Source: Spirochaetaceae bacterium (lineage in GTDB: Bacteria > Spirochaetota > Spirochaetia > DSM-27196 > PWMO01). From it: 46,476 nucleotides of DNA. This document shows, piece by piece, positions 1 through 46,476 of the stretch. Numbering within the stretch: position 1 is the stretch's first letter; the number at the start of each line of letters is the position of its first letter. Location of the stretch: NCBI GenBank assembly GCA_007693325.1, contig REDW01000110.1, positions 1 through 46,476 of the forward strand, given 5' to 3'. The notes beneath the pieces are model-generated. The model made no database searches, was not told the origin of the DNA, and saw only the letters and a list, made by a program, of their open reading frames with translations. The position numbers and the translations under genes are program-made.

Positions 1-1155
1 GCCGTAATTGAACGTCAGGTCCGAGATCTCGATATTTGCCGGCTCGAGGTCGAACTCCTCCCAGGTACCGCTGACACCGAAGCGGAATGTGCCTCCGCCA
101 CTCGGCGGTCCACCCGAGAAGCCGGCCGTACCAAGCAGCGATGGTGTGGGTTCAGGTAGGAGCTCATAGTCGCGGCCATCTTCGAGATACAGGTCAACCT
201 CGAAGATTGTCCCCGGCTCGGGAAAGACCATAGTATCGCCTGCAATCTGCAACTGGTAGGAGGCGCGGCTCGGCTCGAGCACTGTCCCGTCTTCAAGCAG
301 AACAACAACTATCTCTTCCTCTTCTACCTCCTCGGAGTAGAAGCCGAGGACAAATACGTTGTAACTGGTACCGCCGTTTTCATCTTCGAAGGGAATCCGC
401 AGCACCCAGCCCCGATCAAGCTCAACCTCGCGCGGCTGTTCACCTTGCACGGTGACAATTGCTGAACCGCTCCCCTGATACAGGAACCCTTCAAACTCGC
501 CGATGTCAATCGGCTCTGGCGGCGGCAGGAACGGTTCAACGTATCGGTCGTAGAGCAACTGTGCGAACTGCGGGAAGCGGTCCTGGGTCAGGTTCATAGG
601 AATCGAAACAGGCGTATCTGCGCCGGACCGTATGCGTGTGGTAGCGAAGCCAATACGGTGTTGAAACTCCTCATAGAGACCATCGATCCACACAACATAT
701 TCTCGACCAACAACAAGCTGATCAAATACTATTGGTCCATCCGGAATGTCGCCGGAGAAGGTGAGCGCCCGACCGCGACTGATACTCAGTTGATCCTGCT
801 CGAGAGTGCTCACGGTGAATACGTCGGCTAACGAGGTTCCTTCGAAACCGTCGAGAAGCAACGTTCGGGCTCCCTCGTTGTCGCCGTTCGGAGAAAGATG
901 GATCGTCCGGCCTCCAGTTCTGAAATAGTCAGCGTCGACGATTATAAATGAGAGTTCATTGAAACCGCTCAAGTCCAACGCCGATACCGTTCCATCATCA
1001 CCGAGGCTAATGGCCAGCCGGCCCAGCTGGTCGCTGTCTTCCAGGTTCCACGCACAGCTCGCGATGATTGCGGTTACCACAAACACGATAGATGCAAGTG
1101 CTACAAAGCTGAAACCGTTTAGGCGGGTCGTCTTTCCCTTATTCCGCAATTTCAT
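1..1155 (-). CDS. Predicted lipoprotein, 3' end beyond the window
   Basis: The frame is open without a stop from an ATG at 1155 to base 1 (385 codons), so the gene is cut by the window edge. The N-terminus has a basic stretch (residues 1-11), a hydrophobic segment (about 15-32) and a lipobox-like I-A-S-C ending at Cys34, so I infer a lipoprotein exported and acylated at that cysteine. The mature part is acidic and rich in predicted beta-strand, with a Pro-rich linker near residues 205-212 and a Glu run near 262-266. I recognise no family. It is the fourth gene of a minus-strand operon, 58 nt downstream of the FecR-domain gene, with an AAGG-type ribosome site. That gap is GC-rich with hairpin potential, which could partly reduce readthrough. 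Function unknown; the envelope location is the firmest inference. Confidence 0.75.
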   Translation of the reverse strand, partial: MKLRNKGKTTRLNGFSFVALASIVFVVTAIIASCAWNLEDSDQLGRLAISLGDDGTVSALDLSGFNELSFIIVDADYFRTGGRTIHLSPNGDNEGARTLLLDGFEGTSLADVFTVSTLEQDQLSISRGRALTFSGDIPDGPIVFDQLVVGREYVVWIDGLYEEFQHRIGFATTRIRSGADTPVSIPMNLTQDRFPQFAQLLYDRYVEPFLPPPEPIDIGEFEGFLYQGSGSAIVTVQGEQPREVELDRGWVLRIPFEDENGGTSYNVFVLGFYSEEVEEEEIVVVLLEDGTVLEPSRASYQLQIAGDTMVFPEPGTIFEVDLYLEDGRDYELLPEPTPSLLGTAGFSGGPPSGGGTFRFGVSGTWEEFDLEPANIEISDLTFNYG

Positions 1156-1213
1156 GCTACACCTTCCCATCCTTGAATGCATCCGCGGCCACCGCAGCGG
1201 CTTCGCCGCCTAG

Positions 1214-1915
1214 CTAGAACGTAACACTGATTATCAGCGAGCGGCGCTCTACTGTGGTTGTCGTTATTGCGGTGCTGCTGTCGCTCTCTGCACCGGAGCC
1301 TTCGGTTGTTGAGGTGACCAGCGAACGGCGGGCGCGTTCGCTGACCGGGTTGGACGGCGGGGCGGTTGGTTCAACGGTGGTCTCCTCGTTCCCGGCTACC
1401 GAGACACGCCGGCCGTAGAGGTTGGCAACCTGGACCAGTCCGGTCAGAACCCGCAGGTTGGTACCGTCAAAGTCGAAGTCGGTTCCGCGCACCGCAGCAG
1501 TTGCCTGCGTGCTGCGCAACCGGAACTCCGATTGCAGCCCCGCGGTTCCGCGTACCTCGCCGCGCACGCGGCCCACCTGCAGAAACATGTCGCTTTCGAT
1601 TGAATCGTCGCGTTCGATCAATTCCTCGATGCGCATGCGGGTCAGCGGCCGTACCCGGATTATCGCAGCGTCCCCCAATGCCAGCGCGGCTTCCGCGCCG
1701 AAGCTGGTTGAGATTTCGCCGTTGACCGGTATTTCCATGCCCTCGGTTGCAGACTGCCATTCCTGTCCCGGCAGCCGCACCTCGACCCTGCCTTGAGTCG
1801 ATTGCAGCACGGCACGAAAGGTCTGTGCGTGTGCTGAAACAGGCAGCAGCAGAAGCAACAGCAGAAACAACATCGCGGCAACGCGGGCCGCACTGATTCT
1901 ATTCCGGTTTGTCAT
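1214..1915 (-). CDS. FecR-domain exported protein
   Basis: A 233-residue protein with a signal peptide (basic start, long Leu run, likely cleavage after Ala-His-Ala near residue 30). The central part carries the FecR-fold signature, including the VRGTDFDFDG segment near residues 143-152. FecR domains occur in periplasmic sensory and surface proteins. Here there is no cytoplasmic or membrane-spanning anti-sigma part, so this is not a classical FecR. The C-terminal 50 residues are Ser/Thr-rich and end in a beta-strand-like SLIISVTF with terminal Phe, reminiscent of an outer-membrane targeting strand. The start is supported by AGGAGAG 6 nt upstream, which overlaps the stop codon of the preceding gene, so the two are probably translationally coupled. 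Role unknown; a surface or periplasmic assembly role is inference. Confidence 0.8.
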   Translation of the reverse strand: MTNRNRISAARVAAMLFLLLLLLLPVSAHAQTFRAVLQSTQGRVEVRLPGQEWQSATEGMEIPVNGEISTSFGAEAALALGDAAIIRVRPLTRMRIEELIERDDSIESDMFLQVGRVRGEVRGTAGLQSEFRLRSTQATAAVRGTDFDFDGTNLRVLTGLVQVANLYGRRVSVAGNEETTVEPTAPPSNPVSERARRSLVTSTTEGSGAESDSSTAITTTTVERRSLIISVTF

Positions 1916-1924
1916 CGCTCTCTC

Positions 1925-3133
1925 CTAGAAGCTCGTACTGAACTCGATGCGGCCGTACACCGTGGTGTCACCCTTGTCGGGGACAAAAGCGCCCACCTGA
2001 ACCGAGCCTCCGATATCCGAGAATGGCCGCAAACTGATTCTGCCGCCGGCCTCGGTGCCACGGTAGGAATCATCCCCGGTGGGGTCGGCGTCAAAGACCG
2101 CCGCACCGTAGGCTGCCAGCCCGATATTCTGCAGCACCTGCGAGTCTGCGCCGCTGAACGGGCGCAACGAATACTCAAGCGAGCCAAACAACAGGTCCGC
2201 AGCCACAATCGGGCTGAGGGTAACCAGGTCCGGCTGCGTAATCGGCATGAACGCCTTGAAATCATCATCATCCGCCGAGGCGTAGAGCGCGCGCATCGAG
2301 ACTACCGAGTTGGCAAGCGCGTCCATGAAGATCAAAAAGCGGTGCGATGCGGCCAGCATGATTCCCGAAGTATCGATGTCCAGCGCGTCGTCGGTGTACT
2401 GGACGCCGCCCGCGAGGCCTACTGTGTCGTAGTAGAAGCCGGGAAACAGTCTGCCGTTCAGGCCCAGGTAGGCGTACTGCGTGTCGATCAGATCCTCATC
2501 TCCGGACTGGCGGTCGAACTGCGCCACGCCACCGAGCAGCACGTTCTGACGCAAGACGAGTTCAGGGAAGCTGAGCTCAAACAGCGCAATCAAGCGCGGC
2601 GAGGCAGTTGTAGTCTGCTCGTCGAGCAGATCGGTGAGATCCTCGGCGGACATGCGGATAGAGGCGTTCTGCTTCAGCAGCAGCCCGGTGTAGCCGCCGG
2701 CAAGGCGCAGACCGATTCGCGGATAATCGAGCGAGAGGCTCACCCCGTCTGCCCGATGATCAACCACCAAACCGCCGCTGTCGGTCAACTGGTAGCGGCC
2801 GCCCCTGAGACCGAGTACCGACTGGTCACCCAGCCGGCCGGGCAGGGTGGCGCGCGCGGTGAAGTACTCAAGATCTGCGGCGGCAAAATCATCTACCACG
2901 TAGAGAATGGTTCCCTCGATAAGCAACTCCGCGGTTGCGTCGCCCTGGAGTTCGGGAAAGAGCCTGGCCCACGCGTTGAGGGTAAACTGGCCGCGCGGGT
3001 CCTCATCCTGCTCAAAGTCTCCCTGCGCGCGGAGACGTCCGCCGGCGTCAAGCGCGTGTGCGCCGTAGGCCGTCAGCAGCATCCCTGCGGTTAACAGCGC
3101 GGTGAACAGCAGCCGGACTGAACTCTTCATCAT
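1925..3133 (-). CDS. Predicted outer-membrane beta-barrel protein
   Basis: A 402-residue protein with a signal peptide ending near Ala27 (AYGAHA). The rest is full of alternating polar/hydrophobic stretches and Gly/Tyr/Phe-rich turns. It ends in GRIEFSTSF, the C-terminal strand with final Phe typical of outer-membrane barrels. I do not recognise a specific family; an outer-membrane channel or assembly partner for the co-transcribed exported proteins is plausible. The start codon overlaps the stop of the upstream gene as ATGA (3130-3133), and the stop lies 9 nt before the FecR-domain gene, so the three are almost certainly one operon. No catalytic motif is visible. Confidence 0.75.
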   Translation of the reverse strand: MMKSSVRLLFTALLTAGMLLTAYGAHALDAGGRLRAQGDFEQDEDPRGQFTLNAWARLFPELQGDATAELLIEGTILYVVDDFAAADLEYFTARATLPGRLGDQSVLGLRGGRYQLTDSGGLVVDHRADGVSLSLDYPRIGLRLAGGYTGLLLKQNASIRMSAEDLTDLLDEQTTTASPRLIALFELSFPELVLRQNVLLGGVAQFDRQSGDEDLIDTQYAYLGLNGRLFPGFYYDTVGLAGGVQYTDDALDIDTSGIMLAASHRFLIFMDALANSVVSMRALYASADDDDFKAFMPITQPDLVTLSPIVAADLLFGSLEYSLRPFSGADSQVLQNIGLAAYGAAVFDADPTGDDSYRGTEAGGRISLRPFSDIGGSVQVGAFVPDKGDTTVYGRIEFSTSF

Positions 3134-3603
3134 TGTCCCTCCTGCAGTGCCATCACGCGCCCGATGATACGCATGGCGCGCTCACCATCCAGTGGCTGAA
3201 GTGCCCACGACTGCCCCTGAACCAAGCGGCGATAGCGCATCTCGCGCAGTCCGTAGCGCGGCCCCGGAATTCTGCGGTACCAGAACCCGCCGCTGATGTC
3301 GTGCGCCAGCATCAGCATGTAGGAGAACTCCCCGAGGGTTGCATCAGAATCCGGGTCGCGGTCCGAGAAGCGGTCTCTATGCTCAGCCCGGGCAGCCAGC
3401 ATCTCCAGCAGCGCAATTGCCTGTTCCGCGCTTGCCTCGGGTGGTATCCGTCCAGACGACATGACCGCCAGGTAGGCTGCATCACCGAGGCTCAGCGGGT
3501 CGGCTGCCAGGATTGCGTCCACCTGTTCGGCAGACTGCCCGAAGAGTGGAGCAACCGCCAGCGTGATCAAAGCAATCCACAATATTCTGATCTTATTGCT
3601 CAT
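3130..3603 (-). CDS. Small exported protein of unknown function, first gene of FecR operon
   Basis: A 157-residue protein from the ATG at 3603; this start is chosen because it places a good signal peptide (hydrophobic residues 5-21, then FGQSA) at the N-terminus. A GTG at 3639 in frame would add 12 uncharacteristic residues. The mature part looks helical, with a segment about gradual selection of an 'amino-acid-rich' pattern absent: no metal-binding, lipid or enzymatic motif is seen. It leads the operon that continues with the barrel-like protein (ATGA overlap), the FecR-domain protein and the lipoprotein. A long AT-rich inverted repeat lies 43 bp upstream and may control the operon. Function unknown; periplasmic location is inferred from the signal peptide and neighbours. 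Confidence 0.7.
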   Translation of the reverse strand: MSNKIRILWIALITLAVAPLFGQSAEQVDAILAADPLSLGDAAYLAVMSSGRIPPEASAEQAIALLEMLAARAEHRDRFSDRDPDSDATLGEFSYMLMLAHDISGGFWYRRIPGPRYGLREMRYRRLVQGQSWALQPLDGERAMRIIGRVMALQEGQ

Positions 3604-3645
3604 GATCCATATGGTACCGCATTCGATTGCCGGCGTCACTACTAT

Positions 3646-3685
3646 TTATGCAATTTCTGAGTCTTTTACTCTTGATTTTGCATAA
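3646..3685. promoter_or_regulatory. AT-rich inverted repeat in divergent intergenic region
   Basis: The arms TTATGCAA (3646-3653) and TTGCATAA (3678-3685) are exact inverted copies. Inside them GAGT (3659-3662) and ACTC (3668-3671) are also mirrored about almost the same centre. The 40-bp element is much richer in AT than its surroundings and sits between the divergent FecR operon and the small exported protein gene at 3755. A possible promoter for the plus-strand gene, TTGATT (3672-3677) with TAATGT (3694-3699) at 16 bp, overlaps the right arm. A regulator-binding site is the simplest reading, but no regulator is encoded nearby. Confidence 0.5.
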
Positions 3686-3754
3686 GCAGTGTGTAATGTT
3701 AGAGGCAACGCGCACGGCGCGATGAAGTTCTATCTTGAGAAGTGGGGGGAGAAT

Positions 3755-4270
3755 ATGACGAAAAGAGGAATCATCCTTTCGATCCTGTGTATTGCCGCTC
3801 TGCTGCTACCGGCAGCAGCCGTTGCACAGGGGCTCGAGGGAACCGACGCCGAGTTCCGCCTGTTTGGCGTGGAGCTGGGTTCTCTCGTGGGCTATAACCT
3901 GGAAGATGAGGAGGCCGTGGTTGGCCGCAGCTTCGGGCTCAGCCTTGCCGTTATGGACAACATGCAGGTTGGCTTTGGCGCGGTTGCGTTCAATGCAGCT
4001 GCGCCGGTGCCCGAGCGGCGCTTTGCCGGTATCAAGTTTGATTATTTCTTTACCGATCAGCTGGCGTTTTCGTTGCTGGCCGGCAATGCCGCCGGTGGCG
4101 GCGCAACCTACGGCGGCGCGATCGGTGGGCAGTATCTGATCGTGCGCAGCCAACCGGATGACGGGTTTTCTTCAGCGTTGAAGGTCAAGGTTGACTACTT
4201 CATCAACGATGAGGATGGCCCCGCGGCCGGTACGTTGGCAATCGGGTTGGCCGGCTCGATTGGACTGTAA
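3755..4270 (+). CDS. Small exported membrane-type protein, tandem paralogue A
   Basis: A 171-residue protein. The ATG at 3755 is chosen because GGGGGGAG lies just upstream and a signal peptide follows at once (hydrophobic to VAQG, about residue 25). The mature part begins with an acidic segment, then repeated beta-strand-like stretches rich in Gly, Ala and Phe, compatible with a small barrel or transthyretin-like exported protein. It resembles the next gene: the VELGSLVGYNL segment here matches IEIGTVMGYNL there at the same place after the signal peptide, and both end in a Gly-Leu-rich strand. They are separated by 31 nt and probably co-transcribed to the terminator at 4857. Family and function not recognised. 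Confidence 0.75.
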   Translation: MTKRGIILSILCIAALLLPAAAVAQGLEGTDAEFRLFGVELGSLVGYNLEDEEAVVGRSFGLSLAVMDNMQVGFGAVAFNAAAPVPERRFAGIKFDYFFTDQLAFSLLAGNAAGGGATYGGAIGGQYLIVRSQPDDGFSSALKVKVDYFINDEDGPAAGTLAIGLAGSIGL

Positions 4271-4301
4271 CAGAGAAACCATACATCGGAAGGAAGAAAC
4301 C

Positions 4302-4787
4302 ATGAAGAAAACAATTACTACAATACTGGTTGTGGCGCTGTTGTTGCTGGCAGCACCCGCACTCTTTGCGCAGGAGGCTGTGACCGACATCTTCGGGATC
4401 GAGATCGGTACGGTCATGGGATACAACCTCGGTACCGAAAACATCGGGGCCGCCCAGTCGATGGCCATTTCATTTGGTCTCGGCGAACAGTTTGAAGCGG
4501 CAATGGTGTTTATCAGTGGAGGAGGGGGCAACATACCCAACATGAGCCTGGTGAGGTTGTCTTACTATCTGCTGGATGAAGTCGGCCTGCGCGTGTCTAC
4601 CGGCGGCAGTGGCCCAGGTGCGACCGCTGCCGGATTCGGCGTATTCTCCTATCCCATTCGCCGTGATTTCAACGACACGCTGACTACCGCACTGGGACTC
4701 GGCGTTGACTACTACGTGCCGAATATCAATAACAACCTGGAAGACGGTATCGTCGCCATTGGCCTGAACGCTACGGTAGCCTTTTAG
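4302..4787 (+). CDS. Small exported membrane-type protein, tandem paralogue B
   Basis: A 161-residue protein from the ATG at 4302, preceded by a purine-rich GGAAGGAAG. The signal peptide is typical (MKK, Leu/Ala core, LFAQ near residue 23). The mature part alternates short hydrophobic strands with Gly/Asn-rich turns and ends in NATVAF with final Phe, as outer-membrane barrels often do. It is a diverged copy of the preceding gene (shared xxxGxxxGYNL block after the signal peptide, similar length and strand pattern), so a tandem duplication is likely. It is the last gene before a strong terminator. No known function recognised. Confidence 0.75.
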   Translation: MKKTITTILVVALLLLAAPALFAQEAVTDIFGIEIGTVMGYNLGTENIGAAQSMAISFGLGEQFEAAMVFISGGGGNIPNMSLVRLSYYLLDEVGLRVSTGGSGPGATAAGFGVFSYPIRRDFNDTLTTALGLGVDYYVPNINNNLEDGIVAIGLNATVAF

Positions 4788-4857
4788 GCATTGTTCGCAT
4801 TGGTTCGCGCCGCGGTGGCTGCTCGCCGCCTGGCAGAATCCAGACCAGCAAACAACC

Positions 4858-4900
4858 CCGGCTCCAGACAGCCACAGCGTGTCTGGGCCGGCGTTTTTTT
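4858..4900 (+). terminator. Rho-independent terminator
   Basis: The arms at 4858-4870 and 4880-4891 form a 12-bp stem with one bulged T (4863) and a 9-nt loop. Seven T residues follow at 4894-4900. This is a textbook intrinsic terminator for the tandem exported-protein genes that end at 4787. Confidence 0.88.
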
Positions 4901-5001
4901 GTCTAGTGCACGCGCGTTTTGACGCGTGCTACTGCGTCTTCGGCGTCTGCAGCCGATACAACCTTGATGAGCACGCAGTATTGCTGGTAGGCTTTCCAGC
5001 G

Positions 5002-5352
5002 ATGCCAACCCCCGACGCACACTTGCTGACTCTGCTTCACACCCTGCCGCCTCTGCTGCTGCAGAATACTCTGATGGCGTGTACCGACCGTGATCTGGCG
5101 ATGGCCATGCTGCGGTTCTCCGGCGTAGAGCGCGAGCTGCTGCTTGGACGCCTGGCGCCGGCCAAGCGTGATCGCGTGCGCGAGGAGCTGACGTTGCAGC
5201 AGCGTGTGCGCATCAGCGACGCACACTATAAGGCGTCGCTCGACGCGGTCATCCGCAGATTGTCTTCGCAGCGTGGCCAGCAGCCGGTTCGTAGCTATTT
5301 GCGGCCGTGCAGGACTCCGCGCCGGGGGCGGCCACCTCGCCCCCTTCGGTGA
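5002..5352 (+). CDS. Stand-alone FliG C-terminal-domain-like protein
   Basis: A 116-residue protein from the ATG at 5002; the frame stays open upstream to 4879, so the start is not certain. Residues of about 25-85 read like the C-terminal domain of the flagellar motor switch protein FliG: a DLAMAML helix, a basic/acidic helix containing KRDRVREEL, then RVRISDAHY and a final RRL helix. In FliG this domain carries the charged residues facing the stator. Here charges of the same sign seem kept (for example REEL where E. coli FliG has RDDL). The N-terminal and middle domains of FliG are missing and the last 30 residues are Arg/Pro-rich. Known: the FliG-C fold and its role. Inferred: this protein may bind the motor or FliG partners. 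No flagellar gene is adjacent, and a decayed fragment is possible. Confidence 0.6.
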   Translation: MPTPDAHLLTLLHTLPPLLLQNTLMACTDRDLAMAMLRFSGVERELLLGRLAPAKRDRVREELTLQQRVRISDAHYKASLDAVIRRLSSQRGQQPVRSYLRPCRTPRRGRPPRPLR

Positions 5353-5420
5353 CAAGGTGAATGCTGAGGGGCGCAGCCGCGCTCTGCGGCCAATTCTGGA
5401 GCCGCAGCCTCTGCATCATA

Positions 5421-5455
5421 CTTGAAAAATGGAAGACAGTCTTCCATTTTTCAAG
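5421..5455. repeat. Perfect 16-bp inverted repeat with 3-nt loop
   Basis: Bases 5421-5436 and 5440-5455 are exact reverse complements separated by CAG. The arms are AT-rich in a GC-rich setting and contain a run of five A and five T. The hairpin lies in the 243-bp gap between the FliG-C-like gene and gpmI. There is no T-run after the stem, so it is not a standard terminator. It could be an mRNA-stabilising or processing hairpin in the gpmI leader, an operator, or a palindromic repeat element. The rest of the gap is GC-rich and otherwise shows only the gpmI ribosome site. Confidence 0.7.
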
Positions 5456-5595
5456 GACAATACGTAGGAAACAGCTTCATACGGCCGTCTCAGGCCGCCG
5501 GCGCGCCGCCCGGGCCCCTTGCGCATCGATGTCCAGTTCCGTATGATTGGCCATACCAATTTTGTACCTGCGTAGAAACCAACGGGAGGCACTTC

Positions 5596-7239
5596 GTGGC
5601 AACAACGCCGAAACCGGTTATTCTGATAGTCCGAGATGGCTGGGGGCGCAACCCAAACCCCGAGCACGACGAGTTCAACGCCGTCAAACTGGCCAACACT
5701 CCGTGCAACGATCGGCTGCTCCAGGAGTACCCCTGGACCACCATTCACACCTCGGGTGAGGATGTAGGGCTGCCCGAAGGCACCATGGGAAACTCTGAAG
5801 TCGGGCACCAGAACCTGGGTGCCGGCCGCGTGGTTGATCAGGAATCGGTGCGTATCTCCAAGGCCATCCGTAGCGGAGATTTCTTTGACAACCAGGCGCT
5901 GGTCAAGGGCGTACAGCGAGCCGGCAAGAACGACCGCTGGGTGCACATACTGGGCATCGCGTCTGACGCCGGTGTCCACGGCCTCATGACGCATCTGTAT
6001 GCCTGCGTTGAGCTGTGCAGCAAGCTTGGACACAACAAGGTGGCGCTGCACATGTTTACCGACGGCCGCGACACCGGCCCCTATACGGGCATAGAGTATA
6101 TCCGCCAGATCGAGGCCAGGCTGTCCGAAATTGGCGTGGGTAAAGTGGTCTCGATTTCGGGCCGCTACTACGCAATGGACCGCGACAATCGCTGGGAACG
6201 GGTTAAGCGCGCGTATGACATGCTGACCGGCCGCGCCGCGGATCTTCCGGCCTTCGATACGGCCACAGCCGCCATGCAGAACTACTACGACAACCCTACC
6301 AACGACAGTCAGAACGGAGACGAGTTCGTTGAGCCGCGTTACGTAGGGGCAGACTGGAAAGAGACGCGCATCGCCGACGGCGATACGGTGATCTTCTACA
6401 ACTACCGCGGTGATCGGCCGCGCGAGATCATCCGTTCGTTTGTCATGGATCCGTTCCAGGGCCACGTCAAGCCCTCGCCGGACACTGGTGAGAAGGGGTT
6501 CGACCGTGGACCCAGGATCGACGCGCACTGGGTAACCATGACCGCCTACGAAGAGGAACTCAACAGCATGGTCAGCGTGGCCTATCCCAAACCGCCGAAG
6601 ATGAACAACATCGGCGGAGACTATCTGGCTCAGAAAGGGCTGCGGCAGTTTCGCTGCGCCGAGACCGAGAAATTTCCCCACGTCACCTTCTTCTTCAATG
6701 ACTACCGCGACCAGCCGTTTGAGGGCGAGGGGCGCGAGATGCCGCAATCGCCGCAGGTAGGAACCTACGACCTCAAACCCGAAATGAGTGCCGCCGAGGT
6801 GCTTGACGTGGTCTTGAAGCGCATTTCCGCAGATGATTGCGAGGACTTCATCCTGGTCAACTTTGCCAACGGCGACATGGTTGGACATACCGGCAAGCTG
6901 TCTGCTGCTATCAAGGCGTGCGAGACCGTCGATAGCTGCGTAGAGCGGATCGTGGCGGCAACGCTTGAGCGCGGCGGAAAACTGATTGTGACCGCCGATC
7001 ACGGTAACTCCGAGCAAATGTGGGATCCCAGGAATGAGAGCGCGCACACCGCGCACACGCTCTACGATGTCGACTGCATCATCGTTGATCCGGACCGCCG
7101 CGGCGATGCCAGCGGCAGCATGGACACGGCTTCTACGGCGCTGCGCAGCGGTGGGCGGTTGGCGGATGTCTTTCCAACTGCGCTGAAACTGATGGGGCTG
7201 GACAAGCCGCCTGAGATGACCGGAGAGCCACTGGTTTAA
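5596..7239 (+). CDS. gpmI: 2,3-bisphosphoglycerate-independent phosphoglycerate mutase
   Basis: A 547-residue cytoplasmic glycolytic enzyme that interconverts 3- and 2-phosphoglycerate, using two Mn ions and a phosphoserine intermediate. The GTG at 5596 is chosen because GGGAGG lies 7 nt upstream and the family N-terminus (PVILIVRDGWG) follows directly. Asp14 of DGWG is a metal ligand. The TMGNSEVGH motif places the catalytic serine at residue 67. The central insertion domain contains DGRDTGP, SGRYYAMDRDNRWER and YNYRGDRPREI, and the second metal site is in VTADHGNSEQM near the C-terminus. Length fits the family's longer members. It stands alone: the next gene has its own promoter. The leader carries a perfect inverted repeat. 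Confidence 0.97.
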   Translation: MATTPKPVILIVRDGWGRNPNPEHDEFNAVKLANTPCNDRLLQEYPWTTIHTSGEDVGLPEGTMGNSEVGHQNLGAGRVVDQESVRISKAIRSGDFFDNQALVKGVQRAGKNDRWVHILGIASDAGVHGLMTHLYACVELCSKLGHNKVALHMFTDGRDTGPYTGIEYIRQIEARLSEIGVGKVVSISGRYYAMDRDNRWERVKRAYDMLTGRAADLPAFDTATAAMQNYYDNPTNDSQNGDEFVEPRYVGADWKETRIADGDTVIFYNYRGDRPREIIRSFVMDPFQGHVKPSPDTGEKGFDRGPRIDAHWVTMTAYEEELNSMVSVAYPKPPKMNNIGGDYLAQKGLRQFRCAETEKFPHVTFFFNDYRDQPFEGEGREMPQSPQVGTYDLKPEMSAAEVLDVVLKRISADDCEDFILVNFANGDMVGHTGKLSAAIKACETVDSCVERIVAATLERGGKLIVTADHGNSEQMWDPRNESAHTAHTLYDVDCIIVDPDRRGDASGSMDTASTALRSGGRLADVFPTALKLMGLDKPPEMTGEPLV

Positions 7240-7250
7240 GACCACCGCGC

Positions 7251-7280
7251 TTGCCTGCTACGCGTGCTGACGCGTATATT
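7251..7280 (+). promoter_or_regulatory. Promoter of ndh-menA, near-leaderless
   Basis: TTGCCT (7251-7256) and TATATT (7275-7280) are 18 bp apart, and the start codon follows after only 10 nt, so the mRNA leader would be about 4 nt. The spacer holds two ACGCGT hexamers (7260-7265 and 7270-7275) 10 bp apart, which could be an operator. Confidence 0.6.
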
Positions 7281-7290
7281 CCCCAATACT

Positions 7291-8463
7291 ATGGGTAACA
7301 GTCCACACGTGTACGTTGTGGGAGGCGGGTTTGCCGGTTTGCAGGCAGTCGGCGCGCTCCTGCGGCGCGCGCCTACCGCGCGAATCACGCTGATAGACAA
7401 GAACGACTACGCTACCATGCTGCCGGCGCTGCCGGACGTACTCTCGGGGCGAGTCCGAAGCGCCGCCATCACGCGACGGTTTGCCGAAATCGTGGACAGC
7501 GAGCGCGTGGAGGTGATCCGCGACGAGATAGTGCACGTGGATGCCGCACAGAGAGTGCTTCATGGCAGCGCGGAGCACTACAAATACGACTTCCTGATCC
7601 TCACCAGCGGGTCTACACCGCAGTACTACGGCTTCACGCCCGAGAATGGACAGCTGCACAGCGCACACTCGTTTGCGGCGGCGTGCGCGCTGCGTGACGC
7701 CGCAGCAGATCAGGTGCGCCAGCATTCGCGCTGTAACGTGGTGGTAGTAGGCGCCGGTTACACCGGACTCGAGGTTGCCGCCTGTCTGCGCCACGGAATG
7801 CTGCATAACTCGGTGCAGCCGCAGATTACCGTGGTTGAGGTTGCCGACGAGATTCTGCCGTTTCTCAAACCCGCCGAGCGGCAGCGGGTGCGCGATTACC
7901 TGGATGCAATCGGGGTAACCCTGCGCACCGGTGCCTCACTGCAGCGCTACGCGGACGGCCGTGCCGAGCTCTCCGATGGAACTGCAGTGGATCAAGCCAT
8001 AGTCTGCTGGTCTGCCGGGATGCGCGCCGAGTGCAGCAAATTATCCGGCAACGTTGAACGCACCCGCGATTCACGTCTGCACACCAACGAGTTTCTGCAG
8101 CTTCCCGAGCACCCGGAGATTTTTGCAGCCGGTGATGCCGCGGCTCTGCAGAAGGACGGCCGGTTTGTGCGCCGGGCGGTCAATTTTGCCTTCTATTCGG
8201 GCCGGGCCGCAGGGCGCAATGTGGCCGCGGCGCTTTCCGGTAGGCGCATGCGTGCCTTTCGCCCGGTGGATCTCGGTTGGGTGATCCCACTGGGAGAAAT
8301 CAGCCGTGGGCGCATCTTCGGCGGTATTCCGGTGGGCGGGCGATTTGGGCTCAGAGTGCACTACCTCATGTGCGGCATCCGTTCCTTTGGCGCGGCTAAC
8401 GCGGTTGAGTTCTACAAGACTGCGTTCTGTCTATCGCGCCAGCCGGAGCCGATCGAGCCATGA
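7291..8463 (+). CDS. ndh: Type II NADH:quinone oxidoreductase-like FAD protein
   Basis: A 390-residue pyridine-nucleotide-disulfide-type flavoprotein. The FAD-binding GGGFAG is at residues 11-16 and the NAD(P)H-binding GAGYTG at 154-159. An IFAAGDAA block near residue 275 binds the FAD tail. The architecture and the C-terminal region fit NDH-2, which passes electrons from NADH to a membrane quinone without pumping protons. It lacks a CxxC disulfide, arguing against a reductase of the thioredoxin type. The ATG at 7291 suits both the family start and the promoter 10 nt upstream; a GTG at 7264 would fall upstream of the predicted transcript. The stop overlaps the menA-like start as ATGA, so the two are translationally coupled. 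Related sulfide:quinone reductases are less likely, since their conserved cysteines are not seen. Confidence 0.85.
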   Translation: MGNSPHVYVVGGGFAGLQAVGALLRRAPTARITLIDKNDYATMLPALPDVLSGRVRSAAITRRFAEIVDSERVEVIRDEIVHVDAAQRVLHGSAEHYKYDFLILTSGSTPQYYGFTPENGQLHSAHSFAAACALRDAAADQVRQHSRCNVVVVGAGYTGLEVAACLRHGMLHNSVQPQITVVEVADEILPFLKPAERQRVRDYLDAIGVTLRTGASLQRYADGRAELSDGTAVDQAIVCWSAGMRAECSKLSGNVERTRDSRLHTNEFLQLPEHPEIFAAGDAAALQKDGRFVRRAVNFAFYSGRAAGRNVAAALSGRRMRAFRPVDLGWVIPLGEISRGRIFGGIPVGGRFGLRVHYLMCGIRSFGAANAVEFYKTAFCLSRQPEPIEP

Positions 8464-9380
8464 GCTGCCTCGTCCGCCGGAAGAACTGCCGGCAGAACTG
8501 CCGGCACTGGCTGCGGTCGCTGCGCGCCTATTCCTTCGGAGCCTCATTGATGCCGGCCGCGCTGGCAGCTGCAATTGCGTTGTCTCTGGATCAAGCGCCG
8601 CTGTGGTGGACCTTTGCACCCTACGTGATTGCCGCGCTCCTGTTCCACGCCGGCACCAACGTGCTGAACGACTACTACGACTACAACAACGGGCTCGACC
8701 GTGCGGAGCACGGTGATCCAACGCACCTTTTGCCGCGCGGCGAGGTGACTCCGCGTTTCATGCTGGTCTCCGGGCACCTCTATTTCATTCTTGGTATATC
8801 TATTGGATCGCTTATTGGCATCGTGCGGGGCTGGGAGTATGTCGCGCTGGGAATTGCCGCTGCGCTTGGCGCCTACTTCTATACCAGCGCGCGGTTCAGT
8901 TTCAAGTACGTGGCGCTCGGAGATGTTGCGGTCTTTCTGCTCATGGGACCGGCGCTGGTTGCCATGGGAGTCTGGGCTCTGGCCGGAAGCGTTCCGATTG
9001 ACGTGGTACCCGTAAGCGTGCCGATGGCGCTGCTGGTTACCGCCATTCTGCACGGTAACAATCTGCGCGACCGCGTCACCGACCGCGCGGCGGGAGTGCG
9101 CACGCTGGCCGGTGTCATGAGTTCTACCGCCGCGCGCTGGTTCTTTGCCGCGCTGGTACTGCTGCCCTATCTGGTGGTGCTGTCGCTGGTCGCCGATGCG
9201 CGTCTGCATCCGCTGACTCTGATTGCACTGTTCAGTGCGCCGCTGGCGTGGCATCTGTCACGGCGTGTCTTTGACCGGGACGCTGACCTGCTGCGTCTGC
9301 CGGTGGAATGCGCCGGACTGCACCTGCTGTTCAGCGTCCTCTACGTTGGATCTATTGTTGGCGCAGCGCTCTGGCTGTGA
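8460..9380 (+). CDS. menA: UbiA-family prenyltransferase, MenA-like
   Basis: A 306-residue integral membrane protein with about eight or nine hydrophobic helices. The first Asp-rich motif is N70-D71-YYD74 followed by GLD (78-80). The second is in NNLRDRVTDR (D204, D208). These bind Mg-diphosphate in the UbiA superfamily. The NDYYDYxxGxD form and the HGNNLRD motif are those of 1,4-dihydroxy-2-naphthoate polyprenyltransferase (menaquinone synthesis). The first 20 residues are unusually Cys/Arg-rich, and GAACTGCCGGCA is repeated in their DNA, so the true start could be slightly downstream. Coupling to the NDH-2 gene suggests a quinone-linked pair. No other men gene is in the window, so another prenyl-acceptor is possible. 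Confidence 0.85.
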   Translation: MSCLVRRKNCRQNCRHWLRSLRAYSFGASLMPAALAAAIALSLDQAPLWWTFAPYVIAALLFHAGTNVLNDYYDYNNGLDRAEHGDPTHLLPRGEVTPRFMLVSGHLYFILGISIGSLIGIVRGWEYVALGIAAALGAYFYTSARFSFKYVALGDVAVFLLMGPALVAMGVWALAGSVPIDVVPVSVPMALLVTAILHGNNLRDRVTDRAAGVRTLAGVMSSTAARWFFAALVLLPYLVVLSLVADARLHPLTLIALFSAPLAWHLSRRVFDRDADLLRLPVECAGLHLLFSVLYVGSIVGAALWL

Positions 9381-9390
9381 TCATCTGCAG

Positions 9391-9419
9391 TTGCCGTTTG
9401 GTTATCCGCAACGTATCTT
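9391..9419 (+). promoter_or_regulatory. Promoter of YceI-like gene, leaderless
   Basis: TTGCCG (9391-9396) and TATCTT (9414-9419) are 17 bp apart. The ATG at 9427 begins 7 nt after the -10 box, at or next to the expected transcription start, and no ribosome site is present. Confidence 0.55.
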
Positions 9420-9426
9420 TGCGCGT

Positions 9427-10131
9427 ATGAATGCAAAATCCGCACTGAAGGGAATTGGCGTTGTCGTTGCCGTGCTGCTGGTAGCGTTTGCCGGTTTCTC
9501 GGCGTATATCTGGTTCAGTGGCGGCTCGGCTGAACCGAGCGCTCCTGCCGAGGCCCGCCGCGCAGAACCGCAGGATGAGCAGTCGGTTCTCTACGAAGTG
9601 GTTGCCGGAGAGTCGGTGGCGCAGTTTGTGATCGGCGAGGTGCTTCGCGGGCAGCAGAATACCGTGGTTGGGTCAACCGATCAGATCGACGGTTCGCTGG
9701 CGCTGGGTTTCAGCGCGGCTACCGTCGAAATCGGTGAATTCGTCATCAACCTGCGCAACATCCGTACCGACGACGAGATGCGCGATCGCACCATACGGAC
9801 AATGATCCTGGAAACCAACAGGGACGAGTTCGAGTTCTCGACGTTTGTGCCCACTGCGGTCTCCGGTGTGCCGGCATCGTTCGCGGTGGGTGACAGCCTC
9901 GATCTGCAGGTTAGCGGAGCTCTGACGGTGCGCGATGTAACCGCCGACGTCACCTTCGACATGCTGCTGAATATCCGCTCTGAGGGGGAAATCGAGGGAA
10001 CCGCTTCCACGGTGATCCTGTGGGATGACTTTGACATCACTATTCCTTACGTTGGCGGCGATTCAATCGTTGCCAGTGTGGAGGATGAAGTCGAGCTGCG
10101 CATGGAGTTCATCGCCGCGGCGAGTCCCTGA
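9427..10131 (+). CDS. YceI-family lipid-binding protein
   Basis: A 234-residue protein with one N-terminal hydrophobic segment (about residues 8-30), which may be an uncleaved anchor or signal, followed by an Ala/Pro/Glu linker. Residues of about 55-230 match the YceI fold: SVAQFVIGEVLRGQQNTVVGST, the LRNIRTDDEMRDRTIRT block, then FEFSTFVPT, and DLQVSGALTVRDVTADV. YceI proteins are lipocalin-like barrels that hold long isoprenoid chains (polyprenyl compounds, quinones) outside the cytoplasm. The gene is 46 nt after the prenyltransferase but has its own promoter. The pairing with an isoprenoid-quinone enzyme suggests it handles an isoprenoid product; this is inference. Confidence 0.85.
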   Translation: MNAKSALKGIGVVVAVLLVAFAGFSAYIWFSGGSAEPSAPAEARRAEPQDEQSVLYEVVAGESVAQFVIGEVLRGQQNTVVGSTDQIDGSLALGFSAATVEIGEFVINLRNIRTDDEMRDRTIRTMILETNRDEFEFSTFVPTAVSGVPASFAVGDSLDLQVSGALTVRDVTADVTFDMLLNIRSEGEIEGTASTVILWDDFDITIPYVGGDSIVASVEDEVELRMEFIAAASP

Positions 10132-10186
10132 TGTGCCGCCACACACAGGCGGTGAAACTCTGATATGGCGGGCACCGGTGGCTTCG

Positions 10187-10195
10187 TGCTATACT
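10187..10195 (+). promoter_or_regulatory. Extended -10 promoter of CBS gene
   Basis: TGC followed by TATACT (10190-10195) is an extended -10 box about 40 bp before the CBS-protein gene. No convincing -35 box is seen. A strong ribosome site (GGAAGGGGG) precedes the ATG at 10236. Confidence 0.4.
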
Positions 10196-10235
10196 GACTT
10201 CTCTACTCCACTATCGAGCAGGAAGGGGGCCGCGC

Positions 10236-10703
10236 ATGGAGACTACAATCAGGGATGTGATCAGAACAACAGGGCAGGCGGTACAATCGGTCAGACCGGA
10301 CAGCACGGTGGCGCAGGCGCTGGAAAAGATGGCCGAACACAACATTGGTGCAGTACTGGTGATGGGGTCGCCGGACTCTCTGTCAGGGATCTTTTCTGAG
10401 CGTGACTACGCCCGCGCCGCGGCGCGCTCGGGCGGGGTGGACGGTGCAACTGCGGTGTCCAAACTGATGTCCCCGGAGCTTGTCACCGTTCGACCGGAGC
10501 AGACCGTACAGCAGTGTATGGTTTTCATGACCGAGCGGCGTGTGCGACACCTTCCGGTGACCGATGACCGCGGCACGCTGGTAGGTTTGGTGTCAATCGG
10601 TGACCTGGTCAAGGCTGCAATTGCCGAGAAAGAATACCTGATAGCCGAGAAACAAGCCCTGATAGGCAAGCTGCAGGACTACATATCCGGTACTATCGCC
10701 TGA
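10236..10703 (+). CDS. Tandem CBS-domain protein
   Basis: A 155-residue soluble protein made of two CBS motifs (about residues 8-62 and 73-128) and a short helical tail with charged heptads (IAEKEYLIAEKQALIGKL). Recognisable CBS features are HNIGAVLVMG, SGIFSERDYAR in the first and RRVRHLPVTDDRGTLVGLVSIGDLVKA in the second. Paired CBS domains usually bind adenosine nucleotides and act as energy sensors or regulators. There is no fused enzyme domain. It is likely monocistronic; a small hairpin (GGGCA/TGCCC, about 10718-10732) follows. The partner protein is unknown. Confidence 0.92.
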   Translation: METTIRDVIRTTGQAVQSVRPDSTVAQALEKMAEHNIGAVLVMGSPDSLSGIFSERDYARAAARSGGVDGATAVSKLMSPELVTVRPEQTVQQCMVFMTERRVRHLPVTDDRGTLVGLVSIGDLVKAAIAEKEYLIAEKQALIGKLQDYISGTIA

Positions 10704-10790
10704 GCAGGGCTGATCGGGGCATAATTTGCCCATCCAGGTGAAACTATGATAGGCTTACGGTTCATATTCCCGCATTGAGGAGCGCTGATT

Positions 10791-11909
10791 ATGAGCCGTA
10801 AAGCTAAACAGATTGCAGTTGGGCTGCTGCAGCAGGCCGGGATCACCGTAGACGGAACCAACCCCTGGGACATACAGGTCCACGATGAGCGCCTATGGGC
10901 GCGCGTGATGGGCGGCGGGTCGCTGGGACTCGGTGAGTCCTACATGGACGGCTGGTGGGATACGCCGGCGATCGATCAGTTCATTCATAAACTGTTCGAA
11001 GCACGGTTGGAGCAGCGTGTCAAAGGTGACTGGCAGGCGCTGCTGGTGGGACTGCGGTGTCGATACACCAACCCTCAGGTTATCCGTCGCGCCTACGAGA
11101 TCGGCAAGCGCCACTACGATACAGGCAACGACCTGTTTGAGATCATGCTCGACAAGCGTTTGATCTACAGTTGCGGCTACTGGCGCCACGCGGAAAACCT
11201 GGATCAGGCCCAGGAAGCCAAGCTGGACCTGATCTGCCGCAAGCTGGAGCTGGAGCCCGGCATGACGTTGCTGGATATAGGCTGCGGTTGGGGAGGCCTG
11301 CTGCAGTACGCTGCTGAGCACTACGGGGTTGAGGGAGTCGGTGTTACCGTGTCGCACCAGCAGGCCGAACTTGCCGCCGAGCGCTGCCGCGACCTTCCGG
11401 TTACAATCAGACTGGAAGACTACCGTAGCGTCAGTGGAGCATTTGATCGGGTTGCCTCTGTGGGCATGGTTGAGCACGTAGGTTGGCGAAACTATCCCAC
11501 TTTTATGGAAGTAGCGCACCGCTCGCTCAAGCCGGGAGGACTGTTCCTGCTGCACACCATCGGTACCAATTGGTCCAACAAGAGTGTCGATCCGTGGGTC
11601 GAGCGCTATATCTTTCCCAACTCGATGCTCCCCTCGCTGGCTCTGCTCAGTTCAGCTGCCGAGCCCTATTTCATTGCCGAAGACCTGCACAACTTTGGTC
11701 CCTATTACGACCGCACGCTGCTGGAGTGGGACCGACGATTCCGCGAGGGTTGGTCGCAGATAGCAGAACGCTACGGCGAGCGTTTCTTCCGCATGTGGCG
11801 CTTCTACCTGTTGTCCTCTGCAGCCTCATTCCGGATCAGGCGTATCCAGCTGTGGCAGTTACTGCTGTCCAAGGGGCCGCGGCCGGGGCTGGTTAAGCGG
11901 ATCGAGTAA
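10791..11909 (+). CDS. cfa: Cyclopropane-fatty-acyl-phospholipid synthase
   Basis: A 372-residue enzyme that adds a methylene group from S-adenosylmethionine across double bonds of unsaturated phospholipid acyl chains at the inner membrane. The N-terminal domain has the family's LGLGESYMDGWWD segment. The SAM site D162-IGCGWGG is intact. VEHVGWRNYPTFM and the HTIG and FPNSMLPS blocks, typical of Cfa, follow. Length fits the E. coli enzyme (about 380). The start is supported by GAGGAG 8 nt upstream. Membrane hardening under acid, salt or stationary-phase stress is the known role. The gene stands alone, convergent with the CrtI-like gene; two small hairpins lie in the 88-bp gap. Confidence 0.96.
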   Translation: MSRKAKQIAVGLLQQAGITVDGTNPWDIQVHDERLWARVMGGGSLGLGESYMDGWWDTPAIDQFIHKLFEARLEQRVKGDWQALLVGLRCRYTNPQVIRRAYEIGKRHYDTGNDLFEIMLDKRLIYSCGYWRHAENLDQAQEAKLDLICRKLELEPGMTLLDIGCGWGGLLQYAAEHYGVEGVGVTVSHQQAELAAERCRDLPVTIRLEDYRSVSGAFDRVASVGMVEHVGWRNYPTFMEVAHRSLKPGGLFLLHTIGTNWSNKSVDPWVERYIFPNSMLPSLALLSSAAEPYFIAEDLHNFGPYYDRTLLEWDRRFREGWSQIAERYGERFFRMWRFYLLSSAASFRIRRIQLWQLLLSKGPRPGLVKRIE

Positions 11910-11958
11910 GCGACTCGCCCCCTTGCGAGATTCCCCGTATCGCAGGCGCGCGCTATTG

Positions 11959-12000
11959 AAACCCACAAACAACTGGGTTCCGGCCTGATACGCCGGGCTA
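11959..12000. terminator. Possible terminator between convergent genes
   Basis: Two small stems, AACCCA/TGGGTT (11960-11965 with 11974-11979) and CCGGC/GCCGG (11980-11984 with 11992-11996), lie between the cfa and CrtI-like stops. The second is followed by GCTATTTT on the plus strand. The T-tract is short, so this is a weak call. Confidence 0.35.
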
Positions 12001-13542
12001 TTTTGCCAGCGGCGCCAGCGCGCGCCTGCCGCAGACCAGGTTGGCCACGATGCGCCCGCACTGCACCGCAGAGATAACGCCTCCCGGCCACAGCGCGTAA
12101 TGGCCGCAGGCGTAGAGGTTCTCAAGCGGCGTGCGTATCATGTTCAGCTGCGGCAGCCGGAATAGCGGAGAGACCTGGTTGTCATAGCACCAGCCGCCAC
12201 TGGAGCCCTCGGCGTTGCCGGTAAAGCGCTTGAGGGACAGCGGCGTTCCGACGTCCATAAACTCGATGTGGCGCTTCAGCTCAGGGACCAGGTTCTCCGC
12301 CTGCGTTACCATTTCCTGGCCCACCTGCTGCTTGAGCTCGCGGTACTCGGCTGTGCGCGGGTAGCTCTCACCGCCGTTGTTCCAGTGATGCTGCCAGGCG
12401 TGTGAACTGTAGGTCTGCAACGTGAGTGTACTGCGGCCCTCGGGGGCCGACCGGCTTTGCGGACCGAAGTGGTTCAGGGCAAGCCACATGCGGCTGTGGA
12501 CGTCCCGCGGTGAATCTCTGTGCGGAAATATCACGTCGTAGTTGGGAAAGTAGAACGGATGATGCGCGCCGCCCAGTCTGTCCGCCAGGGCCTGGTCGCT
12601 GAGGTTCAGGCCGAGATAGACGCTGACCAGGCCTTCGGTCAGGCGTGTGCCGTTAAGCTTGCGCACCAGTGCCGGCTTGCAGTACTCGGGGCCGAGCAGC
12701 TCGCTCACCAGCGCACGGTAGTCTCCGGCATAGACAAAGCTTGTGGCGCTGACTGTGTCGCCCTCGGCGGTGGTCAACTGCAGCGCACGCCGCGCTGCTG
12801 AGCTGCCGCCCTGGATGCGTGAGACCCTGGTATTGAAGCGAACCTCGCCGCCGGCCTCGGTAAACGCGTCCATAAGGCTGCGGTGCAGGCTCTGCATTCC
12901 GCCGCAAGGGTACCAGTAGTCGTGCGACCAGATGTGCCAGAAGCCGGCGAAGAACAGGTACGGCATGCGGTAGTAGCCAATCTGAGTCAGCCAGTGGCGC
13001 AGCTCAGGATTGCGAATGACGCTGCACGCTCTTTCGCGATAGGCGAAGGTGCTCCAGCGTTTGAGCTTTGCCAGCCACGGAACTACCTGGGCAAGCCGGC
13101 GTAAACTAAAATCGTGCAGCAGGGGGAACTCCCACGGCGTGCACACCGAATCGAGGAAGCGTGAGACCTCGCGAATCTCGGCAAACAGCGGTTTAAAGCC
13201 CGGTTCAGCGGGAAAGGCGGCACGCAGCGCATCCTCCACCGCATCAATTCCGTCGATGTAGAAATCGAAGTCCTTGCTGACCATGCGGTAGCGGGCCTTG
13301 ATCCACTCATGCTTGTGGTAGACTCCCAGATCCTGCAGAATCGGGAAGACGGCGCCCAGGCTCTCAAAAGACTGGTCGCCACCGTCGAAGTAGAACCCCT
13401 TGCGGCTGAACCCGGACATGTTTCCGCCGCTCTGGTGATTCTGCTCCAGCAGCAGAACGCGCTTGCCCTCACGGACCAGATAGTTTGCGCACACCGAACC
13501 GGCAATGCCGGCGCCTATCACGGCAACGTCGTAGTCAGCCAC
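11998..13542 (-). CDS. CrtI/RetSat-like FAD oxidoreductase
   Basis: A 514-residue FAD enzyme. The N-terminal dinucleotide motif is GAGIAG at residues 10-15, followed by the ExxxxxGG-type segment LLEQNHQSGGN typical of phytoene desaturases and carotenoid isomerases. The C-terminus has LENLYACGHYALWPGGVISAVQCG, the FAD-closing motif of the same superfamily. Members desaturate, saturate or isomerise polyenes such as carotenoids and retinol; the sequence alone does not choose between them. GTG at 13542 is preceded by AGGGGG. No other carotenoid gene (crtB, crtE) is adjacent. The nearby prenyltransferase and YceI genes make an isoprenoid substrate reasonable, but this is inference. Confidence 0.85.
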   Translation of the reverse strand: MADYDVAVIGAGIAGSVCANYLVREGKRVLLLEQNHQSGGNMSGFSRKGFYFDGGDQSFESLGAVFPILQDLGVYHKHEWIKARYRMVSKDFDFYIDGIDAVEDALRAAFPAEPGFKPLFAEIREVSRFLDSVCTPWEFPLLHDFSLRRLAQVVPWLAKLKRWSTFAYRERACSVIRNPELRHWLTQIGYYRMPYLFFAGFWHIWSHDYWYPCGGMQSLHRSLMDAFTEAGGEVRFNTRVSRIQGGSSAARRALQLTTAEGDTVSATSFVYAGDYRALVSELLGPEYCKPALVRKLNGTRLTEGLVSVYLGLNLSDQALADRLGGAHHPFYFPNYDVIFPHRDSPRDVHSRMWLALNHFGPQSRSAPEGRSTLTLQTYSSHAWQHHWNNGGESYPRTAEYRELKQQVGQEMVTQAENLVPELKRHIEFMDVGTPLSLKRFTGNAEGSSGGWCYDNQVSPLFRLPQLNMIRTPLENLYACGHYALWPGGVISAVQCGRIVANLVCGRRALAPLAK

Positions 13543-13661
13543 GGCCTATCCCCCTGGCGCTAAGGGTAGCCCTGTCGCGAACTACTTTCAATAAACTCTT
13601 TTGCTCAGCATTGCTGCCATGGATTGTGCCGATGTGCTACAATCGGGCTCCACGGAGACTC

Positions 13662-15605
13662 ATGCAGAACCTTGACGATTATCATGCCGACCGCCGTTGC
13701 TTTCTACCCACGGCGGCCGGGGACAGCCAGGCAGATAACCTCGACTTCATCTTCGTTAGCGGTGACGCATACGTTGACCATCCGTCGTTTGGTCCGGCGC
13801 TCCTTGGGCGGTTGCTGCAGAGCCACGGCTACCGTGTGGGCGTGATTGCACAGCCGGACTGGCGCTCGCCGCAGGACTTCAAGCGTTTGGGGCGGCCGCG
13901 GCTGGGTTTTCTGGTCAGTGCCGGTAACATGGACTCGATGGTGGCAAACTACACCGTCAGCGGCAAACCGCGCCGCCGTGATGCCTACAGCCCCGGCGCT
14001 GAGGGCGGACGGCGGCCGGACCGCGCAACGCTGGTCTACTGCACCCGGATCCGCGAGGCGTTCAAGAACGTGGACATTATCATCGGCGGAATCGAGGCTT
14101 CGCTGCGGCGGCTGGCGCACTATGACTACTGGTCCGACCGGCTGCGGCGGTCGATCCTGCTGGACTCCAAGGCCGATCTGCTGGTCTACGGCATGGGTGA
14201 GCGGGCAATTCTCAGTATTGCCGCAGAGCTCGCTGCCGGCAGGCGGGCCGCAGAGCTCACAGACATCCGCGGAACGGTGTGGAAGTGCCGCGAGGACCAG
14301 GCTGCACTGGTAGCCAGCGTGGCGCAGCGTCTGGGATGCAAGCGGGTTCAGCTTCCTGGCTGGGAATCTCTGCAGGATGGTACAAACGGCAGGCGCGCCT
14401 ACGCCGAGAGCTTCCTGCAGCAGTACCGCAATACCGATGCACTCAACGGTGACGTGCTGGTAGAGGCCTACGGTCCGTGGCGTATTGTACAGAACCCGCC
14501 GCAGCCGGTACTGGAAGCCGACCAACTCGACCTGATCTACGAGCTCCCCTACGCGAGAACCTTTCATCCTGACTATGCGCCGGCCGGCGGAGTCCCCGCC
14601 GTAGAAGAGGTACGCTTCAGTCTGGTGAGCAATCGCGGCTGCTTCGGCGGCTGCAACTTCTGCGCGCTGACGTTTCACCAGGGTCGCCGCATGGGTGCCC
14701 GCAGCAAAGAAAGCCTGCTGCGGGAGGCCGCCAGTATTACAGAATTGCCCGGGTTCAAGGGCTACATCCACGACGTTGGCGGCCCCACGGCCAACTTCCG
14801 GGCGCCGTCGTGCCGGCGGCAGCTCGAGCGCGGTGTGTGCAAGGATAAGCAGTGCATGTTTCCCGAGCCGTGTGAGAAACTGAACGTCGACCACAGCGAG
14901 TACGCCGATATCCTGTGCAGCCTGAGGGCACTGCCGCGCGTCAAGAAGGTGTTTGTACGTTCCGGCCTGCGATTTGACTACCTGATGCTCGATCCTGATC
15001 AGTCGTTCCTGCGCGAGTTATGCCGGCATCATGTCTCGGGGCAACTCAAGGTTGCCCCCGAACACATCGCTCCTGCGGCACTTGAGGCGATGGGGAAACC
15101 CGGCAGCGCGGTCTACGGCCGCTTTCGTCACGCCTTTGAACGGGTTAACCGAGAACTGGGCAGCAAGCAGTTCCTGGTGCCGTACTTCATCTCCAGTCAC
15201 CCCGGCACAACCGTGCAGGACGCCATAGCGTTGGCAGAATACTTCAGAGACCAGGGAGGAACGCCGGAGCAGGTGCAGGATTTCTATCCCACACCGGGAA
15301 CGCTCGCCTCCTGCATGTACTACACCGGCATGGACCCGCGTAACGGTAAACCGATTTTCGTTGCCAGAACCGCCGCAGATAAGGCGCTGCAGCGGGCCCT
15401 GCTGCAGTACCGCGATCCGGCAAACTACCGTCGGGTTTACCAGGCGTTGACCGCAGCCGGGCGCTCCGACCTGATCGGCAACGGTCCGCGCTGCCTGATA
15501 GCGGACCGCCCGCCCCGCGGTGATCGTGCCCAGCTGCCGGCCGCCAAGCGGCGTGGCGCGGTTACGTCGCGCGACGGTAGACCTCGCGCCCGCCGACGCA
15601 GGTGA
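13662..15605 (+). CDS. YgiQ-family radical SAM protein
   Basis: A 647-residue protein. The N-terminal segment up to FVSGDAYVDHPSFGPALLGRLL is the YgiQ/UPF0313 signature, including a B12-binding-like domain. The 4Fe-4S cluster motif is Cys327-x3-Cys331-x2-Cys334 in RGCFGGCNFCAL. The following HDVGGPTANF and the KVAPEHI and FLVPYFISSHPG blocks are also typical. The C-terminal tail is rich in Arg/Pro. The family is conserved but its reaction is not established. ATG at 13662 starts the conserved MQNLDDYHADRRCFLPT region; TACAAT (13638-13643) is a likely -10 box. Its last 44 bp overlap the 3' end of guaD on the other strand, so convergent transcripts would be complementary. Confidence 0.93.
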   Translation: MQNLDDYHADRRCFLPTAAGDSQADNLDFIFVSGDAYVDHPSFGPALLGRLLQSHGYRVGVIAQPDWRSPQDFKRLGRPRLGFLVSAGNMDSMVANYTVSGKPRRRDAYSPGAEGGRRPDRATLVYCTRIREAFKNVDIIIGGIEASLRRLAHYDYWSDRLRRSILLDSKADLLVYGMGERAILSIAAELAAGRRAAELTDIRGTVWKCREDQAALVASVAQRLGCKRVQLPGWESLQDGTNGRRAYAESFLQQYRNTDALNGDVLVEAYGPWRIVQNPPQPVLEADQLDLIYELPYARTFHPDYAPAGGVPAVEEVRFSLVSNRGCFGGCNFCALTFHQGRRMGARSKESLLREAASITELPGFKGYIHDVGGPTANFRAPSCRRQLERGVCKDKQCMFPEPCEKLNVDHSEYADILCSLRALPRVKKVFVRSGLRFDYLMLDPDQSFLRELCRHHVSGQLKVAPEHIAPAALEAMGKPGSAVYGRFRHAFERVNRELGSKQFLVPYFISSHPGTTVQDAIALAEYFRDQGGTPEQVQDFYPTPGTLASCMYYTGMDPRNGKPIFVARTAADKALQRALLQYRDPANYRRVYQALTAAGRSDLIGNGPRCLIADRPPRGDRAQLPAAKRRGAVTSRDGRPRARRRR

Positions 15606-16860
15606 GCGCGGTGCACTCCTCGCGCGCCAGCGTAAACAGTGCGCCGAGCTTCTGAGCGGGCGTTGACGCTGCCTCGATAACCGCCGCAAGGGTGCCGTCA
15701 GCGGGCGGATTGACAATCACAAAGTCAGCCTGCTTTCCCGGATCGAGACTGCCGACCTGGTCATCGATGCCCAGGATAGCCGCCGCCGCGCCGGTTATCA
15801 GATGGAGCAGGGCGGCGGGGTCCAACGCAACGCCGTCATCGCGCTGACGCTGCATCTCGTATGCGGCCAGACCCTCCTTGAATAGACTGAAGCCCGTGCC
15901 CCCGCCCACGTCACTGGCTACCGCAAATGGGATCTGGTAGTCGAGATGCCGCTGCATCGCAAAGCTGCCGCTACCGAGAAACGCGTTCGAGGACGGACAG
16001 TGTGCTATCGATACCGCGGCGGCGGCCATGCGCCGGCACTCGGACTCGGTTGGGTGAAGGTTGTGCGCGTAGACGCATCCGGGGCCGGTAAGACCGTAAC
16101 GCTCGTAGGTTGCAAAGTAGTCTTCGGCCCAGGGGAACTGGCGTTTCACCAGCGCGACTTCGTCGTGGTTTTCATTGATGTGGGTCTGGAACAGAACACC
16201 TTCGGTTTCGCGCATCAGACTGCCGCACACCTCCAGGATCGCCTCACTGCAGCTGACCGAGAAACGCGGCGTGACCGCGTAGCGCATCCCGTTGAAGTGG
16301 TGCCAGCGGTCAATCAGTGCGCGGCTGGAGCGGTAGCACTGGTCCGCGTTGTGCAGCAGCGGCGGCGGCAGCTCACGGTCCCCAAGCGACAACCCGCTGC
16401 AGATGCGCAGCCCGCTTGCGGCAGCCTCTTCAAAGAAGGTTCGCTGAGCCGCGGCTATGTGGCTGCCGAAGACCAGCGCGGTGGTGGTGCCGTTGGCCGC
16501 CAGGCTGCGTAGAAAGCGGCGGGCCGCCGGGCGCGCGTTCTGCTCGCTGTTGAGCGCCGCCTCCGCCGGAAGGGTGCGTTCAGACAGCCAGGTAAGCAGC
16601 GGCATCCCCATTGAGCCGATGATCGGCAGCTGGGGGAAATGAACGTGGATATCGATCAGACCGGGAAGCAGGATAGAGCCGTGCCAGTCGTGCAGTTGCG
16701 CCTGCGGATAACGCTGCATCAGCGCCGCGTAGTCATCACAGGCTCTGATCACGCCGTCTTCTACTGCTATCGCGCCGTCTTCCAGGCTGCGCAGGCCGGC
16801 GCCGCTGCCTGGCGGATCGGCGGGTACGTCGATGATATGGGCGCGGTAGAGCTCGGTCAT
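15562..16860 (-). CDS. guaD: Guanine deaminase
   Basis: A 432-residue amidohydrolase that converts guanine to xanthine and ammonia with one zinc ion. Expected ligands are present: His72 and His74 (PGLIDIHVHFPQ), His227 and Glu230 (QTHINEN), His266 (YAHNLHP) and Asp317 (SDVGGGT). The QTHINEN and SDVGGGTGFS forms distinguish it from atrazine-type and cytosine deaminases. The start overlaps the adenine deaminase stop as ATGA, forming a two-gene purine salvage operon, so coordinated translation is expected. Its stop lies 44 bp inside the ygiQ-type gene on the plus strand. Confidence 0.95.
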   Translation of the reverse strand: MTELYRAHIIDVPADPPGSGAGLRSLEDGAIAVEDGVIRACDDYAALMQRYPQAQLHDWHGSILLPGLIDIHVHFPQLPIIGSMGMPLLTWLSERTLPAEAALNSEQNARPAARRFLRSLAANGTTTALVFGSHIAAAQRTFFEEAAASGLRICSGLSLGDRELPPPLLHNADQCYRSSRALIDRWHHFNGMRYAVTPRFSVSCSEAILEVCGSLMRETEGVLFQTHINENHDEVALVKRQFPWAEDYFATYERYGLTGPGCVYAHNLHPTESECRRMAAAAVSIAHCPSSNAFLGSGSFAMQRHLDYQIPFAVASDVGGGTGFSLFKEGLAAYEMQRQRDDGVALDPAALLHLITGAAAAILGIDDQVGSLDPGKQADFVIVNPPADGTLAAVIEAASTPAQKLGALFTLAREECTALTCVGGREVYRRAT

Positions 16861-18653
16861 GTCTGCGTCACCGCCAGCGGAACCACTGCACCGGCGCCCA
16901 CGTCTACCAGGCCCAGGTCGGTCAGGCGAAGCTCGGGGATAACCGGCAGGCCCAGAAAGCTCAAGGTCATGAACGGCGCCGGCATGGTTACGCCGAGCGC
17001 TGCCGCAGCCCGGTCAACTGCCTGCATCAGCTCATCTACCTCTGCAAGCGGTTTGTCGCTCAAGAGCCCGGCAATCGGCAGCGCCAGTTCTGCAACTACC
17101 GCTCCATCTTCGGCTACCACAAATCCGCCGCCGATCTGACCCAGGCGCTGGATAGCAGTAACGATATCCCGGTCGCTGATGCCGGCTGACAGCACGTTGT
17201 GGTGGTCGTGCGCCACGGTGCCGGCGATGGCACCGCGCTTGAGTCCCAGACCCGTCACCAGGCCAACGCCGATCCCGCCGTTCTTGCCGTGGCGCTCGAG
17301 GCAGACCAGTTTGGCGATATCGCGATCCGGGTCAGCGGTCACTGCCCCGTCACGGATCGAGGGCTCCAGCTGCAGCTCGGTTGTCAGGATCTGACCGGCT
17401 ACCGGTTGGATGCAGCGCACCGCGCTGCCTGCAGCCGGAGCGGTCAGCCGAAGGTCGTCCGTTCTCAGCGTGCCTATTCGCACGCTGTTGATGACCGCCG
17501 AGGCGTCTACCGTGCGCCCGGCGCCCGCGGCCAGGATCCCGCTGTCCAGCTTTCCGTCGCGCGCTATCAGCCGTCCATTCTGATACACCGCCGAAGCCGC
17601 AAAGCGCTCCAGATCGCTGAGCACAACCAGGTCTGCGAAGTACCCCGGCGCTATCGCGCCGCGGCGAGCCAGGCCAAAATAGCGGGCGGTATTCCACGAG
17701 GCGGCGCGAATCGCCAGTTCGGGAACCACGCCTTTGGCAATTGCCTTGCGTACCAGGTCATCAACGCCGCCTTCGCTCAACAGCTCCGAAGGCAGACGGT
17801 CATCGGTAACAAAGCCGATGCGGTCAGCGGTTTGCGCGGTCAGCAGCGGCAGCAACTCCTGAAGATTGCGCGTGGCCGAGCCTTCGCGGATCATCATGAA
17901 CGCCCCGGCGCGCAGCTTCTCTCGTGCTTCCTCCAGCGCGGTACTCTCGTGATCGGAGCCAACGCCGCTGGCAAAGTAGGCGTTGAGCTCCCGGCCGGTT
18001 ATTCCCGGGCAGTGACCGTCTACTACCCTGCGATAGTGGTCACCGAGAAACGCTTTGGCCAGCACCTCTGGCTCACCGCCCACCACCGCCGCATAACTCA
18101 TCAGCTCGCCCACACCGATAACCGCCGGGTGCATTAACAATTCGTCCAGCTCTGCAACCCCGAGGACCGCTCCGGTTGTTTCCAGCGCGGTGGAGGGAAC
18201 GCAACTGGGTAGATCGATCCAGATGTTCATCGGGATACCGTAAGCAGACTCGATGCACCACGCTATTCCGGCTGTGCCGCTTACGTTGGCGATCTCGTGC
18301 GGGTCCCAGACAAGGCTGGTCACGCCGCGCGGTGCGATAATCTCGGCGTACGCCGCGGGTGTCACAAGTGACGATTCAATATGCAGATGGCCGTCGATCA
18401 GTCCCGGGCAGATGTGGCGGCCGTGCAGGTTCACCGTTTGAGCGGCTTCGGCGCGGTCAAATGCCGGCCCAACACCGGCAATCAGCGGACCGGCGACGGC
18501 GATTGATCCTGGGGCTGTTTCCTGGGTGATCACGTTGACAATCCGGGCGTTCTTCAACAGCATGTCAGCCGGTTTGCGTCCGGCGGCTACCGCTACCGCA
18601 TCAGCCACCTGTTGTGCTGTTGCCAGCAACTGCTGGGTACTCGAGTGTGACAT
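16857..18653 (-). CDS. ade: Adenine deaminase
   Basis: A 598-residue metal-dependent amidohydrolase converting adenine to hypoxanthine. The metal motif is PGLIDGHLHIESS (His89, His91, Glu93), and TSLVWDPHEIANVSG and VTDDRLPSELLSEGG are also characteristic of the Ade family. The C-terminal domain includes VAHDHHNVLSAG, another family hallmark. The ATG at 18653 is chosen because AAGGGGGGG lies just upstream; the frame stays open to 18788 but those residues are unlike the family. A candidate promoter (TGGACG 18704-18709, TATGCT 18681-18686, 17 bp apart) precedes it. Paired with guaD it feeds purine bases to xanthine/hypoxanthine pools, and the XdhC homologue at 34991 may relate to the next step. 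Confidence 0.95.
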   Translation of the reverse strand: MSHSSTQQLLATAQQVADAVAVAAGRKPADMLLKNARIVNVITQETAPGSIAVAGPLIAGVGPAFDRAEAAQTVNLHGRHICPGLIDGHLHIESSLVTPAAYAEIIAPRGVTSLVWDPHEIANVSGTAGIAWCIESAYGIPMNIWIDLPSCVPSTALETTGAVLGVAELDELLMHPAVIGVGELMSYAAVVGGEPEVLAKAFLGDHYRRVVDGHCPGITGRELNAYFASGVGSDHESTALEEAREKLRAGAFMMIREGSATRNLQELLPLLTAQTADRIGFVTDDRLPSELLSEGGVDDLVRKAIAKGVVPELAIRAASWNTARYFGLARRGAIAPGYFADLVVLSDLERFAASAVYQNGRLIARDGKLDSGILAAGAGRTVDASAVINSVRIGTLRTDDLRLTAPAAGSAVRCIQPVAGQILTTELQLEPSIRDGAVTADPDRDIAKLVCLERHGKNGGIGVGLVTGLGLKRGAIAGTVAHDHHNVLSAGISDRDIVTAIQRLGQIGGGFVVAEDGAVVAELALPIAGLLSDKPLAEVDELMQAVDRAAAALGVTMPAPFMTLSFLGLPVIPELRLTDLGLVDVGAGAVVPLAVTQT

Positions 18654-18680
18654 GGCCCCCCCTTGGTTACTCCGGCGTTC

Positions 18681-18709
18681 AGCATACCGCGAGATCCGGC
18701 CCACGTCCA
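18681..18709 (-). promoter_or_regulatory. Candidate promoter of ade-guaD
   Basis: On the minus strand TGGACG (18704-18709) and TATGCT (18681-18686) are 17 bp apart, placing the start of transcription about 20 nt before the ade ATG, which allows a normal ribosome site. It lies 28 bp from the divergent antiporter promoter. Confidence 0.45.
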
Positions 18710-18736
18710 TCGTTGCTCGATTGGCTTCTCGGGCAG

Positions 18737-18766
18737 TTGCGGAAGGTGCTCCGTTCCTGCCATACT
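18737..18766 (+). promoter_or_regulatory. Promoter of CPA2 antiporter gene, leaderless
   Basis: TTGCGG (18737-18742) and CATACT (18761-18766) are 18 bp apart and a GTG in frame follows after 6 nt. This favours GTG 18773 as the start codon of a leaderless mRNA. Confidence 0.5.
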
Positions 18767-18772
18767 CGCCCG

Positions 18773-20035
18773 GTGGAACTCCTTGCATACGTCAGTGAAC
18801 ACCCGCTTCTGGCCGTTGGCGCAATGTTGCTGGTTGGCTACGCTCTGGGGAAACTGGGTGAGATGGTCCACCTGCCCGAGATCACCGGCTTCATTGTTGC
18901 CGGGCTGGTGATTGGGCCGGCGGTAAGCGGCGTTGTCGACAGCGCCACCGCACGCGATCTTGTTGTGCTTACCGAGATTGCTCTGGCGTTTATTGCGTTT
19001 ACCGTGGGCGGCGCGCTGCACCGCATTACGATCCAGCGCGTGGGCCGCTCGGTGTTCATGATGAGCCTGGGACATCTGGTAACCAGTTTCACCGTGGTAT
19101 CGCTTTCGTTGATGGCCGCCGGCATCAACCGCGCGGTTGCTGTGCTGATGGGCGTGATCGCCGGTGCTACGTCTCCGGGAACTACGGTGGCGGTTGTCCA
19201 GCGGGAACAGGCGCACGGACCGTTTGTAGAACACCTGTTTGGCGTTGTTGCGGTGGTCAACGCGCTGACTATCATGCTGTTCGGTGTGGTGTTTGAGTTT
19301 GCGCCGCTGATGATGGGTGTTGGGCTGGAAACCGCGCCGTTGGCGCGCTTCGGTGCCTCGGTCCTGGAGATACTTCTTTCGGTCACTCTCGGGGCGCTGA
19401 GCGGCGTGGGAATCCACCTGGCCACCAGGTCTGAACGGGCCCGGCCGTCTCAGATTATCATCATGACGATCGGGTTTCTCTTTTTCAGCACCTCGCTGTC
19501 GGTCAGTCTGGGGTTCTCGCCGCTGCTGCTGAACATGGCGGCCGGGGCGGCGTTTGTGAACCTGTCCACGCGCAGTGAAGCGGTGTTCCGCACGCTCGAG
19601 CCGCTTACCCCGCCGATATACGCGCTGTTCTTTGTGCTTGCCGGTACCAAGTTCCAACCGCTGGCCTTCGTTGGAGGGCCGCTTGTGCTCTTTGGCCTGC
19701 TCTACATCGTGGCACGCATATTCAGTGTCTATTCGGGGGTGCGCCTGGCGGCGCACCTCGCCGGCGTGGAGGCCGGAATCGGCAGAAACCTCGGATTCTG
19801 CCTGGTTCCGCAGGCCGGGGTGGCGCTGGGCCTGGTGCTGTTGCTGGAGGGGGCTCCGATTTTGGGGCAACTTCCACCGGTGGCCGTAACAACCCTGCTG
19901 CAGGCGGTCAACATCGTGCTGATGGCTATCTTTGTCAAAGAGATCGTTGGTCCGCCACTCTCGGCCTACGCTCTCCGGCGCGGTGTACGGCAGACCGCCG
20001 CATCGGTACGGTCCTCCGTGTCCACGGCCACATAG
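18773..20035 (+). CDS. CPA2-family monovalent cation:proton antiporter
   Basis: A 420-residue membrane protein with about 12-13 hydrophobic helices. It begins as members of the KefB/NapA-like CPA2 group do (AVGAMLLVGYALGKLGEMVHLPEITGFIVAGLVIGP). It exchanges Na+ or K+ for protons across the inner membrane. There is no C-terminal TrkA-N or universal stress domain, so it is not a KefB/C-type regulated channel. The GTG at 18773 is inferred from the promoter position; the frame is open further upstream to 18614, but those residues are not hydrophobic and lie in the ade gene region. Being next to trkAH, it fits pH/salt homeostasis. The ion specificity cannot be read from the sequence. Confidence 0.85.
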   Translation: MELLAYVSEHPLLAVGAMLLVGYALGKLGEMVHLPEITGFIVAGLVIGPAVSGVVDSATARDLVVLTEIALAFIAFTVGGALHRITIQRVGRSVFMMSLGHLVTSFTVVSLSLMAAGINRAVAVLMGVIAGATSPGTTVAVVQREQAHGPFVEHLFGVVAVVNALTIMLFGVVFEFAPLMMGVGLETAPLARFGASVLEILLSVTLGALSGVGIHLATRSERARPSQIIIMTIGFLFFSTSLSVSLGFSPLLLNMAAGAAFVNLSTRSEAVFRTLEPLTPPIYALFFVLAGTKFQPLAFVGGPLVLFGLLYIVARIFSVYSGVRLAAHLAGVEAGIGRNLGFCLVPQAGVALGLVLLLEGAPILGQLPPVAVTTLLQAVNIVLMAIFVKEIVGPPLSAYALRRGVRQTAASVRSSVSTAT

Positions 20036-20054
20036 CCCTCGCTCCGCAGCGGTT

Positions 20055-20077
20055 CCAGCGTTTTTTGGCTGCGCTGG
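20055..20077. terminator. Possible bidirectional terminator
   Basis: CCAGCG (20055-20060) and CGCTGG (20072-20077) flank an 11-nt loop containing TTTTTT (20061-20066). The element lies in the 45-bp gap between the convergent antiporter and trkH stops. For the plus strand, the T-run follows a GC-rich stretch. The structure is not canonical. Confidence 0.3.
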
Positions 20078-20080
20078 AGG

Positions 20081-21532
20081 TCAATTCCTCCAGAACGTCG
20101 GCGTGAAGATCACCAGGATAGTGAAGACCTCGAGACGGCCGGTCAGCATGATGAAGCCGAGGTACCACTTGATGTAGTCAGGGAAGAAGGCGTAGTTCTC
20201 CACCGGTCCTATGCGACCAAAACCGGGACCGATATTGCCCAGCGTAGCCAGAGCAGTGGTAAAAGAGGTAACGATGTCGAATCCCCCCGAAGCTACCACC
20301 AGCGATGTGGTCAGCAGCAGGATCAGATAGAGAAAGACAAACGCCGATATCGCGTACAGCACGTTCTTGCGCACAGTCTGCCCGCCAAATGTAACCTGGA
20401 ACACCCCACGCGGATGCAGCAGGTACTTCATCTCGTGGAATCCCTGCTTGGCCAGGGTGACAATGCGAACGATCTTGATGCCTCCGCCGGTGGAGCCGGC
20501 ACAGCCACCGAAGAACATCAGCGTGAACAGTAATAACTGCGTTATCTGCGGCCAGAGCGCAAAGTCTGCGGTGGCGTAGCCGGTAGTGGTGAGTATGCTG
20601 GCGGCCTGGAAGCCGGCGTAGCGCAGGCTTTCACCAAAGCTGGAGTAGGTTCCTGAACGTGTCAGAGCAACCGCCATGACCAGAGCTGCGGTGGCAAAGA
20701 TGCCGAGGTAGCTTCTCAATTCAGCATCTCTGAACACGCTGGTAAACTGGCGCGTCAGCGCCTTGTAGTAGAGAATGAAGTTTGTGCCCGCCAGTATCAT
20801 GAACACCGTGATAACCACGTGCACGTATGCCGACGTGTAGTGTCCTACACTGGCGGCTCTGGGTGAGAATCCGCCGGTAGCCAGCGTTCCAAAGGTGTGG
20901 GTGAGCGCTTCAAACAGGTTGAGCCCGCCGAACAGCAGGAGAACAGTCTGTAACACGGTGAGCCCGAGATAGATCAGCCACAGGATCTTGGCGGTTTCGG
21001 TTACCTTGGGGGTGATCTTGTCCACAGAAGGGCCGGGGGCCTCGGCTTTCATCAACTGCAGCCCGCCGACTCCCAGCAGCGGAAAGACCGCAACGGTCAG
21101 AACGATGATCCCCATGCCGCCGAGCCAGTGTGTCAGCGAGCGCCAGAAAAGCATCGAATAGGGCAGCGCTTCGATATCGGTCAGAATGGTTGCGCCGGTG
21201 GTAGTGAACCCGGACATTGTTTCAAAGAACGCGTCTACATAGCGCGGGATCGTTCCCGAGAGCCGCAGCGGCAGCGCTCCCAGTGCTGCCGCTGATATCC
21301 AGGAGAGCGCAACGAGCATGAAGCCGTCGCGCGGTCGCAGTTCCCGCTCCGCCTTGCGCAGCAGGAAAAACAGCACCGATGACAGAATGAATGCTCCCAG
21401 TATCGGTACGGCGAAACTCAAGAGCGGTCCGGTCTCACCGTGATACCAGGCGATGCCGGCGGGTATCAGCATGAATGATGCGATGAGGAAGAGCAGCACC
21501 GCAACGATGCGCAAAATCAGCGCGAAGTTCAT
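20081..21532 (-). CDS. trkH: Trk potassium uptake membrane subunit
   Basis: A 483-residue transporter of the TrkH/KtrB superfamily that imports K+ across the inner membrane, working with the NAD-binding TrkA ring encoded just upstream. It shows the selectivity-filter-like segments: TMSGFTTTGATIL near residue 110, TLATGGFSPRAASVG, and the GGCAGSTGGGIKIVR block, each centred on a conserved glycine, plus TALATLGNIGPGF in the fourth repeat. The ATG at 21532 is chosen because it overlaps the trkA stop as ATGA; an upstream in-frame extension to 21718 has no resemblance to the family. Confidence 0.95.
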   Translation of the reverse strand: MNFALILRIVAVLLFLIASFMLIPAGIAWYHGETGPLLSFAVPILGAFILSSVLFFLLRKAERELRPRDGFMLVALSWISAAALGALPLRLSGTIPRYVDAFFETMSGFTTTGATILTDIEALPYSMLFWRSLTHWLGGMGIIVLTVAVFPLLGVGGLQLMKAEAPGPSVDKITPKVTETAKILWLIYLGLTVLQTVLLLFGGLNLFEALTHTFGTLATGGFSPRAASVGHYTSAYVHVVITVFMILAGTNFILYYKALTRQFTSVFRDAELRSYLGIFATAALVMAVALTRSGTYSSFGESLRYAGFQAASILTTTGYATADFALWPQITQLLLFTLMFFGGCAGSTGGGIKIVRIVTLAKQGFHEMKYLLHPRGVFQVTFGGQTVRKNVLYAISAFVFLYLILLLTTSLVVASGGFDIVTSFTTALATLGNIGPGFGRIGPVENYAFFPDYIKWYLGFIMLTGRLEVFTILVIFTPTFWRN

Positions 21533-22935
21533 GGTGCCGCGAAGACCTCCTGCAGTTTCTCGACGTGCTCCTTGCCGGTGATGACCACAATGTGGTCTCC
21601 GGGGTGAATAATGCGCTCTCCGCTTGGTATGACGTTCTGGTTCTCGTGCGAGACAGCCAGAATAAGCGAGCCCGGAGGCAGCTTGATCTCGCGTACCGGC
21701 TTGTGGGCTGCTCTGCAATCTGGGTCTACCGATAGCTCAATGATCTCAATCTTGCCGTCGGCAACGCTATGCACGCTCTTGATCGCTCCGCTGTGAATGA
21801 ACGTCAGGATGTTGTTGACCATGGTGTGCTTGAAGCTCACGGCAACGTCGATTCCCAGATTGGTTGCAATTGCAGAGTAGCCCACTTTCTTGACCAGCAC
21901 AATCGAGCGCTTCACTCCCAGTGAACGCGCGTAGAGAGCCGTCACGATGTTGAGCTCCTGGTTGTCTGTAGTGGTGACAATCAGATCAGAGTCGGCAAAG
22001 TGCTCTTCTTCAAACACGCCTTCATCCGAAATATCGGCGTTGATCACCAACGCTTCGGGGAAGCGTTCGGAGAGGTACTTGCATTTCTCGTAATCGCGCT
22101 CGACAATCTTCACGCGTGGCAGACGCATCGATTTGACTCGTGAAGCCATGGTTCGGCGCTTGCGTGCTTCGGGACTTTCACTGCTGCGCAGCAGATGCCC
22201 GGCAATTTCGGCTCCGATCTTTCCCCCGCCGATAATCACAATGCGGTTGAGTTCGTGCTTGTCTTTGCCCAGCCGGTGAAATATCCTGTCGAACTCTTTC
22301 TCGCTGGCCACAATGTAGACGGTGTCACCGGCTTCGATCACCGTGTCGCCGGACGGGATAATATAGCCTTTGCTGCCGAATACCGCCGCCACCAGAAACG
22401 AGATGTCGATTGCCTGCGCGGTCTCGCGCAGGCTCTTACCATCCAGAAACGACTCCGGGGTTACGGTTATTGGGCGGATTTGCAGCTGCGCGTGCTGGAA
22501 TAACATCACGTCGCTGAGTGCGCCGCGCTCGATGCTCTGGATAATCGCGCGCGCGGCTTCAATTTCCGGGTTGACGATGTAGTCGATGCCAAGCAGACCG
22601 CGCTCAGCTATGCGGGCGGTGGAGTACTCCAGGTTGCGCACACGGGCAACCGTGCGCGGCTTGCTGAACTCACTGTGTACCAGCGCACAGGACACCATAT
22701 TGACTTCGTCGGAATCGGCCACCGCAATGAAGAAGTCCGCTGATTCGCACCCGGCTTGATGGAGGACGTTGGGGTTGTTGCCCGCGTCGTTGATGATCAT
22801 GCAATCGAGGCGGTTGGAGACGTACGCGGCCTGATTGCGGTCTTTTTCAATGACTACCACATCCTGACCGTTATCGATTAACTGCTTGGCGATCTGAAAG
22901 CCTACCGCGCCGGCGCCGAGGATCACAACTTTCAT
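21529..22935 (-). CDS. trkA: Trk potassium uptake regulatory protein, two RCK repeats
   Basis: A 468-residue cytoplasmic regulator with two TrkA-N plus TrkA-C units. The NAD(H)-binding motifs are GAGAVG (residues 7-12) and GGGKIG (236-241). The two TrkA-C parts end in GDTVYIVA (about 203-210) and GDHIVVITG near the C-terminus. It gates TrkH in response to nucleotide and NAD binding. A linker of basic residues (ARKRRTMASRVKSMRL, about 256-271) interrupts the second Rossmann repeat and is longer than usual. The ATG at 22935 sits 9 nt after a good -10 box, so translation probably starts without a Shine-Dalgarno site. Confidence 0.95.
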   Translation of the reverse strand: MKVVILGAGAVGFQIAKQLIDNGQDVVVIEKDRNQAAYVSNRLDCMIINDAGNNPNVLHQAGCESADFFIAVADSDEVNMVSCALVHSEFSKPRTVARVRNLEYSTARIAERGLLGIDYIVNPEIEAARAIIQSIERGALSDVMLFQHAQLQIRPITVTPESFLDGKSLRETAQAIDISFLVAAVFGSKGYIIPSGDTVIEAGDTVYIVASEKEFDRIFHRLGKDKHELNRIVIIGGGKIGAEIAGHLLRSSESPEARKRRTMASRVKSMRLPRVKIVERDYEKCKYLSERFPEALVINADISDEGVFEEEHFADSDLIVTTTDNQELNIVTALYARSLGVKRSIVLVKKVGYSAIATNLGIDVAVSFKHTMVNNILTFIHSGAIKSVHSVADGKIEIIELSVDPDCRAAHKPVREIKLPPGSLILAVSHENQNVIPSGERIIHPGDHIVVITGKEHVEKLQEVFAAP

Positions 22936-22944
22936 GTAGCCAAC

Positions 22945-22973
22945 GTTATACCAGAGGCGCCGTCGGCGCGCAA
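22945..22973 (-). promoter_or_regulatory. Promoter of trkA-trkH, near-leaderless
   Basis: On the minus strand TTGCGC (22968-22973) and TATAAC (22945-22950) are exactly 17 bp apart, with 9 nt from the -10 box to the trkA ATG. The predicted leader is about 2-3 nt. Confidence 0.65.
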
Positions 22974-23085
22974 GATGCGGCCCGTGGACTGCCCTTGATT
23001 GCACAGCAGGCTTGGCAGGCTGGTTTGTTAGCGTTTAGACTTCTGCAATTATGAGAATAATCTGCAACATGCATCGGCGCGCAGT

Positions 23086-24873
23086 GTGAATATCCTTTCT
23101 CTCACCGCTGTTGGCAAAGCGGTCGGCGGCGAGCCCTTGTTCGAGGATGTCACAATCGGTTTGGAGCAGAGAGAAAAGGTCGGCCTGGTTGGCCGCAACG
23201 GATCCGGCAAGACTACCTTCCTGCGAATGCTGGCCGGGGAGATCGAGGCCGATGAGGGCCAGATCGTGCGCAGCCGAGGCCTGCGCTTTGCCGCGCTGCC
23301 GCAGCGCCCCGGCGTGGTGGCCGGGATGACGGTTGCCGGGTTTCTCTACGCCGACGGGCACGGTGCGGATGAGTCCGAGGAGCAGGCAGCGGCACTGCTG
23401 CGCTACCGTGCGATCTGTGACCAGCTCGGTCTGCACGACACAACGCAGCAACTGCAGACGCTTTCGGGCGGGATGCTCAAGAAGGCTGCGCTTGCGCGCT
23501 GTCTGGCTCTGAGCAGCGACGTGATGATACTCGACGAGCCCACCAACCATCTCGATATCAACACCGTGACCTGGCTCGAGCAGCAACTCAAGACGTCAGC
23601 AAGCGGGTTCGTTCTGGTTACGCACGATCGCTACATTCTGGACGCGGTCTGCGACACCATTCTGGAGATAGACCAGCGGCGGATCTACCGTTATGCAGGG
23701 AACTATTCAACCTACCTGCAGCGCAGGGCTGAACGGCAGAACCAGAGTGACCGCGCCGAACAACACCGGATAGCGACACTCAGAACCGAACTGGAATGGC
23801 TGCAGCGCGGCGCCAGGGCGCGGACGGGAAAAGACAAGAAGCGCAAGCAGCGGATCGGAGCTTTGCTCGACAGCGGCGAAGAACCCGAGGCACGCATGCA
23901 GCCATTGCCGACTGCGCAGCGCAGACTCGGCAAGAAAGCGCTGGAGCTCAACGACGTTGCCAAGAGTTACGATTCGGTTCCCGTAATCTCGGGATTCTCG
24001 TACCGTTTTACTCCCGGTGAACGGGTGGGAATTATCGGCCCCAACGGATCGGGAAAGTCCACTTTCCTCGACATGATTGCGGGGCGGACGCGGCCGGACC
24101 GCGGCACCGTCGAGCCGGGAGAGACCACCGTGTTTGCCTATTTTGATCAGACCGGCGCCCGGATCGATGAAGAGGTAACCGCGCTGGACTACATGAAACA
24201 CCACGCCGAGCGCATTCACCTCGATCGGGACACCACCGTTTCGGTTGAGCAGTTTCTCGAACGCTTTCTGTTCCCGCGTTCGATGTTCTCGCTGCCGCTG
24301 GCTCGACTCTCCGGCGGCGAGTTTCGCCGGCTCTACCTCATTCGTCTGCTGGCAAGCGCGCCCAATTTTCTGCTGCTCGACGAGCCCACCAATGACCTGG
24401 ACATCGACACGCTGCGCGTATTGGAGCAGTACCTGGAGGACTTTGACGGCTGTGTTCTGATGGTATCTCACGATCGGGCGTTGCTGAACCGTCTCACCGA
24501 TTCGCTGTTTATCTTTGGCGGCGATGGATCGATCCGGTTGTTCTCCGGGAGCTACGAAGACTACCGCCAAGCTGAAATCAGTACCGCAACCGCCGCCGCT
24601 CCCAGGCGGAACCCGCCCGCCGCCGCTGCTCGATCGGCCGGGCGTGCACGCAGCCGCGGCTTATCTTTCCGCGAGCAGCGCGAGTATCAGCTGCTGCCCG
24701 ATGAGATCGCAGCCGAGGAGGCCGAACTGGAACAGCTTGAAACGCGCTTTCAGCAGACAACTCAGGACCCCGCACAGCTGGCGCAGGATACCCGCCGCTA
24801 TCATGAACTGCGCAGCGCAGTTGAGGACAAGACCGCTCGCTGGATCGAGCTGGCCGAACGCGCGGAGGAGTAG
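23086..24873 (+). CDS. uup: ABC-F ATPase, Uup type
   Basis: A 595-residue soluble protein with two ABC ATPase domains and no membrane segment. First domain: Walker A GRNGSGKT (36-43), signature LSGGM (126-130), Walker B LDEPTNHLD (149-157). Second domain: Walker A GPNGSGKS (318-325), then LSGGEFRRLYL and LLDEPTNDLD. The C-terminal 70 residues form a charged coiled coil (SFREQREYQLLPDEIAAEE), the hallmark of Uup. ABC-F proteins act on ribosomes or nucleic acid: Uup is linked to ribosome rescue and to precise excision of transposons. The GTG at 23086 is the best start; no strong ribosome site precedes it. It is divergent from trkA and followed closely by the vWA gene. Confidence 0.92.
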   Translation: MNILSLTAVGKAVGGEPLFEDVTIGLEQREKVGLVGRNGSGKTTFLRMLAGEIEADEGQIVRSRGLRFAALPQRPGVVAGMTVAGFLYADGHGADESEEQAAALLRYRAICDQLGLHDTTQQLQTLSGGMLKKAALARCLALSSDVMILDEPTNHLDINTVTWLEQQLKTSASGFVLVTHDRYILDAVCDTILEIDQRRIYRYAGNYSTYLQRRAERQNQSDRAEQHRIATLRTELEWLQRGARARTGKDKKRKQRIGALLDSGEEPEARMQPLPTAQRRLGKKALELNDVAKSYDSVPVISGFSYRFTPGERVGIIGPNGSGKSTFLDMIAGRTRPDRGTVEPGETTVFAYFDQTGARIDEEVTALDYMKHHAERIHLDRDTTVSVEQFLERFLFPRSMFSLPLARLSGGEFRRLYLIRLLASAPNFLLLDEPTNDLDIDTLRVLEQYLEDFDGCVLMVSHDRALLNRLTDSLFIFGGDGSIRLFSGSYEDYRQAEISTATAAAPRRNPPAAAARSAGRARSRGLSFREQREYQLLPDEIAAEEAELEQLETRFQQTTQDPAQLAQDTRRYHELRSAVEDKTARWIELAERAEE

Positions 24874-24919
24874 GGCAGTCCGGTATAATACCGCCGCACG
24901 TCCACGCCGATACTAGAGC

Positions 24920-26047
24920 GTGATGCTGGCACTGATGCTCTTTTTTGCCGCGCTGAGTGTTGTCTCGGCCGAGCCACTGCAACTACGCGATAGCGACGTA
25001 ATGATAGAGCAGAGCCGCGAAGGCGGTTACAACCTTTACGTACGCGCGCGGGCGGAGATCGGTTCGGTAATGATTACCGAGTCAACCGTTGATCCCGACC
25101 AACGCCAGGCCAACTACGCGCTGCGCAACCCGCAGTACCATCCGGTCAACGGTGATGAGCGCCGCATTCTCGACGGCGAGTTCCTCAACGCTCAGGCTCG
25201 CGGGCGCTACTTTCTGATCAGTTCAACGGTGCGCGAGGTTGAAGGCTTTGGTCCGGCCTATCAGCTCTTTGTGCCCTACGTGGTGGAGTACGGCTATCCG
25301 TGGTCGCGCTCGGGGGAGATGTTCCTGGGCGATAACAGCTGGATCAATATCCGCACCTTTGAACTCCCGTTTGCCAACTACGAGGGGGCCTTCCGCGACA
25401 ACCCGTTCACCATCGTTGCCGTTCAGCCGACCCCCGAGGAGCCAACGCCGCGCACCGAGGCCGAGCCCGAGATCGAGTACCTGCCGCCGGCAGTCGAAGC
25501 GTTTGAAGAGATTGCGCGCGAGACCGACGGTGAGTTTGTGCGCATCACCGACGGTGAGGAGATCGTTGACTCGATCAGATCCATCATCGGAGAGCTGCCC
25601 GATGACGGCCTCGATCTGGTGCTGGTAATCGATACTACCGCCAGCATGAGCGGCAGTATTGCCGAGGTGCAGAACGAGCTGGTGCCGATGCTGCTGCGCG
25701 ACATGCAGCGCCATGATCCGCTGCGCGTTGCAGCGGTACTGTTTCGCGACTACTACGACGAGTATCTGGTGCGGCCGTTAGCCTTTCAGGATGATATGGC
25801 TGTGGTGCAGAACTTTGTCGACCGTGCGCGGGCGCGCGGCGGCGGAGACATCCCCGAAGCGGTCTACGAGGGGCTCTACACTGCGCTGGTGCGATCCGAA
25901 TGGCGTCAGCCGCAGCGGCTGATAATTCTGATTGGTGACGCGCCGCCGCATCCGCGGCCGCGTGGCGGGGTGACCCGCGACATGGTGTTTGCCGAAGCCG
26001 CCGAGCGCGGCGTTACCATCCACGCTATTCTGCTGCCGCATCCGTAG
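24920..26047 (+). CDS. Exported von Willebrand factor A-domain protein
   Basis: A 375-residue protein with a short signal peptide (hydrophobic residues 2-14, SAEP after it). Start is GTG 24920 or ATG 24923; both are in frame. Residues of about 20-160 form a beta-rich domain of unknown type, followed by a Pro/Glu linker (about 172-192) and a vWA domain (about 232-375). The metal-ion site is D238-T-T-A-S242, a DxTxS variant of the usual DxSxS, and later vWA blocks (FRDYYDEY, RGGGDIPEAVYEGL, LIGDAPPH) are intact. Such domains bind proteins in a metal-dependent way. TATAAT at 24884-24889 and GATACT at 24909-24914 are possible -10 boxes. The last 23 bp overlap the next gene on the opposite strand. 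Confidence 0.8.
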   Translation: MMLALMLFFAALSVVSAEPLQLRDSDVMIEQSREGGYNLYVRARAEIGSVMITESTVDPDQRQANYALRNPQYHPVNGDERRILDGEFLNAQARGRYFLISSTVREVEGFGPAYQLFVPYVVEYGYPWSRSGEMFLGDNSWINIRTFELPFANYEGAFRDNPFTIVAVQPTPEEPTPRTEAEPEIEYLPPAVEAFEEIARETDGEFVRITDGEEIVDSIRSIIGELPDDGLDLVLVIDTTASMSGSIAEVQNELVPMLLRDMQRHDPLRVAAVLFRDYYDEYLVRPLAFQDDMAVVQNFVDRARARGGGDIPEAVYEGLYTALVRSEWRQPQRLIILIGDAPPHPRPRGGVTRDMVFAEAAERGVTIHAILLPHP

Positions 26048-28355
26048 GCTGTTCCGGCAGGGGTCCGCCGTGCAGCAGTTGCTGGACAGCTTGCCGGCTG
26101 ACGGCACCGCCAAAATGGTAGCCCTGCAGCGAGCCACAGCGATGCTGGTTGAAGTAGTCCCATTGCTCTTTGGACTCGACCCCCTCGGCAACAATGGCCA
26201 GGTTCATCGAGTGTGCCAGATTTATGATCGCGTTGACAACTTTCTGATTATTGAGCTGGAAGAGATTGGTCACAAACGACAGGTCGATCTTGATTGCGTC
26301 CGCCGGCAGTTGGGACAGATAGCTGAGCGAAGAGTAGCCGGTTCCAAAGTCATCGATCGAGATACTCAGACCGGGATGCCGCTGCTTCAGCTCGTTCATC
26401 TTGCGGATCGCCGTCTTGGGGGCACTCATGATGCATGACTCGGTGATCTCCAGCTTGACGTTTGCCGGATTCACTCCGCTGCGGGTTATCGCTCCACTGA
26501 CCGCTTCCACCAGGTCAGGTTGGTCGAACTGGCGTGGCGACAGGTTGATGGCAACGTAGAGATCCGGATAGCCGTCCGCGTTCCAGGAGCGGATATCGCG
26601 AAGTGCCGTCTCCATGACCCAGTTTCCCAGCGGGATGATCAGGCCGGTCTCTTCGGCAATCGGGATGAAGCGTCCCGGTTGTACCTGGCCCATCTGCGGG
26701 TGTTCCCAGCGCAGCAGAGCTTCCAGTCCGCCCACCGCCCCGTCTGCCCCCACTATCGGCTGATAGTGCAGTACAAACTCACCGCGCGCCAGCGCTGCGC
26801 GGATACCCTGTTCCAGCTCCCAGCGTTCGCGTGCGCGGGCATCCAGCTCGGCGCTGTAGAACGCAAAGCGGTTCTTGCCGGATTCCTTGGCGTGGTACAT
26901 CGCCAGGTCCGCGGCTCTTGTGACGGCTTCAATTGTTGCACCGTCGGCCGGGAACAGGGCTATGCCGATGCTCACGCCAACGGTTGCGGTTTGACCACCC
27001 AGTTCGCTGCTTCCCGGTAGATCGTAGGGTCTGCGAATCTCGCCAAGTATGTTGTTGGCTACCAGCGCTGCGTCACGTCTGGTGTGGACAAAGCCCAGCA
27101 GCACAACAAACTCATCACCGCCAAAGCGGTAGACTGCGTCGGTCTCGCGCAGGGTGCGTCGCAATCGCGCGCCGGTATCGATCAGCAACCGGTCACCGGC
27201 GTCGTGGCCCAGAGTGTCGTTGACCTGTTTGAAACCGTCGAGATCGAGGAACAGCAGCGCAGCCATGCCTTTCTCGAATCGCTCCGGTTTTTCGAGCAGC
27301 CGGCGCATATCGCCGTCAAAGAGGTCGCGATTGCCCAGGCCGGTCAGTTGATCGTGATAGGCCAACTGGCGCAGACGCCGTTCGGCGCTCTTGCGCTGGG
27401 TGATGTCACGGATGATGCACGTGAGTGTGCGACCGCGGTACTCCTTGGAGTTGCCGAACGATATCTCCATCGGGGTAACACCGCGGTGCTTATGGCAGCC
27501 CAGTATCTCCAGAGTTCCAGACATTCCGAGATTCCGGCGATCGGTGTCATCCACCACAAAGTACTTGCGAAAATCCTGCTCGTGCCGGCGGTAGATCTCG
27601 CCGGGAAACAGCGTGGAGAACGGTTTGCCGTGCAGCTCTTGCGGCTCGAAGCCAAAGGTGGTGCGTACCGCCCGGTTGGCAAATACAATCTGAAACCGCT
27701 CGTCGATGCGGACGATCGCCTCGGTCAGGGTCTCGGACAGGGCGTCGTAGTTGTCCTTGGTCAGACGCAGCTGTTGAACCAGGCTGCGATGCAGCGTAGG
27801 GTCACGCAACGCGGCTACCAGTACCGCATTACCGCCGCGGAGCGATGCCGCGGTCACACACTCCAGCGATAGTGGCGAACCGTCGCTGTGCCTGGCGCGC
27901 AGCATGAGGATGTCTTCAGGTTTTGGCAGCTGTCGCGATACTCCGGCCAGACCCAGGTCTCTCGCGCGCTGCACAATACCCTGTTCGGACCCCTCAACCA
28001 GGACCTCGCTGAACGGTCTGCCAACGATCGCGTGCGGCGCGTAGCCAAGGTACTGGGTGAACACCGGGTTGACCGACAGGACCCGTGTCTCGCAGTCGAG
28101 CGTACAGGCGATGTCCGGTGCAGAGGACAGCAGCGCGTCAAAGTGAGCCTTACTGGTGGATGGCGTCAGAAACGAATGCAGCCCCTGTACGATCTGTTCC
28201 AGGATTGCATCGAAGATCGAATCACCGGGCTGCACCAGCGGATCTTCAGCGCCGGAGCTGAGATGCCTCTGTTCGTATTCCAGCACTGACGCCGACACCG
28301 CATCCAGACGTTGCTCGATGGTGTCCAGGACTTGTTCAAATCTCTGTTCTCTCAA
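26025..28355 (-). CDS. PAS-PAS-GGDEF-EAL cyclic-di-GMP protein
   Basis: A 776-residue cytoplasmic protein without membrane helices. Order: N-terminal helical segment (1-65), PAS (about 71-185), PAS with PAC (about 200-320), GGDEF (about 330-500), EAL (about 515-760). The GGDEF active site (412-416) and the inhibitory RxxD site (RETD, 403-406) are intact. The EAL motif (545-547), ESCIM, DDFGTGYSSLSYL and AEGVE are intact too, so both synthesis and breakdown of cyclic-di-GMP are possible; the final QGYHFG lacks the usual proline. The start is a TTG, with GAGGGA 9 nt upstream and a stop codon in frame just before it. PAS domains probably sense an intracellular cue. Confidence 0.93.
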   Translation of the reverse strand: MREQRFEQVLDTIEQRLDAVSASVLEYEQRHLSSGAEDPLVQPGDSIFDAILEQIVQGLHSFLTPSTSKAHFDALLSSAPDIACTLDCETRVLSVNPVFTQYLGYAPHAIVGRPFSEVLVEGSEQGIVQRARDLGLAGVSRQLPKPEDILMLRARHSDGSPLSLECVTAASLRGGNAVLVAALRDPTLHRSLVQQLRLTKDNYDALSETLTEAIVRIDERFQIVFANRAVRTTFGFEPQELHGKPFSTLFPGEIYRRHEQDFRKYFVVDDTDRRNLGMSGTLEILGCHKHRGVTPMEISFGNSKEYRGRTLTCIIRDITQRKSAERRLRQLAYHDQLTGLGNRDLFDGDMRRLLEKPERFEKGMAALLFLDLDGFKQVNDTLGHDAGDRLLIDTGARLRRTLRETDAVYRFGGDEFVVLLGFVHTRRDAALVANNILGEIRRPYDLPGSSELGGQTATVGVSIGIALFPADGATIEAVTRAADLAMYHAKESGKNRFAFYSAELDARARERWELEQGIRAALARGEFVLHYQPIVGADGAVGGLEALLRWEHPQMGQVQPGRFIPIAEETGLIIPLGNWVMETALRDIRSWNADGYPDLYVAINLSPRQFDQPDLVEAVSGAITRSGVNPANVKLEITESCIMSAPKTAIRKMNELKQRHPGLSISIDDFGTGYSSLSYLSQLPADAIKIDLSFVTNLFQLNNQKVVNAIINLAHSMNLAIVAEGVESKEQWDYFNQHRCGSLQGYHFGGAVSRQAVQQLLHGGPLPEQPTDAAAE

Positions 28356-28400
28356 ACCGATGCATCCCTCGTATCATTGCCGCAGACGGGTCCCACACTG

Positions 28401-28430
28401 ACGTTAATCTGACATAATTATCGGTCAGTT
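28401..28430. promoter_or_regulatory. CTGAC-repeat element upstream of GGDEF-EAL gene
   Basis: CTGACGTTAAT, CTGACATAAT and, on the other strand, CTGACCGATAAT occur within about 30 bp (28398-28428). CTGAC and GTCAG also flank the palindrome ATAATTAT (28414-28421). The gap 28356-28520 contains no gene that I can support. It could be an operator or the AT-rich promoter of the GGDEF-EAL gene. Confidence 0.35.
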
Positions 28431-28520
28431 CAGTGGATTGTGTTACGCAATGCGGCGTAGAGAGATCGAGACTTATGACTATCGGCGCTTCAAATCAGTT
28501 CCCGTGAGCAGTTCTGCCGA

Positions 28521-29900
28521 TCATCCGCCAAACGGAATCAGGCCAACCAGGCCGCGAATGTCCTCGTCGGTAAAACGGACGCCGCCGCCAAAGAAGAGCT
28601 CGCGACCCTGCTCGCTGAGAATGTTGTTCATACCGCCGGTCAGGTAGACCCAGTACCACGGCAGCTCCGCGGCGGGATCGTAGAACGGAAATATGGTACC
28701 GGTAGCCCGCAGATTGGGCTCATCATCCGCGCCAAAATCGAATACCTCGCCGGAGACCTGGAACGCGGGAAACGGCCGCAGGTCAACCCCGAAGCCGCCG
28801 CTGCTCTCTATCAGACCACCGCGCAGCGTTAGCGGGCCAAAGCTGCGTGCGATCTGGGCGTTGAACTTCACTTCATCGGTTGTGACGGTTTCTTCGGACA
28901 CCGTAGTGGTGGCCGCCCCTCCGTCGACGGTCTCGACTTCCTCGGTTGTACGGCTGCGGGTCACGCCGCCGGGGGTGTCCACCACGCCCAGTTCATAGTA
29001 GCCACGGCGGCTGCGCGGCAGCAACCGCAGCGAGAACGCGCTCTGCGCCTGCTCGCGCTCGCTCATATAGGCCGACTCGAATCCCACCTGCACACCCAGG
29101 CCGGTAATCTGGTGTACCAGCTCCTCGGTACTGCGCGCAACGCTGACCACGCGTTCGTAGAGTTCATCTTCGTATACTGCACGACCGATGTTGCCTTCTC
29201 CGCGGCGTACCGTTGCGGTGACGTCCTGAACGTCGTCCAGCGAACGGCGCAAGGAAGCGATTGAATCCTGGATGTCGGCATCGCGGTCGTCAACCATCAG
29301 CGCGATACGTTCTACCGTCAGCGCTACGCTGGCCAGTATCTCCGATACCTGCTGCAGGTCGTCCTCGGAACGCAGATCAACGCGTTCCAGAATGCGGTCA
29401 AAGCTCTCAAAGGTACGGTTCAGGACCACCATGTGCTGCCGGCGGATCTCGGCCAGCATTTCGACCATCTCCTGTCCGATCTCCCCGGTGATGTCAACCG
29501 TGCGTGCAAAATCGCCGCGCACTGAAACCTGTTCTATGCGGCCGCCGGCATCCAGCGAGGCGGCGCCGCTGCTGCCCGGATCGATAGAGATGATCGAGGT
29601 GCCCAGCAGCGAGGAAGCTTCCTTGTAGGCCGTGGCATCCTCATAGATAGCGATCTCGTCGGAAACCATAACGGACAGCCGCGCGCGGCCGTCCTGCAGT
29701 TCGATTGAGCGGATAGTGCCGATCGGTACGCCGGCCATGAAGATCTGCGAGTTGGTGGTCAGTCCGGATGCGTCATCCATCACTATCTCGACTTCGTAGG
29801 TGTTCCGGTCGCTGAATCCGTCACCGGACATCACAATGAAGACAACGCCGGCAACACCGGAAACCAGTACAAACAAACCTATCTTGGCTACTCTGGACAT
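28521..29900 (-). CDS. mlaD: MCE/MlaD-family protein with barrel-like C-terminal half
   Basis: A 459-residue substrate-binding component of an Mla-type lipid transporter. One hydrophobic anchor (about residues 5-24) precedes an MCE domain (about 36-115; IFMAGVPIGTIRSIEL, SSLLGTSIISIDPG). A long helical region (about 140-260) follows, as in MCE needles. The last 190 residues are unlike MlaD: repeated strand-turn-strand patterns (FSLRLLPRSRRGYYELGVV, FNAQIARSFGPLTLRGGLI, FQVSGEVFDFG) end in a Gly-rich strand, like an outer-membrane barrel. This hints at one protein bridging from inner to outer membrane. The ATG is 3 nt after the mlaF stop, with CAGGAAG as ribosome site; translational coupling is likely. 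Confidence 0.9.
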   Translation of the reverse strand: MSRVAKIGLFVLVSGVAGVVFIVMSGDGFSDRNTYEVEIVMDDASGLTTNSQIFMAGVPIGTIRSIELQDGRARLSVMVSDEIAIYEDATAYKEASSLLGTSIISIDPGSSGAASLDAGGRIEQVSVRGDFARTVDITGEIGQEMVEMLAEIRRQHMVVLNRTFESFDRILERVDLRSEDDLQQVSEILASVALTVERIALMVDDRDADIQDSIASLRRSLDDVQDVTATVRRGEGNIGRAVYEDELYERVVSVARSTEELVHQITGLGVQVGFESAYMSEREQAQSAFSLRLLPRSRRGYYELGVVDTPGGVTRSRTTEEVETVDGGAATTTVSEETVTTDEVKFNAQIARSFGPLTLRGGLIESSGGFGVDLRPFPAFQVSGEVFDFGADDEPNLRATGTIFPFYDPAAELPWYWVYLTGGMNNILSEQGRELFFGGGVRFTDEDIRGLVGLIPFGG

Positions 29901-29903
29901 ACC

Positions 29904-30656
29904 CTACACTTCCTGTGAGCTGAATGAATTCTCAACAAACTGGCGCACCATATCATGCTCCGACCGTATGACTTCTCGCGGCGGGCCCTGCGCGATTACC
30001 TCTCCCTGGTGCAGAAAGGCTACCTTGTCCGAAATGCGGAACGCTGCCGGGATGTCGTGCGTGATGAGGATGCACGTCAGTTCGAGTTCGCGATTGACCC
30101 GCACCACCAGGTCATTGATTGTCTGCCCCAGCACCGGGTCGAGTCCGCTGGTCGGCTCGTCGAACAGCAGGATCTCGGGTTTGATGGCCAGCGCTCGGGC
30201 AACTCCCACCCGCTTGCGCATACCGCCGGAGAGTTCGCTGGGGTTCTTGTCGCCGATGTCCGGCAATTCGATCCATTCCAGCATTTCGCGGACACGCTGC
30301 CTGATCTCGCGACGGTTCCTGATACCCAACACTTCGCGCAGCGGAAAAGCGATGTTCTCGGCCACGCTCATAGAGTCGAACAGTGCAGCATCCTGAAACG
30401 CGTAACCGAAGTTGCGCTGGACTAGTTCTTTCTCTTCTTCGGACATCTCCACCAGATCCTTACCCTTGTAGAACACCCGGCCCTCATCTGGAGCCATGAT
30501 TCCGATCATGCACTTGAACAGCACGCTCTTGCCGGTTCCGCTCTGCCCGATAATCGAGGTGATCTCCTTGCTCTCAAAGTCCAGGCTTATGCCACGCAGT
30601 ACATCGAGCGAATCAAACGATTTGGAAAGCTGTTCGAGCCGGATAATCGCACTCAA
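29904..30656 (-). CDS. mlaF: Mla-type ABC transporter ATPase
   Basis: A 250-residue ATPase that powers phospholipid movement by the MlaE permease. Walker A GQSGTGKS is at 37-44, the signature ELSGGM at 141-146 and Walker B plus D-loop FDEPTSGLDP at 165-174, all intact and of the MlaF type. Start is TTG 30656, overlapping the mlaE stop as TTGA; no better in-frame start exists nearby, and GGTGATG lies upstream. Use of TTG in a coupled pair may keep ATPase output low relative to permease. Order is mlaE-mlaF-mlaD; no mlaB, mlaC or mlaA is present. Confidence 0.94.
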   Translation of the reverse strand: MSAIIRLEQLSKSFDSLDVLRGISLDFESKEITSIIGQSGTGKSVLFKCMIGIMAPDEGRVFYKGKDLVEMSEEEKELVQRNFGYAFQDAALFDSMSVAENIAFPLREVLGIRNRREIRQRVREMLEWIELPDIGDKNPSELSGGMRKRVGVARALAIKPEILLFDEPTSGLDPVLGQTINDLVVRVNRELELTCILITHDIPAAFRISDKVAFLHQGEVIAQGPPREVIRSEHDMVRQFVENSFSSQEV

Positions 30657-31447
30657 TACATCACCGCCATCATCACCGTTGCCATCAGGTAGTCCGCGAT
30701 CAGAATCGAGACCGAGGACGCCACCACCGCGTGCGTCGAGCTCTCTCCCACGCCCCTGGCGCCGCTGAGAGAGTGAAGCCCGTGATAGGTGCAGATTGTG
30801 GAGACAATCACTCCCATCACCGCGGCCTTGATCAGCCCCGAGTAGACGTCGGTTGGCTGCAAGTCGCGGAACATCTGCGCCAGGTAGGTCGCCGCTTCCA
30901 GCTCATAGGCTCCGGTTGCAATCAGGAATGCACCCAGTACTCCAACAACGTTGGCCAGCAGCGTCAGCATTGGAAACATCACCAGCGACGCAATCACCCG
31001 CGGCACCACAAGGTAGTGAATAGGCTCTACCGACATAGTCTCCATGGCGTCGAGTTGTTCGGTAACTTTCATTGTGCCGAGTTCGGCAGCCATTGCCGAC
31101 CCGTTCTTGGCGATCAGCATCAGCGTGGTAACCACCGGCGCAAACTCACGCGACATCGACAGCGCCACCGCTGAACCGGTAGCGATCTCGGCGCGGAACG
31201 GCTGCAGAAATGAGATCATCTGCAGCGCGAAAATCATCCCAATTGCCAGGCTGGAGAGAGTAATGATCGGCACCGAGTCAACACCGATCTTCTCCATCTG
31301 CTCGAGGTAGAGCCGCACGCGCACCGGACGCTTGAACGTGTAGCGGACCACCTGCCCGAGGAACAGCACAAACCGGCCGGTCTGCTCCAGTTTCTCGATG
31401 GCAAAGTTACGGGCAACAACACTCTTGCTGGGCTTGATCAGGCGCAC
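30653..31447 (-). CDS. mlaE: Mla-type ABC transporter permease
   Basis: A 264-residue (if started at GTG 31447) inner-membrane permease of the MlaE family. The conserved blocks are LGQVVRYTFKRPVRVRLYLEQMEKIGVDSVPI, LMIAKNGSAMAAELGTMKVTEQLDAM and PRVIASLVMFPMLTLL; five or six hydrophobic helices are present. It handles phospholipid or related lipid exchange between membranes. The frame is open further upstream to 31537, but the predicted promoter at 31468-31496 would start the mRNA inside that extension, so a start near 31447 is preferred. An AGGA lies directly against the GTG, which is poor spacing; the exact start is uncertain. The operon continues with mlaF and mlaD. Confidence 0.88.
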   Translation of the reverse strand: MRLIKPSKSVVARNFAIEKLEQTGRFVLFLGQVVRYTFKRPVRVRLYLEQMEKIGVDSVPIITLSSLAIGMIFALQMISFLQPFRAEIATGSAVALSMSREFAPVVTTLMLIAKNGSAMAAELGTMKVTEQLDAMETMSVEPIHYLVVPRVIASLVMFPMLTLLANVVGVLGAFLIATGAYELEAATYLAQMFRDLQPTDVYSGLIKAAVMGVIVSTICTYHGLHSLSGARGVGESSTHAVVASSVSILIADYLMATVMMAVMY

Positions 31448-31467
31448 TCCTGTCTTGTCATTCCACA

Positions 31468-31496
31468 AAATTACCACTATTTGGGCGTGATTCCAA
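31468..31496 (-). promoter_or_regulatory. Promoter of mlaEFD operon
   Basis: On the minus strand TTGGAA (31491-31496) and TAATTT (31468-31473) are 17 bp apart, 20 nt before the GTG of mlaE. The divergent MhqO-like gene may use TTGACG (31515-31520) with a weak -10. Confidence 0.5.
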
Positions 31497-31566
31497 ACGT
31501 GGCGCTGACCCCGGTTGACGATACGGCAGCAAATCACGGATCTTTAGCGAGGGAGAATATGACAAA

Positions 31567-32529
31567 ATGATGAATACCAACGGCATACACCATATCACCG
31601 CGATTGCCGGTGACCCGCAGCAGAACCTCGATTTCTACGCGGGGGTGCTCGGTATGCGCCTGGTGAAGCGTTCGGTCAACCAGGATGTTCCGGACACCTA
31701 CCACCTCTTCTACGCCGATGCCGCAGGCAATCCGGGAACCGACCTGACGTTCTTTCCGTGGCCGGCGCTGGCGCCGGTCAAGCGCGGTGCCGGACAGTGG
31801 GACGAGGTCGCGCTTGGGGTACCGGCGGGGTCACTGGAGTACTGGCGCAGCCGAATCACAGCAGCGGGGGCGCCCGGGGCGGTTTCGGTGGGTGAGATCG
31901 TGACACGTTTTGGTGAACGGGTGCTGCCGTTCAGCGATCCGCACGGGCTGCAGCTGGCGCTGGTGGAAGACCAGAGCTACGAGGGTTTTGTTTCTGAACC
32001 GTGGCACGATAGCGCGGTCCCGGTTGACAAACAGATTCGCTCTCTGGCGGGTGTGCGCCTGGTGGAGCAGAGCGGCGAACCGAGCGTGAGTTTTCTGGCT
32101 GAATCGCTGGGATTTCGCGCCGGCGCCAGTGAGGACGGATGGCAACGCTTCACGGTGGGTGAAGGCGCAAGCGGCCAGCGCATCGATCTGAAGCTGGACC
32201 GCGACGCACCGCGCGGACAGTGGGGTGTGGGTGCGGTGCACCACGTTGCCTGGCGTGTGCCCGATACTGAAGCTCAGAGCGCGGTGCAGCGCGCAATCGC
32301 GGCGGCCGGCGGCCGCCCGACGCAGGTGATTGACCGTTTCTGGTTCCGCTCGGTCTATGTCAATGAACCCGGCGGCGCGCTGCTCGAGGTGGCTACCGAC
32401 GGGCCGGGATTCAGTGTTGACGAGGCGCCGCAGAACCTCGGAGAGTCGCTGGTGCTGCCCGAATGGCTCGAGCCGCAGCGCACACAGATCGAAGCCGCGT
32501 TGCCACCGCTGTCCTGGCCGCGCGGATAG
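31567..32529 (+). CDS. VOC-family dioxygenase-like protein, MhqO type
   Basis: A 320-residue soluble protein of two vicinal-oxygen-chelate modules. It starts GIHHITAIAGDPQQNLDFYAGVLGMRLVKRSVNQD, the hallmark of the MhqO/MhqA ring-cleaving dioxygenase-like group. Likely metal ligands are His8 or His9 in the first module, the His of VHHVAWRVPD and the Glu of PGGALLEVATD in the second. Relatives protect against quinones and are induced by hydroquinones, but substrates are not proven here. ATG 31567 (or 31570) follows GAGGGAG by 11 nt. It is divergent from mlaE. A link to the quinone genes at 7291 is possible but only inferred. Confidence 0.88.
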   Translation: MMNTNGIHHITAIAGDPQQNLDFYAGVLGMRLVKRSVNQDVPDTYHLFYADAAGNPGTDLTFFPWPALAPVKRGAGQWDEVALGVPAGSLEYWRSRITAAGAPGAVSVGEIVTRFGERVLPFSDPHGLQLALVEDQSYEGFVSEPWHDSAVPVDKQIRSLAGVRLVEQSGEPSVSFLAESLGFRAGASEDGWQRFTVGEGASGQRIDLKLDRDAPRGQWGVGAVHHVAWRVPDTEAQSAVQRAIAAAGGRPTQVIDRFWFRSVYVNEPGGALLEVATDGPGFSVDEAPQNLGESLVLPEWLEPQRTQIEAALPPLSWPRG

Positions 32530-32537
32530 CCGTCCGG

Positions 32538-32566
32538 TTGGACTTCTGTCGACAAAGCAGTACAAT
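32538..32566 (+). promoter_or_regulatory. Promoter of AsmA/GT51 gene, near-leaderless
   Basis: TTGGAC (32538-32543) and TACAAT (32561-32566) are 17 bp apart, with 9 nt to the ATG at 32576. The sequence between has no ribosome site. Confidence 0.6.
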
Positions 32567-32575
32567 GCACCACAC

Positions 32576-34981
32576 ATGAGAAAGCGAACCAGATACGCAC
32601 TCATTATGGGCGCGGTCCTTACGGCCGTTGCCATCATCTCTATCACGCTACTGATGCCGTGGCTGGTGCGATCTGTGCTCGAGTCGCGCGTGGGGCACTA
32701 CGAGCAGCGCTGGGGTGTTGAAGCCGGCTTCCAGAGGTTGCGCGTGGTCTCGCGACGCACTGTTGTGTTGGAGCAGTTTACGGTTACTGACCGCCACGGT
32801 GAAACAGAGATCTTTGCGGAGCGCGTTGAGATATCGGTACGGCCGCTTGCGCTGCTGCGCGGGTCGGCGCAACTCGATAACCTGAGCGCCAGCGGGATAC
32901 GCGTTGTGCTTGCAGCAGAAGACGGCGGCAGGTTTGACGCATCAGCGTCGGCAATGCAGCTACGCAATCAAACCGTTATCGAGGTTTTCGATCCGCAGCT
33001 TGGAGCCTCGGCTGCTTCATCCGGCACGCAGCGTATCCTGTTGGACGCTCGCCTCGTGCGCGGACAGCTGTCCGCACCGCTGCAGCGCGGACAGCAGCCG
33101 TCGCTGGCCCAACTGACCGCTGATCAACCGCAGCTGGACCTTTCCGAGGCAGAACCGTGGCACCAACTACAGGCGCTGCTGCGCGGGCTCAAAGGGCGTC
33201 TGGTGCCGGCCGCTTCTGCGGCAGGATCCGCGGTGCAGGGGGGCGGCGGCGCGGCACACATCCTGCGGACGCTGTTGGCGCATCTGCCACAAACGGTGGA
33301 AGTTCACGAGGCCGAGGTCACGCTTAACGCCGGAGTTTCGAGCCTGTTTGACCTGCAGTATGAGCACTGTCTGGCAGATCGGATGGTGAGAGTGAAAACC
33401 GCGGGCCGCCTGCATGACGCTGTGAGTCCTTCCGGTTCCTGGAATGTCGACAAGAGCGTGTGGTACAATCACGTAACCGTTGACGGCCGCAGCAGTCTGG
33501 ATGCACTCGATCTGAACGTAGTCACCCGGGCGCTCGGCGGCAGCCGCAGCGCAGGGTTTGAGCAGGGACTCCTCGACCTCACACTCGCGGCACACAGCGC
33601 CAACAACCCTGACAGCGTGGCGTTGAGCGGCCGGATGTTCCTGCGCGATGCGGCGCTGCTGCTGCCTCGCGTTGCCGACGGGCTCATCGAGGTGCCCGAG
33701 ATTTCGTATCGCTTCAGGGCAGCCCTCGATGGAAATGCCGAGGTTGGGCCGCCGCGGATGTATCAACCTCTGCCGCTCGAGGCCGTTACGGTTTCTGCTG
33801 CGCCGCCGCGGCGCGGCGAACTGGTCTTTGATCACGGCGCGCTGCGCCTTGGAACACTGGAGGTTGAGTTCCGTCCGGCGCTACGCGGCTTCGGCAAACC
33901 GGGGCAACTCCCGGAGCGCGTGGAGCTGCAACTCGAGATTGCGCCGAGCGCTATCGCAGAGATCATCGAGACGTTTCCCGCGGTGTTGCTCGGGCCGTTA
34001 GCCGGAGTCCAGGCCGAGGGAACCCTCGCGTGGAAGCTCGACTTTGAGAGTCCCACCGAATCTATCTCGCGCATGCAGTGGAGGTCGGAAATATCGTTGC
34101 AAGACTTCACGCTGCTTGATATTCCCGATGAGATCAACGTGTTCCGGCTGGGGGGGCCGTTTATCCACCGGATCAGCGATCCTGCGGTCGATTATCATCG
34201 GGTAGTGCGTGTGCCGCAGACCCGACCGGCCTCGCTGCGCTGGCTGACCGATAGCGCCGGTCTGTCGCTCGAGCAGGCGTGGCAGGTTCGGCAGCGGGCG
34301 CATTCGGCGCCGCCGGCACCAACGGTCCCTCGATCATCATCCATCCACCGCTTCAGCAGCGATTCTGCCGAACGCCCCGATCGGTCGTATCGTTATGTGC
34401 CCCTGGGTTCCATCTCCCCCTGGCTGGTACGCGCGGTTCTGACCGCGGAAGACGGAGACTTCTTCGATCACCGCGGCGTGAACTGGAACGCCGTCCGACG
34501 CGCGGTGGAGTACAACGTAGAGGTTGGCGAGTATGTCTTTGGTGCCAGCACTATCAGCATGCAATTGGCCAAGAACCTCTTTCTGGGCAACGAGCGCCAG
34601 TTTGCGCGCAAACTGCAGGAGTTCCTGCTGGTGATGCTGATGGAGGAGGCGGCGGCAATCCCCAAGGAGCGCCTGCTCGAGATCTACCTCAACGTAATCG
34701 AGTTTGGCCCCGGAATCTTTGGCGTCTACGATGCCGCCCGGCACTATTTTGGCGTGCAGCCGCGTGACCTCGATGCCGCCGAGGCGGCGTGGCTTGCCAC
34801 CATTGTGCCGGCACCCAAGCTGCACTACCACCACTACCGCAACGGTGAGATATCAGATCACTGGTTTGCCCGTATGCAGCAGTTGCTCTACGGGATGTAC
34901 AAGCGCGAGCGCATGACCAAAGAGCAGTACCGGCACGCGAGTCAATCCAGACCGCAGTTTGCGGTCTCTGCGGATCGCTGA
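32576..34981 (+). CDS. AsmA-like protein fused to GT51 peptidoglycan glycosyltransferase
   Basis: An 801-residue protein. A membrane anchor (about residues 7-32) is followed by about 550 residues of beta-rich sequence resembling AsmA/DUF748 proteins (for example AERVEISVRPLALLRGSAQLDNLSASGIRVVL, a typical pattern). Residues of about 600-800 are a GT51 domain as in MtgA and class A penicillin-binding proteins: catalytic Glu625 in AEDGDFFDHRG, GASTISMQLAKNLFL, RKLQEFLLVMLMEE, and LLEIYLNVIEFG. GT51 polymerises lipid II into glycan chains on the periplasmic face. There is no transpeptidase domain. AsmA-like proteins are linked to lipid transfer to the outer membrane, so the fusion suggests coupling of wall and outer-membrane growth (inference). 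Confidence 0.88.
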   Translation: MRKRTRYALIMGAVLTAVAIISITLLMPWLVRSVLESRVGHYEQRWGVEAGFQRLRVVSRRTVVLEQFTVTDRHGETEIFAERVEISVRPLALLRGSAQLDNLSASGIRVVLAAEDGGRFDASASAMQLRNQTVIEVFDPQLGASAASSGTQRILLDARLVRGQLSAPLQRGQQPSLAQLTADQPQLDLSEAEPWHQLQALLRGLKGRLVPAASAAGSAVQGGGGAAHILRTLLAHLPQTVEVHEAEVTLNAGVSSLFDLQYEHCLADRMVRVKTAGRLHDAVSPSGSWNVDKSVWYNHVTVDGRSSLDALDLNVVTRALGGSRSAGFEQGLLDLTLAAHSANNPDSVALSGRMFLRDAALLLPRVADGLIEVPEISYRFRAALDGNAEVGPPRMYQPLPLEAVTVSAAPPRRGELVFDHGALRLGTLEVEFRPALRGFGKPGQLPERVELQLEIAPSAIAEIIETFPAVLLGPLAGVQAEGTLAWKLDFESPTESISRMQWRSEISLQDFTLLDIPDEINVFRLGGPFIHRISDPAVDYHRVVRVPQTRPASLRWLTDSAGLSLEQAWQVRQRAHSAPPAPTVPRSSSIHRFSSDSAERPDRSYRYVPLGSISPWLVRAVLTAEDGDFFDHRGVNWNAVRRAVEYNVEVGEYVFGASTISMQLAKNLFLGNERQFARKLQEFLLVMLMEEAAAIPKERLLEIYLNVIEFGPGIFGVYDAARHYFGVQPRDLDAAEAAWLATIVPAPKLHYHHYRNGEISDHWFARMQQLLYGMYKRERMTKEQYRHASQSRPQFAVSADR

Positions 34982-34990
34982 GCAGGCGCA

Positions 34991-36016
34991 CTATCGCTTT
35001 GGTTGGTGTTGCCGGTACTCTGCGATGATCTGGCTCAGTATGGAAAGCGCAATCTCGGCCGGAGTGACCGCGGCCATCGACAGCCCTATCGGAGCGTGAA
35101 TCCGCCGCAGCGCGCGGTCATCGATGCCGGCTTCGGCCAGCCGGGCGCAACGCTCGGCGTGGGTAGCGCGGCTTCCCAGCGCGCCGATGTACCACGCACC
35201 GCGTTGCAGCGCCGCAATCAGGCCGGCGTCGTCGATCTTGTCATCGTGGCTGAGCGCGCAGACAGCACAGCGATCATCCAGCGCCAGCTGCTCGAACGCC
35301 CGAGGCGCGTGCGACTGAAACCGCCGCACGGGATCGGCAAAACGGGCGGCGGTCAGAAAGCGGGGCCGCGGATCTACCACGCTTACCGCCATCCCCAGCT
35401 CGCCGGCCAGGCGAGCCAGGTGCTGGGCAATGTGCGACCCCCCGACGATGACCAGCTGCAGCGGCGGCCGGAGGTGGTAGCGGAACTCGCGTCCAGCGCT
35501 GGTCTCGACTATCGCCGAGCGAGCGGCTTCCGACGGCGGCGCTGCGGCAGATGCTCCGCCAATTGCATCAAGCGCGGTCACACGTTGGCTGCCGGCGGCC
35601 TCGCCGTCCAGCGCAAGTGTAAACAGCGCTTGATGACCGCTATCGATCAGCGCTCCGAGCTGCGCGTACTGCTCCAGGTCGAGGGGAAACAGCGCCAGGT
35701 CCACCGATTCGGAACACGGTGCCAGGCGGCTCAACAGCCGCCCTCCGCTCTGATCGTAGCGCAGCAGCCTGACAGGCGCGGCGCCGGGCCGCTCGGCGTG
35801 GTCCTGGTCGTCCAGCAGCGCGGAGGCTTCCTCTATGAGTCCCGGCTCGATACAGCCGCCGCTGACAGATCCGGCAATTCTGCCGTCGGCGGCAACGGCA
35901 AAGAGCGCGCCCGGCAGCCGCACACCCGATCCCTGCATATCAACCAGCAGCGCCGCAGCTACGGTCTCTACCCCGTCGGCCCGCCAGCGTTCGATCTCGT
36001 TGCGTATTTCCAGCAC
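34991..36016 (-). CDS. xdhC: XdhC-family protein
   Basis: A 341-residue protein of the XdhC/CoxI family, accessory to molybdenum hydroxylases such as xanthine dehydrogenase; XdhC binds and inserts sulfurated molybdenum cofactor. The N-terminal part has the VSGGCIEPGL motif (Cys55 or near), the C-terminal part a Rossmann fold (VIVGGSHIAQHLARLA) and the conserved SHDDKIDDAGLIAAL and YIGALGSRATHAERCARL blocks. The start is GTG with GGAG 7 nt upstream and a good promoter (TTGACA-17-TAGTAT). No molybdenum enzyme is in the window, but purine deaminases at 15562-18653 would supply xanthine and hypoxanthine. Confidence 0.93.
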   Translation of the reverse strand: MLEIRNEIERWRADGVETVAAALLVDMQGSGVRLPGALFAVAADGRIAGSVSGGCIEPGLIEEASALLDDQDHAERPGAAPVRLLRYDQSGGRLLSRLAPCSESVDLALFPLDLEQYAQLGALIDSGHQALFTLALDGEAAGSQRVTALDAIGGASAAAPPSEAARSAIVETSAGREFRYHLRPPLQLVIVGGSHIAQHLARLAGELGMAVSVVDPRPRFLTAARFADPVRRFQSHAPRAFEQLALDDRCAVCALSHDDKIDDAGLIAALQRGAWYIGALGSRATHAERCARLAEAGIDDRALRRIHAPIGLSMAAVTPAEIALSILSQIIAEYRQHQPKR

Positions 36017-36032
36017 CCTGATTCTCCATCCT

Positions 36033-36094
36033 ATACTGCTGCCATACTAGACCGCCTTGATTGTGCTGTCAACAAAGCATACTGCTGCTATACT
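36033..36094. promoter_or_regulatory. Overlapping divergent promoters with 16-bp repeats (xdhC/trmO)
   Basis: ATACTGCTGCCATACT (36033-36048) and ATACTGCTGCTATACT (36079-36094) differ at one base and lie 46 bp apart in the same direction. The minus-strand xdhC promoter is TTGACA (36067-36072) and TAGTAT (36044-36049), 17 bp apart. The plus-strand trmO promoter is CTGTCA (36066-36071) and TATACT (36089-36094), also 17 bp. The -35 boxes coincide and each -10 box lies at the edge of one repeat, so a shared regulator could cover both. Confidence 0.6.
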
Positions 36095-36101
36095 CTGTTG
36101 C

Positions 36102-36542
36102 ATGGACGTCCGCCGGCGCTCGGGTGAACCGGGCCTTCATCCGATCTGCTTCGATCAGATCGGTGTTGTTCACTCCCCGTTTGACGCTCTGGAACAGCTG
36201 CCGCGTCAGCCGTGGGAAGCTCCGCATGCCGAGGGTTTCATCGAGCTGTTTGCAGCGTACGAAGACGGTCTGCACCTGATCGAGCGGCGCCCGTGGATTC
36301 TGGTGGTGAGCTTTCTGCATCGTGTGCGCAACAACGGGTTGCACGTGGTGACCCACTCGGGAGGCGAGCCTATCGGTGTTTTCGGTGCGCGCACGCCGTA
36401 CCGGCCAAACCCGATAGCGGTATCGCGCATGCAGCTGTTGGGACGCGAGGGCCGCCGTCTGCGCGTGCGGCAGATGGATCTGCTGGACGGCACACCGGTG
36501 ATCGACATCAAGACCTATATCGATCATCGCGAGCACGAGTAG
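36102..36542 (+). CDS. trmO: tRNA (N6-threonylcarbamoyladenosine) methyltransferase TrmO/TsaA
   Basis: A 146-residue protein of the TsaA/TrmO family, which methylates t6A at position 37 of some tRNAs using S-adenosylmethionine. The conserved blocks are GVVHSPF, AEGFIELFAAYEDGLHLIE, LVVSFLHRV and, decisively, FGARTPYRPNPIAVSRMQLL, then LLDGTPVIDIKTYI. The ATG lies 7 nt after the -10 box, a leaderless arrangement. TsaA-domain proteins are also often found beside molybdenum-cofactor genes; the shared promoter region with xdhC fits that context, so a role outside tRNA modification is possible. Confidence 0.88.
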   Translation: MDVRRRSGEPGLHPICFDQIGVVHSPFDALEQLPRQPWEAPHAEGFIELFAAYEDGLHLIERRPWILVVSFLHRVRNNGLHVVTHSGGEPIGVFGARTPYRPNPIAVSRMQLLGREGRRLRVRQMDLLDGTPVIDIKTYIDHREHE

Positions 36543-36574
36543 CCAACAAGGCCGCCTTGCGTTATTGTAGCGCT

Positions 36575-37441
36575 ATGAAACACAGCCAAGCTTCACACCA
36601 CGGCCTGCAGATCAGGCTTCTGGCGGTTGATCTGGACGATACCCTGCTCAGCGACGATCTGACTATTTCCCGGCGCAACAAGCACGCCTTGATTGCTGCC
36701 GAAGACAGCGGTGTAGCGGTGCTGCTGGCTTCGGGCCGTGTGCGCGAATCGATGCTGCCCTACGCGCGCGAGCTTGGTATGCTGGACCGCGAAGGCTACA
36801 TGATCTCGGGCAACGGGACGCTGCTGACGCGGACCGACAGCGGTGAGGAACTCCTGCGCACGGCACACTCCAGCGCAGACGCGGTGAGATTCTATCGCGA
36901 AATAGACGCAGCGGGCTTTCCGGTAGAGGTCTACGTTGGCGATAGCGCGTGCGTCAGCCGTGACGACCCCTGGGTGGACGAGGATTGCCGCTGCTCGGGA
37001 TTGCAGAAGCGCGTTGTACCAGAATACGAGCAATTCCTGCGCTCGATCGGAGAGATCCCGAAGTTGCTGATCCCCGCTGACCCACAGCGCTTGCCTGCAT
37101 TGCAACAGCGTCTGAGACAACAACTCGGCAGCGAGTTCAACCTGGTGACCTCCAAGCCGTACTTCCTGGAAATCCTGCCGGCAGGTTCGGATAAGGGCAG
37201 CGCGCTGGCTCATCTGGCCGCAATGCTTTCGATAACGCGCCAACAGGTTATGGCTATCGGAGACAGCATGAACGATGCCGGCATGATCGACTACGCCGGC
37301 GTTGGAGTGGCCGTCAGCAACGCGTTACCTGAGATCGCGGCCATGGCGGACTGGGTTACCCGGGCCACCAATCAACAGGACGGTGTAGCCGAAGCTGTCG
37401 AGCGCTTCATTCTGCAGCGTTCTGCGGTCGCACCGCGGTAA
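36575..37441 (+). CDS. Cof-type HAD-superfamily phosphatase
   Basis: A 288-residue soluble hydrolase of the HAD-IIB (Cof) subgroup. The nucleophile motif is D19-L-D21-DTLL, followed by [20 protein letters not shown] (motif II Ser/Thr region), the large cap domain, Lys of [10 protein letters not shown] and the acidic [12 protein letters not shown] motif near residue 230. Members dephosphorylate sugar phosphates, flavin mononucleotide and similar compounds; the substrate is not evident. The ATG is 6 nt after a possible -10 (TATTGT, 36563-36568), but no -35 is seen, so transcription may continue from trmO (32-nt gap). Its final 35 bp overlap the DAHP synthase gene on the opposite strand. Confidence 0.92.
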
Positions 37442-38810
37442 GCGTGTCGGCCAGCAGGAAGGCCAGTTCCAGCACCTGGTCGGCGTTGAGTCGCGGGTCG
37501 CAGTAGCTGCGGTAGCACGCTCCCAGGTCCTGTTGCGACAAGCCGTAGGCGCCGCCGGTACACTCGGTGACGTGCTCGCCGGTCATCTCCAGGTGGACTC
37601 CACCGGCGTAACTGCCTTCTGCGGCGTGTACGGCAAAGAACTGCAGAATCTCACGCATGATGGCGTCAAAGTCGCGCGTCTTCAGTCCGCCGCCAGTGGT
37701 AACGGTGTTGCCGTGCATGGGGTCACAAGCCCACACCACCTTCCTACCCTCGAGCTGAATACGCTGAACCAGCACCGGCAGCTTCTGTTCCAGAACGTCC
37801 GCGCCCATGCGCGTGATCAGGGTAAGCCGTCCGGGTTCGTTGTGCGGGTTGAGTACTTCAACCAGCCGGATCAGTTCATCCGCGGTGATGCGTGGGCCAA
37901 TCTTGACGCCAACGGGATTGGCGATGCCGCGGCAGAACTCGACATGGGCATCGTCCAGTCCGCGCGTGCGTTCTCCAATCCAGATCAGGTGCGCCGAACA
38001 GTCAAACCACTGGTCATCAGGATCATCCAGCCGGTCGTGCGATGCGCGCCGGGTGAGTGCCTGCTCGTAGTTCAGCAGCAGGGCCTCGTGCGAGGTGAAG
38101 AGCTGGGTTTCGCGGATGGCCGGCGTGGACTCGGGGCTGATTCCCATCACCTCCATGAAGCGCAGTGTCTCGGCGATACGGTCCGCCATTGCCTGGTAAC
38201 GCTCGCGCAATGGGTTGGCCGCCACAAAACTCATATTCCAGCGGCCCACCTGGTGCAGGTCGGCGAGCCCTCCCTGGGCGTAGGCGCGCAGCAGGTTGAG
38301 AGTTGCCGCCGAATGGTGGTAGGCGGTAATCATGCGTTCGGGATCCGGCCGGCGCGCCGCGGCCGTGAACTCGCGGCCGTTGATGATATCACCGCGGTAA
38401 CTCGGCAGGCTCTGTCCGCCGTTGTACTCTACCTCTGAGGATCGCGGTTTGGCGTACTGACCGGCCAGCCGTGCCAGCTTGACCACCGGCAGCGAGCCGC
38501 CGAACGTCAGCACAACCGCCATTTGCAGCAGCACCTTGAAGGTGTCACGGATTCCAGATGCCGCAAAGTCAGCGAAACTCTCGGCGCAGTCACCGCCGTG
38601 AAGCAGAAACGCGCGCCCCTCTGCTACACGCGCCAGTTGATCGTGCAGCAGGCGTGCCTCCTGTGCAAAGACCAGCGGCGGATAGCTCAGTAGCGCGTTC
38701 TCAACCTCTGCCAGGCGGGTGCTGTCGCTATAGTGAGGCTGCTGGCGCGCGGGTCTGGTGCGCCAGCTGTCGGGGCGCCACTGCTGTTGTGCGTTCATCG
38801 GCTGCGTCAT
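37407..38810 (-). CDS. aroG: Class II (plant-type) DAHP synthase
   Basis: A 467-residue cytoplasmic enzyme condensing phosphoenolpyruvate and erythrose 4-phosphate, the first step of aromatic amino acid synthesis. Class II marks are [36 protein letters not shown], the metal and substrate block [25 protein letters not shown], and [21 protein letters not shown] and [18 protein letters not shown]. Length is standard for the short bacterial class II group. The start overlaps the rnr stop as ATGA. RNase R next to an aromatic-pathway gene has no known functional logic. Confidence 0.96.
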
Positions 38811-40801
38811 TCTGCAATGCTGAGGTCAGCTTTGCGCTCTTCGGGCGAGACGCCCTTGATCCTGACACGCAGCCGGTCTCCGAGGCGGTACGTCCTGCCG
38901 TTCTTCTGGCCTATCAGCTGATAGTTGTCCCTGTCAAAGTCGTAATGGTCATCCTTGATCTCCGAGACGTGCACCAGGCCTTCGATCAGGTAGTGCGTCA
39001 GCTCAACAAAAAGGCCAAACGACGTCACTCCGGCGATGACACCGTCGTAGGTTTCGCCGATCTTGCCGGCAAGAAACTGCATCGATTTCAACCGCGTGTA
39101 CTCGCGTTCGGCCTCGGTGGCGCGGATTTCGCGGGCCGTGCTGTGTTCGCAGATCTGCTGCAATGATGCCTCGAGCTTCTGCGTTGCCCGCGGCCGCGAA
39201 CCGCCGGCGTATCGCTTGAGCAGGCGGTGGATTGCCAGGTCGGCGTAGCGGCGGATCGGCGAGGTGAAGTGCGTATACGCGTCAAAAGCCAGACCAAAGT
39301 GGCCGATGTTTTCGGTGCTGTAGACCGCTTTGGTCATGGAGCGCAGCGCCACCTTTTCCACAAAATCCTTGAAGTCGAGGTTTTCGATGATGCCGAGGAT
39401 CTTGCGGTAGTCTTCGGGCTCCAGCTCTCCCTGCACTCGGTAGTGGATACCCAGCCCTTCCAGCAGTTCCAGAAACGAGCGTACGTCGTCTTCCTTTGGC
39501 TTCTCGTGAACCCGGTAGATAAACGGCCAGGTAACCGGCTGTGGCCGCTTGTCACCGCGGCGCTGCTTTTTTTGCGCGGCGGCGTTCTGTGCTACGATAT
39601 GGCGCGCCACGGTGCGGTTGGCCGCCAGCATAAACTCTTCTATCAGGCGGTGCGCATCGAGCCGTTCGCTCGGGCGAACCTCGTATGGAATACCGTTCTT
39701 GTCCAGCGAAATCACCGGTTCGGGGACGTCAAAGTCAACGCTGCCGGTCTCTTCGCGGCGGCGGCGCAGCAGCAGGCTCAGCATCATCATCAAATGAACG
39801 TTCTGTGCGTAGCGATGCTTCCTGCCGTTGATGATGGCTTCGACGTCTTCGTATGCAAAGCGGTGCTTGCTGCGGATCAGCGATTCCACGATGCGGTAGT
39901 CTTTGATGTCGCCGCGCGAATCGATGTTCATGATAACGCTGTAGGCCGGCCGGTCTTCGTTGGGCTTGAGGCTGCAGAGGTCGTTTGACAACCGTTCGGG
40001 CAGCATGGGGATTACCTGCTGTACAAAGTAGACCGAAGTGCCGCGATCGCGCGCTTCCAGGTCCAGCGGGCTGTCCGCTTCGACGTACGCGCTGACATCG
40101 GCGATATGAACGCCAAGCTCAAACGTGCCGTTATCCAGCTGCCGCAGCGACACCGCGTCATCAAAGTCTTTGGCTGTTTCGGGGTCGATTGTGAAGCACA
40201 ATTGGTCGCGCAGGTCATCGCGCCGGCGCGTCTCTTTCTGCAGCGCAATCGGCTTAAGCGTACGCACAAACTCTTCGATTTTGGCGGGGAACGCTGACTT
40301 CAATCCCTTGGACCTGGCAATCAGCGTGAGATCCATACCTTTGTCCGAGGGGTGACCGAGTACTTCCAGGATTTCTCCCTGGGGGCTTTCGCCGGCCTTG
40401 GCGTCAGGCTTGCGCCGAATCAACACCAGTTGGCCGGCGCGCGGCGCTTTACCACCGCCGCTCGGTTGCAGTTTGTTGTCGGGTATCAGAATCGGGCGTT
40501 TCAGCTCGTCATCCTCGGGAATGACGGTGGCTTTTCCGTTGCTGCGCTGAAAAACCCCAACCAGGTCACGCGTGTCGCGCTTGGATACCTCAACGATCCT
40601 GCCGACCGGGTTCTTGTTCTTGTCCCTGGCTTCGCGAACGATCTCGGCGATCACCGTGTCGCCGTCCATCGCTGAGCCCAGGTTGTCCAGCGGGATAAAC
40701 AGATCCTTGCCATCGGGAACCAGCACGAAACCGAATCCGCGCGCGTTTAGCTTGAGTACGCCCGAGACGCCGGCGCGCTTTGCGCTTGTTTTCTTTTTCA
40801 T
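38807..40801 (-). CDS. rnr: Ribonuclease R
   Basis: A 664-residue 3'-to-5' exoribonuclease (RNB family) that degrades structured RNA. An N-terminal cold-shock-type domain (about residues 12-150) includes [17 protein letters not shown]. The RNB catalytic block is [16 protein letters not shown] with Asp206, Asp212, Asp214 and Asp215 in the active site. [18 protein letters not shown] follows near residue 520, and an S1 domain (about 585-660) ends at DLSIAE. The ATG at 40801 has AAGGA upstream. The first 212 bp overlap the end of the yihY frame in another reading frame, and the ribosome site lies inside yihY. The C-terminus lacks the Lys-rich tail of enterobacterial RNase R. Confidence 0.96.
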
Positions 40802-41705
40802 CAGTAGTAGTCCTTCTCGGCTTCATGCGGCCGAGGCGCGTCAGATAGACGAAGGTGAACTCCGCCCCAAAGAAGATGATCTGCGCCAGGAAGTAGAGCC
40901 ACAGCAGCACGATCACAAATGAACCGGCTGCGCCGAAAAGCGATGTAACAAAGCTGCGGCGCAGGTAGAGCCGGATGACGCCGTCACCGGCTTTGAACAG
41001 CAGCGCGGTAAAGAGCGAACCGGGAAGCACGTCGCGCCAGCGTAATCTGTGGGCCGGCAGTACGTGGTAGATCACCATGAAGAACAGCGTGGCTATCAGA
41101 AATGTTGGTCCGTGCGCGGTCAACAGTTCGAGCGACCGCAGAGACCGCAGTGATTCGAGCATCGGGAACATCGCGGTGATACCCTGCTGCACCGCACCGA
41201 TAAACGGACTGAGAAACAGCAGAAGCAGAATCGCAAGCAATATCAGCATGGTGATGCCGATAGTCAGCAGTTTGCCGCTGAGTACACGCAGAAAACGGCG
41301 GTTCTCGGGCACCGCTTCGTAACCAAAGATCTTGTTGAGCGCTTCGCGCAGGCACATCAGTCCGCGTGAGGCTCCGTAGAGCACCGCAAACAGGCCTATT
41401 CCGCCGGCCAGGTAGCCGGTGCCGGTACGCTCGGCGGTTGCCAGCAGGCTGCGGAAAAACACCATGATCTCGGGGCCAACCGCGGTCTCCAGCAGCTCGA
41501 GCAACTCGGCGCTTACCGCCGTATCGCCGAAGAGCCAGGTTGCAACCATCACAATCACAATCGACATCGGTGCCAGCGACAGCGCGGTGTAGTACGCCAG
41601 CGCTGCCGACAGACGCGGAGCGTTGTCGCCAACCCACTCGCGATAGCTTTGCCACAGAACGTCGGCAGTGAGGGTAATCAGCTGCTGGACGCGTTTGAGA
41701 ATCAT
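40590..41705 (-). CDS. YihY/BrkB-family membrane protein with long overlapping tail
   Basis: A 371-residue protein if read to its stop. Residues 1-290 are the YihY domain: six or so membrane helices, with WVGDNAPRLSAALAYYTALSLAPM, GLFAVLYGASRGLMCLREALNKI and AGSFVIVLLWLYFLAQIIFFGAEFT. The family's function is not settled. After KPRR (about residue 303) the frame continues through the first 212 bp of rnr, giving a Lys/Arg-rich tail of about 68 residues with no homologue expected. ATG 41705 lies 9 nt after a perfect TATAAT. Either the overlap is real or a frameshift has removed a stop near 40810. The gene heads the yihY-rnr-aroG run. Confidence 0.85.
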   Translation of the reverse strand: MILKRVQQLITLTADVLWQSYREWVGDNAPRLSAALAYYTALSLAPMSIVIVMVATWLFGDTAVSAELLELLETAVGPEIMVFFRSLLATAERTGTGYLAGGIGLFAVLYGASRGLMCLREALNKIFGYEAVPENRRFLRVLSGKLLTIGITMLILLAILLLLFLSPFIGAVQQGITAMFPMLESLRSLRSLELLTAHGPTFLIATLFFMVIYHVLPAHRLRWRDVLPGSLFTALLFKAGDGVIRLYLRRSFVTSLFGAAGSFVIVLLWLYFLAQIIFFGAEFTFVYLTRLGRMKPRRTTTDEKENKRKARRRLGRTQAKRARIRFRAGSRWQGSVYPAGQPGLSDGRRHGDRRDRSRSQGQEQEPGRQDR

Positions 41706-41714
41706 ACGCGCCCT

Positions 41715-41743
41715 ATTATACGCGTATGGCCGTTCGAGCGCAA
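41715..41743 (-). promoter_or_regulatory. Promoter of yihY-rnr-aroG, near-leaderless
   Basis: On the minus strand TTGCGC (41738-41743) and a perfect TATAAT (41715-41720) are 17 bp apart, with 9 nt to the ATG at 41705. This is the closest consensus promoter in the window. Confidence 0.7.
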
Positions 41744-41797
41744 AGACGGTAGACTGCAGGCGGTCATTAGGGCCGGACTTGAACCCGGGAGTGCGCG

Positions 41798-42547
41798 TTG
41801 ATAACACTGCAAACACTGAGCGGCTACGAATGGGGTGCGCTGGCGCTGACTGCACTCTTTCTGGGAATGCAGAAGACCGGCGTTCAGGGTGTCAGCATGA
41901 TCGCGGTTCCGATACTGGCGGCTATCTTCGGCGGCCGTGTCTCGGTCGGGCTGGTGCTGCCGATGTACTCGATGGCAGATATATTCGCACTCTACTACTA
42001 CCACCGCGACGCCGAGTGGAAGCACGTCTTGCGTGTTCTGCCGGCTACGGTCATCGGAATAACCGTCGGCGCGCTGTTCGGTTCTGTGATCTCCGATGAT
42101 GTGTTCCGGCGCACTATTGGCATCTGCGTATTCGTCAGCCTGGCAATCCTGGTCTACCGCGAACACATCCGGAAGGAGGTTCAGATTCCCGACGCGTGGT
42201 GGTTTGCACCGCTGGTTGGTCTCGGAGGCGGGTTTGCCACAATGATCGGCAACGCCTCGTCGCCGATCATGGCGCTCTATCTGCTCAGTATGCGTTTGCC
42301 CAAGCGCAGCTACATCGGTACCGGGGCCTGGTTCTTCTTCATCAACAACCTTATCAAGATTCCGTTTCACGTATTCCTCTGGGGGACTATCAGCGGCCGG
42401 ACTCTGGCAATCAACGCAACGGTGGCGCCGCTGATTCTCATCGGCGCGATGGTCGGCGTACGTCTGGTGCGCCGCATTCCCGACGGGCCCTATCGCATCT
42501 TTGTTGTAGTGGTGACGTTTCTGGCATCGCTGCGGCTGTTTTTCTGA
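41798..42547 (+). CDS. TSUP-family (TauE/SafE) permease
   Basis: A 249-residue membrane protein with about eight helices in two homologous halves. The first half has LTALFLGMQKTGVQGVSMIAVPILAAIFG, the second GLGGGFATMIGNASSPIMALYLLSMRLPKRSYIGTGAWFFFINNLIKIPFH, typical of the sulfite/sulfur-compound exporter group. Substrate cannot be read; sulfite, sulfoacetate and small organic anions are known for relatives. The start is a TTG with CGGGAG 8 nt upstream. It is divergent from yihY and convergent with prfC; the 25-bp gap has a GC-rich stretch only. Confidence 0.88.
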   Translation: MITLQTLSGYEWGALALTALFLGMQKTGVQGVSMIAVPILAAIFGGRVSVGLVLPMYSMADIFALYYYHRDAEWKHVLRVLPATVIGITVGALFGSVISDDVFRRTIGICVFVSLAILVYREHIRKEVQIPDAWWFAPLVGLGGGFATMIGNASSPIMALYLLSMRLPKRSYIGTGAWFFFINNLIKIPFHVFLWGTISGRTLAINATVAPLILIGAMVGVRLVRRIPDGPYRIFVVVVTFLASLRLFF

Positions 42548-42572
42548 TGTTCCCGGGCGCTGCCGGCGCTGA

Positions 42573-44186
42573 TCAACCGGCTGCCGCCAGCGCCTGACCG
42601 GCCTGCGTAGTGAACTCCGAGGTGAAGTGAAACGTGATGTCCGGATGCGCCTGCATTGTCGCGCGCAGCATCCACTCGGATTCAGCAAAATAGACCGGAT
42701 TCTGGTCGCGGTCGTAGCCGATCTGGCGTTCACGGAACCTGGTGAACTCGCGCAGGACTGCAGGCGTTGCGGCGGTAATCCAGCACGCGCGGCAGAAATC
42801 GAGCGGTTCGAGCCGGCAGGCAGCGCCGTACTCGTGTTCGAGCCGGTAGCGAATTACGTCAAACTGCAGCTCGCCCACGGTGCCCACGATCTTGCGGTTG
42901 CCGACTTCCTGCGTGAACAGCTGTGCCACGCCCTCTTCGGTCAACTCACGGATGCCCTTATCCAGCTGCTTGGAGCGCAGCGGGTCGGTACTGACGAGTT
43001 CCTTGAAGATCTCGGGTGCAAACGCCGGGATTCCCTGAAAGGTAAAGGATTCGCCCTCGGTCAGGGTGTCACCGATCTTGAGGTCTCCGCGGTCGTAGAG
43101 GCCGATCACGTCTCCGGGGAACGCCTCATCGATAACATTCTTGCGCTGCGCCATGAAGTTGTACGGTGTGGAAAAGCGCATGTTCTTTCTCTGCCGTACG
43201 TGCAGAAACGGTTTGTCGCGGCGGAAGGTCCCCGAGCAGACACGCAGGAAAGCAATCCGGTCTCGGTGACGTAGATCGAGATTAGCGTGAATCTTGAAGA
43301 TGAACCCCGAGAACCTGTCTTCATCCGGGGCTATCTCGCGCTTGTCCGAGGCGCGCGACGCCGGTGGCGGGGCAATCCGCAGAAAAGTCTCGAGCAGCTC
43401 GCGCACGCCGAAATTGTTGAGAGCGCTGCCGAAGAACACCGGTGCAACGCTGCCGCTGCGGTAGTCCTCAACCCGGAACGGCTCAAAGACCCCTTCGATC
43501 AGTTCAACGTCTTCGCGCAGCGCCGCAGCATCGGAGCCTAAAATGCCGTCTAGTCGCGGATCTGTCAGATCTTCAATCAGCAGCCGGTCTTGTTCGATCT
43601 GCGTCTTGGCCGGCCGGAACAGGTAGAGGTTCTTTTCGTGCAGGTTGTATACGCCCTTGAACTGTTGCCCCATATTGATGGGCCACGACAGCGGACGCAC
43701 GGCAACATCGAGCTTCAGGGCCAGTTCGTCCATCAGCTCCAGCGGGCGTTTACCCTCTCGGTCCAGCTTATTGACAAAGATGATCACCGGGGTGTTGCGC
43801 ATTCGGCAGACCTGCATCAGTTTTTCGGTCTGCTCCTCTACGCCCTTTACACAATCCACCACCAGGATTACGCTGTCCACAGCGGTCAGCGTGCGATAGG
43901 TGTCCTCGGCAAAGTCCTTATGTCCGGGCGTATCGAGGATATTGATCAGCCGGCCGTCGTATTCAAAAGACATCACCGCGGTGGTAACCGAGATGCCGCG
44001 CTGTTTCTCGATCTCCATGAAGTCCGATACCGCGGTCTTTCTGATCTTGTTTGACTTGACGGCCCCGGCTTCGCGGATGCCGCCGCCAAACAGCAGCAAC
44101 TTCTCGGTGAGTGTGGTCTTGCCCGCGTCCGGATGGCTTATAATGGCAAATGTGCGCCGCTTGTTGATTTCTTGTGACAGGTTCAT
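42573..44186 (-). CDS. prfC: Peptide chain release factor 3
   Basis: A 537-residue GTPase that removes release factors 1 and 2 from the ribosome after termination. GTP motifs are intact: [18 protein letters not shown] (G1, about residues 14-30), GISVTTAV (G2), DTPGHKDF (G3) and FVNKLDREG (G4). The [22 protein letters not shown] switch region and the C-terminal [15 protein letters not shown] are those of RF3, not EF-G. The ATG at 44186 fits the family and lies after the predicted transcription start. An in-frame ATG at 44207 would lie upstream of it. Confidence 0.96.
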
Positions 44187-44202
44187 AGGTGTGCTGCGGT
44201 AA

Positions 44203-44231
44203 AGCATACTGAGTTCTCGCAAGAAAGCCAA
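44203..44231 (-). promoter_or_regulatory. Promoter of prfC
   Basis: On the minus strand TTGGCT (44226-44231) and TATGCT (44203-44208) are 17 bp apart, 16 nt before the ATG at 44186. The predicted leader is about 10 nt, and no ribosome site is visible. Confidence 0.5.
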
Positions 44232-44249
44232 GTGTCTGTACAGCGGGCC

Positions 44250-44279
44250 TTGCCTCGTCGCCACGGCTGTGCGTATATT
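44250..44279 (+). promoter_or_regulatory. Promoter of ABC-F gene, near-leaderless
   Basis: TTGCCT (44250-44255) and TATATT (44274-44279) are 18 bp apart, with 11 nt to the ATG at 44291. The hexamers, spacing and GCGTATATT context match the ndh promoter at 7251-7280. Confidence 0.6.
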
Positions 44280-44290
44280 GACGCAACACT

Positions 44291-45925
44291 ATGATTACCG
44301 CTTCCAATATCACCCTTTCGTACGGTGAACGTGTTCTGTTCAAGGACGTCAATATAAAGTTCACGCCGGGCAACTGCTACGGCGTTATCGGTGCCAACGG
44401 CGCCGGGAAATCCACCTTCCTCAAGATACTCTCCGGCGAGATTGAACCCGACACGGGCGAGGTCATTGTGTCGGCCGGGCAGCGCGTAGCGGTGCTGCAG
44501 CAGGACCAGTACCAGTTTGACGCGCACAGCGTGCTGCACACCGTGATCATGGGCTATCGTGCACTCTACGACGTGATGACCGAGAAGGACGTTATCTACT
44601 CCAGGGAAGATTTTACCGAGGCCGACGGTATGCGCGCTTCAGAGCTCGAGGGTGATTTTGCCGAGATGGGCGGGTGGGAAGCCGAGTCTGAAGCCGGTCG
44701 TCTGCTTGCCGGCCTGGGGATTGCCGACGAGTATCACGACCGGCTGATGGGTGAGCTCGACGGCGGCCAGAAGGTGCGGGTGCTGCTGGCGCAGGCACTG
44801 TTCGGCGATCCCGACATTGTGCTGCTGGATGAGCCTACCAACAATCTGGACCTCGAGTCCGTGGCATGGCTGGAAGATTTTCTCTATCAGTTCAAGAACA
44901 CCGTTATTGTGGTGTCGCACGATCGCCATTTTCTGGATAAGGTGTGCACGCACATCGCCGACATCGACTTCGGCAAGATCGCGCTGTTTGTAGGCAACTA
45001 CGATTTCTGGTACCACTCCAGTCAGCTGATGCGCAAGCAGATGCGCGATGACAAGCGGCGCCGCGAGGACAAGATCGCCGAGCTCAAGAGTTTCATCCAG
45101 CGTTTCTCGGCCAACGCCGCCAAGTCACGCCAGGCTACCAGCCGTCACAAGCTTGTCGAGAAGCTGTCGATAGACGACATCAAGCCCAGCAGCCGCCGCT
45201 CACCCTACGTCAGCTTTGATCCCGAGCGCGAGTTGGGGCGCAAGGTGCTGCAGATCGAAGGGCTCGGTCAGTCGCTGGCGGAAGACGATGTGCTCTGCCG
45301 GCTGAGTCTGACGGTTAACCCGGGAGACAAAATCGCCTTTGTAGGTCCGTATCACCACGCCAAGAGCGCGTTGTTCGAGATTCTATCCGGCGTGCAGCAA
45401 CCCGACAGCGGTAGCTACGAGTGGGGGGCCACGGTGAAATGGGCCTATTTCCCTCAGGAGAGCAGCCGCTATTTTGACGGCGATCTGTCGATAATCGACT
45501 GGCTGCGCCAGTATACCGATGTCGAGGAAGAGACCTACGTGCGCGGGTTCCTGGGGCGGATGCTGTTCTCCGGCGATGAGTCGCTGAAGAAGGTCAGCGT
45601 TCTTTCCGGTGGCGAGAAGGTCCGATGCATGCTCGCAAGACTGATGCTGGCGCGGCCCAACGTGCTGATCCTCGACGAGCCTACCAACCACCTCGACCTC
45701 GAAGCCATAAGCGCGCTCAACGACGCATTGATAGCGTTTCGTGGAACGGTGCTGTTCACCAGCCATGACCACCAGTTTGTGCACACGGTTGCCAACCGCA
45801 TTATCGAGTTCACGCCTTCGGGCGTGATCGACCGTATGATGCAGCTCGATGACTATCTGGCAAGCGAGGAGGTCAGGGCACTGCGCGATCAGCACTACCA
45901 TGGGCACCATCTGCTGGAGATCTGA
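44291..45925 (+). CDS. ABC-F ATPase, YbiT/YkpA type
   Basis: A 544-residue soluble protein with two ABC ATPase domains. The first has Walker A GANGAGKS (34-41), GELDGGQKVRVLLAQAL in place of the usual LSGGQ, and LLDEPTNNLDLE. The second is odd: at 352-359 it reads GPYHHAKS, so the glycine before Lys is Ala and the loop lacks NGxG; VLSGGEKVRCMLARLM and LDEPTNHLDLE remain. VRGFLGRMLFSGDESLKKVSVLSGGEKVRCML and FTSHDHQFVHTVANRIIE are typical of the YkpA/YbiT group, where the second Walker A may be naturally divergent. Likely role: ribosome-associated translation factor. It is followed after 2 nt by recQ. Confidence 0.93.
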   Translation: MITASNITLSYGERVLFKDVNIKFTPGNCYGVIGANGAGKSTFLKILSGEIEPDTGEVIVSAGQRVAVLQQDQYQFDAHSVLHTVIMGYRALYDVMTEKDVIYSREDFTEADGMRASELEGDFAEMGGWEAESEAGRLLAGLGIADEYHDRLMGELDGGQKVRVLLAQALFGDPDIVLLDEPTNNLDLESVAWLEDFLYQFKNTVIVVSHDRHFLDKVCTHIADIDFGKIALFVGNYDFWYHSSQLMRKQMRDDKRRREDKIAELKSFIQRFSANAAKSRQATSRHKLVEKLSIDDIKPSSRRSPYVSFDPERELGRKVLQIEGLGQSLAEDDVLCRLSLTVNPGDKIAFVGPYHHAKSALFEILSGVQQPDSGSYEWGATVKWAYFPQESSRYFDGDLSIIDWLRQYTDVEEETYVRGFLGRMLFSGDESLKKVSVLSGGEKVRCMLARLMLARPNVLILDEPTNHLDLEAISALNDALIAFRGTVLFTSHDHQFVHTVANRIIEFTPSGVIDRMMQLDDYLASEEVRALRDQHYHGHHLLEI

Positions 45926-45927
45926 CG

Positions 45928-46476
45928 GTGGCGTTAGCGCGGGACGTTGACCTGCAGCGCGAACTCCTTCGTATCTACGGATATCGTGAGTTCCGCCCCA
46001 ACCAACGCGAGGTCATAGACGCGCTGCTCTGCGGCCGCGATGTCTTTGTGGTGATGCCAACCGGCGGCGGTAAGTCGCTCTGCTATCAGCTGCCCGCCGC
46101 CATAAGCAACGGCTTCACGCTGGTGATCAGTCCGCTGATTGCACTGATGAAGGACCAGGTGGATGCTGCGCGCGCTAATGGAATCCGCGCCGGGGTGCTC
46201 AACAGCTCGCTGGAACCCGCCGAACGCGCGCAGACGCTGGACGCCATGGCCGCCGATCCCGGCAGTGAGCAGGCGCTCGATCTGCTTTACGTGGCGCCCG
46301 AGCGCTTTGCCGACGCGGCCTTCAGCACGCTGCTGCAGCGGCGTCCGCCGGCTCTGATCGCGATCGATGAGGCCCACTGCGTCTCCGAGTGGGGGCACGA
46401 TTTTCGCCCCGACTACCTGCGCCTCGGTGAGTTGACCGCGCGCTGCCCCGGGGTGCCGGTAGCGGCCTTTACGGCC
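45928..46476 (+). CDS. recQ: RecQ-type DNA helicase, 3' end beyond the window
   Basis: The first 183 codons of a superfamily 2 helicase. It shows the RecQ N-terminus (FGYREFRPNQ equivalent at YGYREFRPNQREVI, motif 0), Walker A MPTGGGKS (about 43-50), VISPLIALMKDQV (motif Ia), and DEAH at 147-150 with CVSEWGHDFRPDYLRL (motif II and the aromatic-rich loop). It unwinds DNA in recombination and repair. The start is GTG 2 nt after the ABC-F stop, with GGAG 8 nt upstream. The two genes are probably one transcript. The RQC and HRDC domains, if present, lie outside the window. Confidence 0.95.
   Translation, partial: MALARDVDLQRELLRIYGYREFRPNQREVIDALLCGRDVFVVMPTGGGKSLCYQLPAAISNGFTLVISPLIALMKDQVDAARANGIRAGVLNSSLEPAERAQTLDAMAADPGSEQALDLLYVAPERFADAAFSTLLQRRPPALIAIDEAHCVSEWGHDFRPDYLRLGELTARCPGVPVAAFTA

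Follow-up and report, generated by a model that had tools for sequence, protein, structure and literature searches.

A long MlaD protein encoded in a compact spirochaete operon is best explained as part of a three-part transenvelope lipid transporter, which likely runs from an inner-membrane pump to an outer-membrane barrel of its own. The operon lies in the window, that is, the whole 46,476-nucleotide stretch of Spirochaetaceae DNA (contig REDW01000110.1) that we analyzed. In the proposed arrangement, six MlaD chains would form an MCE ring atop the inner-membrane MlaE/MlaF pump, their needle helices would build a hydrophobic tunnel across the periplasm, and their C-terminal domains would enter the outer membrane, each as a small barrel of ten strands, with barrel and tunnel standing in for MlaA and MlaC. 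A sequence-only reading of this DNA had suggested that a single protein might bridge the inner membrane and a barrel, or barrel-like cap, at the outer membrane; our analysis supports the version with a barrel as the best reading. The features are collected in Table 1.

Table 1. Features of the MlaE-MlaF-MlaD operon and segments of the MlaD protein; positions are those of the window.
Feature	Residues	Position	Strand	Basis
MlaE-type permease		30653..31537	minus	Pfam MlaE, E 8e-75; TIGR00056, 230.5 bits (cut-off 212.2)
MlaF-type ATPase		29904..30656	minus	Pfam ABC_tran, E 1e-34; NCBIfam MlaF model matched below cut-off
Long MlaD (MCE) protein with barrel-like C-terminal domain	459 aa	28521..29900	minus	ORF and Pfam
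N-terminal membrane anchor	7-25	29826..29882	minus	Peak 19-residue hydropathy 2.54, at residue 7
MCE domain	33-109	29574..29804	minus	Pfam PF02470 (MlaD), 52.1 bits
Helical needle	130-262	29115..29513	minus	Alpha periodicity; heptad indels in two segments
Putative ten-stranded outer-membrane barrel and 16-residue tail	267-459	28524..29102	minus	Beta periodicity; conservation; strands placed by eye
Variable Thr/Glu-rich hairpin, strands 3-4	311-341	28878..28970	minus	Indels among relatives

The operon and the needle of the long MlaD

The operon is tight and comprises only MlaE, MlaF and MlaD, with mlaD as the last gene: the MlaF frame overlaps that of MlaE by 4 bases, and 3 bases separate it from MlaD. 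The real start of the permease may lie within the tabulated frame. The sequence-only reading had delimited mlaD correctly, on what proved to be the minus strand, and had rightly observed that the operon encodes neither MlaC nor MlaA. Moreover, both proteins were absent from the whole host assembly (97.5% complete; 3.47 Mb genome) in searches that used E. coli and Caulobacter as positive controls, both of which matched. A fusion artefact as the source of the long frame was ruled out by 12 other loci with the same architecture, a count that includes the near-duplicates L014 and L015. The order MlaE-MlaF-MlaD recurred in 11 of these 12 relatives, while the contig of the twelfth (L004) starts at MlaF.

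Beyond the operon, mlaD is followed on the same strand by a gene for a PAS-GGDEF-EAL protein (26025-28355, minus), and a GGDEF-type protein likewise follows mlaD in L007 and L008. On the other side, the adjoining plus-strand region (31567-34981) encodes a protein of the glyoxalase type as well as a transglycosylase whose match to DUF748 is weak and below the cut-off; genes resembling this pair also lie beside the operon in L005.

The MCE and helical needle parts proposed from the letters alone were both recovered, the former as a single Pfam stretch within the long MlaD and the latter by its periodicity. Hydrophobicity was averaged over a 12-row profile that contained the protein of the window, and its periodicity was compared with 1000 shuffles. 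The needle gave a helical periodicity of z = 4.7, with 0 of 1000 shuffles as high; under the same procedure, the MCE domain displayed neither helical nor beta periodicity. Across 13 sequences, one needle segment between fixed anchors measured 46, 53, 60 or 102 residues and the next segment 33 or 61 residues, all length differences in both segments being multiples of seven. A tunnel of packed helices would be expected to accept length changes of this kind. No multiple-of-seven rule applied to the stretch that links the MCE domain to the needle core (89, 90, 118 or 119 residues). Modelled as a straight helix at 0.15 nm per residue, the needle region would extend 21 to 34 nm across relatives.

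Lipopolysaccharide genes, TamB and the direction of transport

The nearest named records, at 74% and 65% identity, both come from metagenome assemblies of Spirochaetaceae. Neither LpxC nor the LptD family (PF04453) had a match in the host genome. Because Lpt orthologues have been reported in LPS-free Borrelia (PMC10353723), the missing PF04453 is weak evidence on Lpt, and the argument concerning LPS therefore rests on LpxC; judged by gene content, the host lineage appears to be without lipopolysaccharide. Two further MCE operons were present in the same genome. One (L070, C77) combines an MCE protein with a PF03886 auxiliary lipoprotein, MlaE and MlaF, and the other (L071, C109) consists of MlaE-MlaF-MCE. 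It thus seems that a single cell approaches its outer membrane in three modes: with a barrel of its own, with a lipoprotein partner, and, in L071, through a protein that has no visible outer-membrane part.

Among 392 evenly drawn genomes of Spirochaetota, the phylum of the host, MCE domains of any kind occurred in 230. The C-terminal barrel-like domain was found in 11 of the 392, with the same count from the 3-row and 12-row profiles, although this count is profile-based and strongly diverged barrels in other classes could escape it. All 11 were the host genome or members of its order or class. LpxC was detected in 110 genomes, all outside the class of the host, and MlaA in 8, all from a single family (f37) and all carrying LpxC; neither these two proteins nor MlaC occurred in any barrel-form genome. 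The best MlaD frames listed for the MlaA genomes of family f37 are short and E. coli-like (132-184 aa). Since both traits follow clades, no more than a handful of events may underlie the separation of barrel and LpxC. A TamB-family protein was present in 11 of 11 barrel-form genomes, with weak matches in 10 of them (best E 6e-17 to 7e-11).

In this setting, the pump most likely draws phospholipid, or glycolipid, from the outer to the inner membrane, opposing a TamB-type outward flow. The system might instead export lipid to build an LPS-less outer membrane, a reading that gains from the lack of LpxC, which removes the LPS rationale for retrieval from these genomes, and from LPS-free Borrelia, which retains an Lpt-like bridge suggested to carry glycolipid (PMC10353723). 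However, every barrel-form genome already holds a candidate export route in TamB, and in Veillonella parvula mla mutants are suppressed by tamB mutations, genetics that set MlaEFD and TamB in opposite directions (PMC10665443). We accordingly regard export as possible but rather unlikely, and retrieval as the preferred direction.

The C-terminal beta domain

After the needle, the sequence-only reading had described about 190 residues of beta-hairpin pattern, and we confirmed an amphipathic beta pattern over approximately 195. Residues 265-459 exhibited a two-residue beta periodicity of z = 2.5 (9 of 1000 shuffles; 12-row profile) and no helical periodicity (z = -0.3); leaving out the variable loop raised the beta signal to z = 3.2 (2 of 1000). 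The domain contains long alternating hydrophobic runs, is Gly-rich and has no Cys, and the beta pattern is kept in an alignment of relatives whose full-length identity is mostly 29-38%. A disordered or soluble C-terminus, against which the earlier proposal had been set, did not emerge; the region is strand-patterned and conserved in the 12 other loci. The Thr/Glu-rich hairpin, mostly deleted in L011, L013, L014, L015 and L016, is probably extracellular. Ten strands were placed by eye, a number equal to that of the Veillonella barrel, a precedent known to us when counting. The last strand ends 16 residues short of the C-terminus, unlike in classical porins, and a terminal aromatic residue is absent. 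In L012 (genome G365), the last strand and tail of the MlaD frame diverge abruptly, perhaps through a frameshift or an assembly error.

AlphaFold predictions, each from a 3-row alignment, were of low confidence: mean pLDDT was 40.6 when the full protein was modelled and 35.5 when the C-terminal domain was modelled by itself. When the full-length profile was searched against solved structures, the credible matches were MCE-family proteins, the best being Mce1F (E 3e-7); matches to helical bundles (E 0.08-0.5) were judged to be noise. For the C-terminal domain, neither the 3-row nor the 12-row profile retrieved anything credible among solved structures, and Pfam held no family for it in any of 12 members. 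Searches of plasmid records and of viral contigs found none that encodes this domain.

Collectively, the strand pattern and its conservation suggest that residues 267-459 would fold as a membrane barrel in the host. An unlikely variant is that the six C-terminal domains pool their strands into one larger pore, like TolC or the six-strand barrel of mycobacterial Mce1. MCE proteins are hexamers, and Grasekamp et al. call a single barrel too narrow for lipid and propose fusion into larger pores (PMC10665443); nevertheless, ten strands per chain suffice for a small closed barrel. A soluble needle-tip cap docking on the outer membrane or another partner, with no membrane barrel, would suit the absence of a confident barrel from the AlphaFold models, the lack of a match to any known barrel family and the missing terminal aromatic residue, but it is improbable in view of the long alternating hydrophobic, Gly-rich and Cys-free sequence, the retention of this pattern among such divergent relatives, and the Veillonella counterpart, which fractionates with the outer membrane (PMC10665443).

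Relation to known transporters and implications

The barrel-bearing MlaEFD design is already known from Veillonella. Grasekamp et al. (2023) reported the same long-MlaD architecture in Veillonella parvula, and found that the isolated MlaD barrel fractionates with the outer membrane; for 103 MlaD sequences they inferred a barrel at the C-terminus, most of these being from diderm Terrabacteria and some from Proteobacteria and close phyla (PMC10665443). As in that system, the spirochaete MlaD has an anchor, a single MCE domain, some 130-150 helical residues and a C-terminal domain in which ten strands are read; MlaE and MlaF adjoin, MlaA and MlaC are absent, and TamB is present (PMC10665443). The likeness of the two putative barrels drawn here is one of architecture and strand count. 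The spirochaete studied here lacks LpxC, whereas Grasekamp et al. link the Mla system to diderms that carry LPS and attribute the absence of Mla from Borrelia and Treponema to missing LPS (PMC10665443). Their main text nowhere uses the stem "Spirochaet", although the supplements may contain spirochaete rows. A 2025 preprint inferred that the last common ancestor of spirochaetes possessed mlaDEF and lpxAB (PMC12236494), and a search of the open-licence PMC literature by title and start of abstract returned no paper on barrel-bearing MlaD in LPS-free spirochaetes.

Compared with the six-part Mla system of E. coli, the spirochaete shares MlaE, MlaF and a membrane-anchored MCE domain. It lacks MlaA and MlaC, and its MlaD, 2.5 times as long as that of E. 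coli, carries a needle and, at its C-terminus, a beta domain. Similarly, PqiB and mycobacterial Mce1A-F place a helical tunnel across the periplasm after an MCE ring, whereas a barrel-like domain of its own distinguishes the spirochaete MlaD from both. The single MCE stretch here also differs from the several MCE domains per protein in Pqi/Let (YebT), with three rings in PqiB (PMC10665443). Furthermore, the pump is MlaE/MlaF rather than PqiA, and one protein is used here, compared with six different proteins in Mce1.

The new element is a spirochaete lineage that retains the putative bridge and TamB, apparently without LPS. We tentatively propose, as a joint hypothesis, that the MlaEFD bridge serves an LPS-free outer membrane in Spirochaetia, that its core job is a general exchange of phospholipid or glycolipid balanced with TamB rather than the guarding of LPS asymmetry, and that needle length is tuned in heptad steps (over the straight-helix range given above) to the periplasm width of each species. 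The heptad-stepped needles provide a natural length series for testing the helix as a periplasm ruler, and family f37, with LpxC, MlaA and a short MlaD, contrasts with the barrel form inside one phylum. A conserved barrel-bearing MlaEFD in LpxC-free spirochaetes would decouple Mla from LPS, and these organisms would allow the lipid-exchange role of Mla to be tested without LPS.

Follow-up and report, generated by a model that had tools for sequence, protein, structure and literature searches.

A conserved bacterial protein joins a putative AsmA-superfamily groove to a peptidoglycan glycosyltransferase

Results

A fusion gene beside an Mla-type operon

The window, namely the whole stretch of 46,476 nucleotides analysed here, is a contig of a draft Spirochaetota assembly (97.5% complete, 150 contigs). 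On its forward strand, a gene at 32576..34981, whose start (ATG) and end had been correctly placed in the preliminary description, encodes 801 residues followed by a stop codon, and its translation, Pfam and NCBIfam matches, homologs and AlphaFold2 model divide the product into a membrane helix, a predicted AsmA-superfamily groove and a GT51 domain. The sole transmembrane segment, assigned by hydropathy and AlphaFold2, comprises residues 5-33 (32588..32674, +; helix 3-46 in the model). On the opposite strand, Pfam identifies a neighbouring Mla-type operon (28521..31537, -) composed of an MlaD/MCE gene (28521-29900), an ABC ATPase (29904-30656) and an MlaE permease (30653-31537), and a glyoxalase-family gene (31567-32529) stands between this operon and the fusion gene.

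The GT51 peptidoglycan glycosyltransferase domain occupies residues 602-773 (34379..34894, +), where PF00912 scores 158.8 bits against a cut-off of 27 (E 1.2e-46). The best NCBIfam match of the protein is the MtgA model TIGR02070 (E 2e-49), with a score of 168.1 bits that lies below the curated cut-off of 182.65; the Aquifex aeolicus PBP1A structure matches the domain at E 1.6e-25, and Foldseek against the PDB likewise matches the C-terminus of the predicted model with GT51 structures, including 3nb6. In a phmmer alignment, Glu625 (34448..34450, +) and Glu682 (34619..34621, +) pair with two glutamates of the Aquifex PBP1A structure 2oqo, which we take to be E83 and E140, with active-site roles. 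Both residues, together with S658, T659, M662 and Q663 of the GASTISMQ motif (residues 656-663, 34541..34564, +; homolog alignment) and with R678 and K679, are invariant in 75 homologs from several phyla. Hence the complete GT51 domain with Glu625 and STISMQ that had been claimed earlier is borne out by a full-length PF00912 match and by the invariant residues, and, as judged from the sequence, this is unmistakably a complete GT51 with both active-site residues intact. Pfam gave no transpeptidase hit in the fusion protein, whose C-terminus lies 28 residues past the GT51 match.

Evidence for an AsmA-superfamily groove

The preceding part of the protein had been described as about 550 residues of AsmA/DUF748-like sequence. 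In the window protein, Pfam matches of this kind are confined to the region of residues 1-129 and fall below the curated cut-offs, with 28 bits against 50 for DUF748 (E 7.6e-7) and 18 bits against 29.8 for AsmA (E 1.4e-3), and most of the groove past residue 130 has no significant sequence match. A chorein-N-like, DUF748/AsmA N-terminal region is placed at residues 2-123 (32579..32944, +) by PF05359 (E 7.6e-7) and by the hhalign comparison described below. As a yardstick, an undoubted TamB of the single-contig genome G011 scores only 27.3 bits against DUF748, and the kinship of DUF748 with AsmA and TamB was shown earlier (PMC4494059). Across the family, DUF748 is matched at E<=0.01 by 33 of 56 homologs (best 5e-16), while other AsmA-type matches comprise AsmA in six homologs, YdbH-like in two and YhdP in one.

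A profile built from the groove part of the 75 aligned sequences was compared by hhalign with individual Escherichia coli proteins and gave matches to TamB (E 1.3e-4), AsmA (4.1e-4) and YhdP (4.5e-3), all of them N-terminus to N-terminus, versus E-values of at least 0.03 for 20 controls consisting of 12 unrelated E. coli proteins or fragments and eight shuffled or reversed sequences; E. coli YdbH did not match the groove profile (E 0.18). Through its positions 4-200, the family profile also picks up further large genes, similar in size to TamB/AsmA, in four genomes. A groove-only alignment of 11 rows contained no stretch conserved enough for a scan of the collection. Membership of the AsmA superfamily is therefore weak from the single sequence and firmer across the family, as far as profile similarity can establish it, and the earlier claim holds by sequence for the first ~130 residues, with the remainder carried by the structural model and the family profile.

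The AlphaFold2 model built on the family alignment (mean pLDDT 83.8, pTM 0.75) places helix 3-46 first, then long strands from 48 to 546, and finally an all-alpha GT51; the groove modelled alone reaches a pLDDT of 80. The amphipathic strands of the predicted beta-groove lie within residues 48-515 (32717..34120, +), and their hydrophobicity alternates more than in permutations (permutation p about 0.002-0.003, with 0.0015 for the family and 0.003 for the window). Residues 131-222 (32966..33241, +) form a low-confidence stretch by pLDDT and, by the spans between landmarks, the most length-variable groove part in the family. In Foldseek searches of the PDB, the groove alone had no match below E 1e-3, and the matches ranked by E-value were mostly generic beta-barrels with near-random TM-scores; the matches of highest probability, also of low TM-score, were LptA (1.00), LptD (0.80), ApoB (0.69) and LPD-3 (0.44). 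All four are lipid carriers: LptA and LptD carry LPS, and LPD-3 is a bridge protein. The model, which was proposed beforehand as the test of an AsmA beta-groove, is strand-rich and groove-like in the order of its elements, and a groove in the middle part of the protein is likely on this prediction.

Anatomy of the family

Hydropathy reveals an N-terminal hydrophobic helix in 66 of 72 complete members, and none of the 72 has a hydrophobic segment within the 150 residues upstream of GT51; among stand-alone GT51 enzymes with inspected N-terminal parts, many show a hydrophobic helix 30-60 residues before the domain. As in the AsmA superfamily, the helix of the fusion protein is followed by the chorein-N-like region.

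The C-terminal end of the groove forms a length-locked block (residues 421-529, 33836..34162, +) that contains P468 and G482, the latter invariant in the 75-sequence alignment. Between its landmarks, the span 421-468 measures 43-44 residues in most members, 468-482 exactly 15 in 75/75 and 482-529 47-49. The subsequent span from 529 to the catalytic Glu625 is 41-42 residues in 65 of the 75, and that from 625 to 682 is exactly 58 in all of them, whereas the region 113-240 ranges in length from about 45 to 226 (5th to 95th percentile). Locked C-terminal spans together with a variable N-terminal half indicate that the groove end and the enzyme behave as one unit, and the mostly fixed spacing implies that in most members the polymerase is joined almost directly to the end of the groove. 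The joint itself is a predicted beta-hairpin (residues 529-546, 34160..34213, +; AlphaFold2, spans and class A PBP alignment). This hairpin is perhaps the counterpart of the one that precedes GT51 in class A PBPs, and it could belong to GT51, because part of it aligns without gaps with three of these proteins.

The main exceptions to this spacing are the Spirochaete-Bradymonad members, in which the span 529-625 extends to 82-263 residues (97 in the window), and only in this clade is the insert or linker long (residues 547-606, 34214..34393, +; from spans between landmarks). In the clade of the window the insert amounts to about 55 residues and is partly disordered, which could allow GT51 to bend back as far as the inner membrane. 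The longest inserts were observed in the Bradymonad-type loci L057, L059 and L061, with 152-263 residues between the equivalents of F529 and E625. The groove itself has a median of 434 residues in Bacteroidota and about 500 in the window, and some Myxococcota N-terminal parts reach about 1000 residues.

Distribution and origin of the fusion

The genome of the window carries three GT51 genes, namely the fusion and two class A PBPs, and encodes its own TamB as well. The fusion occurs in 12 of 20 relatives from its genus, family and order, and in 3 of 198 genomes, including the window, of a wider phylum sample, in which it is confined to the window's order. Among contigs from 84,980 genomes scanned with GT51 patterns, the best 80 loci, which were kept, belong to Spirochaetota, Myxococcota and Bacteroidota, with one Krumholzibacteria and one Desulfuromonas (Thermodesulfobacteriota), and in 80/80 a groove sequence precedes GT51; splitting of the two parts in close relatives, which had been named as a possible refutation, was thus not seen among these best hits. 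Groove sequence is present even in L076 and L090, which lie at contig ends, and in L131, which has no N-terminus and is perhaps frameshifted. The fusion was further found in 9 of 60 additional genomes from the phylum of Flavobacterium and, in one to three copies, in 24 of 38 genomes, including the seed, from the phylum of Sorangium. All inspected genomes with the fusion also carry other GT51 genes, either class A PBPs or stand-alone enzymes.

Several loci merit separate mention. Bacteroidota GT51 proteins of ~300 residues were considered as split relatives for their high scores, but they fall outside the fusion clade and have no groove. Distinct stand-alone GT51 proteins of 300-350 aa were also observed in Bacteroidota at L162-L168 (G374, G370, G342, G333, G354, G358 and G366), with a conserved NPxxTAFMEYRExxW motif after the membrane helix and no fusion seen in those genomes. 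One congeneric copy (L006, G002:C58) has an in-frame TGA around locus position 1080, between groove and GT51, which leaves open frames of 359 and 279 aa and reflects either an assembly error or a decayed gene. In family f17 of the same class, at least 20 genomes have no match to the GT51-containing profile; these are probably Spirochaetes without class A PBPs.

In a quick GT51 tree without bootstrap, whose fused set was collected by similarity to the window's family and so favours a clade, the 62 fused domains form one clade (SH-aLRT 95) that excludes 23 domains of class A PBPs and 16 of stand-alone enzymes. An equally quick second tree, enlarged by two fusions and by 18 stand-alone enzymes from Bacteroidota, kept this clade with an SH-aLRT of 94. 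MtgA lies on the same side of the tree as the fusions. The single clade suggests that the fusion arose once and was then kept, and on these sequence comparisons a single origin with retention across at least five phyla is probable. Bradymonad members branch adjoining or inside the Spirochaete ones, which makes transfer between phyla possible.

Gene neighbourhood

The order of Mla-type operon, glyoxalase-family gene and fusion recurs in the congeneric genome G001 (L141), and the operon is not beside the fusion in the congeneric G003 nor in other genera; since it is common only to G001, it was not taken as evidence of function. In the single-contig genome G011, the fusion is followed immediately downstream, on the opposite strand, by a pair of genes for TamA (Omp85/POTRA) and TamB (L135:10957-17018). 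Near the gene at L058, what first resembled an Mla-type ATPase was discarded, as it looks like an ABC-F protein in the fuller region of the contig. Across the neighbourhoods of 78 members, no partner gene is conserved beyond the genus, and the link to lipid transport drawn from gene neighbourhood is suggestive only.

Discussion

Based on these findings, the joining of an AsmA-type groove to a peptidoglycan glycosyltransferase, as read from the DNA at the outset, finds support in the sequence, in the predicted structure and in the family. The fusion is real and conserved, and in our searches of the open literature no paper describing an AsmA-GT51 fusion was found; a Flavobacterium johnsoniae study that lists AsmA-like proteins, five of them extra, mentions no transglycosylase or glycosyltransferase (PMC12045153). 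The surmise that a similar fusion is already catalogued with no described role proved right: WP_121956505.1 of Parabacteroides distasonis (652 aa), named 'biosynthetic peptidoglycan transglycosylase' in RefSeq, has the same architecture, and its annotation names the enzyme part alone, with neither groove nor role. In tblastn with a Pontibacter member as query, the match to it spans 92% of the query at 35% identity. The architecture is built of two known kinds, the AsmA-type groove and GT51, and the family anatomy, namely the position of the helix and the locked spacing, is newly described here.

The fusion resembles MtgA in having one GT51 and no transpeptidase domain. However, the short membrane helix of MtgA directly precedes GT51, whereas that of the fusion lies several hundred residues away with the groove in between, and in the GT51 tree the fused domains have a clade of their own. 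With the class A PBPs (PBP1a, PBP1b and PbpC) the protein shares the GT51 catalytic domain, but carries it at the C-terminus rather than just past the membrane helix, and without a transpeptidase. With the AsmA superfamily (AsmA, TamB, YhdP, YdbH; DUF748) it shares the inner-membrane helix, the chorein-N-like start and the run of amphipathic strands, but its C-terminus is an enzyme instead of an outer-membrane contact, and its groove is shorter than that of TamB or YhdP.

The substrate of GT51 enzymes, which are the target of moenomycin, is lipid II, whose polyprenyl tail lies in the inner membrane. We tentatively propose, at somewhat short of even confidence, that the fusion protein is an inner-membrane-anchored monofunctional GT51 polymerase whose lipid groove serves the enzyme. 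The groove would replace the usual short connection between membrane and enzyme. A lipid, most probably lipid II by its polyprenyl tail or else the carrier once spent, would enter it at the inner membrane and be held in the groove or guided towards the active site of GT51, which would allow the enzyme to work at the far end of the groove without an adjacent helix keeping it on the membrane. Most simply read, a groove that takes the place of the membrane helix of other GT51 enzymes and has the polymerase at its far end would present a lipid to that polymerase, with lipid II as the obvious candidate. The product would be uncrosslinked glycan strands for separate transpeptidases, as expected from the absence of a transpeptidase domain in the fusion. 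A more specific version, which we regard as possible and distinctly less secure, is that the groove lifts lipid II to, or returns the carrier from, a GT51 held several nanometres off the membrane, with glycan made nearer to the wall. AsmA-type proteins have their start at the inner membrane, and their groove is considered to accommodate lipid tails (PMC8593681, PMC11226057).

The groove might instead be a passive or regulatory arm, serving as a spacer, docking or sensing domain with no movement of lipid, in analogy to UB2H in PBP1b, and positioning GT51 or binding partners; we consider this conceivable, though rather improbable. The free length variation of the N-terminal half and the partly disordered Spirochaete insert are consistent with such an arm, and short AsmA paralogs have, to our knowledge, no established transport role. 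Yet a junction of locked length is more than a simple spacer would call for, and the retention of predicted amphipathic strands and a chorein-like start over great divergence suggests lipid binding.

According to the preliminary description, the groove would provide the outer membrane with phospholipid as GT51 lengthens the wall, both coupled in one molecule, and this we now regard as unlikely. Phospholipid supply in E. coli does need the AsmA-superfamily proteins TamB, YhdP and YdbH (PMC8593681, PMC8912898), and the suggestion draws further on the MlaD-ATPase-MlaE genes adjoining the fusion in the window and one congeneric genome, on the TamA/TamB pair in G011 and on the long Myxococcota N-terminal parts. 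However, more than 700 residues are cited as enough for TamB, YhdP and YdbH to cross the periplasm (PMC8593681), and compared with these bridges the groove is too short in most members, with about 500 residues in the window protein, and its distal end is taken up by the C-terminal GT51. An upright groove of 17-20 strands at a spacing of about 0.48 nm would be an estimated 8-10 nm long, not enough to span the periplasm, and this length with an enzyme at the distal end argues against outer-membrane supply. The lipid-gene neighbourhood is kept only within the genus, and the genome's own TamB could do the job. Given also the lack of a second membrane segment near GT51 in all 72 members and the spacing locked in most of them from the last groove strands into GT51, we infer that a groove handling lipid II or its carrier for the polymerase is a better reading than one that bridges to the outer membrane with phospholipid.

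It is very improbable that GT51 has lost its polymerase activity and serves an AsmA-type transporter as a terminal piece that binds lipid or wall: the other GT51 genes of the inspected genomes imply that its activity may be dispensable, but both glutamates and the motif residues around them are invariant across phyla. An assembly error or the fortuitous union of two genes, conceivable for a contig of such a fragmented draft, is practically negligible, as the fusion is stop-free in a congeneric protein of 87% identity, present in the single-contig genomes G007 and G011, and joined in every one of the 80 best hits.

How wall synthesis and envelope lipid traffic keep in step is an open question, and an apparently single-origin, widespread fusion makes a link between wall and lipid directly testable in one protein. 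We know of no polymerase fed by a lipid conduit, and the evidence gathered here is a hint that wall building may be fed or controlled by a lipid groove; if true, an AsmA-family groove would be working for an enzyme and not bridging membranes. The fusion occurs in genera with cultured members, namely Flavobacterium, Pontibacter and Parabacteroides. In the Myxococcota phylum, many genomes encode the fusion as two or three paralogs, whose open frames span about 717 to 1512 aa, which indicates that groove length diversified there.
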